A stretch of DNA of 64,000 nt from Gammaproteobacteria bacterium (GTDB lineage: Bacteria; Pseudomonadota; Gammaproteobacteria; Steroidobacterales; Rariloculaceae). The notes beneath the pieces are model-generated. The model was given only the letters and a program-made list of their open reading frames with translations. It made no database searches and had not been told where the DNA came from. The DNA lies in contig JAJEGN010000022.1 in NCBI GenBank assembly GCA_022819855.1, positions 62,001-126,000 on the forward strand, given 5' to 3'. Shown one piece after another: positions 1 through 64,000 of the stretch (position 1 is the stretch's first letter; each line of letters opens with the position of its first letter). The translations under genes and the position numbers were made by a program.

Positions 1-132
1 GCGCACGCTCGTCGTGCAACCGGCTGACTGCGGTCAGGGCGATGAGATTGGCGGCGACGGCAGACGGAGCGCAGGGCACGGCGATCGGCCGTCGGGCGAC
101 TCCGATTCCCCGGAATTCACCGCTCGATTCCG

Positions 133-747
133 CTACTGCCTGCGCGCTTCGAACTCGATGATGATCTCGACCTCGTCGCCGACCAGATCGCCTTCCAAGG
201 CGTAGCTCATGCCGAACTCGCTGCGCATGACCGTGCCGCGGGCCGACACGCCCATGACCCAGGCACTGCGGCCGAACGGATAATCCGCACTCTTGTTCCA
301 GGTGGCCTGCAGCGTCAGCGGACGGGCAACGCCGAGCAGCTTGAGCTGGCCGGCGATCTCGAACGTGCGCTGGCTCGTCCGCGCTCCCGTGTCGGCCGTA
401 AAGGTCATCTCGGGATTGCGCCGGCTGTTCAGGAAATCGCCGCTGCGCAGGTGATCGTCGCGGTCATCGTGATTCGAGAACACGCTGTCCGTGTTGACGA
501 CGACTTCGATGTCCGACAGCGCTCCGGTTTCCTCGTCGAACACGTAGCTGCCCTCGACTTCGAGGAACTGGCCGAGGACGTTTGCGTAACCCGCATGACC
601 GACGAGGAAAGCGACCGATACGTGCTCGGGATCGATCCGGTACTCGGCCGGTTCAGCGCGTACCGGGGTCACCGAAAACATCAGCGCCAGACACAGGAGT
701 CCGCTGGTTCCGATCGTCGTCCCGGTCGTGTTGATTCGATTCGGCAT
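133..747 (-). CDS. YceI family periplasmic protein
   Basis: The product is 204 aa. A signal peptide covers about residues 1-27 and ends in PVRA. The YceI domain fills the rest, with YRIDPEHVSVAFLVGH near the start and SVFSNHDDRDDHLRSGDFL in the middle, both typical of the family. YceI proteins are lipocalin-like beta-barrels that bind polyisoprenoid or other amphiphilic molecules in the periplasm. I chose the ATG at 747 because GGAGG lies about 5 nt upstream and a good signal peptide begins there; the frame stays open further upstream but without signal-peptide character. The gene follows the GMC oxidoreductase on the same strand after about 150 nt. The ligand is unknown. Confidence 0.88.
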   Translation of the reverse strand: MPNRINTTGTTIGTSGLLCLALMFSVTPVRAEPAEYRIDPEHVSVAFLVGHAGYANVLGQFLEVEGSYVFDEETGALSDIEVVVNTDSVFSNHDDRDDHLRSGDFLNSRRNPEMTFTADTGARTSQRTFEIAGQLKLLGVARPLTLQATWNKSADYPFGRSAWVMGVSARGTVMRSEFGMSYALEGDLVGDEVEIIIEFEARRQ

Positions 748-896
748 GGCAGCCTCCACGCGCGGTTGCAGGTATCTCTCAAGCGTAGCAGAACGTGCCA
801 AACGAGAGCAGATCGCGATTCGTGCTCGGCGTTGTCCCGGGTCCCTGCCGGGCAACCCATTGAACAGATCGTAGAACAGTTCTGACGATGCGCTCG

Positions 897-2603
897 TCAG
901 CCGCCGATGCTCGACCAGTTCGCGACGAGATGCTCGGCGGTCCGCCAGGCGAGCGCCTGCGCGGTCAGCGTCGGGTTGCGCGCGCCGCTCGTGCCCATGA
1001 CCGAAGCGCCGAGCACGCCAAGGTTCGGCACCTCGTGGGAGAAGCCGTAACGGTCGACGACGTTCGTTTCCGGATCGTCGCCCATGCGCGTTCCGCCATA
1101 GGCGTGCGTGGAAACGACCATCGACCCGATCGGCTGGCGCACGGTGGCGATCGCACCGGCCTCGCGGAACCACTCCTCTGTCCGCTCCTGGATGTAGTTG
1201 GCGAGCTGCCTGTCGTTGTCCCTGTAATCGGCCGTGATCCGGCAGACCGGCATCCCGAGCGGGTCGGTGACCGTCGGGTGAAGGTCGAGGTAGTTGTCCT
1301 CGTACGGCAGCGTCGTCTTCTGCAGATAGGAATTCGCCCAGCGGCCGGCGTTCTGCATGACGAAGGCCTTCCACTGCGATCCCCAGCGCGGCGCCCGGCC
1401 GAAAGTGTTCATGCTCGCCGCCTCGATCGGCCGCTGGTCGGAGTAGACCCAGAGATTGCCGCCGCCGATGAAGTCGAGGTCGGCGTGGTCGAAATTGTCG
1501 TCGGCCCAGTCATCGATGGCGATGCCCTGGGCCGGCAGGCCGTACCAGCGGTTGAGTTCGTGCGGGAAGAGCGCAAGCACGCCGGCTCGCTGGTTGTGGG
1601 TCATGTAGTGGCGGCCGACCTGTCCGCCATTGTTCGACAGGCCGTTCGGAAAGGCGTCCGACGTCGACAGCAGCAGCAGGCGCACGTTCTCGTAGGTGTA
1701 GCTTGCGAGCAGGATGACGCGGGCCGGCTGCACATAGGTCTCGCCGTCCTTGAGATATTCGACGGCACTCGCGCGGCCGTCGCTGTCGACGGCGATCCCC
1801 GTAACGTGCGCTTGCGTCACGATGCGCAGATTGCCCGTGCGGGTGGCCTTCGGAATCGTCGAAACGGCCGTCGAGTTCTTCGCATCGACGTGGCAGCCGC
1901 CGCGGCTGCAGAAGCCATGGTAGAGGCACGGCGCGCGGTCGTCGTAAGTCTCCGAATTGATGGCTGCCGGACCCGGGAACGGATGCCAGCCGAGTCTGTG
2001 CGCCGCGCCGGCCATGAGGTCCGTGAACTCCGTGCCCCGGAGCGGCGGCATCGGATAGGCGCGTGCGCGTGCGCCTTCGAAGATGTTGCCGCGCTCGTCG
2101 ATCATGCCGTTGACGTTGCCGGCCTGTCCCGAAACGCCGATCTCGCGCTCGACACGGTCATAGTGGGGCTCGAGTTCCTCGAGTCCGAATGGCCAGTCCT
2201 CGACAGTGGATCCGGCCGGAATGCGCCCTGCCCCGTAGCGGCGCGTCGTCTCGCTGACGACGCGAAAGTCCCAGGGATTCAGCCGCCAGCTCTGCGCCCA
2301 GTAATGCAGCGTCGTCCCGCCGACACCGTTCATCATCGGATGGACGTTGCCGCGCGGCGAATCGGGCGCCGACGCGTTCGGACGGTGCCCGGGAATCTCG
2401 CGGTTGGCTTTCTGCGCCGCATGCGGCCAGCCGCGGTAGTTGTTGCGCAACTCGTCCGGTGCGAAGTCGCGCGGTGAGAGCCAGGTGCCCGCTTCGAGCG
2501 CAACGACATCCATGCCGGCTTCGGCGAGCGGCAGCACGCCCACGCCGCCGACACCGCCGAGGCCGACGACGGCCACGTCCCTGCCCGGCAGCGTGACCGT
2601 CAC
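897..2603 (-). CDS. GMC-family FAD oxidoreductase (gluconate 2-dehydrogenase-like large subunit)
   Basis: The 568-aa product has an N-terminal Rossmann glycine-rich segment (VVGLGGVGGVG, residues about 12-22) followed by ALEAG for FAD binding. A Cys-rich stretch (CLYHGFCSRGGC, about residue 225) recalls the iron-sulfur ligand region of bacterial FAD-glucose/gluconate dehydrogenases. The C-terminal part has the family motifs YGGTRMG and GARNPTLTAQAL. It probably oxidises an alcohol or sugar in the periplasm and passes electrons to a cytochrome. The GTG start at 2603 overlaps the TGA of the upstream small-subunit gene by 4 nt, so the two are translationally coupled. The protein has no signal peptide, which fits export by hitchhiking on the Tat-targeted partner. 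The substrate cannot be read from the sequence. Confidence 0.9.
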   Translation of the reverse strand: MTVTLPGRDVAVVGLGGVGGVGVLPLAEAGMDVVALEAGTWLSPRDFAPDELRNNYRGWPHAAQKANREIPGHRPNASAPDSPRGNVHPMMNGVGGTTLHYWAQSWRLNPWDFRVVSETTRRYGAGRIPAGSTVEDWPFGLEELEPHYDRVEREIGVSGQAGNVNGMIDERGNIFEGARARAYPMPPLRGTEFTDLMAGAAHRLGWHPFPGPAAINSETYDDRAPCLYHGFCSRGGCHVDAKNSTAVSTIPKATRTGNLRIVTQAHVTGIAVDSDGRASAVEYLKDGETYVQPARVILLASYTYENVRLLLLSTSDAFPNGLSNNGGQVGRHYMTHNQRAGVLALFPHELNRWYGLPAQGIAIDDWADDNFDHADLDFIGGGNLWVYSDQRPIEAASMNTFGRAPRWGSQWKAFVMQNAGRWANSYLQKTTLPYEDNYLDLHPTVTDPLGMPVCRITADYRDNDRQLANYIQERTEEWFREAGAIATVRQPIGSMVVSTHAYGGTRMGDDPETNVVDRYGFSHEVPNLGVLGASVMGTSGARNPTLTAQALAWRTAEHLVANWSSIGG

Positions 2604-3247
2604 GGCGACTCCCCGTCGCCGTCCGGCGAATCGAACATTGGCAGATCGTAGGCGGACAGCCGCGTGATTTCGGGATTCGCGTCCATCGCCTGGTCGTCCG
2701 CGCCGACGCCGAGACGAAGCCCGGGATAACCGAGCAGCTCCCAGCCGATGAAGTCGCGATTGCCGCCGTAATACGGATCCGAGAAGGTCCCCTCGATGGT
2801 GTGCTGCAGGACCATGTCGAAGAAGGAGGCGGCGTCCGGAGTGAACCCGTCCGCGAGGTTCCGCTCGAGGTCGGCGAGAACGGCATCCTGATCGCCCGGG
2901 TCGAGTTCCGGGAACGGCTGCCCCGCCGTGCTCTGCGCATGAGCATCGACCGCGTCGAGCCCGGCGGCATACACCGACAGCAGCTCCGCAAGCACGTCGG
3001 CAAGCGCCCGGTCGATGTAGCGGGCCGCTCCTGCCTCGAGCGCGCCGGGTCCGTTTTCGTCGCTCGGGATCAGCCGGGAGACGATGGCTTCGAGAATCCG
3101 CGACTGTGAAGCACTGAGGTTTTCGAAGGGTTCCGAAGCGCCGTCAGGCGACAGCGCCTGCGTCAGGGCGCGCTGCGGAACAGCCGTCGCGGCTCCGGCC
3201 GCAGCGGTCCGCTTGAGCATCTCCCGCCGCGTCAGAACACCTTTCAT
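2600..3247 (-). CDS. Gluconate 2-dehydrogenase subunit 3 family protein (Tat-exported small subunit)
   Basis: The product is about 215 aa from the ATG at 3247 (MKGVLTRREMLKR). It carries a twin-arginine-like signal (TRREMLKR followed by an Ala-rich hydrophobic stretch). The mature part has ILEAIVSRLIPSDENGPGA, characteristic of gluconate 2-dehydrogenase subunit 3. These small subunits chaperone and export the GMC flavoprotein. The downstream GMC gene starts within this gene's stop codon (GTGA overlap, 2600-2603), so the pair forms an operon. A TTG at 3271 is an alternative start but adds nothing resembling a signal sequence. No separate cytochrome subunit is visible next to the pair. Confidence 0.85.
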   Translation of the reverse strand: MKGVLTRREMLKRTAAAGAATAVPQRALTQALSPDGASEPFENLSASQSRILEAIVSRLIPSDENGPGALEAGAARYIDRALADVLAELLSVYAAGLDAVDAHAQSTAGQPFPELDPGDQDAVLADLERNLADGFTPDAASFFDMVLQHTIEGTFSDPYYGGNRDFIGWELLGYPGLRLGVGADDQAMDANPEITRLSAYDLPMFDSPDGDGESP

Positions 3248-3289
3248 TTTCGTTCTGCCGGGCTCTGACAAGACGGTCGCTGCTCCAAG

Positions 3290-4054
3290 CTACTCCGGCT
3301 TCGCAAACAGGAGTGCGAACCGGTCCGAGTTCCCCGTGACCGACGGTCGACCGACCTCGTAGCGCAGCTCGTCGTCGGGCCGCCTCAGCAGCGGGCTGTA
3401 GTCGACAAAAACGAAACCGGCTTCCTGGACTTCCTTGATGACGAGCACGGGATCCATGCGCCGCACGTTCTCGGCGTTATCGGGCTCCATGTGGCGGCGC
3501 GTGTGATCGACGATGCCGTAGAGACCGCCCGGCTTCAGCGCATCGAACGACGATTCGTTGATGGCCATTCGCGCGTCGTAAGTGAAGTTGTGGTAGTTGC
3601 GAAACGTGAGCACCATGTCGACGGGTTCGACGTCCCAGGGCCCCGACGCGAACCATGGCGTGCCGCCGGGTTCGCCCATGGCGCCCCAATGGATCTCCTC
3701 GACCGCTTCCATGCCGGGCAGCTCCGCCGTACCCACGAAGGCATCGCTGTAGAACGTCGGCGAGGGATGGGTAATGTAGAGTTTGCCGGCATCTCTCAGA
3801 ACCGGCGCGAGGATCTTCGTGTACCAGCCGCCCGCCGGGAGCAACTCGATCACCGTCATGTCCGGCTCGAGCCCGAAGAAATCGAGCACTTGCGCCGGTT
3901 GGCGGTTACGGTCGCGAGCGCGGTCGGCCTCGGTTCGAATCTCGCTCTGCATGGCCGCGAACACGGCCTGCTGCAGTTCGGTCGGAGCGTTGCCGGATTG
4001 GCCGTACGCGACGGGAGCCACCATCGCGATGGCAAGAAGAAGAGAGGGTCTCAT
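3290..4054 (-). CDS. Secreted class I SAM-dependent methyltransferase-like protein (COG4798 type)
   Basis: The product is 254 aa with a short Sec signal peptide (MRPSLLLAIAMVAPVAYG). The methyltransferase-like core contains MTVIELLPAGGWYTKILAP (motif I region, about residues 65-83) and ends with RPSVTGNSDRFALLFAKPE. This matches the predicted extracytoplasmic methyltransferases of COG4798, whose substrate is unknown. An exported methyltransferase is odd because SAM is not expected in the periplasm, so a binding role is possible. The ATG at 4054 has GGAGAG upstream. The gene lies just upstream of the subunit-3/GMC pair on the same strand, about 40 nt away. Confidence 0.82.
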   Translation of the reverse strand: MRPSLLLAIAMVAPVAYGQSGNAPTELQQAVFAAMQSEIRTEADRARDRNRQPAQVLDFFGLEPDMTVIELLPAGGWYTKILAPVLRDAGKLYITHPSPTFYSDAFVGTAELPGMEAVEEIHWGAMGEPGGTPWFASGPWDVEPVDMVLTFRNYHNFTYDARMAINESSFDALKPGGLYGIVDHTRRHMEPDNAENVRRMDPVLVIKEVQEAGFVFVDYSPLLRRPDDELRYEVGRPSVTGNSDRFALLFAKPE

Positions 4055-4253
4055 CGGGACTCTCCGGTTCAGGCGGATTCCGGATTCTACAGCGCCGCGC
4101 CGTCGTCCCGGAAACCTGGTGTTGCACCAGTACTCGTAGACGGCTTCGCCGCGTGCGATCAGTTCGGCCCGCACTGCAGGCCGAAGCCGTGGCGATGAGT
4201 CAGCGTATCGCCTATGCTCGACATCAACAAACCGACAAGCGGGAGACGGCATC

Positions 4254-5363
4254 ATGCGCACCTTGACCGTATCGATAACGTTAGCCGCCGCGGCGTTGAC
4301 CGGCCTGCTGCTCGCCGGTACGGCGCAGGCGCAATCCTCGACTCGCGTCATGCCGGCCGAGGAAACCGCCGCCGCGCTCGTCGATCCCGACTGGCAGGCG
4401 CCGCGCACGTCCTGGGGCCACCCCGACCTCTCGGGCATCTGGACGACCGATGACATGCTCAGCGTGCCCCGCCAGCGTCCCGAGGAGTTCGGCGACCGCG
4501 ACAGGCTCACTCCGGAAGAGTTCGCCGAACGCGCGAACAACGACGACGCACAGCTTGACCGCGCGAGAAACGTCCAGACCTTCTCCGCACGCGCCGAGCG
4601 CGGTATCCGCACCTTTGGCTTCACGTCGCAGATCCTCGATCCGCCGGACGGGCGCATACCGCCGATGACCGAAGCCGGGCTTGCGCGAGCGGCGCCGCGC
4701 GACCGCGGCACGTTCGGTTCCGGACCGTTCGAGGACTTCGACGATTTCACGCTGTACGACCGCTGCATCACGCGCGGCGTGGTGGGTTCGAAGTTTCCGG
4801 TCGTCTACGGCAACGGGCTCAGGATCGTGCAGAACCCCGACTCCGTCGCGATCAGTTACGAAATGATCCATGACACGCGGATCATCAAGCTCGACGGGCG
4901 ACCGCACATGAACGACGCGATCCGCCAGTACCTCGGTAACTCCCGCGGCCACTGGGAGGGCGACACGCTCGTCGTCGAGACGCGCAATCTGACCGACGAC
5001 ACGAGCATCGGTCCGAACGGCAATGGCACCCGTCACAGCACCGAGATGACGATCACCGAACGGTTCACGCGCATCGATCCGGAGATGATCGAATACACCG
5101 CGAGAGTCGACGATCCGGTCACCTATACGGCGCCGTTCACCGTGCGGCTCATGCTGACGGCGCAGCCCGGTTACACGCTGTTCGAGTATTCCTGTCACGA
5201 GGGCAACGGCGCGGTCAGCCACTCGCTGAGCGGCGAGCGCACCTACGAGCGGCTCGTCGAGGAAGCGCTCGCTGCGGGCGAGCCGGCTCCGGAACGGCCA
5301 AGCGGTCTCGGCCCGCTACCGGAGGAAGAGACGGAGTTTTTCGATATCAACGCCGGTGAGTAA
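4254..5363 (+). CDS. Secreted PDLxGIW-family protein (long DRC...CHEGN type)
   Basis: The product is 369 aa with a Sec signal peptide ending near AGTAQAQ. Mature-protein motifs are HPDLSGIW (about residue 58), DRCITRG, HWEGDTLVVETRN and YSCHEGN. Only two Cys occur in the mature part, and both are conserved in paralogues, so a disulfide is likely. The family is unnamed as far as I know. It is common in environmental proteobacteria and acidobacteria, usually next to DUF6152 genes. GGGAG lies about 8 nt before the ATG. A DUF6152 gene lies convergently just downstream (5413-5832). I do not know the function. The G-x-W motif and predicted disulfide loosely recall lipocalins, which is speculation. 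Confidence 0.85.
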   Translation: MRTLTVSITLAAAALTGLLLAGTAQAQSSTRVMPAEETAAALVDPDWQAPRTSWGHPDLSGIWTTDDMLSVPRQRPEEFGDRDRLTPEEFAERANNDDAQLDRARNVQTFSARAERGIRTFGFTSQILDPPDGRIPPMTEAGLARAAPRDRGTFGSGPFEDFDDFTLYDRCITRGVVGSKFPVVYGNGLRIVQNPDSVAISYEMIHDTRIIKLDGRPHMNDAIRQYLGNSRGHWEGDTLVVETRNLTDDTSIGPNGNGTRHSTEMTITERFTRIDPEMIEYTARVDDPVTYTAPFTVRLMLTAQPGYTLFEYSCHEGNGAVSHSLSGERTYERLVEEALAAGEPAPERPSGLGPLPEEETEFFDINAGE

Positions 5364-5412
5364 ACGAGCCCGGCACCCGGTTCAGGAGACGGGCTTCGAC
5401 GCAGCCGGGCGC

Positions 5413-5832
5413 CTATTGCTCGTCCGGTATCGGCGCCGCACCCGCACCTGTCGAGCCGACAAACAGGCTTGAACCGTCGGGCAGCGTAACTTCACGGCCT
5501 GCGGCCCTGAACGACCGGTCCCTGGCCTGGAAGCCCGCGACATCGATGACCGTGCCCGCAGGCAGCGAGTTGCGGTTCCAGCCGCGTCTGAGCAACGCGT
5601 TCGGTGCGGCGCCTTCGATCGCCCATTCCTGGACGTCGCCGTCGACCGTAGTGACTTCGACGTAAATCCACGAATGCGGATTGCTGAACTCCATGCGCTG
5701 CACGACACCGGTGAGCCTGACGGGCCGGGTGACATCGAACTCCGCGGCAAACGAATGGTGCGCCACGGCGGGCATCGAAACGGCCGCGAACACCGAAAAG
5801 GCCGCGGTTGCACTCAAGATTCCTGGTCGCAT
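5413..5832 (-). CDS. DUF6152 family secreted protein
   Basis: The product is 139 aa. The signal peptide is followed by AVA|HHSFAAEFD, so signal peptidase I cleavage would leave a mature N-terminus of His-His. The domain continues with SNPHSWIYVEV, EWAIEGAAPNALLRRGW and GREVTLPDGSSLF, which are hallmark DUF6152 strings. The ATG at 5832 is preceded by the strong ribosome-binding site GGAGAGGAGG. The gene converges on the PDLxGIW gene at 4254-5363 and has no co-directional partner nearby. The function is unknown; metal binding through the N-terminal His pair is my inference. Confidence 0.88.
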   Translation of the reverse strand: MRPGILSATAAFSVFAAVSMPAVAHHSFAAEFDVTRPVRLTGVVQRMEFSNPHSWIYVEVTTVDGDVQEWAIEGAAPNALLRRGWNRNSLPAGTVIDVAGFQARDRSFRAAGREVTLPDGSSLFVGSTGAGAAPIPDEQ

Positions 5833-6153
5833 CGGATCAACCTCCTCTCCAGAACGGCAGCGTCCCCAAGGCTGCACGACGGCCCATCCGAGCCACAGTG
5901 ATCGGTCCTTCAAATGACAGTCATACCATAGCCGTTCCGCAGTCGGGGCGCACGTTGACGGCCGTACGCCGATCAATCGCGGACGATCCGGACGAACGCC
6001 ACCTTGCACGCGCGCCGGCGCTCGCGTTCCGTGGCGCAGCGCCAATGCGCCGCAAGATCGAGGAACCTGGCGACGAGCGCCTTGACGCCGGCGCGGCGCT
6101 GGGCCTATGTTGGTTTGCTCACAACACGCTGTGAGATCGGGTCGGGGGGAGAC
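5833..6153. other. Divergent intergenic region, no gene seen
   Basis: About 320 nt between the divergent DUF6152 gene (minus) and the PQQ-type dehydrogenase (plus). It should hold both promoters, but I could not pick convincing -35/-10 pairs. The coding-like frames here continue into neighbouring genes without their own ribosome-binding sites. A GGGGGGA ribosome-binding site precedes the ATG at 6154. Confidence 0.5.
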
Positions 6154-7446
6154 ATGCCGTCATATCGAACAGCCCTGGTTCTGGCCGCGTTTCTTGCCGC
6201 CGCAACCGCCGCGTCCGCCCAGCAGGCAAGCGCTCCGCTGGCGCAGTCCGACGTTCCGGACGCCACATGGATCTTCGACACCTACACACCCGGCGTCTGC
6301 ACGCCGACCGGTGCGCCGCACGGCGGCTGTCCGGCCGGAGAACTCGTGCGCATTCGAGTCGTCACAATCGCTTACGGTCTCGTGCGTCCATGGCACCTGA
6401 GTTTTCTGCCCGGAGGCACGGACATGCTCGTGACCGAGCTGCCGGGCGCCCTGCGCATCATCCGCGACGGGCAACTCGATCCGGAGCCGATCGCCGGCTG
6501 GCCGGACGAGTCCCTCGGATCGCAAACACTGAACTCGGTCGTGCTGCACCCGGAGTACGAAGAAAACGGCCTTCTCTTCCTGTCCTATGTGAAACGGGCC
6601 GCCAGCGGCGACACGACGGTCGCGCTCGCCCGCGCTCACTTCGACGGCGAGAAGCTATCAGGAGTCGAGGAAATCTTCGTCGCCGATGCCTGGGGCACGG
6701 GAGCGACGGCGGGACGTGCCGAAGCCGGCCCCGACGGAATGATCTACCTCACCGTCGGCGACCGCGACGCGGGCAATCTGACCGACGACCCGAGCTATCG
6801 CCTGCTCGCGCAGAGCCTGCAGAGCCACGTCGGCAAGGTGCTGAGGCTGCGCGACGACGGCAGCGCCCCGGACGACAACCCCTTCGCCGGGCGCGACGAC
6901 GCGAAAGCGGAGATCTACACCTACGGCCACCGCAACGCGCAGGGGCTCGCCTGGCATCCCGAGACGGGCGAGATGTGGGCGAACGAGATCGGTCCCCTGG
7001 CCGGCGACGAACTCAATCGCCTGACTCCGGGCAGCAACTACGGCTGGCCGCTGGTTTCGCTCGGCAAGATCTACACCGGCAACCTCGCCTCGGAGCAGTC
7101 CTGGTACCGTCCCGGCATGGAGATGCCCGTGATGTTCTGGGTGCCGGCGATCAGCCCGTCGAGCCTGATGATCTACGACGGCGACCAGTTCCCGCTCTGG
7201 CAGGGACATTTCTTCATCGGGGCGCTGAGCGGGCAGCAGCTTCAGCGCGCGTCCTTCGACCAGCCGCTGCAGTCGGAACGGCGCGACCCGATGCTCGTTG
7301 AACTCGATGCGCGGATACGCGACGTGCGGCAGGGACCGGACGACAATATTTACCTCGCCGTGTCCCGCGACCAACAGGGCGGACCCGGCAGTGCGAGAAA
7401 CACGCCGAACGGCTCGATCCTGCGCGTCGAGCCCGCCGGCGAATAA
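6154..7446 (+). CDS. PQQ-dependent sugar dehydrogenase-like beta-propeller (glucose/sorbosone dehydrogenase family)
   Basis: The product is 430 aa with a Sec signal peptide (ATAASAQQ). The soluble-glucose-dehydrogenase fold is indicated by GLVRPWHLSFLPGG, LPGALRIIRDGQ, VVLHPEYEENGLLFLSY, AEAGPDGMIYLTVGDR and YGHRNAQGLAWHPETG (family His and Arg residues). The C-terminus has GPDDNIYLAVSRDQ. Such enzymes oxidise sugars or alcohols in the periplasm using PQQ. The ATG at 6154 follows GGGGGGA. The gene leads a co-directional group with the PDLxGIW genes at 7479 and 8368 and the DUF6152 gene at 9348, with gaps of 32 and about 90 nt and a start/stop overlap. The substrate is unknown. No PQQ biosynthesis genes are in the window. 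Confidence 0.87.
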   Translation: MPSYRTALVLAAFLAAATAASAQQASAPLAQSDVPDATWIFDTYTPGVCTPTGAPHGGCPAGELVRIRVVTIAYGLVRPWHLSFLPGGTDMLVTELPGALRIIRDGQLDPEPIAGWPDESLGSQTLNSVVLHPEYEENGLLFLSYVKRAASGDTTVALARAHFDGEKLSGVEEIFVADAWGTGATAGRAEAGPDGMIYLTVGDRDAGNLTDDPSYRLLAQSLQSHVGKVLRLRDDGSAPDDNPFAGRDDAKAEIYTYGHRNAQGLAWHPETGEMWANEIGPLAGDELNRLTPGSNYGWPLVSLGKIYTGNLASEQSWYRPGMEMPVMFWVPAISPSSLMIYDGDQFPLWQGHFFIGALSGQQLQRASFDQPLQSERRDPMLVELDARIRDVRQGPDDNIYLAVSRDQQGGPGSARNTPNGSILRVEPAGE

Positions 7447-7478
7447 CGACCCGGCGAATAACGACAAGGGAAGACCGC

Positions 7479-8276
7479 ATGCGAATACGACACAGCCTTT
7501 CGGTCCTTAGCGCGGCGCTCCTGCTCGGCCTCCCCGCGTTGGGTCAGGACCAGGAGGACGACATCCCGCGCCTCTCCGACGGCACACCCAACTTCAGCGG
7601 CGTCTGGCAGTCGCTGACGACGGCGAACTGGGACATCCTGAGCCACGGAGCGAGCGCGGGACCGCCCGAGTACGGCGCACTGCTGTCGGTGCCGCCAGGC
7701 AGGGGCATCGTCGACGGCGACGAGATTCCATACCTGCCCGAAGCGCTGGAGCAGAAGCAACGCAACTTCGAATCCCGTTGGACCGAGGATCCCGAAGCCA
7801 AATGCTTCATGCCCGGCACGCCGCGCGCGAACTACATGCCCTACCCCTTCCAGATCTTCCATTCCGAGGCCGGCTTGCTGTTCGCTTACCAGTTCGCAGG
7901 CGCCGCGCGCATCATCAATCTCGACAACCATCAGCCCTCGGCGATCGATAGCTGGATGGGCTGGTCGAACGGCAGCTTCGAGGGCGACACGCTCGTGGTC
8001 GACGTCACGGGCTTCAACGGACTGGGCTGGCTGGACCGCGCGGGCAACCACGCGGGGTACCAACTGCGTGTCGTCGAGCGCTACACGTTCGCCGGTCCCG
8101 ACGCGATCGACTACGAAGCCACGCTCGAGGACCCCGACACGTTTTCCCGGCCGTGGACGATGCGCTTTCGCCTCTACAGAGTGGCCGAACCCCAGGCGCA
8201 CCTGATGGAGTTCAAATGCGTCGAGTTCACCGAGGAACTGCTCTACGGCGAGTTTTACAAGCGGCCCGAAGGATGA
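7479..8276 (+). CDS. Secreted PDLxGIW-family protein (AKC...FKCVEF type)
   Basis: The product is 265 aa with a Sec signal peptide (LLGLPALGQ). Motifs are TPNFSGVWQSL, EAKCFMPG, WMGWSNGSFEGDTLVVDVTG and LMEFKCVEF. The two Cys are the only ones in the mature chain and match those of the paralogue at 21026-21877, with which it shares extended similarity (for example EAKC, PFQI, WMGWS, LMEFKCVEF). AGGGAAG precedes the ATG. It lies 32 nt after the dehydrogenase gene, so it is probably in the same operon. It forms the first member of a triplet repeated in inverted order at 19.5-21.9 kb. The function is unknown. Confidence 0.85.
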   Translation: MRIRHSLSVLSAALLLGLPALGQDQEDDIPRLSDGTPNFSGVWQSLTTANWDILSHGASAGPPEYGALLSVPPGRGIVDGDEIPYLPEALEQKQRNFESRWTEDPEAKCFMPGTPRANYMPYPFQIFHSEAGLLFAYQFAGAARIINLDNHQPSAIDSWMGWSNGSFEGDTLVVDVTGFNGLGWLDRAGNHAGYQLRVVERYTFAGPDAIDYEATLEDPDTFSRPWTMRFRLYRVAEPQAHLMEFKCVEFTEELLYGEFYKRPEG

Positions 8277-8367
8277 TCGGGAGACATTAGATTCCGAGCT
8301 ACTGAAATTCCGTAGACTGACGTCCGGGTTCGCCAACACCGGACCAGACAGCAAGGGAGACATTCCC

Positions 8368-9351
8368 ATGAGCAAACAGACAACGATCTTTGCCGCAGCC
8401 GTGCCGTTAGCCATGCTCGCGGCGATGGGGTGCGAGGCGCAGGTCGCCCGGACTCCGTGGGGCGATCCGGACCTGCAGGGACTGTGGTCGAACGCGACGC
8501 TGACGCCGCTGCAGCGCCCCGACTCGCTCGGCGACAAGGCCTTCTTCACACCCGAGGAGGCCGAAGCCTACGTCGCGGAACGGATCGAGGCGACGAACGC
8601 CGATCGGACCATCGGCCAGACGGGCTCGGTCGGTTCGTACAACGATGCGTGGTTCGACCGGGGCAACAGCATCGTGCCGACCCTGCGCACATCGCTGGTC
8701 GTCGATCCCGCAAATGGCAAGGTCCCGCCGTTCACGCCCGAAGCCCAACAGCAGCACGAGGCGAACCTCGTCTATTCGCAGGAGCACCCGGTCGACACTC
8801 CCGCCGACCGCTTTCTGACCGAACGCTGCATCGTATTCGGCGGCGGGGCGGCGCCGTTGTTCCCCGAGCCCTACAACAACAACTACTACATCGTGCAGAC
8901 GCCCGACTACGTGACGATCATGGCGGAGATCAACCACGAGGTCCGCATCATTCCGATCGACGGGCGGCCCCGTTTCCCGGAGCACGTCCTGCAGTGGGTC
9001 GGCGATTCGCGCGGCTACTGGGACGGCGACACGCTGGTCGTGGAAACGCGGAATCAGCGGACCAACCGGTTCTTCTACGGCGTGCAGATGCTGAATTCGG
9101 TAATGAGCGACGAGTTCAGCGTCGTCGAGCGATTCACGCGCACGGCGCCCGATCAGATCCGCTATGAAGCGACCATCGAGGACCCCGCGGTCTTCACGGC
9201 GCCGTGGAGCGTCGAGATCTTCATGCATCCCCAGGAGGGGGTGCTTGTCGAGTACGCCTGCCACGAAGGTAACTATGGGCTCACCGGCATGCTGTCAGCG
9301 GCGCGCGCAGAAGAGCGCCGCGCGGCCGAAGCCGAATCGGCAGAGCAATGA
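8368..9351 (+). CDS. Secreted PDLxGIW-family protein (DRC/ERC...CHEGN type)
   Basis: The product is 327 aa. The signal region contains MLAAMGCEAQ, which could be a weak lipobox (AAMGC). The mature part begins WGDPDLQGLWSNATLTPLQRP, then ERCIVFGGG, YWDGDTLVVETRN and YACHEGNYGL. AGGGAGA precedes the ATG. Its TGA overlaps an ATG at 9348 (ATGA), coupling it to the DUF6152 gene. It is the counterpart of the gene at 19995-20996, sharing SNA-TPLERP-like and YNNN(Y/F)-IVQT strings. The function is unknown. Confidence 0.85.
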   Translation: MSKQTTIFAAAVPLAMLAAMGCEAQVARTPWGDPDLQGLWSNATLTPLQRPDSLGDKAFFTPEEAEAYVAERIEATNADRTIGQTGSVGSYNDAWFDRGNSIVPTLRTSLVVDPANGKVPPFTPEAQQQHEANLVYSQEHPVDTPADRFLTERCIVFGGGAAPLFPEPYNNNYYIVQTPDYVTIMAEINHEVRIIPIDGRPRFPEHVLQWVGDSRGYWDGDTLVVETRNQRTNRFFYGVQMLNSVMSDEFSVVERFTRTAPDQIRYEATIEDPAVFTAPWSVEIFMHPQEGVLVEYACHEGNYGLTGMLSAARAEERRAAEAESAEQ

Positions 9352-9788
9352 ACGGGGCTATGAACAGGAGTAGCAAGATGGGATTACCAATAGCTGTCGC
9401 GCTCACCGTTGTGTGCTTTGGCGCGGCGCTCCCCGCGCACGCCCATCACGCGTTCGCGGCCGAGTTCGACGCGAACCAGCCGATCACCCTCGAAGGCGTC
9501 GTCACACGCATCGAGTGGATCAATCCTCATGCCTGGATCCACATCGACGTCGAGGACGATGACGGCAACGTCGAGAGCTGGATGATCGAAGCGGGCAGCC
9601 CGAACACGCTCGTGCGCCGCGGCATGACGCGCGACTCGATCCCGCGCGGCACCGAAGTCGTCGTCTTCGGCTACCGGCACCGTAACGGCTCGAACGCCGC
9701 CAACGGCCGCGACGTCACGCTGCCGGACGGCTCGAAGCTCTTCCTGAGTTCACCGCGGACGGGTGCGCCGGGCGGCGACGAGCCGTAA
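9348..9788 (+). CDS. DUF6152 family secreted protein
   Basis: The product is 146 aa from the ATG that overlaps the upstream stop (ATGA at 9348-9351). In-frame ATGs at 9360 and 9378 are alternatives; AGGAG at 9366-9370 favours 9378, but then the basic signal-peptide n-region (MNRSSK) would be lost. The signal peptide ends AHA|HHAFAAEFD, again leaving mature His-His. DUF6152 motifs are INPHAWIHIDVED, WMIEAGSPNTLVRRGM and GRDVTLPDGSKLF. It is the last gene of the dehydrogenase/PDLxGIW group and is followed by a convergent gene. Confidence 0.88.
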   Translation: MNGAMNRSSKMGLPIAVALTVVCFGAALPAHAHHAFAAEFDANQPITLEGVVTRIEWINPHAWIHIDVEDDDGNVESWMIEAGSPNTLVRRGMTRDSIPRGTEVVVFGYRHRNGSNAANGRDVTLPDGSKLFLSSPRTGAPGGDEP

Positions 9789-9905
9789 CGTGGGACGTCG
9801 GCCGGCGCCAGCGACACTCACGCGGCCGGCCGTGAGGAATTGTCACGCGGCGGTCGACGCCGAGGCAGGACAGCGTGCCGGGCGGGCGCCACCGAACGGC
9901 CGAAG

Positions 9906-11411
9906 TCAGCCGCCGTCCGTAGTAGCGTTCGCCACTCCGCCTGGTCCGCTCCGACCGGCCTCGAGATACTCTGCGAACTCGCTCTTCGTGTCCGTAAGTA
10001 TTTCGCGCACGGCGGCCCGGTCCTCGAGCGACAGGTGACCAAAATCGCCGTTCGCATCCTCTTCGGAAAAAATCTCGTCGATGCGGCTGTACACGTAAGC
10101 CCGCGTGACGTCGGGCATGGCGTCGAAGGCTTCCGAATGGATCAGGTAGCTCAAGGGGTAGCGGAACACGCGGCGCGTAAGGTCAAGTTCGCGCAGTGAA
10201 CGGCCTGCGCCATCGCGCAGGCCACGAGCCTCGAACTGCTCGGCGAATCCCGACGTGCCCTCGATGGGTCCGGCAAGCTCGACTGCGTCGGCGAAGAGCA
10301 TCGAGCGAACCAACGGCTCGGCGATATTGGCCACGACACCTCCAGCGACACCGTCTGCGCTGATTCCGTCTGCCGCGAGCCCGTCTCCCGTCGTTCCGGC
10401 TTCAAGCGCCGTACGCGTATCGTAATTGACGCGCGTAATTAGGTTCTGCAGGGCAACCTGATGCTCGATCACGAGCAGGGCCACGATATCGCTGTGGCGT
10501 GCCGGATACGGGTCTGTGTCGACCAGCCCGTCGAGGTTCGCGAGGTTGCCGACGCGCAGTGACTCGAGATTCTGAAGCTGCGCCACATCCCTCACGATCA
10601 GATTGCCGAGGTGCACCTGGTCGCCGTGCTGCCCGGTCACGTACCAACCGCCCCAGCGGTTTCTGAGCGGCGTCTGCTCGCTCGTCAGAATCCACCCTTC
10701 GTGGGAGACGAGGTTGCCGTCCGTACCGATATAGCCCGAGCCGAGTATGAACCGCGGCACGCCGCCGCCGGTCAGCGAATACGAGTCGTGGCAGCGCAGG
10801 CAACGGCCAAGTTGCCGCTCGAACGGGGAGTCGACCGTCGCGTTCTGCTCGAGCGTGTAGAAAACCGGGCCCAGGTTCGGATCCATCGACGCGATCTCGA
10901 TCGTCGGAGCGCCACGGGTCCACGCGACGTAGGTCGAATCGTTGAAGAAGATCGCACGCGGCGTCTCCGGCGTGACGCCCCTGATCTGCAGGCTCGTCTT
11001 CGAAAACACGAGCACCTGTGATTCGACGTCGATCTCGAGCGCGGTCAACAGGGAGTCAAGGTAGCCGCGTTCGCCTGCGAAATCGAGGCGAGCTGCGCCA
11101 ATTGCCAGCCGTTCGCGCAGCCGCGCAACGGGATCGGTGAGAACGGCCTCCGCGTAGCCCATCACGGGGTATTCGGCGGCGTAGCGCAAGGCGGCCGGAT
11201 CCTGTTCCGCAGGCGACACTTCGGGCGTCGCCGGCGCCTCGGGAGCTTCGGGCAGGGCTTGCGGGCGCAGCGCAACAACGGCCCAGGCGGCAAGACCCGC
11301 CAGGACGGCAATTCCAACAACTACGCCCAGCCGGTTTCGGTGACCACCCCTTACTTTCCCGCCTTCGACCACTCTTTGGCTGCGCCTCCAAGCCCGTATC
11401 GCAAGGCTCAC
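9906..11411 (-). CDS. Membrane-anchored monohaem cytochrome-like protein of unknown function
   Basis: The product is 501 aa from a GTG at 11411. The true start is uncertain because no clear ribosome-binding site is present. An N-terminal transmembrane anchor (LGVVVGIAVLAGLAAWAVVAL) is followed by a Pro/Ala linker. One haem-binding motif (CLRCH, about residue 204) sits within a domain with VLVFSKTSLQIRGVTPETPRAIFFND and YVAWTRG. I recognise this arrangement from uncharacterised cytochrome-like proteins of environmental bacteria that often accompany oxidative pathways. A C-terminal stretch (FSEEDANGDFGHLSLEDRAAVREIL) resembles a cytochrome-family tail. It is convergent with the DUF6152 gene. 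The electron partner is unknown. Confidence 0.75.
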   Translation of the reverse strand: MSLAIRAWRRSQRVVEGGKVRGGHRNRLGVVVGIAVLAGLAAWAVVALRPQALPEAPEAPATPEVSPAEQDPAALRYAAEYPVMGYAEAVLTDPVARLRERLAIGAARLDFAGERGYLDSLLTALEIDVESQVLVFSKTSLQIRGVTPETPRAIFFNDSTYVAWTRGAPTIEIASMDPNLGPVFYTLEQNATVDSPFERQLGRCLRCHDSYSLTGGGVPRFILGSGYIGTDGNLVSHEGWILTSEQTPLRNRWGGWYVTGQHGDQVHLGNLIVRDVAQLQNLESLRVGNLANLDGLVDTDPYPARHSDIVALLVIEHQVALQNLITRVNYDTRTALEAGTTGDGLAADGISADGVAGGVVANIAEPLVRSMLFADAVELAGPIEGTSGFAEQFEARGLRDGAGRSLRELDLTRRVFRYPLSYLIHSEAFDAMPDVTRAYVYSRIDEIFSEEDANGDFGHLSLEDRAAVREILTDTKSEFAEYLEAGRSGPGGVANATTDGG

Positions 11412-11509
11412 GATTATCGCGCCGCGGGAGCGTCGCTGCCAACGTGGGCCGGTTTGTGCCTGATGTAGACTACCGCAATCGTTTCGCGCGCGACCGGGCT
11501 TTCCGCAAG

Positions 11510-12469
11510 ATGACCAGGGTGTTGATCACGGGCGCCTTCGGGCAGATCGGCACCGAGCTTGCCGCGGCACTCGGCGCGCGTTACGGCTCCGACAACATGC
11601 TGGCGACCGGGCGAAGCCTGCCCGATGGCGGATCGCCGGAAGGGCTACCCTTTGAACCGCTCGATGTCACGGATGCGGACGCGGTGCTGCAGACCGTCAA
11701 GCGCCACCGTATCGACGTGATCTACCACCTCGCCGCGGTCCTTTCCGCGCGTGGCGAGAAGGATCCGAGGATGACCTGGCAGGTGAACATGGACGGGCTT
11801 CGCAACGTTCTCGAAGCCGCTCGCAGGGCAACCGTAGCGCAAGTCTTCTGGCCAAGCTCGATCGCCGCTTTCGGACCGGACACGCCGCGCGATGCGGTGC
11901 CGCAGGACACAATCATGCGGCCAACCACGATCTACGGAGTGACCAAGGTCGCCGGGGAATTGCTCTGTGACTACTACCTTCAAAAGTACGGGCTCGATGT
12001 CCGCGGAGTCCGCTATCCGGGCGTGATTTCGAGCGCCGCGCCGCCCGGCGGAGGTACGACCGACTACGCTGTCGAGATGTTTCATGCAGCACTCGAGCGA
12101 GGTCGCTACACATGCTTCGTACGTGAGGATTGCGTGTTGCCGCTGATCTACATGCCGGACTGCACCAGGGCAGCGCTCGGCCTAATGGACGCCGACACAT
12201 CGCGGCTCACGCACCGCAACGGCTTCAACATCTCGGCGATGACGTTCTCGGCGGGCGAGCTTGCGGCCGAGATTCGCAAGCACGTGCCCGGATTCGTCTG
12301 CGATTACGCGCCGGACGAGCGCCAGGCGATCGCGGATACCTGGCCACGCACGCTCGACGACAGCGCCGCGCGGGCGGAATGGGACTGGCAGCCGGAATAC
12401 GATCTGCCGCGCATGGCGGCCGACATGCTGGCGAGGCTGCGCGAACACCAGCGCCGCACCGCAGGCTGA
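11510..12469 (+). CDS. SDR-type L-threonine 3-dehydrogenase (NAD-dependent epimerase-like)
   Basis: The product is 319 aa. MTRVLITGAFGQIGTELAAAL carries the GxxGxxG NAD motif. DVTDAD and IYHLAAVLSARGE follow, then WPSSIAAFGP and the catalytic Y142xxxK146 (IYGVTKVAGE). The late motif GVRYPGVISSAAPPGGGTTDYA is typical of the short-chain-type threonine dehydrogenases rather than the zinc-dependent Tdh. It oxidises L-threonine to 2-amino-3-oxobutyrate in the cytoplasm. The assignment is strengthened by the kbl gene 114 nt downstream, which uses that product. There is no strong ribosome-binding site at the ATG at 11510. Confidence 0.85.
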   Translation: MTRVLITGAFGQIGTELAAALGARYGSDNMLATGRSLPDGGSPEGLPFEPLDVTDADAVLQTVKRHRIDVIYHLAAVLSARGEKDPRMTWQVNMDGLRNVLEAARRATVAQVFWPSSIAAFGPDTPRDAVPQDTIMRPTTIYGVTKVAGELLCDYYLQKYGLDVRGVRYPGVISSAAPPGGGTTDYAVEMFHAALERGRYTCFVREDCVLPLIYMPDCTRAALGLMDADTSRLTHRNGFNISAMTFSAGELAAEIRKHVPGFVCDYAPDERQAIADTWPRTLDDSAARAEWDWQPEYDLPRMAADMLARLREHQRRTAG

Positions 12470-12583
12470 GAGGCGCACCGCGAACACTGTAACGAGCAGG
12501 AACGACAATGCCCCGACAAGAGTCCAGACGCCGAACCGCCGGCTGAGGACAGACCGCAAGGCACTCAACGCGCAGGAACGAAC

Positions 12584-13768
12584 ATGTCCCAACTCAGGCA
12601 ACGGCTCACGACAACGCTCGATGAGCTGCGCGCTTCCGGAACCTGGAAACGACTGCACAACGTCACGGCCCCGATGGGTCCCGCCACCACGATCGACGGG
12701 ATCGGCGAGGTCCTCGTATTCTGCTCGAACGACTACCTGGGACTCGCGAATCATCCCGAGGTCGTCGCGGCCGCCGCTCACGGCCTGCAACGCTACGGCG
12801 CGGGCACGGCGAGCGTTCGTTTCATCTGCGGCAATTTCGACTGCCACCGCGAACTCGAAGACGCGCTCGCCCGCTTTCTCGGCGCCGAAGCATCACTGTG
12901 CTTCACGAGTTGCTGGAACGCCAACGAAGGGCTGCTTCCGACTATCGCCGGCGCCGGAGACGCGATCGTGTCCGATGCGATGAACCACGCGAGCATCATC
13001 GATGCCGCGCGCCTGTCGCGTGCGACGCGCAAGATCTACGCGCACGGCGACTTGCAGTCGCTCGCCGCTTGCCTGGGCGAAGTCGCCGAGGCGTCCGTCA
13101 AGGTCGTCGTCACGGACGGCGTATTCAGCATGGAAGGCGACATCGCCGACCTGCCATCCCTGGCCGCACTCTGCCGAGAGCACAATGCGCTGCTCGTCGT
13201 CGACGATTCCCACGGCACGGGCGTGCTCGGAGCGCAGGGGCGCGGCACGCACGAGTATCTTGGCATGAGAGTCGGCGACGGCGTCGACATCATCACCGGC
13301 ACGTTCGGCAAGACGCTCGGCGGCGGCAACGGGGGTTTCGTCGCCGGCTCGCGTGAACTCATCGATTTTCTCGTGCAGCGCAGCCGCCCGCACCTCTTCT
13401 CGAACGCGCTCGCCCCGGCCACGGCCTGTGCGGCGCTCAAGGCGATCGAGATTCTCGACCGGGAACCCGAGCGCGTCGCGCGGCTGCACGCCAACGCTGC
13501 CCGCATGCGCGAGGGCTTGCAGTCCCTCGGCTACGAAGTCACGGACTCGCCGACCGGCATCGTGCCGATCATCATCGGCGACACCGCCGAGGCCATCGCG
13601 ATGTCTGACCGCCTGCTTGCGAGCGGGATTCTCGTCGTCGGCTTCGGATATCCGGTTGTGCCCGAGGGTGAGGCACGCTTGCGCGTACAGATGTCAGCCG
13701 CTCACGCAGACACGCAGATCGACCGGGCGCTCGACGCGTTCGCCGAACTCCGCAAGCTGGCGACTTGA
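12584..13768 (+). CDS. kbl: Glycine C-acetyltransferase (2-amino-3-ketobutyrate CoA ligase)
   Basis: The product is 394 aa, the usual length for Kbl. It belongs to the PLP-dependent alpha-oxoamine synthase family. It shows FCSNDYLGLANHP near the N-terminus, CFTSCWNANEG, SDAMNHASIIDA, VVDDSHGTGVLG (PLP-ring aspartate) and TGTFGKTLGGGNGG with the Schiff-base lysine at residue 243. It converts 2-amino-3-oxobutyrate plus CoA to glycine and acetyl-CoA. With the upstream SDR dehydrogenase it forms the threonine-to-glycine pathway. The start at 12584 agrees with the family N-terminus. The related synthases AONS and ALAS are less likely given the neighbour. Confidence 0.92.
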   Translation: MSQLRQRLTTTLDELRASGTWKRLHNVTAPMGPATTIDGIGEVLVFCSNDYLGLANHPEVVAAAAHGLQRYGAGTASVRFICGNFDCHRELEDALARFLGAEASLCFTSCWNANEGLLPTIAGAGDAIVSDAMNHASIIDAARLSRATRKIYAHGDLQSLAACLGEVAEASVKVVVTDGVFSMEGDIADLPSLAALCREHNALLVVDDSHGTGVLGAQGRGTHEYLGMRVGDGVDIITGTFGKTLGGGNGGFVAGSRELIDFLVQRSRPHLFSNALAPATACAALKAIEILDREPERVARLHANAARMREGLQSLGYEVTDSPTGIVPIIIGDTAEAIAMSDRLLASGILVVGFGYPVVPEGEARLRVQMSAAHADTQIDRALDAFAELRKLAT

Positions 13769-13841
13769 CTTTGGAAACGCTTGCCCGGACCGCCCGACAG
13801 CGGGCCGAGGGCTCAAGGCGCGGCGACGGCCGAATCGCCGT

Positions 13842-15476
13842 TCACCGCCAGTCGTCCACCGACACCGTCCAGTTCGGCGTATAGCGGCCGCCGATCATCT
13901 TCCACGCACCCTGGGTCTCGCCGCCGGCGACGACGATCTTGATCTGGTCGGGCTCGAAGATCGAGATGAGCTCGTCGGGATCGGCTTTCAGCCGTGAGGC
14001 ATAGGGCTCGACACCGGCCACGGCCTGCGGGCGCATGAGCGTCTGAATCCACTGGTTGTCCCAGTATTCACGTGCCGTCAGGCGGGCGTTGTCGGCGCAC
14101 CAGCCGATGAACTTTTCCTTGGTGTCGTAACCGAGCTCGACGAAGCCGCGCGCGCAGATCGGGTCCATGACGATGATCGGCGGCAGGTATTGTTCGGAAC
14201 CCGCAAACGCGTGCCGGAAGTTCTCCTGCCACGTTTCGCGCGGTCCGTATCCGGCCTGCGTGTACCAGCCGCCGAAGAAGACGCTCGCGGTGCTCTCGCC
14301 CGGATCGTAGCCGTGCTGGACGTGAAACGGCGTCCATGGGCTTCGCTCCTCGGCTTCGGCGAAGGTCGAGCTGTAGTTGTACCAGTTGCCGAGCGAGCCC
14401 ATGTAGGTGTCGCCGGGCTCCGAGCCGCCCTGCAGGTTGATCGACAGCAGGTTGTAGGCGCGGCCGATCGTGGCGTTCGCGTGGTTGTAGGGCCCCAGGA
14501 CGCCGATGCCGTCGCCCATGCCGATTTCCTTGCGGATCGGTCCGTTGATGAGCGAGATCATCGCGAACGAGTTCGTGCTGCTGGAGCGGGACGTCTGGCC
14601 GGTCGAAGCGAGGGCGAGGATCACGGGCAGGTACTCCGGCCGGGCACCGGCCATGACGGCATTGACGGCGACCTTCTCGACCGTGAACTCCCAGTATTCG
14701 CGGAAGAATGTGGGCCTGAGCTTGCCGACGACCTCGTCAGGCGCATGACTCGTGCCCTCGAGCATGCGGGCGACTCGTTCCTCGGTCGGCAGGATCACGG
14801 GCAGATGATCGGTCCAGCCGTTGGCTTCGAAAAGTTGCCGGAGGCCGTCTTCAGTCTCGGATTCGAGCAGCCGCGGCGTGTTGCGTTCGAAGGTCACGCC
14901 CTCGAGATCGGCCTCATCGAGCGGGTTCGACAGCCCTTCGATGACCTCCTGCATGAACGGCCTGCTTGACACGGGGTCCGTGCCATGGATGTAGGCGCGA
15001 AGCTGCTCGGGCGAGCGGTCGACGACCGGTTGCGGCACGTAGGCCTGGCGCGAGGTCGGCATGCCGTTGGCGCGCGTGACGGCGTTGACGAGCCGTGCGA
15101 AGACGTCGGTGTGCACGGCCACCGTCGGCACGCCCTGCTCTTCGAGAGACATCGCAAGCCCGGCGACCGTCGGGCTGCAGGTGCTTCACAATCCGACGCC
15201 GAGTATCGCGGCGTCGCCCTCCTCTCCTATGGTGGCGCGCATGTCGGGATCGTCGTACCAGCTCTCGCGCGGCCTGATCGTGCGGATCCTGACCGTCGGC
15301 AGGTGCTGCGCGAACCAGCTCTGCATCTGGTCCATGAAGACGTCGGAGTTGTCGAACAGGCAGTCGACGAGAAAGACGACCTTGCCTTCGAGACCCGTGA
15401 GCCGCGGCGCAAGCCGTTTGCCCGTGACCTTCGGCGGAAAACCGCGCGGGTCGTGGACCGTGAGTTTGTTCGTCAT
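13842..15476 (-). CDS. Probable selenocysteine-containing UGSC-type protein with in-frame UGA
   Basis: Read through one UGA (15188-15186), this is a single 544-aa protein; otherwise it is two in-frame pieces (15186-15476 and 13842-15152). Residues 1-96 end ILGVGL, then U97-S-T-C100 and PTVAGLAMSLEEQGVPTVAVHT. This matches the UGSC (seleno)protein family, in which a U-x-x-C motif is followed by a helix and a GIPTV-like strand. The similarity continues smoothly across the UGA, so it is not a random stop. A hairpin with a GGUC loop follows 17 nt after the UGA. The remaining roughly 430 aa hold a second conserved domain (LPVILPTEERVARMLEGT, VEKVAVNAVMAGARPEYLPV) that I have seen fused to UGSC domains; its role is unknown to me. 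A thioredoxin-reductase-like gene lies 88 nt upstream. A redox function is inferred. Confidence 0.85.
15154..15188 (-). promoter_or_regulatory. UGA selenocysteine codon and SECIS-like hairpin
   Basis: The UGA occupies 15188-15186. Downstream on the minus strand, GCAGCCCG (15178-15171) pairs with CGGGCTTGC (15162-15154) with one bulged U at 15156. After one A-C mismatch, a C-G pair closes the tetraloop GGUC (15168-15165). The loop begins 17 nt after the UGA. Bacterial SECIS elements are hairpins immediately downstream of the UGA, and from memory that of E. coli fdhF has a GGUC apical loop at a very similar distance (18 nt). SelB binding is inferred, and selenocysteine genes are not in this window. 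Confidence 0.7.
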
Positions 15477-15564
15477 TGAAGTCGCCTGTCCTCGTCGTGT
15501 TCCTGCGTGAGTATCGACCTGCGTGCCAAAACTCCCCCGATTTGCGCGTTTTCCTCCGACCGTG

Positions 15565-16509
15565 TCAGTCGGGCCACACGCCGTCCGACAGATACCGGTC
15601 GGCCGCAATCGCCGCCAACGTGCCGTCCCCGGCCGCGGCCACCGCCCGTCCGGCTGTGCCCGATCGGACCGTGCCCGCAGCAAATATGCCCTTGAGCCCG
15701 GCGCGCATCTGCGTGTCGACAGGGACGCGGCCGGTGGAATCGAGGCTCAACCGGTCGGCGAGTAGCCCAGCGTTCGGCCGCAGGCCAATGTATACGAAGA
15801 CCGCGCTCGTCTCCAGATCGCGAGTTCCGTTACCGTCTGCGCCGCCGGACACCTCCCTCACACGCACACCGTCGACCGCATCCTCGCCGATAATCTCGAC
15901 GACTTCGCTCGACGGCATGAACTCGATCCGTGGATGCGCCGCCGCACGCCGGCGAAAACTTTCCTGGGCCGTGAGCTCTTCACCATGGTGCAGGACGGTG
16001 ACCTTTGAAGCGTGATCGGCAAGCGTCAGCGCCTCCTGCAACGCCGAGTCGCCGCCGCCGACTGCGACCACGGGCTTGTCGCCGAGCAGCGGCGCATCGC
16101 AGCTCGCGCAATGGCTGACGCCCTTGCCACGCAACAGCGTCTCGCCGGGCACGTCGAGCTCCTTGAGTTCCGTGCCGGTCGCAAGGATCACGGCACGCGC
16201 CACATAGTCTCCGCTTGCAGTCGCAAGCTGCCATGCGTCGCTCTCCGGCGTGAGCGCATCGACGCGGCTCATCGCGAACTCGGCGCCGGCGTCGGCAGCC
16301 TGTCCCTGCGCGAGCGGACACAGATCGTAGCCCGCGATTCCGTCGGGATGACCCGGATAGCCCTCGATCTTCTCGATGCTGAGCAAGTGCCCTCCCAGCA
16401 ACTCGCTCGTGTGAATGAGCGTGCGCCTGCCGAGCCGCGCCGACACGAGTCCTGCCGTAAGTCCCGCGATGCCGCCGCCGACGACGATCACATCGAATTC
16501 ACTGTTCAT
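15565..16509 (-). CDS. Thioredoxin-reductase-like NAD(P)/FAD oxidoreductase
   Basis: The 314-aa product has the low-molecular-weight thioredoxin reductase layout: FAD motif VIVVGGGIAGLTAGL (residues about 7-21), redox-active C-A-S-C in GVSHCASCDAPLL (about residue 132), NAD(P) motif VVAVGGGDSALQEAL, and a terminal GIFAAGTVRSGTAGRAVAAAGDGT. It probably reduces a disulfide or selenenylsulfide of a partner. The UGSC selenoprotein begins 88 nt downstream on the same strand and is an obvious candidate partner. The start overlaps the stop of the prolyl oligopeptidase gene (ATGA, 16506-16509). It is shorter in consensus than housekeeping TrxB, so I leave the symbol empty. Confidence 0.85.
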   Translation of the reverse strand: MNSEFDVIVVGGGIAGLTAGLVSARLGRRTLIHTSELLGGHLLSIEKIEGYPGHPDGIAGYDLCPLAQGQAADAGAEFAMSRVDALTPESDAWQLATASGDYVARAVILATGTELKELDVPGETLLRGKGVSHCASCDAPLLGDKPVVAVGGGDSALQEALTLADHASKVTVLHHGEELTAQESFRRRAAAHPRIEFMPSSEVVEIIGEDAVDGVRVREVSGGADGNGTRDLETSAVFVYIGLRPNAGLLADRLSLDSTGRVPVDTQMRAGLKGIFAAGTVRSGTAGRAVAAAGDGTLAAIAADRYLSDGVWPD

Positions 16510-18713
16510 TGCGCTGTCCCGACCGCCAATTGATTGAGCACGAATGCATACTGCTCGGCGATTTCGCCGAAGCGCCTGAATCGACCCGACTGGCCGCTAT
16601 GTCCGGCTTCCATCTGTACTCGGTAGACGACGAGATTGTCGTCGGTCTTGCGAGCACGCAGGCGGGCGACGTACTTGCTCGGTTCCCAGTACTGCACCTG
16701 CGAATCCCAAAGGCCCGTGCTGACAAACATGGCTGGATACTCTTTCGCCTCGAGTTGATCGTACGGTGAGTAGGAAAGTATGTAATCGTAGTAGGTTTCG
16801 TCCTCCGGGTTGCCCCATTCGTCGTATTCGTTCGTCGTCAGCGGAATGCTTGCATCGAGCATCGTCGTCACGACATCCACGAACGGAACCTGCGACACGA
16901 TCACGCGGTACTTTTCCGGCGCCATATTCGCAACGGCCCCGACGAGCAGGCCGCCGGCGCTGCCGCCCATGGCCGCTACGCGATCAGCGGCCGCATAGCC
17001 CTGTTCGACCAGGAAATCCGTCACGTCGATGAAGTCGCTAAACGTATTGATCTTGTTAAGGAGTTTGCCGTTGTCGTACCAGGACCGCCCCATTTCCTGG
17101 CCGCCGCGTATGTGCGCCAGCGCATGGACCATGCCGCGGTCGACGAGGCTCAACACGTTGCCGTTGAACCGCGGGTCGTTGCTGAAGCCATACGAGCCGT
17201 AGCCGGACTGCAGGAGTGCCGCAGTGCCGTCGCGCACCAAACCCTTGCGGTAGAGCACGCTGACGGGTACGCGGGCGCCGTCGCGCGCCGTGGCCCAAAG
17301 TCTCTCGGTCACGTAGTGATTTCGGTCGAACCCTCCGAGCACGGGCTGTTCCTTCAAGAGCTTGCGTTCGTTGGTCCGCGTATCCAGTTCATAGGTGCGC
17401 GCCGGCGTCGTCATCGAGGTGTAGGCGTAGCGAAACCGATCGGTGGTGGGCTCGGCATTGACCGACAAGTCCATGAAATATGCCGTCTCGTCGGAGTCGA
17501 CGTACCGGGTCCGGCCGTCGCCGGACATGATGCGAATGCGAGCGAGCCCGCCCGAGCGTTCACCGATCGCGATAAAGCCGTCGAAGAGCTCGAAATTTCT
17601 TATGAACACGTCGGGGTCATGCGCGATGAGGTCGCGCCAACGGTTGCGATCGCCCCAGTCGTCATCGCCGGTTTCCATCAGCTTGAAGTTCCGGGCATTC
17701 CAGTTGGTGCGGATCACCCAGCGCGCGCCGAGGTGGTCCGCCCGGTATTCGACATCTCGCTCCCGCGGCGCGAATACCCGAAATTCGCCTGGTGCAGCGG
17801 TTTCGGTACAACGCAGTTCGCTCGAGACGGTACTCTCGAGGTGGATGCAGATGTACTTTTCCGATCGCGTCGTGCTCAGGCCCATGTAGAAACTGTCATC
17901 CAGTTCCTCGTAAACGGTCGGGTCATCGCTGGGCTCGCTGCCGAGCGTGTGCGACTTGACCCATCGCGTCAGCAGCGTGGTCGCGTCGTTCAAAACGTAA
18001 AACAGCGTCCTGTTGTCGGCGGCCCATGCAACACTCGTAGAAACGCCTGGAATGCGCACCGGCAGCGTTTCGCCGCTGGCCAGATCCTTGACCCGCAACG
18101 TGTATAGCCGGCGCCCGACGGTGTCTTCGACATAGGCCAGGAGGGTTTGATCCGGGCTGATCTCCCAGTTGCCGATTTCATAGAAGTCATGCCCGTCGGC
18201 CAGTTGGTTGACGTCGAGCATGACCTCTTCCGGTGCGTCCTTGCTGCCCTTGCGGCGTGCATGAACGGGGTATTCCTGACCCTCCTCGAAGCGCGTGTAG
18301 TACCAGTAGTCCCTGTATTTGTAAGGTACGGAGCTGTCGTCCTGCTTGATCCGTCCGACCAGTTCCTCGTACAGCAGGGCTTGCGACTCGGCCAGCGGCG
18401 CCATGACCGCGTCGGCATAGTTGTTCTCGGCCTCGAGGTACGCCAGCACGTCGACGCTTGCGCGTTCGTCGTCGCGCAGCCAATGGTATTCGTCCTGTCG
18501 CGCGGCCCCATGCGGCGCCGCAACTTCGTGAGGACGTTGTTCTGCGGCGGGCGGCGCTACGGACACCGCGCCGGAGTCGAGCGGCGGCGTGTCCTCCCGA
18601 ACCGGGGCGGCAGCATCGATCGGATTGGCTCCCATTCGTTCCTCAGGCTCCTCGCAGGCGGCGAGCACGAAAACAGCGAAGGCTAGCAGTGTCCCGTCCC
18701 GCAACCTAGACAT
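16506..18713 (-). CDS. Prolyl oligopeptidase family serine peptidase, lipoprotein
   Basis: The product is 735 aa from the ATG at 18713. The signal ends in the lipobox LAAC, so the protein is probably an envelope lipoprotein. The N-terminal propeller domain has DEYHWLRDDERASVDVLAYLEAEN, typical of oligopeptidase B/POP. The C-terminal hydrolase has GSYGSYGFSNDPRF-like strings, HIRGGQEMGRSWYD and the nucleophile G-G-S585-A-G-G. The charge-relay His is in EAGHSGQSGR near the C-terminus. It cleaves short peptides after Pro or basic residues. It is the first gene of the peptidase / flavoprotein / selenoprotein group on the minus strand. Confidence 0.9.
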   Translation of the reverse strand: MSRLRDGTLLAFAVFVLAACEEPEERMGANPIDAAAPVREDTPPLDSGAVSVAPPAAEQRPHEVAAPHGAARQDEYHWLRDDERASVDVLAYLEAENNYADAVMAPLAESQALLYEELVGRIKQDDSSVPYKYRDYWYYTRFEEGQEYPVHARRKGSKDAPEEVMLDVNQLADGHDFYEIGNWEISPDQTLLAYVEDTVGRRLYTLRVKDLASGETLPVRIPGVSTSVAWAADNRTLFYVLNDATTLLTRWVKSHTLGSEPSDDPTVYEELDDSFYMGLSTTRSEKYICIHLESTVSSELRCTETAAPGEFRVFAPRERDVEYRADHLGARWVIRTNWNARNFKLMETGDDDWGDRNRWRDLIAHDPDVFIRNFELFDGFIAIGERSGGLARIRIMSGDGRTRYVDSDETAYFMDLSVNAEPTTDRFRYAYTSMTTPARTYELDTRTNERKLLKEQPVLGGFDRNHYVTERLWATARDGARVPVSVLYRKGLVRDGTAALLQSGYGSYGFSNDPRFNGNVLSLVDRGMVHALAHIRGGQEMGRSWYDNGKLLNKINTFSDFIDVTDFLVEQGYAAADRVAAMGGSAGGLLVGAVANMAPEKYRVIVSQVPFVDVVTTMLDASIPLTTNEYDEWGNPEDETYYDYILSYSPYDQLEAKEYPAMFVSTGLWDSQVQYWEPSKYVARLRARKTDDNLVVYRVQMEAGHSGQSGRFRRFGEIAEQYAFVLNQLAVGTAQ

Positions 18714-18875
18714 CGATCCAACAAAATGCGTTACGCGCCGATTCAATGGGCGCTCTGCGGCAAATATCGGGCATATCGCAACGCAGCTCAACGCCGCGAC
18801 AGCACTTGTCGCACGGCTCTCCCCATGCGTTCGCCGGTACTGGACAAGCGGATGTGACGGCGCGGTCCCGCAGGT

Positions 18876-18903
18876 CTTGAAAATACCTGCCGGCACCCCA
18901 TGT
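18876..18903 (+). promoter_or_regulatory. Sigma-32 (heat-shock) promoter of the hsp20 gene
   Basis: CTTGAAA at 18876-18882 and CCCCATGT at 18896-18903 are separated by 13 nt. This is a near-perfect match to the E. coli RpoH consensus (CTTGAA, then CCCCATNT). It sits about 50 nt upstream of a small heat-shock gene, as expected. Confidence 0.85.
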
Positions 18904-18949
18904 ATTTCCGCATTGGCGCAGTTGTCAATGAAATACAGGAGGTATGACC

Positions 18950-19384
18950 ATGACACTGGTACGTTACGAGCCTTGGAATCTCGTCAGCAGGCTGCACGAC
19001 GACATCAATCGGGCGTTCAACGACTGGGGAACGAAGGACACGAGCGGCGCAACCGCCGACTGGGTACCGGCAGTGGATGTCGAGGAATACGCGGACCGCT
19101 TCGAACTCTTCGTGGATCTGCCCGGAGTCGCGGCGAAGGACGTCGAGATTACGCTGGAGTCCGGCGTCTTGACGCTTTCCGGCGAACGGCAGGCGATTCG
19201 CCCGAAGGAACTCATCTCCCACAATCGGCGCGAGCGCGGGCATGGCCGCTTCCATCGGCGCTTCATCCTGCCCGACATCGTGGACGCGGATCGGGTGAAC
19301 GCGACCGAGCGCAACGGCGTGCTCGAGATCGTCATCCACAAGCAGGCCGCCGCACAGCCGCGGCGGATCGAGATCGCAGCCTAG
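18950..19384 (+). CDS. Small heat-shock protein, Hsp20/alpha-crystallin family
   Basis: The product is 144 aa. The alpha-crystallin domain spans about residues 38-130, with WVPAVDVEEYADRFELFVDLPG, VEITLESGVLTLSGER, HGRFHRRFILPD and the terminal NGVLEIVIHK. It acts as an ATP-independent holdase in the cytoplasm. AGGAGG (18937-18942) lies 7 nt before the ATG at 18950 and only 1 nt before the ATG at 18944, which decides the start at 18950. A sigma-32 promoter lies upstream. It is a single gene divergent from the peptidase gene. Confidence 0.94.
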   Translation: MTLVRYEPWNLVSRLHDDINRAFNDWGTKDTSGATADWVPAVDVEEYADRFELFVDLPGVAAKDVEITLESGVLTLSGERQAIRPKELISHNRRERGHGRFHRRFILPDIVDADRVNATERNGVLEIVIHKQAAAQPRRIEIAA

Positions 19385-19547
19385 CGGCGCGTGACATCGT
19401 TCGCGCTGCAGCAAGCTGCTACACGGGAAACGCGCCACGCGCTGACGGCGGTCTGAATTCAGGCCGGGAAGCGCGGCAACCGCACGACTTTCAAGTCGCG
19501 GATTGTTACCGCATGTGGGTGAATTCGTCGGCTTGCGATGGACGAAC

Positions 19548-19946
19548 TTACTCTGCGGGTGGCGCGGACCCTTCGAGGTAGATTTTTCTGCCGTCCGTGA
19601 ACGTGATGTCGCGGCCGCTCGCACGGTTTCTGCCGTCCCGGGACCGGTAGCCGTCGACGAGAACTTCGGTGCCAAGCGGCAACGTATTCTGGTTGATTCC
19701 TTTCCGGAACAGCGTGTTCGGTGTGCCGCCCTCGATGGCCCAGCTCACGACGCTGCCGTCCTCATTCGTGACGTCGATGTGAATCCACGAGTGGGGATTG
19801 ATGAACTCGACTTCGGTCACGATCCCCCGTAGCTGAATTGGCTGGTTGGGGTCGAATTCCGCGGCGAACGAATGGTGCGCGCGCAGCGGAGCGGCGGTCA
19901 GAGCCAATGTCGCGGTAGCGACGAGAATTGCCAGGTTCTTTTTCAT
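19548..19946 (-). CDS. DUF6152 family secreted protein
   Basis: The product is 132 aa from the ATG at 19946 (MKKNLAILVATATLAL), with GGGAGAG about 8 nt upstream. The signal peptide ends LRA|HHSFAAEFD, leaving mature His-His. The domain strings INPHSWIHIDVTNEDG, WAIEGGTPNTLFRKG and GRDITFTDGRKIYLEG match the copies at 5413 and 9348. It is the last gene of a minus-strand triplet with PDLxGIW genes at 19995-20996 and 21026-21877. The gap to the previous stop is 48 nt. The function is unknown. Confidence 0.9.
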   Translation of the reverse strand: MKKNLAILVATATLALTAAPLRAHHSFAAEFDPNQPIQLRGIVTEVEFINPHSWIHIDVTNEDGSVVSWAIEGGTPNTLFRKGINQNTLPLGTEVLVDGYRSRDGRNRASGRDITFTDGRKIYLEGSAPPAE

Positions 19947-19994
19947 CGAACGCTCTCCCACATTCTCAATGGAACCTCGGGTACGGCTCGACCA

Positions 19995-20996
19995 TCATCT
20001 TGCAGCTTCGGCTGCCCTCGCTTCTTCGGCGCGAGCGCCGCCAAGAATGCCGATCATGCTTTGATTGCCTTCGTGACAGGCATACTCGTACATCAAATCG
20101 TCGGTCTTTCTCGCCGGTATCTGGACGGTCCAGGATTCGGTAAACGCATCCGGATCGTCGACAGTGAATTCGTAAAGCAGCACATCGTCAGCGACGCGCG
20201 TAAACCGCTCGGTCAGGCGCATGTTCTCGCTCGCTCCGCGGAAGTTGGATTGATCGGTAAAGTTCCTGGTCTCGACAACGAGCGTATCGCCGTCCCAATG
20301 TCCGCGGGAGCTGCCGAGCCATTGCCGGACGTCGCCTGGCAGCTGCGGCCGCCCGTCGAGCGGGATGATGCGCGCGTCGTGGATCATCTCATTGAGAATC
20401 AATACGTGGTCGGCGGTTTGCACGATCTGGAAATTGTTGTTGTATGCCGTCGGCAACATTGGCGGGCCGGCACTGACCCACAGGATGCAACGATCGGATA
20501 GAGTGCGATCCTCCGGACCGTCGGATGGATGCAATCTCCTTCTCTCGGCACGGGCATCGCTTCGCCGCTGGCCCTCCTCGGTCAGCGCCGGGATACGGCC
20601 GTCAAGAGGGTGGATGACGAGCGAGGTTCGCCGCGTGGCCGCGATGTTTTCACCCCAGTCCCACCAGAAGTCGTTGTAGGCGCTGCGCACGTCGGCCTCG
20701 GCGTCGGCCTGCCGCCGATCCATGTTCGTCTCCTCCTGCCTGCGCCGCTCGTATTCGATGGCCTCCTCCTCGGTCAGGAACTCCTTGTCCGCGAGTTCGG
20801 GCGGCCGCTCGAGCGGCGTAATGACGGCGTTCGACCAGATGCCCTGCAGATCGGGCTGTCCATCGGGTGTGCGGCCGGGCTCGTAGCTGTCGGCGGTGGC
20901 TGATTGCGAGTATCCGGCGACCGGTACCGCGGCAAGCAGCGCTGCAAAGCCGGCGATTCGCAGCGCGTGGATGAGATCATTCATACGTTGGTGCAT
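19995..20996 (-). CDS. Secreted PDLxGIW-family protein (DRC...CHEGN type)
   Basis: The product is 333 aa. The ATG at 20996 is supported by GGAGGAG about 5 nt upstream; an in-frame ATG at 20984 lacks one. A Sec signal peptide is followed by GQPDLQGIWSNAVITPLERP, DRCILWVSAGPP, HWDGDTLVVETRNF and YACHEGNQSM. The two mature Cys are in DRC and ACHEGN, as in the copies at 4254 and 8368. It sits between an AKC-type paralogue (29 nt upstream) and DUF6152, the same order as 7479-9788 on the other strand. The function is unknown. Confidence 0.86.
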   Translation of the reverse strand: MHQRMNDLIHALRIAGFAALLAAVPVAGYSQSATADSYEPGRTPDGQPDLQGIWSNAVITPLERPPELADKEFLTEEEAIEYERRRQEETNMDRRQADAEADVRSAYNDFWWDWGENIAATRRTSLVIHPLDGRIPALTEEGQRRSDARAERRRLHPSDGPEDRTLSDRCILWVSAGPPMLPTAYNNNFQIVQTADHVLILNEMIHDARIIPLDGRPQLPGDVRQWLGSSRGHWDGDTLVVETRNFTDQSNFRGASENMRLTERFTRVADDVLLYEFTVDDPDAFTESWTVQIPARKTDDLMYEYACHEGNQSMIGILGGARAEEARAAEAAR

Positions 20997-21025
20997 CGCA
21001 CTCCTCCGTCTCGCCCGCAGCGCGT

Positions 21026-21877
21026 TCATTCCTGCTTGCGAAGGTGGCCGTAGATCTTTTCCTCCGCAAACTCGACGCATTTGAATTCCATGAGTTGGGC
21101 GTTCTCTTCGACGCGGCGGTAGAGCGGCAGGCTGATGCTCCACGGCCGCGTGAATACGTTCGGATCTTCAATGGTCGCCTCGTAGAGCAGGTGATCGGGG
21201 CCCATCGGCGTGTACCGCTCGACGACGTGCAGGGCATCGCTGTGGAAGTTGCCGGCCCGGTCGAACCAGGTCTCGTCGTTCTGGCTCGTGACGTCCACGA
21301 CGAGCGTATCGCCGTCCCAACGACCGACCGACCATCCCATCCAGCTTGGGGCGGGACTCGGACCCGGATCGTTCATGTGGATCGTGCGCACGGCGCCCGC
21401 GTACTGGTAGGCGATCATGACGTAATCGGCGGTCTGCAGGATCTGGAACGGCTGACCGATATAGGTCGCCCTCGGCACGCCGGGCAGATAGCACTTGGCC
21501 TCGGGGTCGAGATCGACGCGATTGGCGAAATTCTCTCGCTGCTGCTCGGCAGCCCAAGGCTGGTACGGAATCTCACCGCCCTCGACGATACCGATCCCGG
21601 GTGGCGTGGCCGCCAGCGCGCCGAGTTCGGGCACGGGGGAATGGCCCGACGCGTGGGGCCGGATATCCCAGTTCGCCGAAGTGAGCGCCTGCCAGATTCC
21701 GTTGAGATTCGGGGCGGTGTCCGCTGCAGGCGGCGCCTGGCCGGCCGCCCCTGCGGCTGTCGCGGCTTGCTGGTCGCCGGGAGCGGCATCAGTTGCCGGC
21801 GTCTGATCCATCGGGGCTTCGCAACTCGCCAGCATGACAGCAAGCGCGAGCAGCGCCAGCGTCCTGGCCGTGGTCAC
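21026..21877 (-). CDS. PDLxGIW-family lipoprotein (AKC...FKCVEF type)
   Basis: The product is 283 aa from a GTG at 21877. The signal LALLALAVMLASC ends in a clear lipobox (LASC), followed by an Ala/Gln/Pro-rich linker and then APNLNGIWQALTSANWDI. EAKCYLPG, WMGWSVGRWDGDTLVVDV and LMEFKCVEF align with the non-lipidated copy at 7479. The GTG gives a canonical lipoprotein signal; upstream in-frame residues do not look like coding sequence. It is the first gene of the triplet, so the whole group is probably one envelope-associated unit. The function is unknown. Confidence 0.82.
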   Translation of the reverse strand: MTTARTLALLALAVMLASCEAPMDQTPATDAAPGDQQAATAAGAAGQAPPAADTAPNLNGIWQALTSANWDIRPHASGHSPVPELGALAATPPGIGIVEGGEIPYQPWAAEQQRENFANRVDLDPEAKCYLPGVPRATYIGQPFQILQTADYVMIAYQYAGAVRTIHMNDPGPSPAPSWMGWSVGRWDGDTLVVDVTSQNDETWFDRAGNFHSDALHVVERYTPMGPDHLLYEATIEDPNVFTRPWSISLPLYRRVEENAQLMEFKCVEFAEEKIYGHLRKQE

Positions 21878-22192
21878 TCTCGAGTCCGGAAACTGGCTTC
21901 GCACCTGATCGCCCCGCCCTGTTTTCGGACCAGCATACCGCCAAGGCTGGCGAGCGCCAACCGGAGTCGCCGCCCAACCGCCGGACGATGCCGGTACCGC
22001 ACCTTCCCATACAACCGCAGCAGGACTGCCGGGACAAAACCGTTTCGGGGCTTTCGCGTCTCCGCCAACACCTGAAGGCAACTCCTCCCCTCATCGGCTG
22101 ACGTATACTGCTTCGGACCCTTCCCCGAGATGTGGGCAGGCACAGATCCTCGGTAAGGTCCTGCGGACGCTGTCAGACACAACGGTGGAAAC

Positions 22193-23185
22193 GTGAAACT
22201 CATCTTCAGTTCGCTCGCGCCGATTGGATTGCTGGCCGGGTCCACGGCACTCGCCCACCATAGCGATGCCGTTTACGACCGCGAAACCGTGGTTGCGTTC
22301 GAGGGCGTCGTCACACATTACAGTTTCAGCAACCCTCACGTGAGGATCGTCGTCGCAACCGCCAACGCGAACGGCGATACGGTCGAGTGGGACATCGAAA
22401 CCGGCTCGACGCCGATCATGATTCGCAGCGGTTGGTCGGCCGACCTCGTAAGCGTCGGCGATACCGTCATTGTAAGAGCCCACCCGCACCGCACCGGACG
22501 CCCGCGAGCCATCCTGAACACGCTTGAGACCATGGACGGCACCGTCTGGTTGCAGGACGAATCGGACCCGGAGGAGACGGCGGCAGCGACGAGCATCGAG
22601 GGTGTGTGGAAAGGACTCAACGGGTTCAGCCTGCGCCGGGGTCTTGGACAGGTGCCTTTGACGCCCGCCGCGGAGGCGGCGCGGGCCGGGTACGACTACC
22701 TGACCGAGAGTCCTGTCAGGGACTGCGTAGCGCCGCCGCCGCCCAGCCTGATCGGATCGACCGTCTACCTCAACGGCATCGAGATTCTCGACGACCGCGT
22801 ACTGCTCAGAACAGAGTACTTCGACCAGACGCGCACCGTGTACACGGATGGGCGCGGGCACCCGGAAACCGACGAACGCACGGCTTACGAGGGTCATTCG
22901 ATCGGCTGGTGGGAAGGCGATTCGCTCGTCGTCGACACGACGCATTTCCGGGATCATCCGGAAGGTAACGGTCGCGGCGTGCCGTCGGGCGCGCAGAAGC
23001 ACCTGATTGAGCGCTACTCACTGAGTGAAGACGGAAGGCGTTTGCGGGTAGAAGCCTTCCTTGAAGATCCCGAGTACCTCACCGAACCGTTCAATGGCTA
23101 CACCGAGTTGGTGTATACGCCCGAGCTTGAACTGTACCGCTACGACTGCGATCCCGTGATGTCCAGAGAGGCCGGCTTTGAATAG
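22193..23185 (+). CDS. Natural fusion: DUF6152-like domain plus PDLxGIW-type domain
   Basis: The product is 330 aa. A signal peptide ends ALA|HHSDAVYDRE, again His-His at the mature N-terminus. Residues about 22-120 are DUF6152-like (FEGVVTHYSFSNPHVRIVV, VEWDIETGSTPIMIRSGW). From about residue 135 the second family begins with SIEGVWKGL, then RDCVAPPPP, GHSIGWWEGDSLVVDTTHF and YRYDCDP, so the two-Cys pattern is kept. One polypeptide therefore carries both families that are otherwise adjacent genes. The stop overlaps the start region of the DUF1549/DUF1553 gene. The function is unknown, but the fusion argues that the two families act together. Confidence 0.82.
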   Translation: MKLIFSSLAPIGLLAGSTALAHHSDAVYDRETVVAFEGVVTHYSFSNPHVRIVVATANANGDTVEWDIETGSTPIMIRSGWSADLVSVGDTVIVRAHPHRTGRPRAILNTLETMDGTVWLQDESDPEETAAATSIEGVWKGLNGFSLRRGLGQVPLTPAAEAARAGYDYLTESPVRDCVAPPPPSLIGSTVYLNGIEILDDRVLLRTEYFDQTRTVYTDGRGHPETDERTAYEGHSIGWWEGDSLVVDTTHFRDHPEGNGRGVPSGAQKHLIERYSLSEDGRRLRVEAFLEDPEYLTEPFNGYTELVYTPELELYRYDCDPVMSREAGFE

Positions 23186-26100
23186 ATCGATGACGTACGC
23201 TCGCGTCAAATCGGCCCGAATAGTCGTTGCCGCCGCCATCTGCGGTCTCCCGGGCGCCTGCACCAACTCCCCGGACATCCCCGGAGTACCCGGGAACATC
23301 AACTACAACTGGCACGTCCGGCCGATCCTCTCGGAGAACTGTTTCAAGTGCCACGGTCCGGATATCGAAGGACGGGAGGCGAGCCTCCGCCTCGACTCCC
23401 CGGAATTCGCCTTCGACCGCCTCGAAGGCCCACGCGAACGCTACGCGATCGTGCCGGGCGACCCCGACAGCGGGGAACTGATCTGGCGCATCGACGCACA
23501 GAACCCCGACGACGTGATGCCGCCCGTCAGGACCCACAAGACGCTGACGGACGTCGAAAAGGCCATCCTTCGCCGATGGATCGCGGACGGCGCCGAGTAC
23601 CAGCGCCACTGGGCATTCCTCCCGCCGGAAGTCGAGCCCGCGCCGCCCACGGGTTTCGACGATCGCGCCGCCAACGAAATCGATCGCTACGTCTTCGCCG
23701 GCCACGAGCGCGCGGGCGTGACGCCTTCGCGAGAAGCCGATCGCGAGACGTTGATCAACCGGGTCAGCCTGACGCTGACGGGACTGCCGCCGACGCTCGA
23801 CGAAGTCGACGCCTTCGTCGCCGACGAAAGCCTCGATGCCTACGAACAACTGGTCGAACGCCTGCTCGAATCGCCGCGTTACGCCGAGCACATGGCTTCC
23901 TGGTGGCTCGACCTCGCGCGCTGGAGCGATACCGATGGCTTCCTCGACGACCACCACGACCGCTTCCTGTGGCCCTGGCGCGACTGGGTGATCGAAGCGT
24001 TCGACCGCAACCTGCCGTTCGACGAGTTCGGCATCTGGCAGCTCGCCGGCGACCTGCTGCCTGACGCCAGCGAAGAGCAGTTGCTGGCGACGGCCTTCCT
24101 GAGGGTGGGCAAGCGCTCCACCGAAAACGGCGCGATCGATGAGGAATACAAGGTCGAATACATGGTCGAGCGGACCGACAACGCCCTCGGCACGGCGTTC
24201 ATGGGCTTGACGCTCGGTTGCGCGCGCTGCCACGACCACCGCTACGACCCGATCAGTCAGCGCGACTACTACCAGTTGGGCGCGTTTTTCAACAGCAATG
24301 ACGAGCCCGGCCACTATGCGCCAGGCTACAGCGGCATTCAGGGCGGTCCCACACTGCCCTGGCCGAGCGAAGAGCAGCAGGTTGACATCGAAGCCGCGGC
24401 AAGCCGGGTGGCGGAAAGCGAAGCCGCGTACCATTCGGCCGTGGCGGATGCGACGGGGGAAACCGAGGCTACCGTGGGCGGACTGCTCGCCGGGGATGGT
24501 CTACCCGCGGCTGCGACCCTGCGTGTGACACTGGCGCGCGGTCTGGCGGCGCACTACGCCTTTGAAACAGCAACACCGGCGGAACTCACGGACCTCCCGA
24601 CGCCCCGGCCGCCGCGCCTGCCTCCTCCCTCGCTGATCGAATTTACGCGCAGTCCCTACGCTCCGCCGCCGCCCGAGTATGAAACCGAGGAAGAACGCCA
24701 GGCGGCCGAGCTCCAGGCGCGTGTACCGCGCCTGTACAACGCCGAAGAACTCGAAGTTTCACCTTCGGCCGTTCCGGGCGTCCCGGCAGCCGTCATCCAG
24801 GCTCCGATCCTCGGCGACGGCATCTCCGGACAGGCGCTCTTCTTCAACGAGACCAACAAGGGCTTTCTCGGCGGCGACATCGGCAACTACGACCGCAGCC
24901 AGCCATTCTCGATCGACTTCTGGTTCCACGCTGCAGAAGCCTACGACGATGCCCCGGTGCTCAATCACATGAGCGAGAACAACTCCGGCCGCACCGGCTA
25001 CAAGCTCTCGATCGATCAGGGGCATCTGTGGGTCCAGCTCGCTCACTCGCCGCCGGCCAACATGATCGCGCTCCGGTCGGCCGCACGGTTCCCGGTCGGC
25101 GAATGGACCCACGTGACACTGACCTATGACGGTTCCAGCCGCGCCGCCGGAACCCGCGTGTTTCTCAACGGCAGGCGCGCCGAGATGCGGACGGAGCGCG
25201 ACACGCTCACTCGCAGCATTCTGCCGTGGAACACCGGAGATCAACTCGATCCGTTCGTGGGGCTTGCCTTCGGTACGCGTTTCCGCGTGAAAGCGCCCGT
25301 CGGCAGCGGGCTCGACGAATTACGGCTGTACGACCGGGAGCTGGCGCCCGCGGAAGTCGCCGTGCTGCATGCCGACACGATCGGGCGGTCCATCGTTCCG
25401 GACCGTGACGATCTCGTCGATGCGCTCGTCGTACACGATCCGCGCGTCGTTGCGGCGCTCGACGAACTCATCGCGGCGCGTAGCGCGCACGACAAGCTCG
25501 TGACCGCCGTGCCGCAGGTGCTCGTCATGGGTGACGCACCCGAACCGATCCCGACGCACGTCCTGTACCGTGGCGTCTATAGCGAGCCGCGCGACGAAGT
25601 CGAACCGCGCGGGCTCGAGGCCGTCATGGCCTGGGACGATTCGCTGCCGAAGAACCGGCTCGGGCTCGCACGGTGGCTGTTCGATCCGTCCAACCCGCTC
25701 ACCGCTCGCGTGTTCGTGAACCGGATCTGGCAGATGCATTTCGGCCGCGGCATCGTCGAGACGGCCGAAGACTTCGGTTCGCAGGGCTCGATCCCGACGC
25801 ACCCGGAACTCCTCGACTGGCTCGCGACCGGGTTCATCGAGTCCGGCTGGGATGTCAAGGCGCTGCAACGGCTCATCGTGACATCCACGACCTTCCGGCA
25901 GAGCTCCGTCGTGTCCGAGGCGCTCGCGTCGAGCGATCCCGACAACGCGCTCCATGCGCGCGGACCGCGCTGGCGTATGACCGCCGAGATGGTTCGCGAT
26001 CACGCACTCGCGATCAGTGGGCTGCTCGTGGATACGATCGGCGGCAGGAGTGTCAAACCCTATCAGCCCGGCGGGATCTGGAACCCGACGAACAGCTTCT

Positions 26101-26597
26101 ACGAGTACCCCGAATCGGATTCCATTCCGGACGACGAGCATCATCGGCGCACGATGTACACCTTCGTGAAGCGCAACGCCCTGCACCCGGCGCTGCGAAA
26201 CTTCGATTTCATGAACCGCACCGAAAGTGTCGCACGCCGCCGCTCGTCGAACACGCCATTGCAGGCGCTGACGCTCCTGAACGACCCGCAGTACGTCGAA
26301 GCCTATCGGGCGCTTGCGGGCGTCGTTCTGACGTCGAGCGATGACGCACGCGCGCAGCTCAACCGGCTGTACCGGCTCGCGACTCGCGCGACGCCGAGCG
26401 ATGCGATGCTCGACCGGCTCGAGCTCTACTACGATGACCAGCGTCAGACCTTCCGGGCCGATCCGGACAAGGCGCGCGCTCTGCTCGAGGTTGGCGTGAC
26501 GGAGGCGGATCCCGGGTTCGACCCCGCAACGCTTGCAGCGCTGAGCAACGTCGCGGCGGTAGTCATGAATTCACCCGACGCCTACACGGTTCGCTGA
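23178..26597 (+). CDS. PSCyt1-DUF1549-LamG-DUF1553 multidomain lipoprotein
   Basis: The product is 1139 aa from a TTG at 23178, which has AGAGAGG 6 nt upstream; an ATG at 23190 is possible. A signal sequence with GLPGAC could be lipidated at Cys28. Domains in order are a planctomycete-type cytochrome c module with C55-FK-CH, DUF1549 to about residue 365 with [19 protein letters not shown], a LamG/concanavalin-like domain at about 550-725, and DUF1553 at about 830-1085 ([20 protein letters not shown]). These domains are best known from Planctomycetes but also occur in other environmental bacteria. The DUF1501 partner follows immediately. A role in extracytoplasmic polysaccharide or sulfated-polymer metabolism is often suggested but unproven. 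Confidence 0.87.
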
Positions 26598-26598
26598 C

Positions 26599-28047
26599 AT
26601 GAGCCAGATGAAGCATTCGGTCGATCTGGCAAGGCGGCGCTTTATTGCCGAGGCTGGCGTTGGGCTGGGCAGCCTGTCGTTGCTTGAACTCGTCGGTGGC
26701 GGCGCGCTCGCCCAGACGTCCGACCAGAATGCTGAAGCGGGAATTCCGGGCGCCGGCCACCATCCGGCGCGTGCGAAGCGCGTGATCATGCTGCACATGC
26801 TCGGTGCGATTTCGCACGTCGATACCTTCGACTACAAGCCCAGGCTCTTTGAGATGCACGGCCAGGAGATTCCGCCGTCGGTCCGCGAAACGCAGCGGCT
26901 CTCGACGATGTCGAACGGTCAATCGGCCTTTCCGATCCTCGCACCGCTGAGACCATTTGAGCAGCGCGGCGAGAGCGGCGCGTGGGTCAGCGACTTCCTG
27001 CCGCATACCGCTTCGATCGCAGACGAACTTTGCTTCATCAAGAGCCTGCATACCGAGCACGTCAACCACGACCCGGCCTCGAAGTTCCTGCATACCGGGT
27101 TCCAGTTGGCCGGACGGCCGTCGGCCGGCGCGTGGGTCAGCTACGCACTAGGCTCGGACAATCGCGATCTGCCGAACTTCGTCGTCATGAACTCGGGCAG
27201 TTCGATGGGCGTGCCGCAGGATTCGGCGATCTGGGGTACGGGCTTTCTGCCGTCGAACCATCAGGGCGTCGAGTTCCGCGCGGCCGAGGACCCGGTGCTC
27301 TACATCAACAATCCCGATGGAATCGAGCGAACCGACCGGCGCGACATGCTCGATGCAATCGCCGACATCGCACGCCTGCAGCATGAGGTCTCGAACGACC
27401 CCGAGGTGTTTTCGCGCGTGAGCCAATACGAGATGGCCTACCGCATGCAGCGTTCCGTCCCCGAGATCGCCGACATTTCCGACGAACCCGAACACGTGCT
27501 CGAACTCTACGGTCCGGACGTCCATACGCCGGGCAGCTTTGCGCGCAACTGCCTGATCGCCCGACGGCTTTGCGAACGCGGGGTCAAGTATCAGACGCTA
27601 TTCGGCTTGGGTTGGGATCACCATCTCTCGATCAGAACAAGCTTCCCGGCGCGCTGCCGCGAGATCGACCAGCCGGCCGCTGCGCTCGTCACGGATCTCA
27701 GGCAGCGCGGCCTGCTCGAGGACACGCTAGTGCTGTTCGGAAGCGAATTCGGCCGCACACCGTTCGCTCAGGGGCAGATCGACAATCCGATCGTCGGCCG
27801 CGACCACCACGGCGGCGGCTTCACCTGGTGGCTCGCCGGCGGCGGCGTCAAGGCCGGGTTCACGCACGGCGAGACCGACGAATTCGCCTACAACGTGGTC
27901 GAGAACCCGGTGCACATCCATGATCTCAACGCGACCCTGCTGCACATCCTCGGCATCGATCACGAGCGCCTGACCTTCCGCTTCCAGGGCAGGGACTACC
28001 GTCTCACGGACGTGCACGGCCGGGTCGTGCACGAGATTCTTGCCTAG
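26599..28047 (+). CDS. DUF1501 family protein with Tat-like signal
   Basis: The product is 482 aa. The N-terminus has ARRRFIAEAGVGLGSLSLLELVGGGALAQ, a twin-arginine-type signal. DUF1501 (sulfatase/alkaline-phosphatase-like fold) motifs follow: KRVIMLHMLGAISHVDTFDYKP, NHDPASKFLHTGFQ, HTPGSFARNCLIARRL, LGWDHHL and GSEFGRTPFAQG. It begins 1 nt after the stop of the DUF1549/DUF1553 gene, the classic pairing for these families, so the two are surely co-expressed. An internal ATG at 26608 is an alternative start. The enzyme activity is not established for the family. Confidence 0.9.
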   Translation: MSQMKHSVDLARRRFIAEAGVGLGSLSLLELVGGGALAQTSDQNAEAGIPGAGHHPARAKRVIMLHMLGAISHVDTFDYKPRLFEMHGQEIPPSVRETQRLSTMSNGQSAFPILAPLRPFEQRGESGAWVSDFLPHTASIADELCFIKSLHTEHVNHDPASKFLHTGFQLAGRPSAGAWVSYALGSDNRDLPNFVVMNSGSSMGVPQDSAIWGTGFLPSNHQGVEFRAAEDPVLYINNPDGIERTDRRDMLDAIADIARLQHEVSNDPEVFSRVSQYEMAYRMQRSVPEIADISDEPEHVLELYGPDVHTPGSFARNCLIARRLCERGVKYQTLFGLGWDHHLSIRTSFPARCREIDQPAAALVTDLRQRGLLEDTLVLFGSEFGRTPFAQGQIDNPIVGRDHHGGGFTWWLAGGGVKAGFTHGETDEFAYNVVENPVHIHDLNATLLHILGIDHERLTFRFQGRDYRLTDVHGRVVHEILA

Positions 28048-28221
28048 ACATCGAACTTCGAGGGAACGGGCATCAGACGCGCAGGAAAAGGGCACTCCCG
28101 ACGTCGTCCGCCGCCCGGCCGACGTGGCGCCGTTCGACGGGACCTGTTGAACCGCTCAACGTTCAGCGGTTGAACGCTTGCATCAAACACACGAACGCAA
28201 CGAGATCCAGTAGCGAATGCC

Positions 28222-29196
28222 ATGACAAGTCCGCTTTCCGGATTGTTGCTCGGCCTGGCAGCCACATCGGTCGTCGCTCAGCCCATCGCTCTGACCCACT
28301 GGGAGCCCTACAAGGATCGCGACGTTCCACCATCGGTCGATCAGCAGTTGACCGATCCCGTGCTCATCGGCGCCGTCGACCTGCACGCACACCAGGCGCC
28401 GGACTCCTATCCGCGGCAATGGGACGCCTTCGAGGTCGCCGAACTTGCCAGGGATCGCGGCCTTCGCGCCATCGTGCTCAAGAACCACTGGGCGGAGACC
28501 GCGGGGCTTGCGTACGTCGTGCGCAAGTACGGCGCCCAGGGCATCGAAGTCTTCGGCAGTATCGCCTTGAACACGACCGTCGGCGGAGTGAATCCGCAAG
28601 CCGTGCGTTACATGGTCGATGTGACGGGCGGACTGGGGCGCATCGTCTGGATGCCGACGCACGACTCGGAGCACGAGGTCCTGTTCAACGGCGACGACCG
28701 GCCGTCGGTACGGGTCTCCGAGGACGGCGTCCTGCTCCCCGAAACCCTCGAGGTCATCTCGCTGATCGCCGAGCACGATCTCACGCTCGCGACGGGTCAC
28801 GTGACCCCCGACGAGGCGCTCGCGATCCTGCGCGAAGGCCGCGAGCGCGGCGTTGAGCGCATGATCGTCACGCACCCCATTCTCGAGCCGCAATTCACCT
28901 GGATGTCCATCGAGCAGTTACAGGCCGCTGCCGACCTCGGCGGCTTTGTCGAGATCACCTCGCGCACGCTCCGGGCCGAGGGCGCTCCGCGCGAGCGGGC
29001 GATCGAGACGATCCGCACGATCGGCGCGGACCGCTGTTTCGTTTCGAGCGACAGCGGTCTGACGGGCACACCGAACCACACGGATGCGTTGGTCCTGGCG
29101 GCTCGCGTGCTGCGCGAAGCAGGGTTCGAAGAATCCGAGCTCGATCTCATGTTCAAGGAGAATCCGGCCCGTCTGCTGGGATTGCCGGCGATGTGA
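28222..29196 (+). CDS. DUF6282 family amidohydrolase-like secreted protein
   Basis: The product is 324 aa with a short signal peptide (ending VVAQ). It has metal-ligand-like motifs: GAVDLHAHQAPDSYPRQWD (HxH near residue 54), LKNHWAET, TLATGHVTPDEAL, IVTHPILEPQ and CFVSSDSGLTG. These fit the amidohydrolase/PHP-like barrel of DUF6282. The C-terminus is DLMFKENPARLLGLP, a string shared with the copy at 30659-31687. It starts about 175 nt after the DUF1501 gene. The substrate is unknown; hydrolysis of a cyclic amide or lactone would fit the fold. Confidence 0.8.
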   Translation: MTSPLSGLLLGLAATSVVAQPIALTHWEPYKDRDVPPSVDQQLTDPVLIGAVDLHAHQAPDSYPRQWDAFEVAELARDRGLRAIVLKNHWAETAGLAYVVRKYGAQGIEVFGSIALNTTVGGVNPQAVRYMVDVTGGLGRIVWMPTHDSEHEVLFNGDDRPSVRVSEDGVLLPETLEVISLIAEHDLTLATGHVTPDEALAILREGRERGVERMIVTHPILEPQFTWMSIEQLQAAADLGGFVEITSRTLRAEGAPRERAIETIRTIGADRCFVSSDSGLTGTPNHTDALVLAARVLREAGFEESELDLMFKENPARLLGLPAM

Positions 29197-29357
29197 ATCT
29201 CGGGACGCCTGGCGCGCAGCTACCGGTCAAGCCCGCTGTGAACTACCCTGTTGCTGAGAATCGAACTCGACGTTTGCGAACCGCGTAAGAAACGGCTACC
29301 CGCAGCGGCCCGAGTTGTTCGGAGCTTTACCGATTCGAAACGACTACGGAAAGAGAG

Positions 29358-30074
29358 TTGCGAGCGAACGCTGACCGCACACTGGCAATAGCGACCGGCC
29401 TTCTGATTGCCGGCGCAGCCACACGCGCCGCCGCGCTGTCGATCTACATCGATGGCTCGGATCGGGCCGTCGACTCGCCTGAGCGCGGCGCCGCCGGACG
29501 CGCCGCCTGGACGACGGCCGCCGAGGCGCGCGGAGGCGCCGTCGCGACCGACGACTTCAACGGCGTGGACATCGACATCCCCGTCGATACGCTCACCAAC
29601 GTTGGCAACTTCAGCGTCTACTTCAGCCAGACCGGCGGGTATTCGGACCAGGCCGGCAACACGGCGCCCGAACCGCATCCGACCGGCAACTTCGTCGGGA
29701 CGACGGGCACGGGTTCGGTGGAGGCCGGCAACGCCGAGACGATCGACGGTCTCGAACTCAGGTACGAGACGCTCGATCCCGTAACGACCGCACTCGAGCT
29801 TCGATTCGATCCGCCGGTCTTCGCCTGGGCAGCCGATGTCTACTCCGTCGACGGTCCCGGCTTCGGCCAGGGACCGGATCCGGACAGCAACGACCACACG
29901 ACGATGCACGTGCTCGGGCATTCCTTTGACCTCACGGAGGTGCTCGAGTACGCGGGCAGTGGCTACATGGGGTTTTTCGGTATCGTCTCGGACGAGCCTT
30001 TCGGCGTCATCAGCTTCACCGCCGAAGGCGATGGCGACCGGTTTCGGCTCGACAACGTTTCGTTGGCTCGATAA
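29358..30074 (+). CDS. Secreted protein of unknown function
   Basis: The product is 238 aa from a TTG at 29358 preceded by GGAAAGAGAG. A signal peptide (ATGLLIAGAATRAAA) precedes a beta-rich mature region. FNGVDIDIPVDT, GYSDQAGNTAPEPHPTGNFVGTTGTG and FAWAADVYSVDGPGFG resemble extracellular adhesin- or PEP-CTERM-associated proteins that begin with a DDFNG motif. I see no PEP-CTERM tail. I do not recognise the family. It lies between the DUF6282 and cupin genes on the same strand. Confidence 0.65.
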   Translation: MRANADRTLAIATGLLIAGAATRAAALSIYIDGSDRAVDSPERGAAGRAAWTTAAEARGGAVATDDFNGVDIDIPVDTLTNVGNFSVYFSQTGGYSDQAGNTAPEPHPTGNFVGTTGTGSVEAGNAETIDGLELRYETLDPVTTALELRFDPPVFAWAADVYSVDGPGFGQGPDPDSNDHTTMHVLGHSFDLTEVLEYAGSGYMGFFGIVSDEPFGVISFTAEGDGDRFRLDNVSLAR

Positions 30075-30122
30075 CCCGCCGCATACCGACATGCCGGCAA
30101 CGCAAAACGATTGGGTACGATC

Positions 30123-30593
30123 ATGCGAAAGAACCTCCTGATAGCCGTGCTCGCAACGTTCGCAGTCTCCGGCGCCGCAACCTTCGCCCAGACCGTGCGC
30201 ATTCTCGACGAAGCGCCGCTCGACCGGGCGGTCGACTTTCCGCGCGACGACCTCATCGCGAGGTTTCGCCAGATGAGCACGGAGGGCATACGAACGATGC
30301 GGCTGCTCGAGGGCGGCGAGTACAACGTCAACATCCGTCACGTCGAAAACGTGACGCCGGAAACCTTCGTGACGCTCGTGCATCCGGACACGATCGACGT
30401 CTGGGTCGTACAGGAAGGCTCTGGCACGCTGCTCACCGGCGGCGAGAAAGACGGCGACCGCCAGATCGGGGGCGACGAGCGCTTCATCAGCGCCGGCGAC
30501 CTCATATTCATCCCGGCAGGAGTACCGCACGGCATGAAGGAGACGGACTCGATCACGTGGCTCAACATTCGTTTTCCGGAGCACCGCAACTGA
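30123..30593 (+). CDS. Secreted cupin-domain protein
   Basis: The product is 156 aa from the ATG at 30123 (MRKNLLIAVLATFAVSGAATFAQ), with a Sec signal peptide. A single cupin fold is shown by VQEGSGTLLTGGE, ISAGDLIFIPAGVPHGM and the preceding HPDTIDVWVV. The His in IPAGVPHGM is one of the usual metal ligands. It probably binds or isomerises a small molecule. It is followed by a DUF6282 gene about 65 nt downstream and shares similarity with the cupin at 31717. Confidence 0.82.
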   Translation: MRKNLLIAVLATFAVSGAATFAQTVRILDEAPLDRAVDFPRDDLIARFRQMSTEGIRTMRLLEGGEYNVNIRHVENVTPETFVTLVHPDTIDVWVVQEGSGTLLTGGEKDGDRQIGGDERFISAGDLIFIPAGVPHGMKETDSITWLNIRFPEHRN

Positions 30594-30658
30594 GTCGCGC
30601 GGCCTGCGCGGCTCGAGGCGATCGCGCGGAACACGACATGACAAATGGGGGAAAGACG

Positions 30659-31687
30659 ATGATCAATCGCAGACTGGCCATATTTGCCTCGGCTCCACTC
30701 CTCTCCGTGCTCTTGGCCGCGTGCGGCGTCGGCGCCGACAGCAGCCTGGCACAGTCGCCAGAGGAAGCCGATGTAGCGACCGCCACGACCGATCCTGTGC
30801 TGCAGGGCGCCATCGACATCCACGCCCATCTCGACCCTGACGGTTACGGGCCCGGTGGTCACGGCCGCTCAATGGACGCGCTCGACCTCGCCGAACTTGC
30901 TGAGCAAGCCGGCATGCGCGGCTTCGTGATCAAGCAGCACTACGACCAGACGGCGGACACGGCCTATTTCGTTCGCAAGCTCTACCCCGATCTTGACGTT
31001 TTCGGCGGTATCGGCACGAATTTCGCGACGGGCGGGCTCAACCCGTACGCGATCCGACAAATGGCCGACGTCAAGGGCGGTTGGGGACGGGTCGTCTGGA
31101 TGCCGACCTGGGACGCGCGGCACTACGTGGTCAACCACGGCAACGACCGACCGTTCATCACGGTCGCCTCGGACGGCGAACTGACGCCCGAGGTCAGCGC
31201 CGTGATCGAGGCGATGGCCGAGGTATCGGGCAGGACGCGCGTCAGCGGCGGTTCGCTCGTGCTCGCTACCGGACACAACGCGCCGGAGGAAGTCCTGCTC
31301 ATGGTCGAGAAAGCGCGCGCGCTGGGGCTGCAGGTCATCGTCACGCACCCGCTGCTCGACTCGGTCGGGATGAGCGTCGAGCAGATGAAACAGGCTGCGG
31401 AACTCGGTGCGTATCTCGAGTTTGTGTCCGCTTTCACCCGGCAACCGGAAACGATCGTCGAATATGCCGATGCGATCCGCGAGATCGGAGTCGAATATTG
31501 CATCGTCTCGAGCGACCGCGGCCAGGGTTCCGGTCCGGAAGGCGATGAAGCGCGGGCTCAGACCCACGTCGAAGCGCTTACGGCCGCAGCCGACGCATTG
31601 CGCGCGAACGGCTTCACCGAGCAGGATCTCGACATCATGTTCAAGGAGAACCCGGCGCGCCTGCTCGGACTGCCCGTGCTTCAGTAA
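30659..31687 (+). CDS. DUF6282 family amidohydrolase-like lipoprotein
   Basis: The product is 342 aa from the ATG at 30659, with GGGGGAAAG upstream. The signal ends in the lipobox LLAAC. The mature domain has GAIDIHAHLDPDGYG, FVIKQHYDQTAD, LATGHNAPEEV, VIVTHPLLDSVG and CIVSSDRGQG, matching the gene at 28222 point for point, and ends DIMFKENPARLLGLPV. The lipidated/non-lipidated pair suggests the same reaction at two envelope sites. A cupin gene follows 29 nt downstream. The substrate is unknown. Confidence 0.82.
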   Translation: MINRRLAIFASAPLLSVLLAACGVGADSSLAQSPEEADVATATTDPVLQGAIDIHAHLDPDGYGPGGHGRSMDALDLAELAEQAGMRGFVIKQHYDQTADTAYFVRKLYPDLDVFGGIGTNFATGGLNPYAIRQMADVKGGWGRVVWMPTWDARHYVVNHGNDRPFITVASDGELTPEVSAVIEAMAEVSGRTRVSGGSLVLATGHNAPEEVLLMVEKARALGLQVIVTHPLLDSVGMSVEQMKQAAELGAYLEFVSAFTRQPETIVEYADAIREIGVEYCIVSSDRGQGSGPEGDEARAQTHVEALTAAADALRANGFTEQDLDIMFKENPARLLGLPVLQ

Positions 31688-31716
31688 GTCGTTACAGCAG
31701 TAGGGAGGAACCTGAA

Positions 31717-32250
31717 ATGCGCAACTTCATCCTGACGATCCTGTTGCTGTTGCCCGTCGCGGCCCAAGCACAGATCACTGAAGCGACGGACGTCCTCAAG
31801 TCGGAAATCGACGCGGTGCTGAACTCTCCGGAAGGGGGCATCGACCGCCAGGTCAAGGTGGTCGACATCGGGCAACTCAATGTTGCCGTGGGCGTGCTGC
31901 ATCGTGGCCGACTCGAAGGCGGAGAGCCCGCCAGAGCCATCGCCCACGCGCAGGTCACGGAGGTCTACTACATCGTGTCGGGCTCGGGCACTCTGGTCAC
32001 GGGTGGCGAAATCGACGAACCGGTTCCGTTTCCCGAAGACTCCGAGGTCGTTGACATCCTCGTCGGCCCGACCACGATCGGGAACTTCGAGGGCGGTCGG
32101 GAGCGCACCGTGTCCGTCGGCGACGTCATCGTGATCCCGGCCGGCGTCCTGCACGGCTGGTCGGAGATTCCCGATCACGTCACCTACCTTAGCGTAAGGC
32201 CCGATCCGGACCGGGTGCTGCCGGCCGGCTACGTGAATCCCGCTCTGTAA
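31717..32250 (+). CDS. Secreted cupin-domain protein
   Basis: The product is 177 aa. Its signal peptide is MRNFILTILLLLPVAAQAQ and the ATG follows AGGGAGG. The cupin core comprises TEVYYIVSGSGTLVTGGEI and VSVGDVIVIPAGVLHGWSE. An insertion of about 30 residues between the two cupin motifs (DEPVPFPEDSEVVDILVGPTT) separates it from the copy at 30123. It is probably co-transcribed with the DUF6282 gene 29 nt upstream. The function is unknown. Confidence 0.84.
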   Translation: MRNFILTILLLLPVAAQAQITEATDVLKSEIDAVLNSPEGGIDRQVKVVDIGQLNVAVGVLHRGRLEGGEPARAIAHAQVTEVYYIVSGSGTLVTGGEIDEPVPFPEDSEVVDILVGPTTIGNFEGGRERTVSVGDVIVIPAGVLHGWSEIPDHVTYLSVRPDPDRVLPAGYVNPAL

Positions 32251-32416
32251 ACAGATTACCAATTGGGAAACGCCGCCCTTCGCCCTGGACGTTGAACGAC
32301 GAGGAAACAGACATCGGAAACAGCAGGAAGTCTCGATGCGGGGGCGTGAACGAAGGAATCGGAACCAGCCATCGCCTGAATTGTCACCTTGACGCTGGGA
32401 CGCTGGATTCTCGCCG

Positions 32417-34807
32417 ATGCGGCCTGACACCGTGAAGCGTCCGGCCCTGCTCTCGGCTGCCGCCGCCGGTGCCCTCGCCGCAGCATTTCTGGCGATCTGG
32501 CTGACGATCCGCGGGAGCTTGCCGGCTCTCGACGGCGAGATCGACATCGCCGGGCTGTCGGCGCCGGTCGTCATCGAACGCGACGCTTACGGAGTCCCGA
32601 CAATTCGTGGCCGCAATCGCTTCGATGTCGCCCGGGCAACCGGTTTCGTTCATGGCCAGGAGCGGTTTTTTCAGATGGATCTCATGCGGCGTTCCGCTGC
32701 GGGAGAGTTGTCGGCGCTCTTCGGCGGCACCGCGGAAGATCTGGACCGAAGCCGCCGGGTACACCGCCTGCGCGCCCTCGCACGCGAGGTCATGGCCAAC
32801 GCCGGCGCCCGCGAAAGAGACCTTCTGCAAGCGTACGCCGACGGCGTAAACGCAGGGCTCGAAGCCCTCTCGGTGGCGCCGTGGGAGTACCTGATCCTGC
32901 GGACCGACCCGCAACCCTGGCAACCGGAGGATTCGGCGCTGGGCAACTTTGCGATGTTCTTCCAGCTCACCGACGACGACGGCAGCCGGGAATCCGCCTA
33001 TGCGGCCATTCACGACGGACTGCCCACCGCCCTGCTCGACTTCGTGTTCGCTGCCGGCAACGAATGGGACGCGCCGCTCATCGGGGATGCATGGCCGGTG
33101 CCGGCGATTCCGGACCCCGCCGTCTGCGATCTGCGGACCGGCCCGACGGGCTCCGCAGGCATCGCGGCGTCGAACGTCACGGTCCGGACCGACGACCCCG
33201 TCAACGGCAGCAATGCCTGGGCGGTCGCCGCGGCGCGCACTGGCACGGGCCGGGCCATCGTTGCCAACGACATGCACCTGGGTCTCGACGTCCCGAATAT
33301 CTGGTACCGGGCGCGGCTGATCGTCGAAGCGGCGGCGGACTCATCGGAGTCGTTGGATCTGTCCGGGGTCATGCTTCCCGGTACGCCGTTCGTCGTGGCC
33401 GGGAGCAATTCGGCCATCGCATGGGGATTCACGAACAGCAGCGGCGACTGGTCCGACCTGATCCTCCTGGAGCTCGATCCGGACGACCCCGATTCCTATC
33501 TGACGGCGGACGGATACGAGCGATTCGAGACCTACGACGAAGTCATCGAGATCAAGGGCGCGGATCCCGTGGCTGTCACCTTCCGCTGGACGCGCTGGGG
33601 TCCGGCACTCGGCGGCGACCATCGCGGGCGCCCCGTCGCCCTGCGCTGGCTCGCCCATCTGCCCGAAGCGGTGAATCTCCGCCTGTTCGAGCTCGAGACC
33701 GCGCGCAACGTTCAAGAGGCCGTCGCGTTGGCGCCGCTGATCGGCGTGCCGCCCCAGAATCTCATCGTGGCCGATGCCGGAGGCGCCATCGGCTGGACGA
33801 TCATGGGACGCATCCCTCGCCGGGTCGGCTACGATTCGGCGCTGCCCGCGCCATGGACCGACGGCCGGACGGGATGGCAGGGCTGGCTGGCGGCTGAAGC
33901 GTATCCGAAGGTCATCGATCCCGGTTCGGGTTTCGTCTGGACGGCCAACGCCAGGGTGACGGAGGGCGAGGTCCTGCAGCACATGGGCGCGGGCGGCTAC
34001 GCCCTCGGCGCCCGTGCCCGCCAGATTCGCGACGCGCTGGCGTCGCTGCAGCCAGCGAGCCTGAGTGACATGCTCGCGATCCAACTGGATGACCGCGCGC
34101 TGCTTCAGCAGCGCTGGCGGGACCTGCTGCTGGAGGCGCTGACCGAAGAGGCCCTGTCGGGCCGGCCGCTCAGGGCCGAGCTACGCGCGATACTGCGCGG
34201 CTGGGACGGCCGTGCCGGCGTCGAATCCGTCGGGTATCGCATGACGCGGGAGTTTCGCCGCCGCGTTCACGACGAACTGCTCGGCCATCTGGTGGCCGGC
34301 TGCGGCGAGTTCACCGAACCGCTCGAGCTGCCGCGCACCCGGCAGGCCGAGGGTCCGATCTGGCGTCTCGTCACCGAGCAGCCCGACCATCTTCTGCCGA
34401 GGCGCCACGAAAGCTGGCAGGACCTGTTTCTCGACATGGCCGACAGCGCCATCGCGAGCTGCGGGCCCGAAGGACTGTCCGCGTGCACCTGGGGCCGATT
34501 CAACGAGGTGCGGATCGAGCACCCGCTGGCGGACGCCCTCGGGATTCTCGGACGCCGGCTCGTCGCCCACGACGAACCACTCCCCGGCGGCGATCACATG
34601 CCCAGGGTGCAGCAGCGCGCGCACGGCGCCTCGGAACGCTTCGCGGTATCGCCCAGCGACGAGGCAAACGGCTACTTTCACATGCCGGGCGGTCAGAGCG
34701 GCCATCCGCTCTCCCCGTTCTTCCTTGCCGGCCACGACGCCTGGGTGCGCGGCGAACCGCTCCCGTTCCTGCCCGGCCCGGCCGCGCACACCTTGGTGCT
34801 GCATTGA
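32417..34807 (+). CDS. Penicillin acylase family Ntn-hydrolase
   Basis: The product is 796 aa. An N-terminal signal/anchor is followed by the A-chain region (VVIERDAYGVPTIRG, FVHGQERFFQMDLMRR). The autocatalytic site is N-G-S265-N-A-W, where cleavage before Ser265 would release the B-chain nucleophile. The B chain has NDMHLGLDVPNIWYRARLI, PGTPFVVAGSNSAIAWGFTN and FHMPGGQSGHPLSPFF. Family members hydrolyse amides such as beta-lactam side chains or acyl-homoserine lactones in the periplasm. It lies about 165 nt after the cupin gene on the same strand. Quorum quenching is possible but cannot be decided from the sequence. Confidence 0.9.
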   Translation: MRPDTVKRPALLSAAAAGALAAAFLAIWLTIRGSLPALDGEIDIAGLSAPVVIERDAYGVPTIRGRNRFDVARATGFVHGQERFFQMDLMRRSAAGELSALFGGTAEDLDRSRRVHRLRALAREVMANAGARERDLLQAYADGVNAGLEALSVAPWEYLILRTDPQPWQPEDSALGNFAMFFQLTDDDGSRESAYAAIHDGLPTALLDFVFAAGNEWDAPLIGDAWPVPAIPDPAVCDLRTGPTGSAGIAASNVTVRTDDPVNGSNAWAVAAARTGTGRAIVANDMHLGLDVPNIWYRARLIVEAAADSSESLDLSGVMLPGTPFVVAGSNSAIAWGFTNSSGDWSDLILLELDPDDPDSYLTADGYERFETYDEVIEIKGADPVAVTFRWTRWGPALGGDHRGRPVALRWLAHLPEAVNLRLFELETARNVQEAVALAPLIGVPPQNLIVADAGGAIGWTIMGRIPRRVGYDSALPAPWTDGRTGWQGWLAAEAYPKVIDPGSGFVWTANARVTEGEVLQHMGAGGYALGARARQIRDALASLQPASLSDMLAIQLDDRALLQQRWRDLLLEALTEEALSGRPLRAELRAILRGWDGRAGVESVGYRMTREFRRRVHDELLGHLVAGCGEFTEPLELPRTRQAEGPIWRLVTEQPDHLLPRRHESWQDLFLDMADSAIASCGPEGLSACTWGRFNEVRIEHPLADALGILGRRLVAHDEPLPGGDHMPRVQQRAHGASERFAVSPSDEANGYFHMPGGQSGHPLSPFFLAGHDAWVRGEPLPFLPGPAAHTLVLH

Positions 34808-34911
34808 CGATGCGCCGAAAGAACCTGCGCGACTCCCCCACGTCGCCAATCGCCAACGTGTAGGAATCCGAAGTGTGAACCGGTTGGTTGGCCAGGCGCT
34901 CCGAGGCTCTG

Positions 34912-37149
34912 TCAGACTTCCTGCAGCGCCGCGAGCACGCGCTCGCGCGTGAACGGCAGCGCCCGGACCCGGGCGCCCGTCGCCCGGAACACGGCGTTTG
35001 CGACCGCTGCGCCGGTCGTCGCGAGACCGAGCTCGCCGATACCCGAAGGCGGCGCATCGCTCGCGAGCGCCTTGACCATGATGTCGGGGACCTCGTTCAT
35101 CCGCATGACCGGATAGTCGTGGAAGTTCGACTGCTCGACGACGCCTTCCTTGATGGAGATGCGTTCCCTCAGTGCGTTGCTCAGGCCGTAGATGACGTTG
35201 CCCTCGAGCTGCGCTTCGGTGTTTCGCGGCGCGACGATCAAGCCCGCATCGACGACCATCCAGAAGCGGTGCACCGCGATGTCGCCCGTGGCTTCGTCGA
35301 CCGAGACCTCGGCGATGCCGGCGGCGACTGACGCTCCGCCGTAGTCCGAGAGCGCGACACCGAGCGCGGTATCGTCGCGATGCCGCGTCCACTCCGCAAG
35401 GCGGCCGGCCTCCTCGAGCACGGCGCGGCCACGCGGATCGTTGCGGGCAAGATCGAGACGGAATTCGAGCGGGTCCGCACCGCTCTCATGCGCGAGTTCG
35501 TCGACGAAGGACTCGTTCGCGAAACGCGTATAGCTCGACGCGACGCCCCGCCACGCAAGCACGCGCGAGCAACGCTCCATCCTGACGTGCTCGGCCCGGA
35601 GGTTCGGGATGGCGTAGCGCGTTTCCTGCGCGCCGTTCATCGCGATGCCGTCACGGCCGCCGGCATTGGCCCAACGCGGCGGGTTCATGTATTCGAGCAC
35701 GCTCGGCGCCGCGACGCGCTGATGCACCGCGACGATGCGGCCGTCCGCATCGAGTCCGCCGCGCAGGAATTGCGCGGCAAGCGGGCGGAACGTGCCGTCC
35801 CTGACGTCGTCCTCCCGGCTCCAGATAACCTTCACCGGCCTGCCGATCTCTCGCGAGACGAAGAGCGCGTCGTCGATGTCCTTCTGGCGGTACTCGGTGC
35901 GTCGACCGAAGGCGCCGCCGACGTAGGGCAGGTGCAGCGTGATCTTGTCGATGGTCGTATCGAGCGCCTCCGCGGCGCCCATCACGGCCATGCTCTGCGA
36001 CTGCGTGCTGACCCAGATCTCCGCCGACTTGCCGTCGGCGGACACCGAAGCCGTGGCGTTCATGGGTTCCATCTGGGCGTGATAGGCGGCATCGGTCACA
36101 TAGGTCGCTTCGATGACCCGGTCCGCGCCTGCGAGCGCCGCATCGATGTCACCGACGTCCTGCCAGAGCGGGATGTCGTCGGTCGAGTAAGCAGTGTCGC
36201 GGGCGTACGCTTCGTACTCGGCGAGCACGGCGTCGGAATCGACCTCCCTGAACCGTGACTCGTTGCTCCAGTTCACTTCGAGCGCATCCTTGCCGGCGAT
36301 GCCCGCCTCGACGGTCTCGGCGACGACGGCAACCCCCGAAGGAATCTCGACGATCTCGAGCACGCCCGGAATCGCCAGCGCCGCCGCGCCATCGATCTCG
36401 AGCGGCCGTTCGCCTTCGACGGGCGCGCGCAGGACCGACGCATGGACCATGCCCGGAACCTGCACGTCAATGCCGAACTCCGCGGAACCGTCGCTCTTGG
36501 CCTCGACGTCGATCCGCAGGACGTCGGTGCCGACGTAGCGGTAGTCGCTCCGGTCCTTGAACTCGCTCTCGTCGACGGGCTCGATTTGCTCCGGTACCTG
36601 AGCGAACGACGCGATTTCCCCGTAGCTCATGCGCCTTCCGGATGCGGGATGGACGACGACGCTCGGTTCCGTTTCGAGTTCCGCGGCTGGCACGCCCCAT
36701 TCGCCTGCGGCCGCATCGAGCAGCACCTTGCGGGCCTGCGCGCCGGCCTGGCGCATTGCCTCGTAGTAGCCCCTGAGGGTCTGGCTGCCGGCCGTGTAGA
36801 GGATGCCTTCGCCGAGGTAGCGAAACGCGCGCGGGTTGCCGTAGGCGGGATCGTGCGTCGCTACCTGTTCGACCCGCACGCGGTTCCAGTCGGCGTCGAG
36901 TTCTTCCGCAAGTACGAGCGGCAGCGCCGTCATGGTTCCCTGTCCCAGTTCGGTGCCGCCGAACTGAATCGTGATCGTGTCGTCGGCTCCGATGTTGACC
37001 CAGAGGTTCGGGGCGAGCTCGTCATTGCCGGAAGTCTGCGCCACTGCACGGAGCATGCCGCCGGCACCGATCGCGAATGTCAGACCGCCGACGCCCTGCA
37101 GGAAGCCGCGCCGAGTTGCCTTGCGCTCAAGCACGTCTGTCGCTTTCAT
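34912..37149 (-). CDS. Molybdopterin-binding oxidoreductase large subunit (isoquinoline 1-oxidoreductase beta-like), Tat-exported
   Basis: The product is 745 aa from the ATG at 37149. Its TRRGFLQ twin-arginine motif shows it is exported folded. Cofactor-site strings are [44 protein letters not shown] and [19 protein letters not shown] (molybdenum-site glutamate region). It belongs to the xanthine oxidase superfamily, single-chain IorB type. It hydroxylates an aldehyde or N-heterocycle and hands electrons to the 2Fe-2S subunit encoded just upstream (4-nt overlap). No cytochrome c subunit is adjacent. Confidence 0.9.
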
Positions 37150-37604
37150 TGTCCGCCCTCCCCGGCCGCACGCTCGATCGCCTTGACGATCCTCGAATAC
37201 GTGCCGCAACGGCAGAGGTTGGGGCTCATGTGCGTCACGATGTCCTCGCGGCTCGGCTCGGCGTTCCTGGCGAGGAGATCCGCTGCTCGCATGATCTGCC
37301 CGGACTGGCAGTAACCGCACTGCGGCACTTCCTCGGCAACCCAGGCGCGCTGCAGCGGGTGACCGTCTTCGCCGACCAGCCCCTCGATCGTCGTGACCTC
37401 GCGACCCTCGACGGCGGTGAGCGGCGTCAGGCAGGCAAACGTCGCGTTGCCGTCGATATGCACCGTGCAGGCGCCGCACTGGCCGATCCCGCAACCGTAC
37501 TTGGTGCCGGTCAGCTTGAGGTGTTCGCGCAAGACCCAGAGCAGCCGGGTGTCGCCGTCAGCCTCGACCGTGACCGGCCGTCCGTTGATGTTGAAGCTCG
37601 CCAT
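37146..37604 (-). CDS. (2Fe-2S)-binding small subunit of the molybdenum oxidoreductase
   Basis: The product is 152 aa. The plant-type [2Fe-2S] motif is [17 protein letters not shown] with a further Cys in FACLTPL. The second, helical cluster motif is CGYCQSGQI and [10 protein letters not shown]. This is the standard small subunit of xanthine-oxidase-family enzymes of the IorA type. The TGA overlaps the ATG of the large-subunit gene (37146-37149). It has no signal of its own and is expected to be co-exported with the Tat-bearing large subunit. Confidence 0.93.
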
Positions 37605-37668
37605 CTGGTTTTCTCCGTTTCAGTCCGCGAGCGTCGAACGCCCGCGGATCGCCCACCGCCGTCCCGAC

Positions 37669-37953
37669 TCAGCCGTCAGCCGGCGCCAAGCGCACGGTCA
37701 GCCGCGTGCCGGTAGCTTCGGCATAGCGGCGAAGGGTCGCGAAGGACGGCGATACCCGACCGCCTTCCAACCGCGCGACCGCCGACTGGGTCGTGCCGAG
37801 CCTTCGGGCAAGTTCCGCCTGCGTCAGTTTCGCCGCGGTGCGAGCGCGGACCATCGCCTCGATGAGCGCATATTCCTCGTCGACACGCGCGTACTCTTCC
37901 CGGAACTCCGGGTCTTCCATTAAGCGCGCCTTCAGGTCCTTCAACTTCGTCAT
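37669..37953 (-). CDS. XRE-family helix-turn-helix protein (HigA/antitoxin-like)
   Basis: The product is 94 aa. The DNA-binding domain spans about residues 38-90 (LTQAELARRLGTTQSAVARLEGG, SPSFATLRRYAEATGTRL). The N-terminus KARLMEDPEFREEYARVDEEY is typical of HigA-like antitoxins that pair with RelE/HigB toxins. No intact toxin gene is visible on either side; the upstream 250 nt have only a short frame ending in an ATGACATGA junction with this start. It may be an orphan antitoxin or a regulator of the neighbouring molybdenum-enzyme operon. Confidence 0.8.
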   Translation of the reverse strand: MTKLKDLKARLMEDPEFREEYARVDEEYALIEAMVRARTAAKLTQAELARRLGTTQSAVARLEGGRVSPSFATLRRYAEATGTRLTVRLAPADG

Positions 37954-38210
37954 GTCATCACCTGCCTCATGCGTTCCTTGGCGGTCGCACAGAATTCCGG
38001 CTTCATCTGTTGAGATGTTGAATCGCAGATCTCGCGAATGTGCTTCCAGGAGTTGGCCGCCGCCGGGGTTGGTCAAATCGCGGCGGAATCGGTACCTGAG
38101 CATATTATCGCGGAAGTTCAGTGAGAATCCCCAGCCGTAAGCACGGAACCCAATGACAAACGGCGTGACAGTTGCCCGCCACGCCGTTTTCAAAATCAGC
38201 TTGCTCCAAA

Positions 38211-40517
38211 TCAGAAGCGGTAGCCGACTCTCAGCCCGCTTGTGCGCGGCGCCTGGAACATCTTGGTGCAACCGACAACTGTTCCCGGCCGGGCGCCATG
38301 TCCCTGGTTGCCGCAACTGGACGCAGACTGGACGAGTTCGTCTTCGATATTGCGTACATAAACCTCGCCGAACCAGCCATTGTCGTCGGCTTCCCAGAAC
38401 AGACTGAGATTCGAACGCGTATAGTCATCCTGAAAATCGACTTCCAGGCCATGCGGACGTGTCTTGTACCTGGACTTGTACGTGATCTGCAGCCTTGGCG
38501 TCAGCGTTCCGTTCATGACACTCCATTCGACCGGCACCCAGGAGACGTTGATGCTCCGGTCGGGCGCATTGAGCACGGTGTCGCCCGATACATCAAGGAC
38601 GTTGGGGCCGGCACGGATCGGATCGGGCAGATTGGTGAACTCGCCATAGTGGGCATTGAGCAGACCGATGCCAAAATCGAGACGCCCTCCGGAGTCGCCG
38701 TAAAGCAGCGAGGTTTCAATTTCGACGCCGGAGATATCGACGTTCGTCGCATTGACGGCGGTATTCGTGGGAACGCCGCCGATGACGCGAACGACCGACT
38801 CGACCTTGCTGGCATAGTCATTGAGAAAGGCGGCGATGCTTATTCGTCCCCGACCGTCCATGAAGGTGCCCTTGAAGCCGACTTCGAATGCATTGACGGT
38901 TTCGGGATCGTAGATATCCAGCATGAAGACGCCTGCCCGGGGATTACTGCCGGGGCCGGCGCTGCCACGGTTGAAACCGCCGGCCTTGTAGCCGGTGCTG
39001 AATTTCACATAGAACATGGAATTGTCACCGGCGGCGAAATCGAGCCCGACGTCGTAGGTCGTTTCATTCCATGAGGGGTTCGCAACCTGCGCCCGGTAGG
39101 GCGGCCCCAGGATAGTACCGGGCTCCGTTATCCATACGCGGAAATAGCTGCCCGCGCTCGGATCGGACGCGATGCCGCCCTTGTCCTTTTCGTCGTCGGT
39201 ATAGCGCACGCCAGCCCTGAAGGTAACCACATCGCTGAGGTCGTAGCTCAGATTGCCAAACACGGCCTGCGATTCGATCGACAGATCGCGGTCGATGAAA
39301 TTGACGTTCAGATGATTTCCGCCAAACGCGAAGGAATTTGGCTGGAACATGAAGTTCCCGTTGATCTCTTCATCGAGATAATAGAGACCGGCAATCCATT
39401 GGAGCGGCCCGTCGGCGTTCGACGTCAGCCGCAACTCGGCGTTGATCGATTCGGATTTCGTCGTTTCCCGCACACCGCCGTTCAGCGGGAGGCCGTTGAT
39501 GATCTCGCCCCAGCTTGCGCCGGTGTTGTAATCGCGCTCGTGCTCGCGAGAGGCAACGAGTGCGGTCAGATCGAAGTTCTCGAAGCTGGAAGTGAGCTCG
39601 AACTTGAAATTGGTATCTGAATTATCCCGGAAGCTCTGCTGTTCGCCAGCCGGCCGCCAGGTCTGCGGCAACAGCGAAACATCGCCGGGATCGCCCGTAA
39701 TGCCAAGGCCGACATTGCAGAATATATCGGAGGGGCAAGCCACGCCAATCGTGTTGTTACCGATGGCATCCTTGTTGTAATAGTCAGCCGTAAGCAAAAG
39801 TGACGTTGCGTCGCCAATATTCCAGAGCAGATGTGCGCGAACACCGATATCGTCCGCATCGTTCAGGTCCTCAACGAGCGGCCCGTTATCGAAATATCCA
39901 TCGTGTTTCTGGTAAGTGAACGCCAACCTCGCGGCGAAACTGTCGGAAACCGGCAGATTGAAGGCGCCCTGGGCGTTGGTGGTGCTGTAGTTGCCCAAGC
40001 CCAGTTCGAGATTACCGCTGTAGCCATCGAAATTTGGTTTGTTGGTTATGACATTTACCACGCCCGTCGTGCTGTTGCGGCCATACAGGGTGCCCTGCGG
40101 TCCGCGCAGCACCTCGATCCGCTCGACGTCATAGAAATACGCTGCAACACCTGACATTCTCGGAATGTTCGCGCCGTCCATGAACATCGGCGTGGTCGCA
40201 TCGTCCGTATTGCGGCGCTCATTCTGCGAAACGCCACGGATCGCAATATACGTTGCATCGCGGGCGCCTTCGGTACCGATCGTCAGATTCGGTACGGCGT
40301 CCCCAAGACCAAGCGAATCCAGGACGCCCCGCTGCTGGAGCTCATCGCCGGTAATCGCCGTCACCGAAATCGGCGCATCGGTCAGTGCTTCCGCGCGCCG
40401 GTTCGCCGTGACGATGACCTCTTCCAGTACGTTCTGCGCGAGTGCTGCAGGGGGAGCAGCCATGACAAGCGCCACTCCTGCATGAAACGCCTTTCGACTT
40501 GATCTGCTGAATTTCAC
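38211..40517 (-). CDS. TonB-dependent outer-membrane receptor
   Basis: The product is 768 aa. The signal peptide ends AAPPAALAQ. The TonB-box/plug region starts LEEVIVTANRRAEALTDAPISVTAI, and the plug has RGVSQNERR and VLRGPQGTLYGRNSTTGVVN. The barrel ends in the aromatic terminus GLRVGYRF. It imports a large or scarce ligand across the outer membrane. It is very similar throughout to the receptor at 45530-47830. Between the two lie a haem/propeller gene and a dehalogenase-like gene on the opposite strand. The divergent AT-rich region 40518-40879 holds its promoter. The ligand is unknown. Confidence 0.93.
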   Translation of the reverse strand: MKFSRSSRKAFHAGVALVMAAPPAALAQNVLEEVIVTANRRAEALTDAPISVTAITGDELQQRGVLDSLGLGDAVPNLTIGTEGARDATYIAIRGVSQNERRNTDDATTPMFMDGANIPRMSGVAAYFYDVERIEVLRGPQGTLYGRNSTTGVVNVITNKPNFDGYSGNLELGLGNYSTTNAQGAFNLPVSDSFAARLAFTYQKHDGYFDNGPLVEDLNDADDIGVRAHLLWNIGDATSLLLTADYYNKDAIGNNTIGVACPSDIFCNVGLGITGDPGDVSLLPQTWRPAGEQQSFRDNSDTNFKFELTSSFENFDLTALVASREHERDYNTGASWGEIINGLPLNGGVRETTKSESINAELRLTSNADGPLQWIAGLYYLDEEINGNFMFQPNSFAFGGNHLNVNFIDRDLSIESQAVFGNLSYDLSDVVTFRAGVRYTDDEKDKGGIASDPSAGSYFRVWITEPGTILGPPYRAQVANPSWNETTYDVGLDFAAGDNSMFYVKFSTGYKAGGFNRGSAGPGSNPRAGVFMLDIYDPETVNAFEVGFKGTFMDGRGRISIAAFLNDYASKVESVVRVIGGVPTNTAVNATNVDISGVEIETSLLYGDSGGRLDFGIGLLNAHYGEFTNLPDPIRAGPNVLDVSGDTVLNAPDRSINVSWVPVEWSVMNGTLTPRLQITYKSRYKTRPHGLEVDFQDDYTRSNLSLFWEADDNGWFGEVYVRNIEDELVQSASSCGNQGHGARPGTVVGCTKMFQAPRTSGLRVGYRF

Positions 40518-40879
40518 AACAACACCCCTGTTTTAGTTATTTGGTTGAATGTTTTTGCCAGAGAACAAATGCCGCGCCGAGTCCGCAAAACAACCGACAA
40601 CTGCTTTCTGTTGTGCGCCAGCGACAACACGCAGCCTTACAGATTGCATTCAACGGTAGCTTACAGAATCAAGCGGAGTCAACACACAGAGCCGACAACG
40701 CTTGACACTGCGGATACCCATCCTGATACTGGATCGTTCGAATTTGCAAGGTATCGACATTTTGCAAAGAATATTGTCAGATATTCTTACAATCCGTATT
40801 CAACGACGCATTCGAGGTTGAAGAAACCTGATTCGACAATACGAACAAGGAGACTAAGCGCTCTGACGGGGGGCACACC
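40518..40879. promoter_or_regulatory. AT-richer divergent promoter region
   Basis: This 362-nt gap is visibly richer in A+T than its surroundings and carries the promoters of the TonB receptor (minus) and the haem/propeller gene (plus). On the plus strand TTGACA (40702-40707), a 17-nt spacer and GATACT (40725-40730) form a plausible sigma-70 promoter. Downstream are two TTTGCAA direct repeats and the inverted repeat AGAATAT-N6-ATATTCT (40768-40787), a possible operator. I see no gene here. Confidence 0.5.
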
Positions 40880-42700
40880 ATGAGACCGATATTCTGGTTA
40901 GCGCTTGGCAGCGTTGCGTTTACGGCAGCATGCGAGAGCCAAATGTCCGCAGACACCGATGCCGCAAGCGATGCGCGTGCACCGGTCGACCTCACTGATC
41001 TTCAGGCGACTCTCGAGCGCGGTTCCGAGCTCTTCAGAGGCGTTGGCGCCTGCGCCGATTGTCACGGCGACCTCGGCGAAGGACTGGACGGACCTTCACT
41101 GAGCTTCGGGCCGACCGCATACGACATCTACTATCAGCTCAACACGAATCCCGAGATGGCCGAGTCCCGCGACGACATGCGGGCAAGCAACGATGAAATC
41201 GTCGCTTTGGCCGCTTACGTATTCGACCTGACGGGCGGCAACGTGACGGCCGAAGTCATCGCCGAGAACATCAACTCGGTGGCCAACGCGCGCGAGTTCG
41301 ACGAATTCGTACCCGAGACTTACCTGCTTTCGGCGTACGATCAGGGTATTGCCGTCATAGAAGATCAGGACGAGGCGCTCAGCAACTGGCAGCGTCGCGC
41401 GCAAACCGGCAACATCATGCGCACCTTCCAGAGCCAGGTCGTCGCCACGTGGGATCCCGGCGAGCCGAAATTCGAACCCGAACCGGGCAAGGTCTATTTC
41501 TACGAGAACACCGGCGCCAACAGGCCACCCGGATACGAGCAGGAGGGCCAACCCTCGAACAGCGTCATCGTCGGCGATGCCCAGACGAAGGAAGTCATCG
41601 CCTCATACCAGTTCCCGCCGGAGCTCCGCACCTCGATGCACGCGACGGCAGTGACGCCCGACGGCCGCTACGTCTACATTCCGGGACCGCGGCCGCTGCT
41701 CGAAGGTGAAACCCAGCAGACGACCTCCGGCACGCAACTGCGTTATGCCATTCCCGGTCTCGACAGCTCCGCGACGATCATCAAGGCGGATGCGCTGACA
41801 CTGCAGCCCGTCGAGCAGGTCGTCGTCGGCGGCAGAATGCACCACGCACAGATCTTCCAGGACCGCTACATGCTCGTCGACACCTTCGGACGCGAAGACG
41901 ACGGGCTCGACGTGTTCCTCATGGATCCCGAGACGAACGAGATCATCGGCGGCGTGCGCGACGAGGAACTCGGCGGATCGACCTACACGGCGTTCACCGA
42001 CAACGAGCTCATCTACATCCTCATGGAGCCTGCCGGTTACGGGAGCAGCACCGCTGGCGGGTATCTGGCGGCGCTCCGCTACAACCAGGGCGAGTACACG
42101 GCACTGCGTTCCTTCTGGGTCGCGGTGCTGGACCCCGAGACCTGGGAGGTCGTGCGGGAATACCCCTACCGCGGTTTTCGCTCGAGCTGGATCACGATCG
42201 ATTCGGCGAGCGAGTACATGTACGTTCCGGCGAGCGCGAACGCGTATGTCAACAAGATCAACCTTGCCACGGGCGCGACGGTGTGGACGACACCAACAGG
42301 CACCGGCCCCTATGGCGCAACGCTGAACGCGGACGAGTCCGAACTCTGGGTCGCGGACAAGGGCGAGACGACCGGCATGTTCGGTCGCACGCTCACCGTC
42401 GTCGACGTGGTCACCGGCCGTCCGATCGACACGCTCTTTGCCGGTTACCAGATAGACCACGTTCTGCTGTCACCCAACGGACGCGAGATCTGGGGCACCA
42501 GCAACAAGGACGGCCAGGTCTATGTCTGGGACGCCGAAACGCGCGAACAAACGCATGTGATCGACATGCCGAACTTCGGTGACGCGCACGGGCTCGTCTT
42601 CGTCTGGTACGACGATGACGGCGTACCTCACGTCGTTCGCGATCAGGGCGGGTTCCACAGCGGCATCAATCCGACGCTGGGCCGGCCACTGGAATACTGA
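40880..42700 (+). CDS. Cytochrome c plus beta-propeller lipoprotein
   Basis: The product is 606 aa. The signal ends in the lipobox FTAAC. A cytochrome c module follows with GACADCHGDLG (haem motif C-A-D-C-H, about residue 59) and a helical FSFGPTAYDIYY region. From about residue 190 the chain becomes a YncE-like propeller (TAVTPDGRYVYIPGP, STYTAFTDNELIYILM, GTGPYGATLNADESELWVADKG, DHVLLSPNGREIWGTSNKDGQVYVWD). It probably transfers electrons in the periplasm. It precedes the dehalogenase-like gene by about 125 nt on the same strand and could be its partner. Confidence 0.8.
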   Translation: MRPIFWLALGSVAFTAACESQMSADTDAASDARAPVDLTDLQATLERGSELFRGVGACADCHGDLGEGLDGPSLSFGPTAYDIYYQLNTNPEMAESRDDMRASNDEIVALAAYVFDLTGGNVTAEVIAENINSVANAREFDEFVPETYLLSAYDQGIAVIEDQDEALSNWQRRAQTGNIMRTFQSQVVATWDPGEPKFEPEPGKVYFYENTGANRPPGYEQEGQPSNSVIVGDAQTKEVIASYQFPPELRTSMHATAVTPDGRYVYIPGPRPLLEGETQQTTSGTQLRYAIPGLDSSATIIKADALTLQPVEQVVVGGRMHHAQIFQDRYMLVDTFGREDDGLDVFLMDPETNEIIGGVRDEELGGSTYTAFTDNELIYILMEPAGYGSSTAGGYLAALRYNQGEYTALRSFWVAVLDPETWEVVREYPYRGFRSSWITIDSASEYMYVPASANAYVNKINLATGATVWTTPTGTGPYGATLNADESELWVADKGETTGMFGRTLTVVDVVTGRPIDTLFAGYQIDHVLLSPNGREIWGTSNKDGQVYVWDAETREQTHVIDMPNFGDAHGLVFVWYDDDGVPHVVRDQGGFHSGINPTLGRPLEY

Positions 42701-42825
42701 AAAAAGTCCGGGCGCGACGAAAGGCGCGCCCGCGACAGACCCTTTGGAACTGAAGGCGCGGCGCAGTCTTCCCGCACGGAGTGCCCGACGACCGCCCGAC
42801 CCTGCGTGCATTTGTTGGAAGCAAT

Positions 42826-45363
42826 ATGGCATTACTCAGAGAAGAGAACTCGAATCGCCCGTTTCACTTCGGACCGTATCCCTTCGAAACGCTGGCGCGA
42901 AGTCCGGAGATCGAGGCGCAGGAAGCCGGCAGCGCCGCGCAGCCGCAGTTTCCCCTTGAGGTCAACGGGAGTGCGTTGGCAAGCATCGCACGGACCTATG
43001 CGAGCCGCTTCCTGAGCTTGCGAGACGGTGAGCTGGAACACGGCAGAGCCGCGGTCCCCGAGGATCTCGCCACTCGCAGCATGGACGTCAAGGGGCTGTG
43101 TCTCTTCCTCGATGCCGCTCACGTAGGAATCTGCAAGGTTCCCGCGAGCGCCTGGTACCCGAACCAGGAGAGGACCGAACAGCAATACGGCGTCGTGATC
43201 GTCGTCGAGGACGGCCGCATGCCCGAGCAGGGCGAGATGGCGTATCGCTGGCTCGATGGCGCCGCAAAGGACATCAGCCGGATGCGCGGTACCGAGATCG
43301 CGGTGAGCCTGGCAGCCTACCTTCGAACTCTGGGGTTCTCGGCGACCGTACAGTCAGCCTACGAAACCGACGTCGATCTCGACAAGCTGGCCGTCCTTTC
43401 CGGCGTTGCGGCCCGTCGCGGCGACAACATTGTCAGCCCTTACCTCAGCGACGGGATCACCGTAACGGCGGTAACGACGGAGTACCCGCTCGCAGTCGAT
43501 CAGCCGCTCGCATCGAACAAGCCGGCGAACAGGGGATTGAAGTACTGGCGCGGCATCAATGGCGCGCTGTCGGGCCGGGAACGCAACCGCCGCGCACGCC
43601 GTCCGTTGCACATGAGCCGCTACCCGATGGAACAGGTGAAACGGGTAGACCGGCCCACCACATTGATCATCGACGACGAAGTACCGCGCGTACCCAAACG
43701 CGCCGATGGCTTTGCCCGCGCGACGATGGGGGATTTCGGCAAGAAGGCGAAGGCAGCGGGTTTCAGCGGGATGATGAAATCTCCCCACAACACCGGGATC
43801 ATGGCGCCGATGCCAACGATGGTGCCCTACCAGAACGGCGAGGTTGCCGACTCCGTTTCGTCTGACTGCAGCGATCCGGCAAATAACGCCAGGGCCATCC
43901 GATCGCTGGCCTATCACATGGGCGCCGACCTCGTCGGTATCTGTGAAGTGCCGGATTACGCCTGGTATTCACACAAGAGCGACGGTGAACCCATCGAGCC
44001 CTACCATCGCTACGCGATCTGCATGCTCATCGATCAGGGCTTCGAAACGATGGAGGGCGCGAGCGGCGATGACTGGATCTCCGCCGCACAGTCGATGCGC
44101 GCCTACACGCGCGGCGGAGAGATTGCCGGCGTCATGGGCGAGTTCATCCGCGGTCTGGGATTTCCTGCGCGCGCGCAGACGGCCGCCGACGGCGATGTGC
44201 AGCAGATCCCCCTGTTGCTCTGGGCGGGTCTCGGAGAACTGAGCCGGATCGGCGAGCTTGTCCTCAATCCCTATGTCGGACCGCGCTTCAAATCGGTCGT
44301 GCTGACGACGGACATGCCGCTGGAAGTGGACAAGCCCATCGATTTCGGGCTGCAGTACTTCTGTTCGAATTGCCTGAAGTGTTCGCGCGAATGCCCGGTC
44401 AATGCCATGTCGTTCGGCGACAAGGTGATGTTCAACGGCTATGAAATGTGGAAGCCGGACATTGAGCGCTGCGTCAGCTATCGTCTTACGAACCACAAGG
44501 GATCCATGTGCGGGCGCTGCATGAAGATGTGCCCGTTGAACAAGATCCCCAGCGTCGACGGGCCGCTCGTGCATCGCATCGGCACATGGCTCGGCGTCAA
44601 CGCCCGCTGGCTCAAGCCCGTCCTCGTGCCCATCGCCGTCTATTTCGATGACAAGCTCGGCTACGGGAAGCGCAATCCGAACAAGAAATGGTGGGTGGAC
44701 ATGGAACTCGTCGACGGCGCCGGCCAGCCGCCTGCCAGGGGTTCCAACGAACGCGACCTGGATCTGGGCGACCTGACGAAGAGGGCGAGCAAGCAGAAAA
44801 TCGCATACTACCCGGCCAATGTGATGCCGCCGCCGGATTCCGACGACGCCTTTCCCGCGGATCGCAAGGCGGCCATCGCCATCGTGAAGGAGATGGAAAC
44901 GCCGGCGCAGGCCCGGGCGCGTGTCGCGGCAGGCGGTGCGACACCGGCGATGTATTTCGCACCCCGGCAGCAATCGTCCGATCAGGAAGCTGCAAGACCG
45001 CGCCCAGCGCCCGTTGTCGCAAGCGGACCGCCCGCGGGCCTCGGTCGATGGCAGCTCGTACTCAAGACGCCGATGGGCGAGCGTACGCCCGTCATAGAGA
45101 TCATGGAATCCGGCTCCGGTTGCAGCGGCACGGTCACCGACGAAACGGGCACCCGCGAACTGTTCGATGTAAGCGCCCACGGCGACGAGCTTGAGTTCTC
45201 GGCCGAAGTGAAGTCACCGATGGGCAAGATGAAGCTCCGGTTCATGGCCTCGATCAGCGGCGACAGCCTGACCGGAAAGGTCAAGACCCCCATGGGCAGG
45301 AACCCGTTCGGCGGCGAACGGCTCCCGGCTGAGGAAACGGAGACCGCAGAGGCGGCCGGCTAG
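42826..45363 (+). CDS. Reductive-dehalogenase-like iron-sulfur protein with internal duplication
   Basis: The product is 845 aa from the ATG at 42826, which has GGAAG 5 nt upstream; a GTG at 42781 is possible. Two RdhA/QueG-like halves are recognisable (AHVGICKVPASAWY and ADLVGICEVPDYAWY; LRTLGFSATVQSA and IRGLGFPARAQTA). Only the second continues into two cluster-binding motifs (C513xxC516xxC519xxxC523P, and C549 with C562xxC565xxxC569P). The first half is a repeat lacking clusters. A C-terminal beta domain of about 90 aa (LVLKTPMGERTPV, VKSPMGKMKLRF, GKVKTPMGRN) is unusual for dehalogenases. No Tat signal or membrane segment is seen, so it may be cytoplasmic. A cobalamin-dependent dehalogenase or other corrinoid reductase is inferred. 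Confidence 0.8.
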   Translation: MALLREENSNRPFHFGPYPFETLARSPEIEAQEAGSAAQPQFPLEVNGSALASIARTYASRFLSLRDGELEHGRAAVPEDLATRSMDVKGLCLFLDAAHVGICKVPASAWYPNQERTEQQYGVVIVVEDGRMPEQGEMAYRWLDGAAKDISRMRGTEIAVSLAAYLRTLGFSATVQSAYETDVDLDKLAVLSGVAARRGDNIVSPYLSDGITVTAVTTEYPLAVDQPLASNKPANRGLKYWRGINGALSGRERNRRARRPLHMSRYPMEQVKRVDRPTTLIIDDEVPRVPKRADGFARATMGDFGKKAKAAGFSGMMKSPHNTGIMAPMPTMVPYQNGEVADSVSSDCSDPANNARAIRSLAYHMGADLVGICEVPDYAWYSHKSDGEPIEPYHRYAICMLIDQGFETMEGASGDDWISAAQSMRAYTRGGEIAGVMGEFIRGLGFPARAQTAADGDVQQIPLLLWAGLGELSRIGELVLNPYVGPRFKSVVLTTDMPLEVDKPIDFGLQYFCSNCLKCSRECPVNAMSFGDKVMFNGYEMWKPDIERCVSYRLTNHKGSMCGRCMKMCPLNKIPSVDGPLVHRIGTWLGVNARWLKPVLVPIAVYFDDKLGYGKRNPNKKWWVDMELVDGAGQPPARGSNERDLDLGDLTKRASKQKIAYYPANVMPPPDSDDAFPADRKAAIAIVKEMETPAQARARVAAGGATPAMYFAPRQQSSDQEAARPRPAPVVASGPPAGLGRWQLVLKTPMGERTPVIEIMESGSGCSGTVTDETGTRELFDVSAHGDELEFSAEVKSPMGKMKLRFMASISGDSLTGKVKTPMGRNPFGGERLPAEETETAEAAG

Positions 45364-45529
45364 CCGGGGCATTGATGCGTTGGCCTCAACCCGTGCGGCT
45401 GATAACGCAGCACTGTGGCGGCGTTCAACCAGCCGCGCCTCCTCATCGTTAGGCTCTCCTCCGTCAGCAAAGGACGAAGGAGGACCTGACACAAGCTGTA
45501 GAGCCGTCGGTCGTTCCTGTAGCGCTCGG

Positions 45530-47830
45530 TCAGAAACGGTAACCGGCCAGCACGCCGGCAGTGCGAGGCGCCTGAAACATCTTTGTACACGCGATCGCCG
45601 GACCACCCGTAGCAGCCGGCCTGCCACAACCCGATGCTGACTGGACAATTTCGTCCCCGAGATTTCGGACATAGACCTCGCCGTACCAACCGCTGTTCAT
45701 GGATTCCCAATACAGGCTGAGATTGGTGATCGTGTAGTCATCCTGTATGTCTACCAGCAATCCGTGTGGACGCGTCTTGTACTCTGACTTGTACGCCACC
45801 TGCAGCCTCGGGGTCAACTCTCCATTCATGGCGGACCATACGACCGGAATCCACGAGACGGAAGCACTGCGCTCCGGGGCATTGAGTACCGTCTCTCCGG
45901 AGACATCGATAACCGCCCCGCCGCCGAGAATTGGATCCGGCAGATTCGGGAACGAGCTATATTCCGCATCCAGAAGTCCCAGGCTGAAATCGATGCGGCC
46001 GCCTGAATCGCCGTAAAGTAGCGAACTCTCTACTTCGACACCCATGATGTCGACGTTGGTGGCATTGACAGCAGTGTTGGTTGGTATGCCGTTGATGACT
46101 CTGACGACCGATTCCACCTTGCTGGCATAGTCATTGTAAAACGCTGCGATGCCCAAGGTGCCGCGTCCATCGAGCACGGAGCCCTTGTAACCGAATTCGA
46201 GAGCTGACACGGTCTCCGGATCATAGATGTCCAGCATGAATACTCCCGCTCGTGGATTGCTGCCGGGGCCGGCACTGCCGCGGTTGAAACCGCCGGCCTT
46301 GTAGCCCGTGCTGTACTTGGCATAGAACATGGAGCTGTCGCTTACCGCGAAATCCAAACCGACGTCATAGGTCGTCTCGTTCCACGCGGGGTTCGCAACT
46401 TGCGCCCGGAACGGAGGTCCGAAGATCAATCCTGTCTCCGCGATACCGACTCTGAAGTAGCTGCCCGCCCCCGGATTTGACGCGATACCGCCCTTGTTTT
46501 TCTCGTCGTCGGTATACCGCAGACCCATCCTGAAAGTCACCACATCACTGAGGTCGTATGAGATATTGCCGAAGACCGCCTGCGATTCGATCGTCAGATC
46601 TCTATCGACAAAGTTGACATTCAAATGTCTGCCAATGAACGGACCGGCGGTATAAATCGGCTGGAACCTGAAATCCCCGTTGATCTCTTCATCGAGAGCA
46701 TACCAACCCGCGATCCATTGGAAGCGCCCGTCGGTATTCGAGGTAAATCGCAATTCTGCGCTCAGGGATTCGGATTTCGTCGTTTCCCGCACCCCGCCGT
46801 CAGCAGGGACCCCGTTTATGAACTCACCGAAGCTGGCGCCCGTGTTGTAATCGCGCTCGTGTTCCCGGGAAGAAATCAGCGCCGTGAGATCGAAGCTCTC
46901 GAAACTGTGATTCAGCTCGAACTTGAAATTGGTATCGCTATTGTCACGAAAACCCTGGGCACTACCGCGAAAGGCCTGCGGAATCAGTGGAATATCGCCC
47001 TCGGAACTCCTGATGCTCAAACCTATCTCGCAGGTCACATCCGGCGGACAAGGCACACCCAGCGAATTGTTGCCCACTCCTTCCTTGCTGTAATGATCCG
47101 CCGTCAAGAGGATTGAAGTGGCATCGCCGAAATTCCACAGCAGATGCCCGCGCACACCGAGATCATCCGCATCGTTATTGTTGTCGACGAGCGGCCCATT
47201 CTCGAAGTACCCGTCACGCCGAGCGTAGGTAAATGCAAACCTCCCGGCAAAGTTATCGCTGAATGGCGCGTTGAACGCGCCCGTCGCGTGGGAACTCGAG
47301 AAGTTGCCGACCCCCACTTCGATATCGCCGCCATAATCATCGAAGTTCGGCTTTCTCGTAATGAGGTTAACGACACCGGTCGTACTGTTACGACCGTACA
47401 ACGTCCCCTGAGGCCCGCGCAGAACTTCAATACGTTCGACGTCATAGAAATAGGCGGCAACGCCGGACATTCTCGGAACAGTCGCCCCATCGATGAAGAA
47501 CGGCGTGGTGGCATCATCCGTGTTACGGCGTTCGTTCTGGGAAACACCGCGGATCGCGATGTACGTTGCATCGCGGGCGCCCTCGGTGCCGATGGTCAGG
47601 TTGGGTACGACAGCTCCAAGTCCCAGCGTGTCAAATACGCCCTGGCGCTGCAGTTCATCACCGGAAATGGCCGTGACCGACAACGGCGCATCGAGGAGTG
47701 ATTCCTCGCGTCTGGTCGCCGTAACAATGATCTCTTCAATCGTCTGCTGAGCCGACGCCTGAAAAGGAACGACCAAGGCAAGCGTCACTGCTGCAGGCAG
47801 GATCTTTCGGTTGTAGTTTCTTGATGTCAC
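45530..47830 (-). CDS. TonB-dependent outer-membrane receptor
   Basis: The product is 766 aa from a GTG at 47830 (VTSRNYNRKILPAAVTLALVVPFQASAQ), with GGGAG 8 nt upstream. A plug with IEEIIVTATRREESLLDAPLSVTAI, RGVSQNERR and VLRGPQGTLYGRNSTTGVVN precedes a barrel ending AGVLAGYRF. It is co-linear and highly similar to the receptor at 38211. It is the last gene of the minus-strand group that begins at 49930 next to the IclR regulator, with a gap of 61 nt from the NTF2-like gene. The ligand is unknown but probably related to that of its paralogue. Confidence 0.92.
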   Translation of the reverse strand: MTSRNYNRKILPAAVTLALVVPFQASAQQTIEEIIVTATRREESLLDAPLSVTAISGDELQRQGVFDTLGLGAVVPNLTIGTEGARDATYIAIRGVSQNERRNTDDATTPFFIDGATVPRMSGVAAYFYDVERIEVLRGPQGTLYGRNSTTGVVNLITRKPNFDDYGGDIEVGVGNFSSSHATGAFNAPFSDNFAGRFAFTYARRDGYFENGPLVDNNNDADDLGVRGHLLWNFGDATSILLTADHYSKEGVGNNSLGVPCPPDVTCEIGLSIRSSEGDIPLIPQAFRGSAQGFRDNSDTNFKFELNHSFESFDLTALISSREHERDYNTGASFGEFINGVPADGGVRETTKSESLSAELRFTSNTDGRFQWIAGWYALDEEINGDFRFQPIYTAGPFIGRHLNVNFVDRDLTIESQAVFGNISYDLSDVVTFRMGLRYTDDEKNKGGIASNPGAGSYFRVGIAETGLIFGPPFRAQVANPAWNETTYDVGLDFAVSDSSMFYAKYSTGYKAGGFNRGSAGPGSNPRAGVFMLDIYDPETVSALEFGYKGSVLDGRGTLGIAAFYNDYASKVESVVRVINGIPTNTAVNATNVDIMGVEVESSLLYGDSGGRIDFSLGLLDAEYSSFPNLPDPILGGGAVIDVSGETVLNAPERSASVSWIPVVWSAMNGELTPRLQVAYKSEYKTRPHGLLVDIQDDYTITNLSLYWESMNSGWYGEVYVRNLGDEIVQSASGCGRPAATGGPAIACTKMFQAPRTAGVLAGYRF

Positions 47831-47891
47831 GATAACTTCTCCCGGAGTTGAATAGATCTGCTCTGGCTGCAGCGACTCTGCTGGGCAAAAG

Positions 47892-48818
47892 CTAGAATAG
47901 GAGCTTCTTCTTGATTTCGGTTGGAGTTGTTTGTGCCGTTGGTACAAACGGAATTCCACAACCTGCGCCCTCGATTCGCGAGGATATTTGCTCCCAATTC
48001 TCTTGAACCAAGCCGGGCTTTGAGAAAGGGTTCATTGGGATATCATCATAAATGCGCGCAGCGGTCAGGCGACCTGAATCGTCGTAGTCGTAGACAGCCA
48101 GCCCGGCGGTGCTGCGTTCGAATTGTATGCTTCCCCAGCTATCGAGATTCTCTTCGATCGCGCAGGTCGTCCTGTCGCTGGTAACTGTTGCCAACTGTAG
48201 TGGAACTCCACCGTCCTCTGCCATCGCGATCGCATAAAACGTAACCAGCTTGCATCCCCGGTAGGGCACGCTTGGCACGCCCATGAGGTACCCTCCCGGC
48301 GCGAAGAGCTTCCAGACATCGAAATCCGCAGCCGCAATACTGTCCAGGTAGGTCTGCACCGGCGCAGGAATTTCATCGATCAAGCCTGGATCGGCGGGGA
48401 GCATCGCTGCACGCAGGAACTGGTGTTCGCCGGAAAGAAACCCGTAGCTGTAGTAAAGGCGAATGGCGCGAATGCCGCTCACCCCCAGATCAGTCACCGC
48501 GGCGAACATGATCGGTCGCGGCACGGGCGGTATGGGAGCCTGAATCCCGACCTCCTGAACCACCCGCTCGGGCGATCTCGTTTCCTTGACCTGCCGCAGG
48601 CCGTCGATCGACGCTCCGAGGCTTTCCAGCCACGCCAACTCCTCTGCGAGGAATTTCGCCACGGCATCGCGACCAGCGACTGCCCCGCTGCGCGGCGCAT
48701 CTATATTGGGTTCGCCCTCAAAGGCATCGAGAATGGCAGAGAAATTCCCTGCGAGCAGTTGGTCGTAGAAATCCAATACGGCAACATCGGCATGATGGGC
48801 CAGGCTCTGTTGTGTCAT
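47892..48818 (-). CDS. SnoaL/NTF2-like protein of unknown function
   Basis: The product is 308 aa with no signal peptide. The N-terminal half looks like a SnoaL/NTF2-type cone (VLDFYDQLLAGNFSAILDAF, GAVAGRDAVAKFLAEELAWLES). A second similar half may begin near PVQTYLDSIAAADFDVWKLFA and ends with YDYDDSGRLTAARIYDDIP. This fold is used by small isomerases, hydrolases and polyketide cyclases. GGGAGGG precedes the ATG. It lies 38 nt after the DUF6152-like gene and 61 nt before the TonB receptor, in an operon divergent from IclR. The exact reaction is unknown. Confidence 0.72.
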   Translation of the reverse strand: MTQQSLAHHADVAVLDFYDQLLAGNFSAILDAFEGEPNIDAPRSGAVAGRDAVAKFLAEELAWLESLGASIDGLRQVKETRSPERVVQEVGIQAPIPPVPRPIMFAAVTDLGVSGIRAIRLYYSYGFLSGEHQFLRAAMLPADPGLIDEIPAPVQTYLDSIAAADFDVWKLFAPGGYLMGVPSVPYRGCKLVTFYAIAMAEDGGVPLQLATVTSDRTTCAIEENLDSWGSIQFERSTAGLAVYDYDDSGRLTAARIYDDIPMNPFSKPGLVQENWEQISSRIEGAGCGIPFVPTAQTTPTEIKKKLLF

Positions 48819-48856
48819 GCAGGTTTCCCTCCCGGCGGGTCGCGCACGCCCGGTTG

Positions 48857-49246
48857 TCAGTCGATCGAGTCTGCCTCGTAGCCCACGCCTTCCCAGCCGT
48901 CGGCGGGTCGTACGATGGTGAAAATCTGGAGCCGATTGCTCCCGTCTTTCGCACGTCTCCCGGTAACGACGACCTCATCGCCAACCTGAAGGTCATCGTG
49001 CTTCCAGCCGCGTCTGTCCAGGATATTGCGGGGGTAGGTCTCCGCCTCCCAGAGTTCCTTTGCGCCTTGCTCATTCGTGGTCTCGAAGTAGACCCGGCTG
49101 TGAGGGTTCTGATACCAGACTTCCGTAACGGTTCCCGCCACCTCGGTAACGGTTTCGACATCGTATTGCGAGACGAACGAATGATGCGCCTGAAGGGAAA
49201 TCGCCCCCAGCAATCCGATCAATACTGCCAACAGGTTTCTGCCCAT
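48857..49246 (-). CDS. DUF6152-like secreted protein
   Basis: The product is 129 aa. The signal peptide ends LQA|HHSFVSQYD, leaving mature His-His. It has AGTVTEVWYQNPHSRVYFE, LWEAETYPRNILDRRGW and VGDEVVVTGRRAKDG, a divergent DUF6152 form. Its tail IVRPADGWEGVGYE resembles that of the copy at 53282 (YRPADGW). It lies 18 nt after a short PDLxGIW gene, so the pairing of the two families is kept. It is part of the operon divergent from the IclR regulator. The function is unknown. Confidence 0.82.
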   Translation of the reverse strand: MGRNLLAVLIGLLGAISLQAHHSFVSQYDVETVTEVAGTVTEVWYQNPHSRVYFETTNEQGAKELWEAETYPRNILDRRGWKHDDLQVGDEVVVTGRRAKDGSNRLQIFTIVRPADGWEGVGYEADSID

Positions 49247-49264
49247 TCCGGAGTCCTCGTGTTT

Positions 49265-49930
49265 CTATTGGGCGCCCGGCGACAGGTGCGGCCGAACAAC
49301 GCACTCGTAGTACTGGATGTCTTCTTCGATGCGGCGATATCGTTTCATGACCGTCCACGGCTCTTGGTAGTAGTTGGGATCGTCAATCATGATTTCGGCG
49401 ACCAATCGATCGCCGTCATCTTCCAGGCTGTAGCGTTCCACCAGGTGCAGGTCCGATGTGTAGGGAAAGCCCTGTGGGCGAAAGAGGCCACCGTCCTCCA
49501 CGCCAACAGTGTCCACGACCAGGGTGTCGCCGTCCCACCAGCCGATGCTGTGGCCGATCGGCGTCGGGAAGGCGTCTTCAGGGTGAGGCCGTCCATCCAT
49601 GAATATCCGGCGAACCTGATGCTCATACTCATAGAGGAAAACGATCCGATCTTCCTCTTGAATGATCTCATGCGGGAACGGTCCCGAGATGATGCGGCCC
49701 AGAGCAATAAGGCAACGATGGGCCGGGTCGTTCTCCGGTGCGGCTGCCCAGGCGTCTTGCGCGGCTCTACCGGCATCGTTGAAGGGCGGTTCGGTCGGCC
49801 AGCCCTCTGTCGCCCACACCTCCGAGTCCCAAATCCCCGAGAGATCGGGCGCCGCCTCTATCGCGCTCGCTTGCAGACCGGCCAGGAGAATGCAAGCCGG
49901 CAGGCCAAGAAGCTTGTCCCTTGTTTCCAT
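49265..49930 (-). CDS. Secreted PDLxGIW-family protein (short type)
   Basis: The product is 221 aa with a signal peptide (LLAGLQASAIEA). Mature motifs are APDLSGIWDSEVW, HRCLIALGR, GHSIGWWDGDTLVVDTVG and YYECVVRPH. The two conserved Cys are in HRC and YEC; the only other Cys lies in the signal region. It is the first gene of the minus-strand operon (short PDLxGIW, DUF6152-like, NTF2-like, TonB receptor) and starts only about 70 nt from the divergent IclR regulator. There is no clear ribosome-binding site. The function is unknown. Confidence 0.82.
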   Translation of the reverse strand: METRDKLLGLPACILLAGLQASAIEAAPDLSGIWDSEVWATEGWPTEPPFNDAGRAAQDAWAAAPENDPAHRCLIALGRIISGPFPHEIIQEEDRIVFLYEYEHQVRRIFMDGRPHPEDAFPTPIGHSIGWWDGDTLVVDTVGVEDGGLFRPQGFPYTSDLHLVERYSLEDDGDRLVAEIMIDDPNYYQEPWTVMKRYRRIEEDIQYYECVVRPHLSPGAQ

Positions 49931-49972
49931 GTAAGGGGATGCTATGACTTGCAGATTACGTCACAATGGTTT

Positions 49973-49988
49973 GTTCAAAATATTGAAC
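49973..49988. promoter_or_regulatory. Palindromic putative IclR operator
   Basis: GTTCAA-AATA-TTGAAC is a perfect inverted repeat in the 68-nt gap between the IclR gene (plus) and the operon starting at 49930 (minus). It ends 11 nt before the regulator's start codon. Binding here could control both directions and produce autoregulation. The position and symmetry are seen; the binding is inferred. Confidence 0.6.
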
Positions 49989-49998
49989 GGAATGCCAG

Positions 49999-50790
49999 AT
50001 GCCGACGAACTCGCTGGAGCGCGCCCTCGAGCTGCTGGAACTCCTGGACCGGATGCCCGGCGGGCTGCGCAATGCCGACATGTGCCGCGAGTTGGATATA
50101 CCCCCCAGCACGGCTTCCTACATCCTCACTCGACTGGAACACGGCGGCTATGTGCAGCGCGATCGGAAAACACGGCGCTACCACATGGGCCTAAGCGTAG
50201 TGGCCCTGGCGCACGGCGCGCTCCGAGACCTCGGGATTCGCTCATTCTCCGAGCCGGTTCTGTACCGTTTGGCCAGCTACACCGGTCTTTCCGCGGGCAT
50301 CGGCGTCCTGCGCAGAAACTCCGTGCTCATAGTGGACCGCGTGGAAGGACGGGAAGCCAGGAACCGCGCCGCGGGCGCGCGTGTTTCCGATACCCGCACG
50401 CGGGAACATCGCGAGATTGGTCGCGAACTACCCATCCACACAAACGCGCTCGGCAAGGTGCTGTTGGCATATCTTGACCCGGAATCTCGCGAAGAATTGC
50501 TACGTGACATGAAGCTGGAGCGTATTACACCGAAGACAATTGTCTCGAAAGACCGATTCGTCGCCGAGATCGAAGCAGTACGGAATCAGGGTTGTGCGAC
50601 TGCGCTCGAAGAGCATTATCCCGGAGTGCGTGCGTTGAGCGTGCCGATTCTGGACGCGACCGGAAGCGTCATCGCGGCGCTTGCCCTGAACGGCGGCATC
50701 GCTGAACCCATTTGGCGCGACCAGAAGACGCTCATGGAGCCATTACAAATCGCCGCAGTAGAGATTGCGAGGCGCTCGCTCCAGGTATGA
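49999..50790 (+). CDS. IclR family transcriptional regulator
   Basis: The product is 263 aa. The winged helix-turn-helix lies at residues about 5-65 (SLERALELLELLDRMPGGLRNADMCRELDIPPSTASYILTR as a discontinuous description of that domain). The IclR effector domain follows from about 80 (YTGLSAGIGVLRRNSVLIVDRVEG, THTNALGKVLLAYLD-like LPIHTNALGKVLLAYL, GCATALEEHYPGVRALSVPI). It is divergent from the PDLxGIW/DUF6152/NTF2/TonB operon and probably controls it in response to a small aromatic or organic acid. The palindrome at 49973-49988 is the likely site. Confidence 0.92.
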   Translation: MPTNSLERALELLELLDRMPGGLRNADMCRELDIPPSTASYILTRLEHGGYVQRDRKTRRYHMGLSVVALAHGALRDLGIRSFSEPVLYRLASYTGLSAGIGVLRRNSVLIVDRVEGREARNRAAGARVSDTRTREHREIGRELPIHTNALGKVLLAYLDPESREELLRDMKLERITPKTIVSKDRFVAEIEAVRNQGCATALEEHYPGVRALSVPILDATGSVIAALALNGGIAEPIWRDQKTLMEPLQIAAVEIARRSLQV

Positions 50791-50846
50791 AACCTGCTTG
50801 TCGGATTCGAGCCAGTGACTCCTGGCTACCGGCTCGTTGCTCTCTC

Positions 50847-53018
50847 CTAGAAAGCGAGCGGATCCGGCCTGATTTGAAACTTGACGGCCTTGCCGAGCGT
50901 GCCCAGGCCGCCTTCGGTGTGCCAGATCAGGTGCGTTCCGTAGTTCGCCCAGAGCCCGCGACCCTTCCAGCCGGCGCTCGGATCGTCGATACGCCCGTCT
51001 AGCCCGCGGTGGAAGAACCCGAGCGGATACGGCACGCGCAGCGTCGTCCATTCGCCAGTCTCCGGATCCAGCGCAAGCAACGCGTCCGAGTTCGAACCCG
51101 TCGCGATCGGCGTGTCCTGGCCCAGACCCGATATGTTGTGCTGATCGACCCAGCCGAAGTAGTGAAAATCGGAGGGAACGTCAGTGCCCTGGAACGTCGG
51201 GCCGTCGGTCCGGAAGAGCGTCCAGCCTTCCTCGCAGTGCGTGCCCGTAATCATCTCCGGACCGTTCAGCACTTCGCACTGGCTGCGGTCGAAACGCGCG
51301 AAGTGGCTGCTTCCCGCCAATGCGGCCCAGACGATGCCGTTGCTGTCGATGTCGATGCCGCGTGGATCGAAACCGGGGTCGGGCACCTGGTAGAACTCGG
51401 CCATGCAGGTCTGCGGTGGATTCGTGCCGGGATCGACGCGCACGATGTGGCCCGGATAGCTTTCCGAGGCGCCCCAGACGGCGCTGTCGACGGGGCTCGG
51501 GATGACCGAATAGAGGTTGTAGCTCACTTCAGAGTCGAGGGTCGGGTCGAACTCACCCTGCCATTCGTTCCACGGCCGGGTGATCTGCCCGTCGCCGTTG
51601 GTGTCGAGCACCTGCGGGCACCAGCCCTGCGTCGCCTGCTCGTCGCCCGTACGGTCGAACTCGCGGGTGTTGATCCAGCCGACGATCGGCCCGAGCAGCT
51701 CGTTGAAGTAGAGCGTCTGGTCGGGATCGTTGTCGAACTGCAGGTGATGCGTGGAGAAACAGGTGTCGATGAGCACGAACTCTTCGGTTTCCGGATCGTA
51801 GTAGGACGCCTGGCGGAAGCTTCTGTTCAGCGGGTAGTACTGCGCGTATTCGTGATCGGAACCTTCCATGCACCAGTCCGGCTGGTCGTTGCGGATCTTC
51901 GACGTCATCCACACCCGGCCCTTGCGGTCGAGCATCGGATTGTGCGGATCGGACGGATGCTCCGGCCCCCACAGGTGCGCGTCGCCCCAGAAGTTCGAAG
52001 GCACGGCCGGCGGCGGGAAGCGCGTATTGACTTCGCGCGGATCCTCGCGTGTCGGCACGATGAGCTCGTACGTGTCGTTGTCGACCGGGTCGAGCACGGT
52101 CAGCTTGCCGTGGCCGGACGACACCGCGTAGACCGGCCCGTAGGCATTGACGGTCGGGTCGTTCTTGTCGGTTGTGATCTCGTCGTGCATGAAGGAGTCG
52201 GCGACGCCCCAGTCCCAGAGCGTCACGACGACGTTGCGCTCGATGCCCTGCGGCCGCTCGGGCTCGTCAGGCACCTCGCCGGCCTCGATGCGGTTCGTCC
52301 AGTCGGCAAACCGCTGCATGGCGGCCTCGCGGCCGAATGCGCTGAAGGCGCCCGCCATCGACGTGCCGCGCACGCCGATCTGCGTTCGATAGCCCCAGGC
52401 CTCCTCGGCGGACTCAAAGCCCAGGTGATCCATGTGGTCAAGCGTGCGCGTGATCTCGTTGCCGATCTGGTGGCAGAAATTGCAGGAACTCTTCTGGTTG
52501 TTCAGCCACTGCTTCTGCGTGAGCATCTGCGGCGAGATGCCGTTGCCGTCGGGGCCCGTGCCCGGGAACTCGCTTTCCGCCGGCGGCTCGAACATCGCGT
52601 ACCAGTGGTTGGCGGGATAGACGCGCGCCGCCTCCTGCCGCGTCTCGGCGACGATGGCGTCGAGCGCGAGCCCGCGGTCGCCGGGCCGCCCCTCGACGTG
52701 CTCGGAATCGACCAGGCCGTAACCGCGCACCCACACGTTGTAGGTGGCTTCGGGCAGTTCCGGCAGTACATAGCGGCCATTGTCGTCGGTCACGACGATC
52801 TTCGTGAACGGCGTCTTGAGTTCGCTCGTCTCGGCGATCACCCAGACCCCGGCTTCCGGCCCGTTTGCGCTTTCAACCACGCCCGTGATGTAGCCCTCGG
52901 GCAGATCGACCCGGCGCTGTGCCGAGGCGTTCGTGCCGATGGCAAGGGCGGCTGCCGCCGCGATGATTCCGATTCGGACGGAAAGACTTGTTGCGCGTTC
53001 GCGTAATGACCCGCTCAT
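50847..53018 (-). CDS. Secreted protein with carboxypeptidase-regulatory-like, monohaem and propeller regions
   Basis: The product is 723 aa from the ATG at 53018, preceded by GAGGAA. After a signal peptide (ALAIGTNASAQ) comes a carboxypeptidase-regulatory-like beta domain (GYITGVVESANGPEAGVWV, TDDNGRYVLPELPEATYNVWV). A haem motif C-N-F-C-H sits at about residue 190 after NHWYAMFEPPAESEFPGTGPDG-type sequence. The remainder resembles a virginiamycin-B-lyase-like propeller (FDPRGIDIDSNGIVWAAL, GWVDQHNISGLGQDTP). I know the architecture from uncharacterised proteins of environmental bacteria. It probably acts in periplasmic electron transfer or oxidation. It is convergent with the IclR gene. Confidence 0.8.
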   Translation of the reverse strand: MSGSLRERATSLSVRIGIIAAAAALAIGTNASAQRRVDLPEGYITGVVESANGPEAGVWVIAETSELKTPFTKIVVTDDNGRYVLPELPEATYNVWVRGYGLVDSEHVEGRPGDRGLALDAIVAETRQEAARVYPANHWYAMFEPPAESEFPGTGPDGNGISPQMLTQKQWLNNQKSSCNFCHQIGNEITRTLDHMDHLGFESAEEAWGYRTQIGVRGTSMAGAFSAFGREAAMQRFADWTNRIEAGEVPDEPERPQGIERNVVVTLWDWGVADSFMHDEITTDKNDPTVNAYGPVYAVSSGHGKLTVLDPVDNDTYELIVPTREDPREVNTRFPPPAVPSNFWGDAHLWGPEHPSDPHNPMLDRKGRVWMTSKIRNDQPDWCMEGSDHEYAQYYPLNRSFRQASYYDPETEEFVLIDTCFSTHHLQFDNDPDQTLYFNELLGPIVGWINTREFDRTGDEQATQGWCPQVLDTNGDGQITRPWNEWQGEFDPTLDSEVSYNLYSVIPSPVDSAVWGASESYPGHIVRVDPGTNPPQTCMAEFYQVPDPGFDPRGIDIDSNGIVWAALAGSSHFARFDRSQCEVLNGPEMITGTHCEEGWTLFRTDGPTFQGTDVPSDFHYFGWVDQHNISGLGQDTPIATGSNSDALLALDPETGEWTTLRVPYPLGFFHRGLDGRIDDPSAGWKGRGLWANYGTHLIWHTEGGLGTLGKAVKFQIRPDPLAF

Positions 53019-53281
53019 GACAGTTCCTCTTCGAACCCGATTGATGGCATGGCTCCGGTTGCACGGCGGGCATTCGGGCGGCACGCCTTCTGCAGCGACC
53101 GTGCCCGGAGGTTCTTCTCTCACGGGGACAGGATTATACGAACGTCGACGGCACAATGCGCCCCGAGAACCGCCTGGCAACAGCTCCGTCCGGCGACGTC
53201 GCTTCACACACCAGGCAACGGCGATGCGAAATGCCCGGTACGGTTCAACGTGCTAAATTCAGCGCAAGCAGGAGGACGACC

Positions 53282-53683
53282 ATGAAGACAACGCTTTCGT
53301 GTCTCTGCGTGGCGGGGATCATCGCCTTCTCGGCCTATGCGTCCGCACACCACTCCCGGCCCGCGGCCTATCACGTCGACCAGTTGATCGTGATCGAGGG
53401 GGTGGCCACGCAGCTATTCTGGCGCAACCCTCACCCCTTCCTGTTCGTCGAGGTGGAGCAGGACGACGGCAGCGTCGTGACCTGGGCCGCGGAGATGGCG
53501 CCGACGATCGCCATGACGAAAGCCGGTTACACCGAGGAATCGATCGAGCCCGGCCAGCACATCATGGTCGTCGGCAGCCCGGCGCGCGAAGGCAAGCGCA
53601 TCCTCACGTTCGAAGGCGCGTATCGCCCGGCAGACGGCTGGGTTTATGGCAGGGACCCGCGCTCGGCCGCTGTGTCGCCATGA
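53282..53683 (+). CDS. DUF6152-like secreted protein
   Basis: The product is 133 aa from the ATG at 53282, with AGGAGG upstream. The signal peptide ends ASA|HHSRPAAYH, again His-His at the mature N-terminus. The body has IVIEGVATQLFWRNPHPFLFVEVEQ and AHHIMVVG-like GQHIMVVGSPAREGKR, a divergent DUF6152 form. The tail YRPADGWVYGRDP resembles the copy at 48857. A short PDLxGIW-type gene follows 25 nt downstream, keeping the pairing. The function is unknown. Confidence 0.82.
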   Translation: MKTTLSCLCVAGIIAFSAYASAHHSRPAAYHVDQLIVIEGVATQLFWRNPHPFLFVEVEQDDGSVVTWAAEMAPTIAMTKAGYTEESIEPGQHIMVVGSPAREGKRILTFEGAYRPADGWVYGRDPRSAAVSP

Positions 53684-53708
53684 ACTTCTACACAGGGGAC
53701 GTGCCGAA

Positions 53709-54437
53709 ATGAGCCGATCATCAAGGACAGCAACGATCGCAACGGCGCTGACTTCGCTCGCTGCACTCGCCGCACTCGCCGCTTCCCAGGCTGCCTACGG
53801 CCAGACCGAAACCGTGGACACGAGCATCCTCGGCCTCTGGGACGGCCTGCTACATGAAGATTTCGGCTACCGCCTGCTAGGCCCCGTGAAGGGCGACTAC
53901 GAGGGCCTGCCGCTGACCGAAGCAGCTATCGCGATCGCCGACAGCTACGATCCCGACGACTACTACCTGCCCGAGAACCAGTGCCTGCCGCACGGCGCCG
54001 CCTACATCATGCGCGGGCCGTTGGCCAAGGAGATCCTCTACGAGGACGACGACACGATACTGATCCGCATCGAGCTCGAGGCCCAGGAACGCAGGATCTA
54101 CCTCGACGGGCGCCCGTGGCCCGGCGGCGAACTGACCTGGCAGGGACACTCGGTCGGGCATTTCGAGGGCGACATGCTTGTGGTCACCACCACCCACATG
54201 CGACCACGCTACATCCGCCGCAACGGGGTGCCGCACAGCGCAGACGCCGTCATGACCGAGTACTTCATGCGCACGGGCGAGTACCTGTCGCTCGTCACGG
54301 TCCTTGAGGATCCCGAGTTCCTTAGGGAGCCACTCGTGCGTAGCGTGAGCCACAAACGGCTGCCGGACGACTACCAGTGGGATGTGTACACCTGCGAGGT
54401 CATCGAGTGGCCGGGAGGGTTTCCTGGGGCCGAGTGA
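53709..54437 (+). CDS. Secreted PDLxGIW-like protein (short type)
   Basis: The product is 242 aa with an Ala-rich signal peptide ending SQAAYGQ. The GIW motif is degenerate (SILGLWDGLLHEDFGYR). The rest follows the family: ENQCLPHG, LDGRPWPGG, GHSVGHFEGDMLVVTTTHM and YTCEVIEWPGG. The two Cys (NQC, YTC) are the only ones in the mature chain. It is 25 nt after the DUF6152-like gene at 53282. It resembles the C-terminal domain of the fusion at 22193 and the protein at 49265. The function is unknown. Confidence 0.8.
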   Translation: MSRSSRTATIATALTSLAALAALAASQAAYGQTETVDTSILGLWDGLLHEDFGYRLLGPVKGDYEGLPLTEAAIAIADSYDPDDYYLPENQCLPHGAAYIMRGPLAKEILYEDDDTILIRIELEAQERRIYLDGRPWPGGELTWQGHSVGHFEGDMLVVTTTHMRPRYIRRNGVPHSADAVMTEYFMRTGEYLSLVTVLEDPEFLREPLVRSVSHKRLPDDYQWDVYTCEVIEWPGGFPGAE

Positions 54438-54477
54438 CGGGTCACTCCGTCATCTCTTGCCCTGACCGCGGTGCCCA

Positions 54478-54762
54478 TTAGCCAGTCCGCTGCTGCGTGC
54501 CGGAGCGGCAGCGTTCGATGTACGACCTGATCGCCACGACGAATTCGCCAACGTTTTCTGCGCTATAGAGTTCGAGGATATCGTCGATCGCAATCTCGAC
54601 CCCGAAACGCGCGCAACATTGCGCGACGATCGAGACGATACCCAGGGAATCGAGACTGAGCGACGCGAGACTGGTCGACGAATCCATACATGATTCATCG
54701 GCGCCAGCGACCGCTGCCACGATTGCGGAGATGGCTACTTCGTACTCTGCCGCCGTTTCCAT
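54478..54762 (-). CDS. Acyl-carrier-protein-like protein
   Basis: The product is 94 aa from the ATG at 54762. The motif SLSLDSLGIVSIVAQC has the D38-S39-L40 phosphopantetheine attachment site in the right helix context, and IDDILELYSAENVGEFVVAI is typical ACP helix III. It is separate from fatty-acid genes and lies at the end of a peptide-export operon, 54 nt after a small Cys-containing peptide gene. A dedicated carrier for acylating or building an exported peptide is possible, by analogy with ACP-dependent toxin acylation. An in-frame upstream extension to 54810 is possible. Confidence 0.72.
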   Translation of the reverse strand: METAAEYEVAISAIVAAVAGADESCMDSSTSLASLSLDSLGIVSIVAQCCARFGVEIAIDDILELYSAENVGEFVVAIRSYIERCRSGTQQRTG

Positions 54763-54816
54763 GATTCGGAATCCCGAAGCCGACCTCAATTCAGCGGTCT
54801 GCGATCTCATGCACGC

Positions 54817-55005
54817 TCAACAACCGATCGAAAACAGCTTGCGCAGTTCCGGACAATTGGATCCGAACAATGCATCGAGACCTGCCTCGCCATCTGCTTT
54901 CTTCGCGGCATCGCAAGCTCCGGTCTGTTGGTTCGAAAACCCGGACGTTGCCGGTGCTGCGTCCTCAACCCGGTCGTCGACTTCCCTGGTGGGTGGTTTT
55001 GACAT
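54817..55005 (-). CDS. Small Cys-containing peptide, possible modified-peptide precursor
   Basis: The product is 62 aa. GAGGGAAAC precedes the ATG. It is acidic and hydrophilic at the start (MSKPPTREVDDRVEDAAPA) and ends NCPELRKLFSIGC with a C-terminal Cys. There are three Cys in total (about residues 31, 51, 62). It lies 18 nt downstream of a C39-peptidase ABC transporter and upstream of an ACP-like gene, a position typical of exported-peptide precursors. It lacks an obvious double-glycine leader, so it may be a cofactor or a different class of precursor. I do not recognise a family. Confidence 0.5.
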   Translation of the reverse strand: MSKPPTREVDDRVEDAAPATSGFSNQQTGACDAAKKADGEAGLDALFGSNCPELRKLFSIGC

Positions 55006-55023
55006 CTTGTTTCCCTCGTGTTG

Positions 55024-57219
55024 TCAGACTATCGGGGCCGGCACCGCCGGCATCGGCAACTCTCCGAGCCGGCTCCCGCTCGGCCGCTCCGGTCGATGTC
55101 CCGCGACTTGTGTGATGCCGGCGAGCCTGCCGGCCTCGATGGTCACGACGCGATCCGCCTGCGCGACCGTCTGCGGGCGATGGGCGATGATCACCCGCGT
55201 GACGTTGAGGCTTCGTATGGCGGAGTTGACCTGGCGCTCGCGATCAAGATCGAGATGGGCAGTAGCCTCGTCGAGAAGCAGTATCTTCGGGCGCCGGTAC
55301 AGTGCCCGAGCCAGCAGGATGCGTTGCGTCTGGCCGCCTGAGAGCGCCGAACCCATGTAGCCGACGAAAGTGTTGTAGGCCATCGGCATGCTGACGATCT
55401 CGTCGTGAATGGCTGCCATGTACGCACATTCCTCGACTCGCGACTGGTCGCGGCGTTCGCTGAAGAAACTGACGTTGTCGGCGATCGTGCCGTCGAAGAG
55501 CGTGTCGTCCTGAGTCACGCTTCCGATCCACGCGCGGATGGTATCGGCGCCCGCCTGCCGCATGTCGCGTCCGCCGATCAGGATCTCGCCCTCGGTCGGG
55601 CCGAGTATCCCCAGCATCAGGTGCATGAGCGTGGTCTTGCCGCAACCCGATGGCCCGACGATCGCGACCGACTCGCCGGCCTCGATCCTGAGGTCGATGC
55701 CGTCCAGAACCCAGGGTTCGTGCTCGGCGTAACGAAAACGCAGGCCGCGCAACTCGATTGTCGGCTCGGCATCCGCCTCGTCCGACAATGCCAGGCGTTC
55801 GGTCTCGTCGATATCTTCCGGTTCCGTCATGACGATGTCGGCCAGACGTTCGCCCTGCAAGCCCAGCATCCGGAGCTCGCAATACTTGTCGACGAGCGCG
55901 GCAACACGCGTCGCGAACTGCCGCTTGTAGGCGAGAAACGCGATCAGCATGCCGGCCGTCATCTGGCCGCCGAGTACGAGCGTCGCCCCGAGCCAGATGA
56001 CGACAACATTCTCGATGCCGAACAGGAGCCCCTCGGCAAGCCGGTAGAAGATCTGCAGCTTCTGCGTGCGAAGACCCGCGTTGATCTGGTTGACGAGCAG
56101 CGCCAGCCAGCTCGTGCGGCGTTCGGCGCGGCGCCGGTAGAGCTTGATGGCCTTGACGCCCCGCACCGTTTCGATGAAATGGCTCTCCTGCCTTGCCGCG
56201 TGGACGATATTCTGTTCGGTGGCGTGGCGCAGCGGCGCGAACCATGCCCACCGGATCAAGGCGTAAATCGTCAACGCGCCGACGCAGATCCACGACAGCA
56301 AGGGGCTGTAAAGGAAGATCACGATCAGCGTGATCAGCGTGACCGCGCCGTCGGCGATCGCTTCGATGAACGTCGTGGTCAAGGTGCGCTGGATGACGTC
56401 GATCGAGCGAAACCTCGACACGGTATCGCCCAGGTGGCGCTTTTCGAAGTACGACAGCGGCAACCGCAACAGGTGCGTGAAGACGTTTGCCTGCCACTGG
56501 ATGCTCAGGTTCGTGCTGAAGTACATGATGACCCAGGAGCGAAGCCCCGCGATCGACTGCTGCAAGACGGTCAGCAGCAGAAAACCGAGCGCCAGCATCG
56601 TCAGCAGATCGTTGTTGAAGGACACGAGCACGTGGTCGATGACCCATTGGAGAAACAGCGGGCTCGCGATCGCGAAAATCTCCAGCGCAAGCGCAAGCAG
56701 CAGAATCTGCCCGAGCGAGCGGAAGAGGCCCGTGACGCGGCCAATGAGGTCGCGCAGCCTCACTTCGGACCGGTCGCTGCGCGGTTCGAAGTCCTGATTC
56801 GGCCAAAGCTCCACGGCTACGCCGGTGAATGCCGGAGACACTTCGTCGTGCGTGAGCCTGCGGAATCCCGCTGCGGGGTCGTGGATCTCGATACTGTTGC
56901 CGCGTACTGCCTTGAGTACGACAAAGTGCTTGAACTCCCAATGCAGAATGCACGGGCACCGAAGCTTGTCGAGGTCTTCGAGTTCGAGCCGCAGCGGCCG
57001 CGTCGCAAGACCCAGGCGACTTGCGACATCGACGATTCCGTTGAGTCTCGCTCCCTTGAGGGACACGGGGAAGCGCCGCCGGAGCGACGCGAGATCGGTA
57101 CGATAGCCGTGATAGTTGGCGATCATCGACAGGCAGGCCAGCGCGCACTCGGCAGCCTCCGTCTGCAGTTCGACGCCGAGGCGTGTTCTCAGGCCCAGGC
57201 GTAGCTGATCGATCACCAT
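55024..57219 (-). CDS. Peptidase-containing ABC transporter (C39 peptidase, CvaB/LahT-like)
   Basis: The product is 731 aa. The N-terminal C39 domain has LQTEAAECALACLSMIANYHG with catalytic Cys25, KHFVVLKAV with the His, and IHDPAAG with the Asp, all intact. It is therefore expected to cut double-glycine leaders. A six-helix membrane domain spans about residues 165-440. The ATPase has GPSGCGKTT (Walker A), LSGGQTQRI and ILLLDEATAHLD. Such proteins cleave and export bacteriocins or other small peptides. Likely substrates are encoded just upstream on the same strand (57667-57960 and 58751-59041). The HlyD adaptor at 60905 completes a type I export system. Confidence 0.93.
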   Translation of the reverse strand: MVIDQLRLGLRTRLGVELQTEAAECALACLSMIANYHGYRTDLASLRRRFPVSLKGARLNGIVDVASRLGLATRPLRLELEDLDKLRCPCILHWEFKHFVVLKAVRGNSIEIHDPAAGFRRLTHDEVSPAFTGVAVELWPNQDFEPRSDRSEVRLRDLIGRVTGLFRSLGQILLLALALEIFAIASPLFLQWVIDHVLVSFNNDLLTMLALGFLLLTVLQQSIAGLRSWVIMYFSTNLSIQWQANVFTHLLRLPLSYFEKRHLGDTVSRFRSIDVIQRTLTTTFIEAIADGAVTLITLIVIFLYSPLLSWICVGALTIYALIRWAWFAPLRHATEQNIVHAARQESHFIETVRGVKAIKLYRRRAERRTSWLALLVNQINAGLRTQKLQIFYRLAEGLLFGIENVVVIWLGATLVLGGQMTAGMLIAFLAYKRQFATRVAALVDKYCELRMLGLQGERLADIVMTEPEDIDETERLALSDEADAEPTIELRGLRFRYAEHEPWVLDGIDLRIEAGESVAIVGPSGCGKTTLMHLMLGILGPTEGEILIGGRDMRQAGADTIRAWIGSVTQDDTLFDGTIADNVSFFSERRDQSRVEECAYMAAIHDEIVSMPMAYNTFVGYMGSALSGGQTQRILLARALYRRPKILLLDEATAHLDLDRERQVNSAIRSLNVTRVIIAHRPQTVAQADRVVTIEAGRLAGITQVAGHRPERPSGSRLGELPMPAVPAPIV

Positions 57220-57393
57220 TCGACTGTTGCATCCTTGCAGTGGATTCAGGTTTCACGAGTGCCGCTTCATGCATGAACACGAGGTATGGGCGGACGGCGG
57301 ATCGTTATGCGATCCAGGCGATACGGGCGATACCCGCCAGACGTCAACACCGGGGATACTGAACTCGCCGATCCGCGGGACTGCGCCGGAGGA

Positions 57394-57435
57394 CGGGAAC
57401 CGGAACGGCAAGGACATCCCGCATTCCGGTTCCCG
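57394..57435 (-). terminator. GC-rich hairpin after the immunity-like gene
   Basis: CGGGAACCGGA (57394-57404) and TCCGGTTCCCG (57425-57435) are perfect 11-bp arms around a 20-nt loop. It begins about 50 nt after the stop of the gene at 57485-57667. There is no strong T-run, so termination strength is uncertain. Its sequence resembles the hairpin at 58385-58428, which occupies the same place in the sister module. The rest of 57220-57484 shows no gene. Confidence 0.5.
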
Positions 57436-57484
57436 AGCAGCTCGCCGGCGACTGGCTGGCGACCAGCGAGTTTGCAGCCTGCCG

Positions 57485-57667
57485 CTACTGGTCTCCCGAG
57501 CGTTTCCGCGAGACGAGGGCGCGCGTCAAGAACCCGGCGAGCAGCCCGACCGCGACGGCCAGCACGACAGTTTCCGCCAACGCCAGTTCGTTCGACAACG
57601 TAACCGCAGCCACCGTGACACCCACGGCCACGCAGACCGGAACCAACCACTTGCTGCGTGTCTTCAT
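57485..57667 (-). CDS. Small two-helix membrane protein, immunity-like
   Basis: The product is 60 aa: a short basic start (MKTRSKW), two hydrophobic helices (LVPVCVAVGVTVAAVTL and ETVVLAVAVGLLAGFLTRAL) and a basic tail. Its ATG overlaps the TGA of the precursor gene (TGATG), so the two are translationally coupled. The close paralogue at 58481-58690 also follows a precursor gene. Small membrane proteins in this position are usually bacteriocin immunity proteins; that function is inferred. Confidence 0.65.
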   Translation of the reverse strand: MKTRSKWLVPVCVAVGVTVAAVTLSNELALAETVVLAVAVGLLAGFLTRALVSRKRSGDQ

Positions 57668-57960
57668 CACGGAGCGTTCTTCCATGCATCCAGGTCGGCG
57701 CCGGAGGAAGGGTCGGTCTGCGGGCGCCGGTCGTGGAGCGGGCCCGTAATGAACGCGTAAGCATAGACCGGCACCCCCCCGGGAAACATGCCGCCCGGTC
57801 GCCCGCTCGCGACCCCCGGAAAACCGAACGCGTAGCCGCTCCAGGCGCCGCTCACGAGTAACAGCTCGGTATCCGAGAGTTCTCGCATCGTACCCGCAGC
57901 CGTCTGTTGCGCGGCGCTGACCCGACGGCTGGCCGTCGAAGTGTTGTTGATCGAATGCAC
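57667..57960 (-). CDS. Double-glycine-type exported peptide precursor
   Basis: The product is 97 aa from a GTG at 57960, supported by AAGGAGG 6 nt upstream. The leader contains MRELSDTELLLVSGA, which matches ELxxVSG(G/A) double-glycine leaders cut by C39 peptidases. Cleavage after GA would release a core of about 57 aa starting WSGYAFGFPGV, rich in Gly and aromatic residues. The same leader block (MREL-S-ELLLVSG) is in the precursor at 58751. It lies about 440 nt upstream of the transporter, which is the likely exporter. An antimicrobial role is inferred. Confidence 0.72.
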   Translation of the reverse strand: MHSINNTSTASRRVSAAQQTAAGTMRELSDTELLLVSGAWSGYAFGFPGVASGRPGGMFPGGVPVYAYAFITGPLHDRRPQTDPSSGADLDAWKNAP

Positions 57961-58089
57961 GGTCCACCTCCTTGCATGTTTCCATCAGTTCCATTGCTTG
58001 CCGCAGGATGCGACCCGAAACAGCCTACCGGTGGGGATCGAACATTCCAAGATCGGAATCGGCTTGTTTCGCGGCGATTTGAATGGGAA

Positions 58090-58506
58090 CTAATCCTGGT
58101 GTGGTCCAGGCTGTTGCTCGTTCTCCGCCAACCGCAGGATTCGCTCGGCGGAACCGGGCAAAACAGCATCGTAGCGTTCGAACAGTGCCGGCGGAGGGAG
58201 CGGCCCCTTGAACGAGGCCGCTTGTACGTACGCTACTCGCGTTTCGTCAGGAACACCTTCGAGCATCGCGCTCGGCAGCATTTCGCCGACTTCATCTTTG
58301 GCGCGATCCTTGAGTGCCGACTCGGGCGGAGGGGGTGTTCGTGTGCTCTTGCGTTTCGTCCGCTTCGGTGGTTGCGCGGAGAAAACGGGAGCCGGAACGA
58401 GAACCTGATCGTGCGTTCCGGCTCCCGTAGCGTCAACACGGGATTCGATGCCAGAGATACGGCGACTCGCCCGCCTGGATTCAGTCCTCCGATCGGCTGT
58501 GCGCAA
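58090..58506 (-). pseudogene. Truncated DUF2335-like reading frame
   Basis: The C-terminal part of this 138-aa frame (FKGPLPPPALFERYDAVLPGSAERILRLAENEQQ) matches the conserved block of DUF2335 membrane proteins. The two transmembrane helices that normally follow are absent, and the frame stops after PGPHQD. The start is unclear: a TTG at 58506 overlaps the previous gene and reads through the hairpin at 58385-58428, while an ATG at 58281 gives 63 aa. It sits between the two precursor/immunity modules and is probably a remnant. Confidence 0.4.
58385..58428 (-). terminator. Strong hairpin terminator after the immunity-like gene
   Basis: ACGGGAGCCGGAAC (58385-58398) and GTTCCGGCTCCCGT (58415-58428) are perfect 14-bp arms with a 16-nt loop. 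On the minus strand the stem is followed by TTTCTCC, so an intrinsic terminator about 50 nt after the stop at 58481 is likely. It resembles the hairpin at 57394-57435. Confidence 0.65.
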
Positions 58507-58690
58507 TGGAAAAGCGCGCCAGCGACCCGGCGAGCAATCCGATTGCGATCGCTAAGATCACAGTCTCGACAACCGTCGTTTCTGTCGCCATCGAGATGGC
58601 GGCAACTGTGCAACCAACGCTGAAGCAAACCAGGTAAAAGCACTTTCTCTTACCTGGCTGATTCCACTGGATCTCGTCTGCTTTCTTCAT
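58481..58690 (-). CDS. Small two-helix membrane protein, immunity-like
   Basis: The product is 69 aa. A basic N-terminus (MKKADEIQWNQPGKRK) precedes two hydrophobic helices (FYLVCFSVGCTVAAISMA and VETVILAIAIGLLAGSLARF) and a charged tail (HSRSED). It aligns with the protein at 57485 (TVVLAVAVGLLAG versus TVILAIAIGLLAG). AGGAAAA lies about 9 nt before the ATG. It follows the precursor gene at 58751 by 60 nt and is followed by a terminator hairpin. Immunity to the neighbouring peptide is inferred from position and topology. Confidence 0.65.
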   Translation of the reverse strand: MKKADEIQWNQPGKRKCFYLVCFSVGCTVAAISMATETTVVETVILAIAIGLLAGSLARFSIAHSRSED

Positions 58691-58750
58691 TTCGTGATTT
58701 TCCTGGCGTCGAATTTCAAAGAGAAGCTCGGGGCCGTCGACGGTCTTTGC

Positions 58751-59041
58751 TCAGCAAGTCCACCAGCTCCAGATCTGGCTGCCGATGTAGGTAAAACCGC
58801 CTCCGATGGCGCCGCCGATCAAGCCGACGCCCGCGCCATGCAAGCCACCGAGATACAGCCCGGTCGCCCCCCCGCCGAGCGCCCCTGCGAATACCGAACC
58901 GCCGAAGTCGGTCCAACTCCAATCACCGCCGCTCACGAGCAGCAGCTCCGCAGCGGAAAGTTCGCGCATCGCGCCGGTAGCCGGCAGTTCGATGGCGACC
59001 GCCGATGCACTGACCGAAGGGCTCATTTCAACCGAGTACAT
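58751..59041 (-). CDS. Class II bacteriocin/microcin-like precursor with double-glycine leader
   Basis: The product is 96 aa from the ATG at 59041; GGAGG lies 6 nt upstream. The leader ends MRELSAAELLLVSGG, a textbook double-glycine cleavage site. The predicted core of about 58 aa starts DWSWTDFGGSVFAG, is packed with GxxxG-type glycines (GALGGGATGLYLGGLHGAGVG) and ends IWSWWTC. Trp at both ends with a Gly-rich helix is typical of membrane-inserting two-peptide bacteriocins and class II microcins. The sister precursor is at 57667-57960. Export by the C39 ABC transporter and HlyD protein nearby is expected. Confidence 0.8.
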   Translation of the reverse strand: MYSVEMSPSVSASAVAIELPATGAMRELSAAELLLVSGGDWSWTDFGGSVFAGALGGGATGLYLGGLHGAGVGLIGGAIGGGFTYIGSQIWSWWTC

Positions 59042-59255
59042 AGTCCACCTCCAATGTGTTTTCAAGTTCCGTCGTTTGTCGCGTCAGGCGACATGAGCAC
59101 GTTAGCGATCCTGGACCAACGAACCCACACCTGAATCGGGGCATTTCGAATCGATTGGAGCACGGCGATCATTGCTGTCGGCAACGGTCGGGCGTCGCAC
59201 TCGAACCACGGGAACAGGAAACGCCCGTTACCCATGCACAACCCCAAACCTCGGG

Positions 59256-60602
59256 TTACGCCCGCTTGTACGCACTCAGCGCCAGCATGAGCCCAATGGT
59301 GTTGTCGCGCGTCTCGCGGAAGAAGGCGAGCGAGAGTTCGGGAATCGGGCACTGGAGGACAGGTTCCTCGTTTTCGGCCGCGATGAGTTCGGCGCGCAGC
59401 CTGCGATCGGCGCGTTCCGGGCCGATCTCAAGCACCAGCCGATCGTCGTCGTGTTCGGCCCTTACGGTCGTCCGGCCGCCGCCGATGTATCGGCCCTCAA
59501 GCTCGTCAAGCTCGAAGGGCAGCGAGCGCGGCGTTCTCGCCGCCATGCGTCCGCTCAGTTGCTGGCAGAGCACGGTCAGAATGTAGTCGCGCAGATGGGG
59601 GAGTTGGGCATTGAGGCCGACGACGATGGCAAGCTTCGATCGCCGATCGTAGCGCAGCCCGATGCACTGGCCGCGCGTCTGGCCGTTGTGACCGAGGAAA
59701 CCGTCGCGCTGGTGCGCCGTTCCACAGCCGAAGGCTACCGGACGCAGCTCCGCGTAAGCGCCGCCGACGACGGCCGGCAGCATGATGGCGCGACGCTGAA
59801 GCTGGTCGAGCGTGGCCCTGGACAGCGGCCCGGCCGCGCTGCCGTTCGGCTGCGCAAATGCTTCGGCAAGGGTAAGCAGATCGGCTGCGGACACCGAAAA
59901 CCGGGCGAACGACGGTTCCCAGAACTCCGCCATGGCCGATACGGCCGCGCTCGGGCGGAAGCGCCGCGTCGCAGGGTCGAAATCGTGACGTCCGGCGCTC
60001 GTCTTTCTCGATGAACCCGTGCCGCAATCGCGCATGGAGATGCCGAGCGGATCGAGCAGCTTCTCGCGAATCAGTTGATTCGAATCCCGACCCGTGACCC
60101 GGCGCACGATCCGGCCGAGCAGCACGGCTTCGCTGTGCTCGTAGCTGAACACGCTCCCCGGTTCGAAGAACTGCGGCGCCGACCGAAGATAGTCGACGAA
60201 ACGATCCCATGTGAGCGACCGGCCTTCGGCGTCGTGGATGCTGACACCGCGGTAACCGCTCGTATGCGACAGCAGATGCCCGATGCGCACCGAATCGCCG
60301 GCCCGGGCGCCGCGCAACTCGGTGAGGTATTCGCCGATCGGCGCGTCGAGGTCGAGCTGGCCCCCACGGACGAGTTCGAGAACGACGGCGGCCAGCAGCA
60401 GCTTCGTTACGCAACCGACCCGGAATTGCGAGAACTGCGACATCTTGTCGGAGCCACCGGCTGCGGTGGCTCCGACATTGACATAGATGCGCTGCTGAAG
60501 ATTGCTGATTGCAACCGCGATACCGGGAACCTGTGTTTGTGCGCGGACCTGCGTAACGAAAGCATCGATCCGGGCCGCGACCGCATCGGGAGAGTGCTGC
60601 AT
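59256..60602 (-). CDS. Beta-lactamase-fold protein with Cys in place of the SxxK serine
   Basis: The product is 448 aa. The serine-hydrolase/penicillin-binding fold is clear (HLLSHTSGY, PLGISMRD, FGCGTAH, FLGHNGQTRG). The catalytic SxxK is C64-V-T-K67 in RVGCVTKLLL, so the nucleophile would be Cys. The second motif is Y154-E-H (SYEHSEA) and the third HNG. GGAGC precedes the ATG. No signal peptide is evident, so it probably acts in the cytoplasm. The C-terminal 90 aa form a beta-rich domain. It lies upstream of the precursor genes on the same strand, suggesting peptide modification or acyl transfer; neither is proven. Confidence 0.82.
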   Translation of the reverse strand: MQHSPDAVAARIDAFVTQVRAQTQVPGIAVAISNLQQRIYVNVGATAAGGSDKMSQFSQFRVGCVTKLLLAAVVLELVRGGQLDLDAPIGEYLTELRGARAGDSVRIGHLLSHTSGYRGVSIHDAEGRSLTWDRFVDYLRSAPQFFEPGSVFSYEHSEAVLLGRIVRRVTGRDSNQLIREKLLDPLGISMRDCGTGSSRKTSAGRHDFDPATRRFRPSAAVSAMAEFWEPSFARFSVSAADLLTLAEAFAQPNGSAAGPLSRATLDQLQRRAIMLPAVVGGAYAELRPVAFGCGTAHQRDGFLGHNGQTRGQCIGLRYDRRSKLAIVVGLNAQLPHLRDYILTVLCQQLSGRMAARTPRSLPFELDELEGRYIGGGRTTVRAEHDDDRLVLEIGPERADRRLRAELIAAENEEPVLQCPIPELSLAFFRETRDNTIGLMLALSAYKRA

Positions 60603-60904
60603 GAGCTGCTCCGATCATGGACCTGCAAGTCGCTTGATTTCATCGCGTCAGCGGCGCGGGGGATATCCGAATTTCGAGGCATTTCGACAAGAAGCGACGG
60701 TTGCAGGGTCATCGCTTCCATGGGGTATCGTCATGGCCGCTATCGTCCACCTTGTTATCGAGGCTCTCGAAACGGATTTCATCAATGCGTCGCGTGCGAT
60801 TCGCAGGGGAGTTGCAGACAGTCGTGAATCCCCAACGCGAGCGTTCGCCACCATGACACTCCTTTCCGGGCTTCCGATTTCCAACTGCGAGGCGCCGTTT
60901 CCCC
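60603..60904. other. Divergent intergenic region, possible small peptide frame
   Basis: 302 nt between the CxxK protein (minus) and the HlyD gene (plus). It should hold two divergent promoters; none is obvious to me. On the minus strand a 68-codon frame (60854 to 60648) has AGGAG 5 nt before its ATG, but its sequence (MVANARVGDSRLSATPL) has no recognisable leader or helix. I do not call it a gene. Confidence 0.3.
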
Positions 60905-62176
60905 ATGCAAACCCCATCGCCGCTGTTTCGCCAGACCGCCCTTGAGGCGCGCGACCGCGAGACGCTTGGCAGGATCGTCCTGGTCCGCCCGGTGTCCTTC
61001 GGGATCTACTGCGGTATCACGCTTGCTGTCACGCTCGCGCTGGTCGGCTTCTTCGTCCGGGGCCAGTACACGCAACACGAAACGCTGTTCGGCCAACTCG
61101 TGCCGGCGCGCGGGATCGTCGAGGTCCGTGCGCCGCAGCCTGGAACGATCGTTCAGCGCAGTGTCGAGGAAGGCAGCGTCGTCGCAAGCGGTGACGTGCT
61201 CTACGTCGTTTCGAGCGAGCGCGTGAGCCGCGCCCACGGCCCGATTCACGACTCGGTGGCGCGCCAGCTCGATATCCGGCGCCGCAGCCTCATGCAACAG
61301 ATCGAGCACACGGACCTCTCGGCCGAGAGCGGCAATGCCGCGCTCAAGCGCCGAATCGCCGCGCTCGAATCGGATCTCGACGAACTCGCGGAGCTGCTGC
61401 TCGCCGAGCGGGAACGCGTCGCGCTTGCCGAGGATTCGCACGCTCGTCATGCGCGGCTCGAACGCCAGGGATTCATACCGGGCGAAGCCCTCCTGGCCAA
61501 GCGGGCCGAAATGCTCGACCGGCGCTCGCGTTTGAAACACCTTGAGCGCGAGCGCTCGCAGGCGCTGGCGGAACTGGGCGAACTGGAGAATCGCCTGGTC
61601 GATCTCCCGCTCGAACATCGTATCCGGATCGCCGAACTCGAGCGTGCCGTCGCCATGGTCGAGCAGGAGATGGCCGAGAACGCCGCCCGACGCAGCATCG
61701 TGATCGCGGCCCCGGCCGATGGCGTCGCAACCGCCGTCATGGGTAGCGTCGGACAAGCCGTCGACGGCGGCAGGGCGCTCGTATCGATCGTACCGCTCGA
61801 TTCGCCGTTGCAGGCCGAACTCTATGCGCCGAGCCGCGCCATCGGCTTCGTCGCTCCCGGCGATGAAGTCCGATTGCGATACCGGGCCTATCCGTATCAG
61901 AAGTTCGGTCACCATCGCGGCACGGTTGCGACGATATCCCACAAGCCGTTGTCGGCTGGCGAACTGCCGACGTCGCAGGCATCGGCGCCCACCGCGAGTC
62001 GCGAACCCCTGTACCAGATCGTCGTCCGGCTCGATACCCAGTCGATCCGGATCGACGGCGAGCCCCGCGACCTCAGGGCGGGCATGCTGGTCGAAGCGGA
62101 TATCCTGCGCGAGACGCGGCGCCTGTACGAGTGGATACTCGAACCGCTGCGTACCGTGACCGGCAAACTTCATTGA
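60905..62176 (+). CDS. HlyD/CvaA-type membrane-fusion protein of the peptide exporter
   Basis: The product is 423 aa. A single N-terminal membrane segment (PVSFGIYCGITLAVTLALVGFFV, about residues 29-51) is followed by a lipoyl-like half (GIVEVRAPQPGTIVQRSVEEGSVV), a long alpha-helical hairpin rich in Glu, Arg and Leu (residues about 120-255), and the second lipoyl half (IVIAAPADGVATAVMGSVGQAVDGG). It links the ABC transporter to an outer-membrane TolC-like protein. FRQTALEARDRETLGRI before the membrane segment is typical of the CvaA/RaxA group. It is transcribed away from the ABC gene. No TolC gene is in the window. Confidence 0.9.
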   Translation: MQTPSPLFRQTALEARDRETLGRIVLVRPVSFGIYCGITLAVTLALVGFFVRGQYTQHETLFGQLVPARGIVEVRAPQPGTIVQRSVEEGSVVASGDVLYVVSSERVSRAHGPIHDSVARQLDIRRRSLMQQIEHTDLSAESGNAALKRRIAALESDLDELAELLLAERERVALAEDSHARHARLERQGFIPGEALLAKRAEMLDRRSRLKHLERERSQALAELGELENRLVDLPLEHRIRIAELERAVAMVEQEMAENAARRSIVIAAPADGVATAVMGSVGQAVDGGRALVSIVPLDSPLQAELYAPSRAIGFVAPGDEVRLRYRAYPYQKFGHHRGTVATISHKPLSAGELPTSQASAPTASREPLYQIVVRLDTQSIRIDGEPRDLRAGMLVEADILRETRRLYEWILEPLRTVTGKLH

Positions 62177-62189
62177 TGCGGCGGGCGGT

Positions 62190-62279
62190 TTAGCCCGCAG
62201 ATCTCACCAAGCCGCACCGCAGATACATATGATCGGGCCTGCGCGATCATCGCGGCCCTTGGTGAGATTTGCGGGCTAA
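62190..62279. repeat. Long inverted repeat between convergent genes
   Basis: Arms at 62190-62211 and 62258-62279 are 22 nt each and pair with one mismatch (TTAGCCCGCAGATCTCACC against its complement with A for G). The 46-nt spacer contains a second palindrome, ATGATCG ... CGATCAT. A short GCGGGC...GCCCGC hairpin overlaps the left end. It lies exactly between the 3' ends of HlyD and the second CxxK gene. It may act as a bidirectional terminator or be a small repeated element of the genome. Confidence 0.75.
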
Positions 62280-62285
62280 TGGCTG

Positions 62286-63830
62286 TCAATACCGTTTTCG
62301 CCAGACCCGTCGACCGTTCCACAGGTAGCGCCGGGACCCTCCGTCCCGCTCGATGAACTGAACGAACGGAAACCGGTCGGGCGCGCCGGGCTCCGGCAGG
62401 AAAACATCGCCGGCCGCAGGTTGCAGCGGGGTGGCAAAGCGCGTCTCGGGCCTTTCAGCGGGATCGCGGCGCGCGCGGTCCACCGCCATCCGCAAGCCTT
62501 GGTCGGACGCTGAACTGACGCGCACCGCTTCTGCCGCCGTCCTGTAGACGCCTTTGTGCCGCCCCAGATCCATGCTCTGGATCGCGTCTGCGGTCAACCG
62601 CTGCGGCAGCTTCAACAGGGCGAATTCCGGCAGGAATCGGCCGAACAGCCGCGCGGCGACGAGGAGCGCAGGCTGATCGCGTGACGCGATCACGAGCGCG
62701 GTACCGTGCGCCGGACGAATGCGCACGAGCACGGATGCGCCGGGCCAGGTCGAATGATGGCCGAACCAGTTCCGGCCGTACGACTTCCAGCCCAGGTAAA
62801 TTCCGCGTTCGAAGGGGCTCCAGCCCGGCAGCCCGAAGACTTCCGGGCGCTCGCAGGCCAACGCTCTCGCCGCATCGGGTCGGTCTCCGGCGGCCTGCGC
62901 TTGTTCCATCCCTCGCGCCCGTTGCTCGCCTTGTGTTCCTGTCTCCGTTGTCCCGCGTTGCCGAGCCGCGTCCGTTTCCGGCCATGTCGCCCGTACCGGC
63001 CATGTCGCGCCCGCGGCGGCGGGCATCCACGCGGCGCCCTCAGCCGATACCGCAGCTTTTTCGCCTGTCGTCCCCGCGGTTCCGCCGCGCGGCGACGCGC
63101 ATCCCTCGTCCGGCCACGCGTCGGGTCGGCAAATCGCGACGTGTTGCAGAAAGCGCAACAGGCCGGATACGGGTACCGCAAGTTGCTCGCCCCGCGACGC
63201 ACAGACATGCGCAGCGGCAGGCGCGTGAACCGGGTCGATGCCCGACGCCGACCGCATTCCGAGCGGCGTGAGCAGCCGATCCTGGAGCAGCGCCGCCCAA
63301 CTCGTCCCGGACAGTTTCTCGAGCACGGCGGCGATCAGCCAGGCACCGGCGTTGGAGTAGCTGTAGAGCTTCCCCGGCGCGAACAGCGGCGCGGCGGCCA
63401 CGAGCTGCCGAACCAGGCGCGGCGCGTCGATCTCGCCGTTCGGCAGACGCGGCGCGATGGTGACGGTCGAATCGTCCAGCCCGTGCGTGTGCTCGAGCAG
63501 ATGCCGCAGATCGATGCGTGAATACACGGCGCGCAGATTGGACGTCTCGTCGGACAGATACTCCGACACGGGACGGTCGAGCGCGACGCCGCCCGTCGAT
63601 TCCACCTGCCGGAGCAGCTCCGAGGTCAGTAGTTTGGCGATGCATCCGGCCGGGAAGACTTCGGGCGCTTCGCCTCCGCTCCCGCCCGCGACGCGCGCGA
63701 CCTGAACGATCCCCGCTGCCGTCACGCCGACTTCGATGTGCTCGCGGGCATGCCCGCGCGCGATCTCATCGAGCCGCCGCTGAAGATACCCGGGCTCAAG
63801 GTACGCAAATATGTCGGCCGACGACGGCAT
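62286..63830 (-). CDS. Beta-lactamase-fold protein with Cys nucleophile (CxxK) and low-complexity insert
   Basis: The product is 514 aa from the ATG at 63830; the frame stays open to 63992. The fold is shown by RHLLEHTHGLDD, LFAPGKLYSYSNAGAWLI, LLTPLGMRSASG and WFGHHSTWPG. The SxxK position is C63-I-A-K66 (FPAGCIAKLL), as in the sister gene at 59256. The second motif is intact (Y158-S-N160). Residues about 230-325 are a low-complexity Ala/Gly/Thr/Arg insertion before the HHS motif. No signal peptide is evident. Its location beyond HlyD suggests it belongs to the peptide-export island. A Cys-based acyl enzyme is inferred. Confidence 0.78.
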   Translation of the reverse strand: MPSSADIFAYLEPGYLQRRLDEIARGHAREHIEVGVTAAGIVQVARVAGGSGGEAPEVFPAGCIAKLLTSELLRQVESTGGVALDRPVSEYLSDETSNLRAVYSRIDLRHLLEHTHGLDDSTVTIAPRLPNGEIDAPRLVRQLVAAAPLFAPGKLYSYSNAGAWLIAAVLEKLSGTSWAALLQDRLLTPLGMRSASGIDPVHAPAAAHVCASRGEQLAVPVSGLLRFLQHVAICRPDAWPDEGCASPRGGTAGTTGEKAAVSAEGAAWMPAAAGATWPVRATWPETDAARQRGTTETGTQGEQRARGMEQAQAAGDRPDAARALACERPEVFGLPGWSPFERGIYLGWKSYGRNWFGHHSTWPGASVLVRIRPAHGTALVIASRDQPALLVAARLFGRFLPEFALLKLPQRLTADAIQSMDLGRHKGVYRTAAEAVRVSSASDQGLRMAVDRARRDPAERPETRFATPLQPAAGDVFLPEPGAPDRFPFVQFIERDGGSRRYLWNGRRVWRKRY

Positions 63831-64000
63831 GGCCACAGAAGACGACAGCACGCCCGTGCGCGTCAATCCGCATTTCGGCGCGGAATCATGAGTTTTTGGC
63901 CTCGACTCCCACAGCGCCGTCCGGCCCAATGTTCCGATGCAATCCCCAAGCTTCAGGCATTTCGCGCTGAGCGACCCGAACCGCATCGCCATCCGCGAAG

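Follow-up and report, generated by a model that had tools for sequence, protein, structure and literature searches.

Two beta-lactamase-fold proteins with a conserved cysteine at the nucleophile position in a microcin-like peptide island as candidate thiol acyltransferases

Introduction

The beta-lactamase fold is best known for the attack on a C-terminal peptide or ester bond. Within the class C beta-lactamase superfamily, no characterised natural enzyme with a Cys nucleophile is known to us. Acyl transfer is also found in this fold. LovD and the macrolactin-type acyltransferases carry out such transfer with a Ser nucleophile, and LovD takes the acyl group from an acyl carrier protein (ACP). 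Among secreted ribosomal peptides, class IIb microcins are conjugated to a siderophore, so that the peptide gains a small-molecule group before export.

The stand-alone cyclases SurE and Ulm16 work in trans to nonribosomal peptide synthetases (NRPS) on thioester-activated peptides (PMC11735501). Their catalytic residue is Ser, and the NRPS peptides are set free by them in macrolactam form (PMC11735501). According to the same review, an ordinary NRPS thioesterase became more active as a cyclisation catalyst when its Ser was exchanged for Cys (PMC11735501). Acylated ribosomally synthesised and posttranslationally modified peptides (RiPPs) include the nostolysamides, which carry their acyl groups on Lys (PMC13060382).

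The locus described here shares features with each of these systems. Like the penicillin-binding-protein-type thioesterases SurE and Ulm16, its proteins A and B are stand-alone, retain Lys and Tyr and appear to combine a PF00144-like N-terminal part with a C-terminal beta domain. Unlike SurE and Ulm16, which have Ser and act on NRPS peptides, they have Cys and are accompanied by a ribosomal precursor and an exporter; in the four genomes, the neighbourhoods of A and B contained no recognisable NRPS gene. In our reading, they would share acyl transfer by the PF00144 fold with LovD and the macrolactin-type enzymes, which differ in their Ser nucleophile and small-molecule acceptor. The island has the leader type, exporter, adaptor and small hydrophobic protein after each precursor of class II microcins and double-glycine bacteriocins, although its core peptides score below the family cut-off, and in no described class II system known to us are a ligase, an ACP and two CxxK proteins present. 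As in class IIb microcins, a secreted class II microcin would receive a small-molecule group, but through different enzymes, and no homologues of the class IIb enzymes were seen among the annotated neighbours. The product would resemble the nostolysamides in being a ribosomal peptide that bears an acyl group, whereas Lys is acylated in those peptides and here the P1 core lacks Lys and the candidate transferase has a beta-lactamase fold. A lineage that has kept the change in two enzymes and also encodes an acid-activating ligase, an ACP and an exported peptide offers a direct test of whether Ser-to-Cys makes a very large hydrolase fold a dedicated acyltransferase. If true, this would represent a new type of acyl-transfer enzyme for ribosomal peptide biosynthesis.

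A microcin-like island encodes two PF00144 proteins

The analysed stretch of 64,000 nucleotides (hereafter the window) comes from a gammaproteobacterial genome (G000) belonging to Candidatus Rariloculus or a very near relative. Its peptide island comprises, in this order, genes for an ACP (54478..54810), a double-glycine-type C39 peptidase/ABC exporter (PCAT; 55024..57219), precursors P2 and P1, each with a small hydrophobic protein, and protein A (59256..60602), all on the minus strand, then an HlyD-family periplasmic adaptor of the exporter on the plus strand (60905..62176) and protein B on the minus strand (62286..63830). Precursor P2 (57667..57960) has a double-glycine-type leader (MRELSDTELLLVSGA) and a core without Cys, and is followed by a 60-aa hydrophobic protein (57485..57667). 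Precursor P1 (58751..59065) has a double-glycine leader (MRELSAAELLLVSGG) and a Gly-rich core that lacks Lys and has Cys as its last residue; a 69-aa hydrophobic protein follows (58481..58690). Both hydrophobic proteins are candidate immunity proteins. P1 matches PF10439 with an E-value of 1.7e-4 and 21.9 bits, below the cut-off of 27.1, and its match to MccV is weak. Double-glycine leaders, a C39-ABC exporter, an HlyD adaptor and small membrane proteins give the island a gene content similar to that of class II microcin clusters.

The related genomes named here are metagenome-assembled. The same island was found in G008 and G009, which belong to the same genus as the window genome. The P1-type cores of G000, G008 (two cores) and G009 are Gly-rich, lack Lys by inspection and each end in Cys. 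In G021, a genome of another genus of the same family, no P1-like precursor was detected by homology to P1.

A cysteine replaces the nucleophilic serine in A and B

Proteins A (448 aa) and B (514 aa, including a low-complexity insert) match PF00144 (beta-lactamase fold, peptidase S12) with E-values of 4.9e-47 (161 bits) and 1.4e-32 (114 bits), respectively, against a curated Pfam cut-off of 27. The usual motif of this family is S-x-x-K with a Ser nucleophile; A, B and all their orthologs have Cys instead and keep the Lys. A carries CVTK and B carries CIAK, within a common G-C-[VI]-[TA]-K motif whose counterpart in relatives is G-S-x-x-K, and both retain the Lys and the Tyr. The Cys is encoded by TGC codons at 60411..60413 (C64 of A) and 63642..63644 (B), both on the minus strand. 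In pairwise alignments with solved structures, 'frvgcvtk' of A falls on 'fqvGSiTK' of IS11 and 'fpagciak' of B on 'fpfGSVTK' of SurE, so that the Cys occupies the nucleophile position and not an adjacent one. The corresponding residues of A are C64, K67, Y154 and H305, and C64 lies at the start of helix 65-79 in the predicted model. Y154, the catalytic Tyr of the Y-x-N motif, is unvaried across all 72 rows of our alignment. At the Asn position of this motif, every A protein has His (Y-E-H) and the B proteins have either Asn or Ser; the A protein of G021 has Ile in place of the H-x-G His.

Orthologs of A and B were found in G000, G008, G009 and G021, amounting to eight proteins from four genomes and two genera, with the G021 proteins 43% (A) and 41% (B) identical to those of the window. 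G-C-[VI]-[TA]-K-L is kept in all eight. The nucleophile column of the 72-row alignment contains Cys in 8 rows, Ser in 63 and Ala in one, the 64 non-ortholog rows including five PF00144 paralogs of the window genome; the six other PF00144 proteins of that genome all have Ser. Alignment of the eight orthologs gave 26 invariant columns, among them G63, C64, K67, H113, G116 and Y154 (A numbering). Comparison of the three congeneric genomes gave dN/dS values of about 0.2 (A) and about 0.36 (B), and the Cys codon alternates between TGC and TGT while the residue is preserved. These sequence comparisons support purifying selection on A and B and selection for a thiol at the nucleophile position.

The initial annotation of this DNA had described CxxK at the nucleophile position with Lys and Tyr kept, a description confirmed by Pfam and by the alignments (Cys in 8/8 orthologs and 0/64 other rows); both open frames lie at the positions that it gave. 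Its argument that a thiol nucleophile is selected for agrees with a Cys retained over deep divergence, alongside Lys and Tyr, at the dN/dS values given above. Two outcomes that it named as speaking against it, a sporadic Cys and a different nucleophile, were checked among orthologs and homologues and neither was found: the Cys is retained in 8/8 orthologs, which rules out a sporadic occurrence, and the sequence alignments keep it at the SxxK position, which speaks against another nucleophile.

No other CxxK member of PF00144 was present among the hits with motif read from 369 genomes of the class, 398 of the phylum and 196 of the order, all of which have Ser except for one degenerate Ala; the motif was read for part of the order hits and for no plasmid hits, and Actinomycetota and metagenome contigs were hardly or not covered. 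Nor was any present among the motif-read hits of the genome contigs scan and the IMG/VR contigs. The listed rows of plasmid hits did not exceed about 31% identity, and repeating the Pseudomonadota search at a stricter cut-off gave zero matches. The best non-orthologous relatives of A and B are a tandem PF00144 pair in genome G828 with an SxxK motif, near which no exporter or precursor was seen. Nothing relevant on natural Cys variants or CxxK members of this fold was found in the papers searched.

The trees differ on whether the change occurred once or twice. A and B sit in the same small PF00144 clade, in which the tree joins A to B with a support of 95/77, beside seven SxxK rows. When the Cys column was masked, the best tree separated A from B, giving two changes, and a single change was recovered in 13% of bootstrap trees; a single clade of A and B was not rejected by the AU test (p 0.51). 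These trees are compatible with one event or with two, and the independence of the two copies, as put forward in the initial annotation, is not supported by them.

Predicted location and fold of A and B

No signal peptide was detected by hydrophobicity in A or B, and the N-terminal stretches of the SxxK paralogs of the window genome are more hydrophobic than theirs. The predicted models have a mean pLDDT of 87.6 (A) and 80.5 (B). The low-complexity insert of B (about residues 245-320) spans tens of residues of low pLDDT and is absent from the B proteins of G008 and G021. Foldseek ranked the IS11 esterase first for A, whose best matches also included SurE and a Pyrococcus PBP homologue; for B, the best were SurE and Ulm16. 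Each of the two models has both SurE and Ulm16 near the top of its solved-structure matches; SurE aligns across most of each, with a TM score of about 0.6. Thioesterases of the SurE type pair a PBP-like N-terminal domain with a lipocalin-like C-terminal one, and the C-terminal part of the A model is beta-rich. Macrolactin acyltransferase structures appear in both hit lists, and LovD is absent among the listed structure hits. In VIA-align, run on A, numerous class C beta-lactamases came no more than 3 Z below the top match, so that no subfamily stands out. A ClbP-like periplasmic peptidase or a resistance beta-lactamase was also considered and is disfavoured, because the Ser is missing and A and B have neither a signal peptide nor a strong membrane helix.

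A and B co-occur with an acyl ligase and an ACP

The ACP-like gene noted earlier in the island is a true PF00550 member. Matches including the Ser of the DSL motif have E-values of 3.6e-9 in the window, 9.7e-12 in G008 and 1.5e-9 in G021. A gene for a FadD-like AMP-binding acyl ligase of 505 aa starts on the plus strand at the end of the window (63937..64000), divergently from B, and continues past it (full gene at G000:C21:125937-127451; L020:10938-12455). The closest families of this ligase are FadD4-like and normally make acyl-CoA, which renders the loading of an ACP by this enzyme uncertain.

Co-occurrence was assessed across the family (22 genomes). A and B are found together in four of them (G000, G008, G009 and G021), and the closest ligase (60-94% identity) is present in the same four genomes and in none of the 18 others, the next-best match in a sample of 196 genomes of the order reaching at most 43%. 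The closest exporter (62-93% identity) has the same distribution (4/22, with 0/18 in the others), and its G021 ortholog (62%) adjoins B. In G020, of the same genus as G021, A, B, the ligase (at least 60%) and the exporter (at least 62%) are all missing at these thresholds. Three of the four genomes yielded an ACP: G000, G008, where it adjoins the exporter gene, and G021, where it was detected weakly (E 2e-5) and is 32% identical to that of G008; in the fourth, G009, the contig stops within the exporter gene. In G021, the ligase and ACP genes are divergent neighbours on contig C35, and A, B, the exporter and HlyD are on C68, which argues that the link to A and B is not one of mere position. Two traits would fall on the same 4 of 22 genomes by chance once in 7315 cases if genomes are treated as independent; since three of the four belong to one genus, they amount to about two independent cases. 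The proposed connection to acyl-carrier chemistry is strengthened by the ligase, which lay outside the view of the initial annotation, and by the four-genome co-occurrence. A CarboxypepD_reg-domain protein is encoded near the ACP gene (window 50847-53207) and a homologue on the ligase/ACP contig of G021 (L124:1034-3265); they may simply belong to a multicopy family.

Possible function of A and B

The association of A and B with an acid-activating ligase and an ACP suggests a role in acylating the peptide. We tentatively read them, with a likelihood somewhat short of even, as thiol acyltransferases of the cytosol that would transfer the acyl group from an acyl-ACP to the precursor peptide, which would then be exported. 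The AMP ligase would activate a carboxylic acid and load it onto the ACP, and the Cys of A and/or B would accept the acyl group by thioester exchange and pass it, in the cytosol, to a residue of the leader-bearing precursor. In Rariloculus, the last Cys of the P1-type cores might serve as this acceptor, a speculative guess that fits with the missing Lys in the P1 core. Going by its family, the C39-ABC/HlyD exporter would then remove the leader and secrete the acylated peptide. A and B could work in series, form a heteromer or handle different acyl groups or precursors. The earlier suggestion that a thiol would favour thioester or acyl-transfer chemistry gains from the conserved Cys and from the acyl-carrier link; the transfer itself we only infer.

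Counted in favour of acyl transfer are the Cys in 8/8 orthologs against 0/64 other rows, the purifying selection, the lack of a signal peptide, the structural proximity to SurE, Ulm16 and the macrolactin acyltransferases, and the co-occurrence. Counted against it are the position of the G021 ligase and ACP genes away from A and B, the roughly two independent cases of co-occurrence, the FadD4-like families of the ligase and the low identity (32%) between the ACPs of G021 and G008. P2 has no Cys to serve as acceptor, G021 has no P1-like precursor, A lacks the Asn of Y-x-N, and the G021 A protein lacks the His of H-x-G. A new route of RiPP acylation, with paired Cys enzymes of the beta-lactamase fold, a dedicated ligase and ACP and a microcin-like precursor modified before export, possibly at its C-terminal Cys, is conceivable but on balance doubtful.

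A and B might instead act at the carboxyl side of the peptide, a Cys-peptidyl thioester being passed to an amine, alcohol or thiol to yield a cyclic or C-terminally conjugated peptide. The chemistry would be that of penicillin-binding-protein-type thioesterases and DD-transpeptidases, with the ligase and ACP supplying the partner molecule. The head-to-tail peptide cyclases SurE and Ulm16, which rank among the closest structures for either model and are the best matches of B, are consistent with this, as are the attack at C-terminal bonds for which the fold is best known and the Cys that terminates every P1-type core. We nevertheless find it rather unlikely: a ribosomal precursor is a free acid with no evident activation, its leader blocks head-to-tail closure in the cytosol, and an NRPS gene was not seen in the island. 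That the two proteins are hydrolases, either proofreading thioesterases of mis-loaded ACP or esterases, with a Cys that merely tunes the rate, seems unlikely. Hydrolases make up most of the characterised PF00144 relatives, and A has an esterase (IS11) as its top fold match, but Cys acyl-enzymes often favour transfer over hydrolysis, and the Cys is invariant in the A and B families while other relatives retain Ser.

The ligase and ACP could also be unrelated neighbours, with A and B performing other chemistry on the peptide. The two genes lie at opposite edges of the island and on another contig in G021; yet the genomes that carry a ligase of at least 60% identity are precisely the four that carry A and B, against a best of 43% elsewhere in the 196-genome order sample, and G021, which has A and B, carries a divergent ligase/ACP pair too, which makes mere neighbourhood quite unlikely. 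The least probable explanation in our view is that A, B or both are non-catalytic partners (scaffold, regulator or immunity protein). It would account for the loss of the H-x-G His in the G021 A protein, for the faster evolution of B (dN/dS about 0.36) and for its low-complexity insert in the window genome, whereas a dead enzyme would have no need for the Cys, Lys and Tyr that are invariant in both families.

Additional features of the island and its genomes

In G008 (contig C30, L021), an additional P1-type precursor (11170-11349) adjoins a 65-residue C-terminal remnant of A (10705-10992) that is 82% identical to A, which looks like a partial duplication of an A-precursor-immunity module. The precursor block (window 57485-59065; L021 11622-13202) is 98.6-99.4% identical at the DNA level between G000 and G008, and gene A is 93.8% identical; either recent exchange or strong constraint would explain this. 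A DUF2335 protein within the block (window 58090-58506) appears truncated, and its copy in G009 (L022:12776-13249) is intact with a membrane segment. In place of a P1-like precursor, G021 encodes a short peptide ending in LLSVGC, with Cys as its last residue (L023:9096-9395, minus strand), beside a rhomboid-domain membrane protein.

Elsewhere in the window genome, a second C39-type exporter-like gene (C5:430434-432494, L145) and a weak second precursor-like match (C15:94599-94823, L156) were found. In the window itself, a protein with ferredoxin-type Cys clusters (42781-45363) resembles, by eye, a reductive-dehalogenase-like protein, and its neighbourhood contains TonB receptor and DUF6152 genes.
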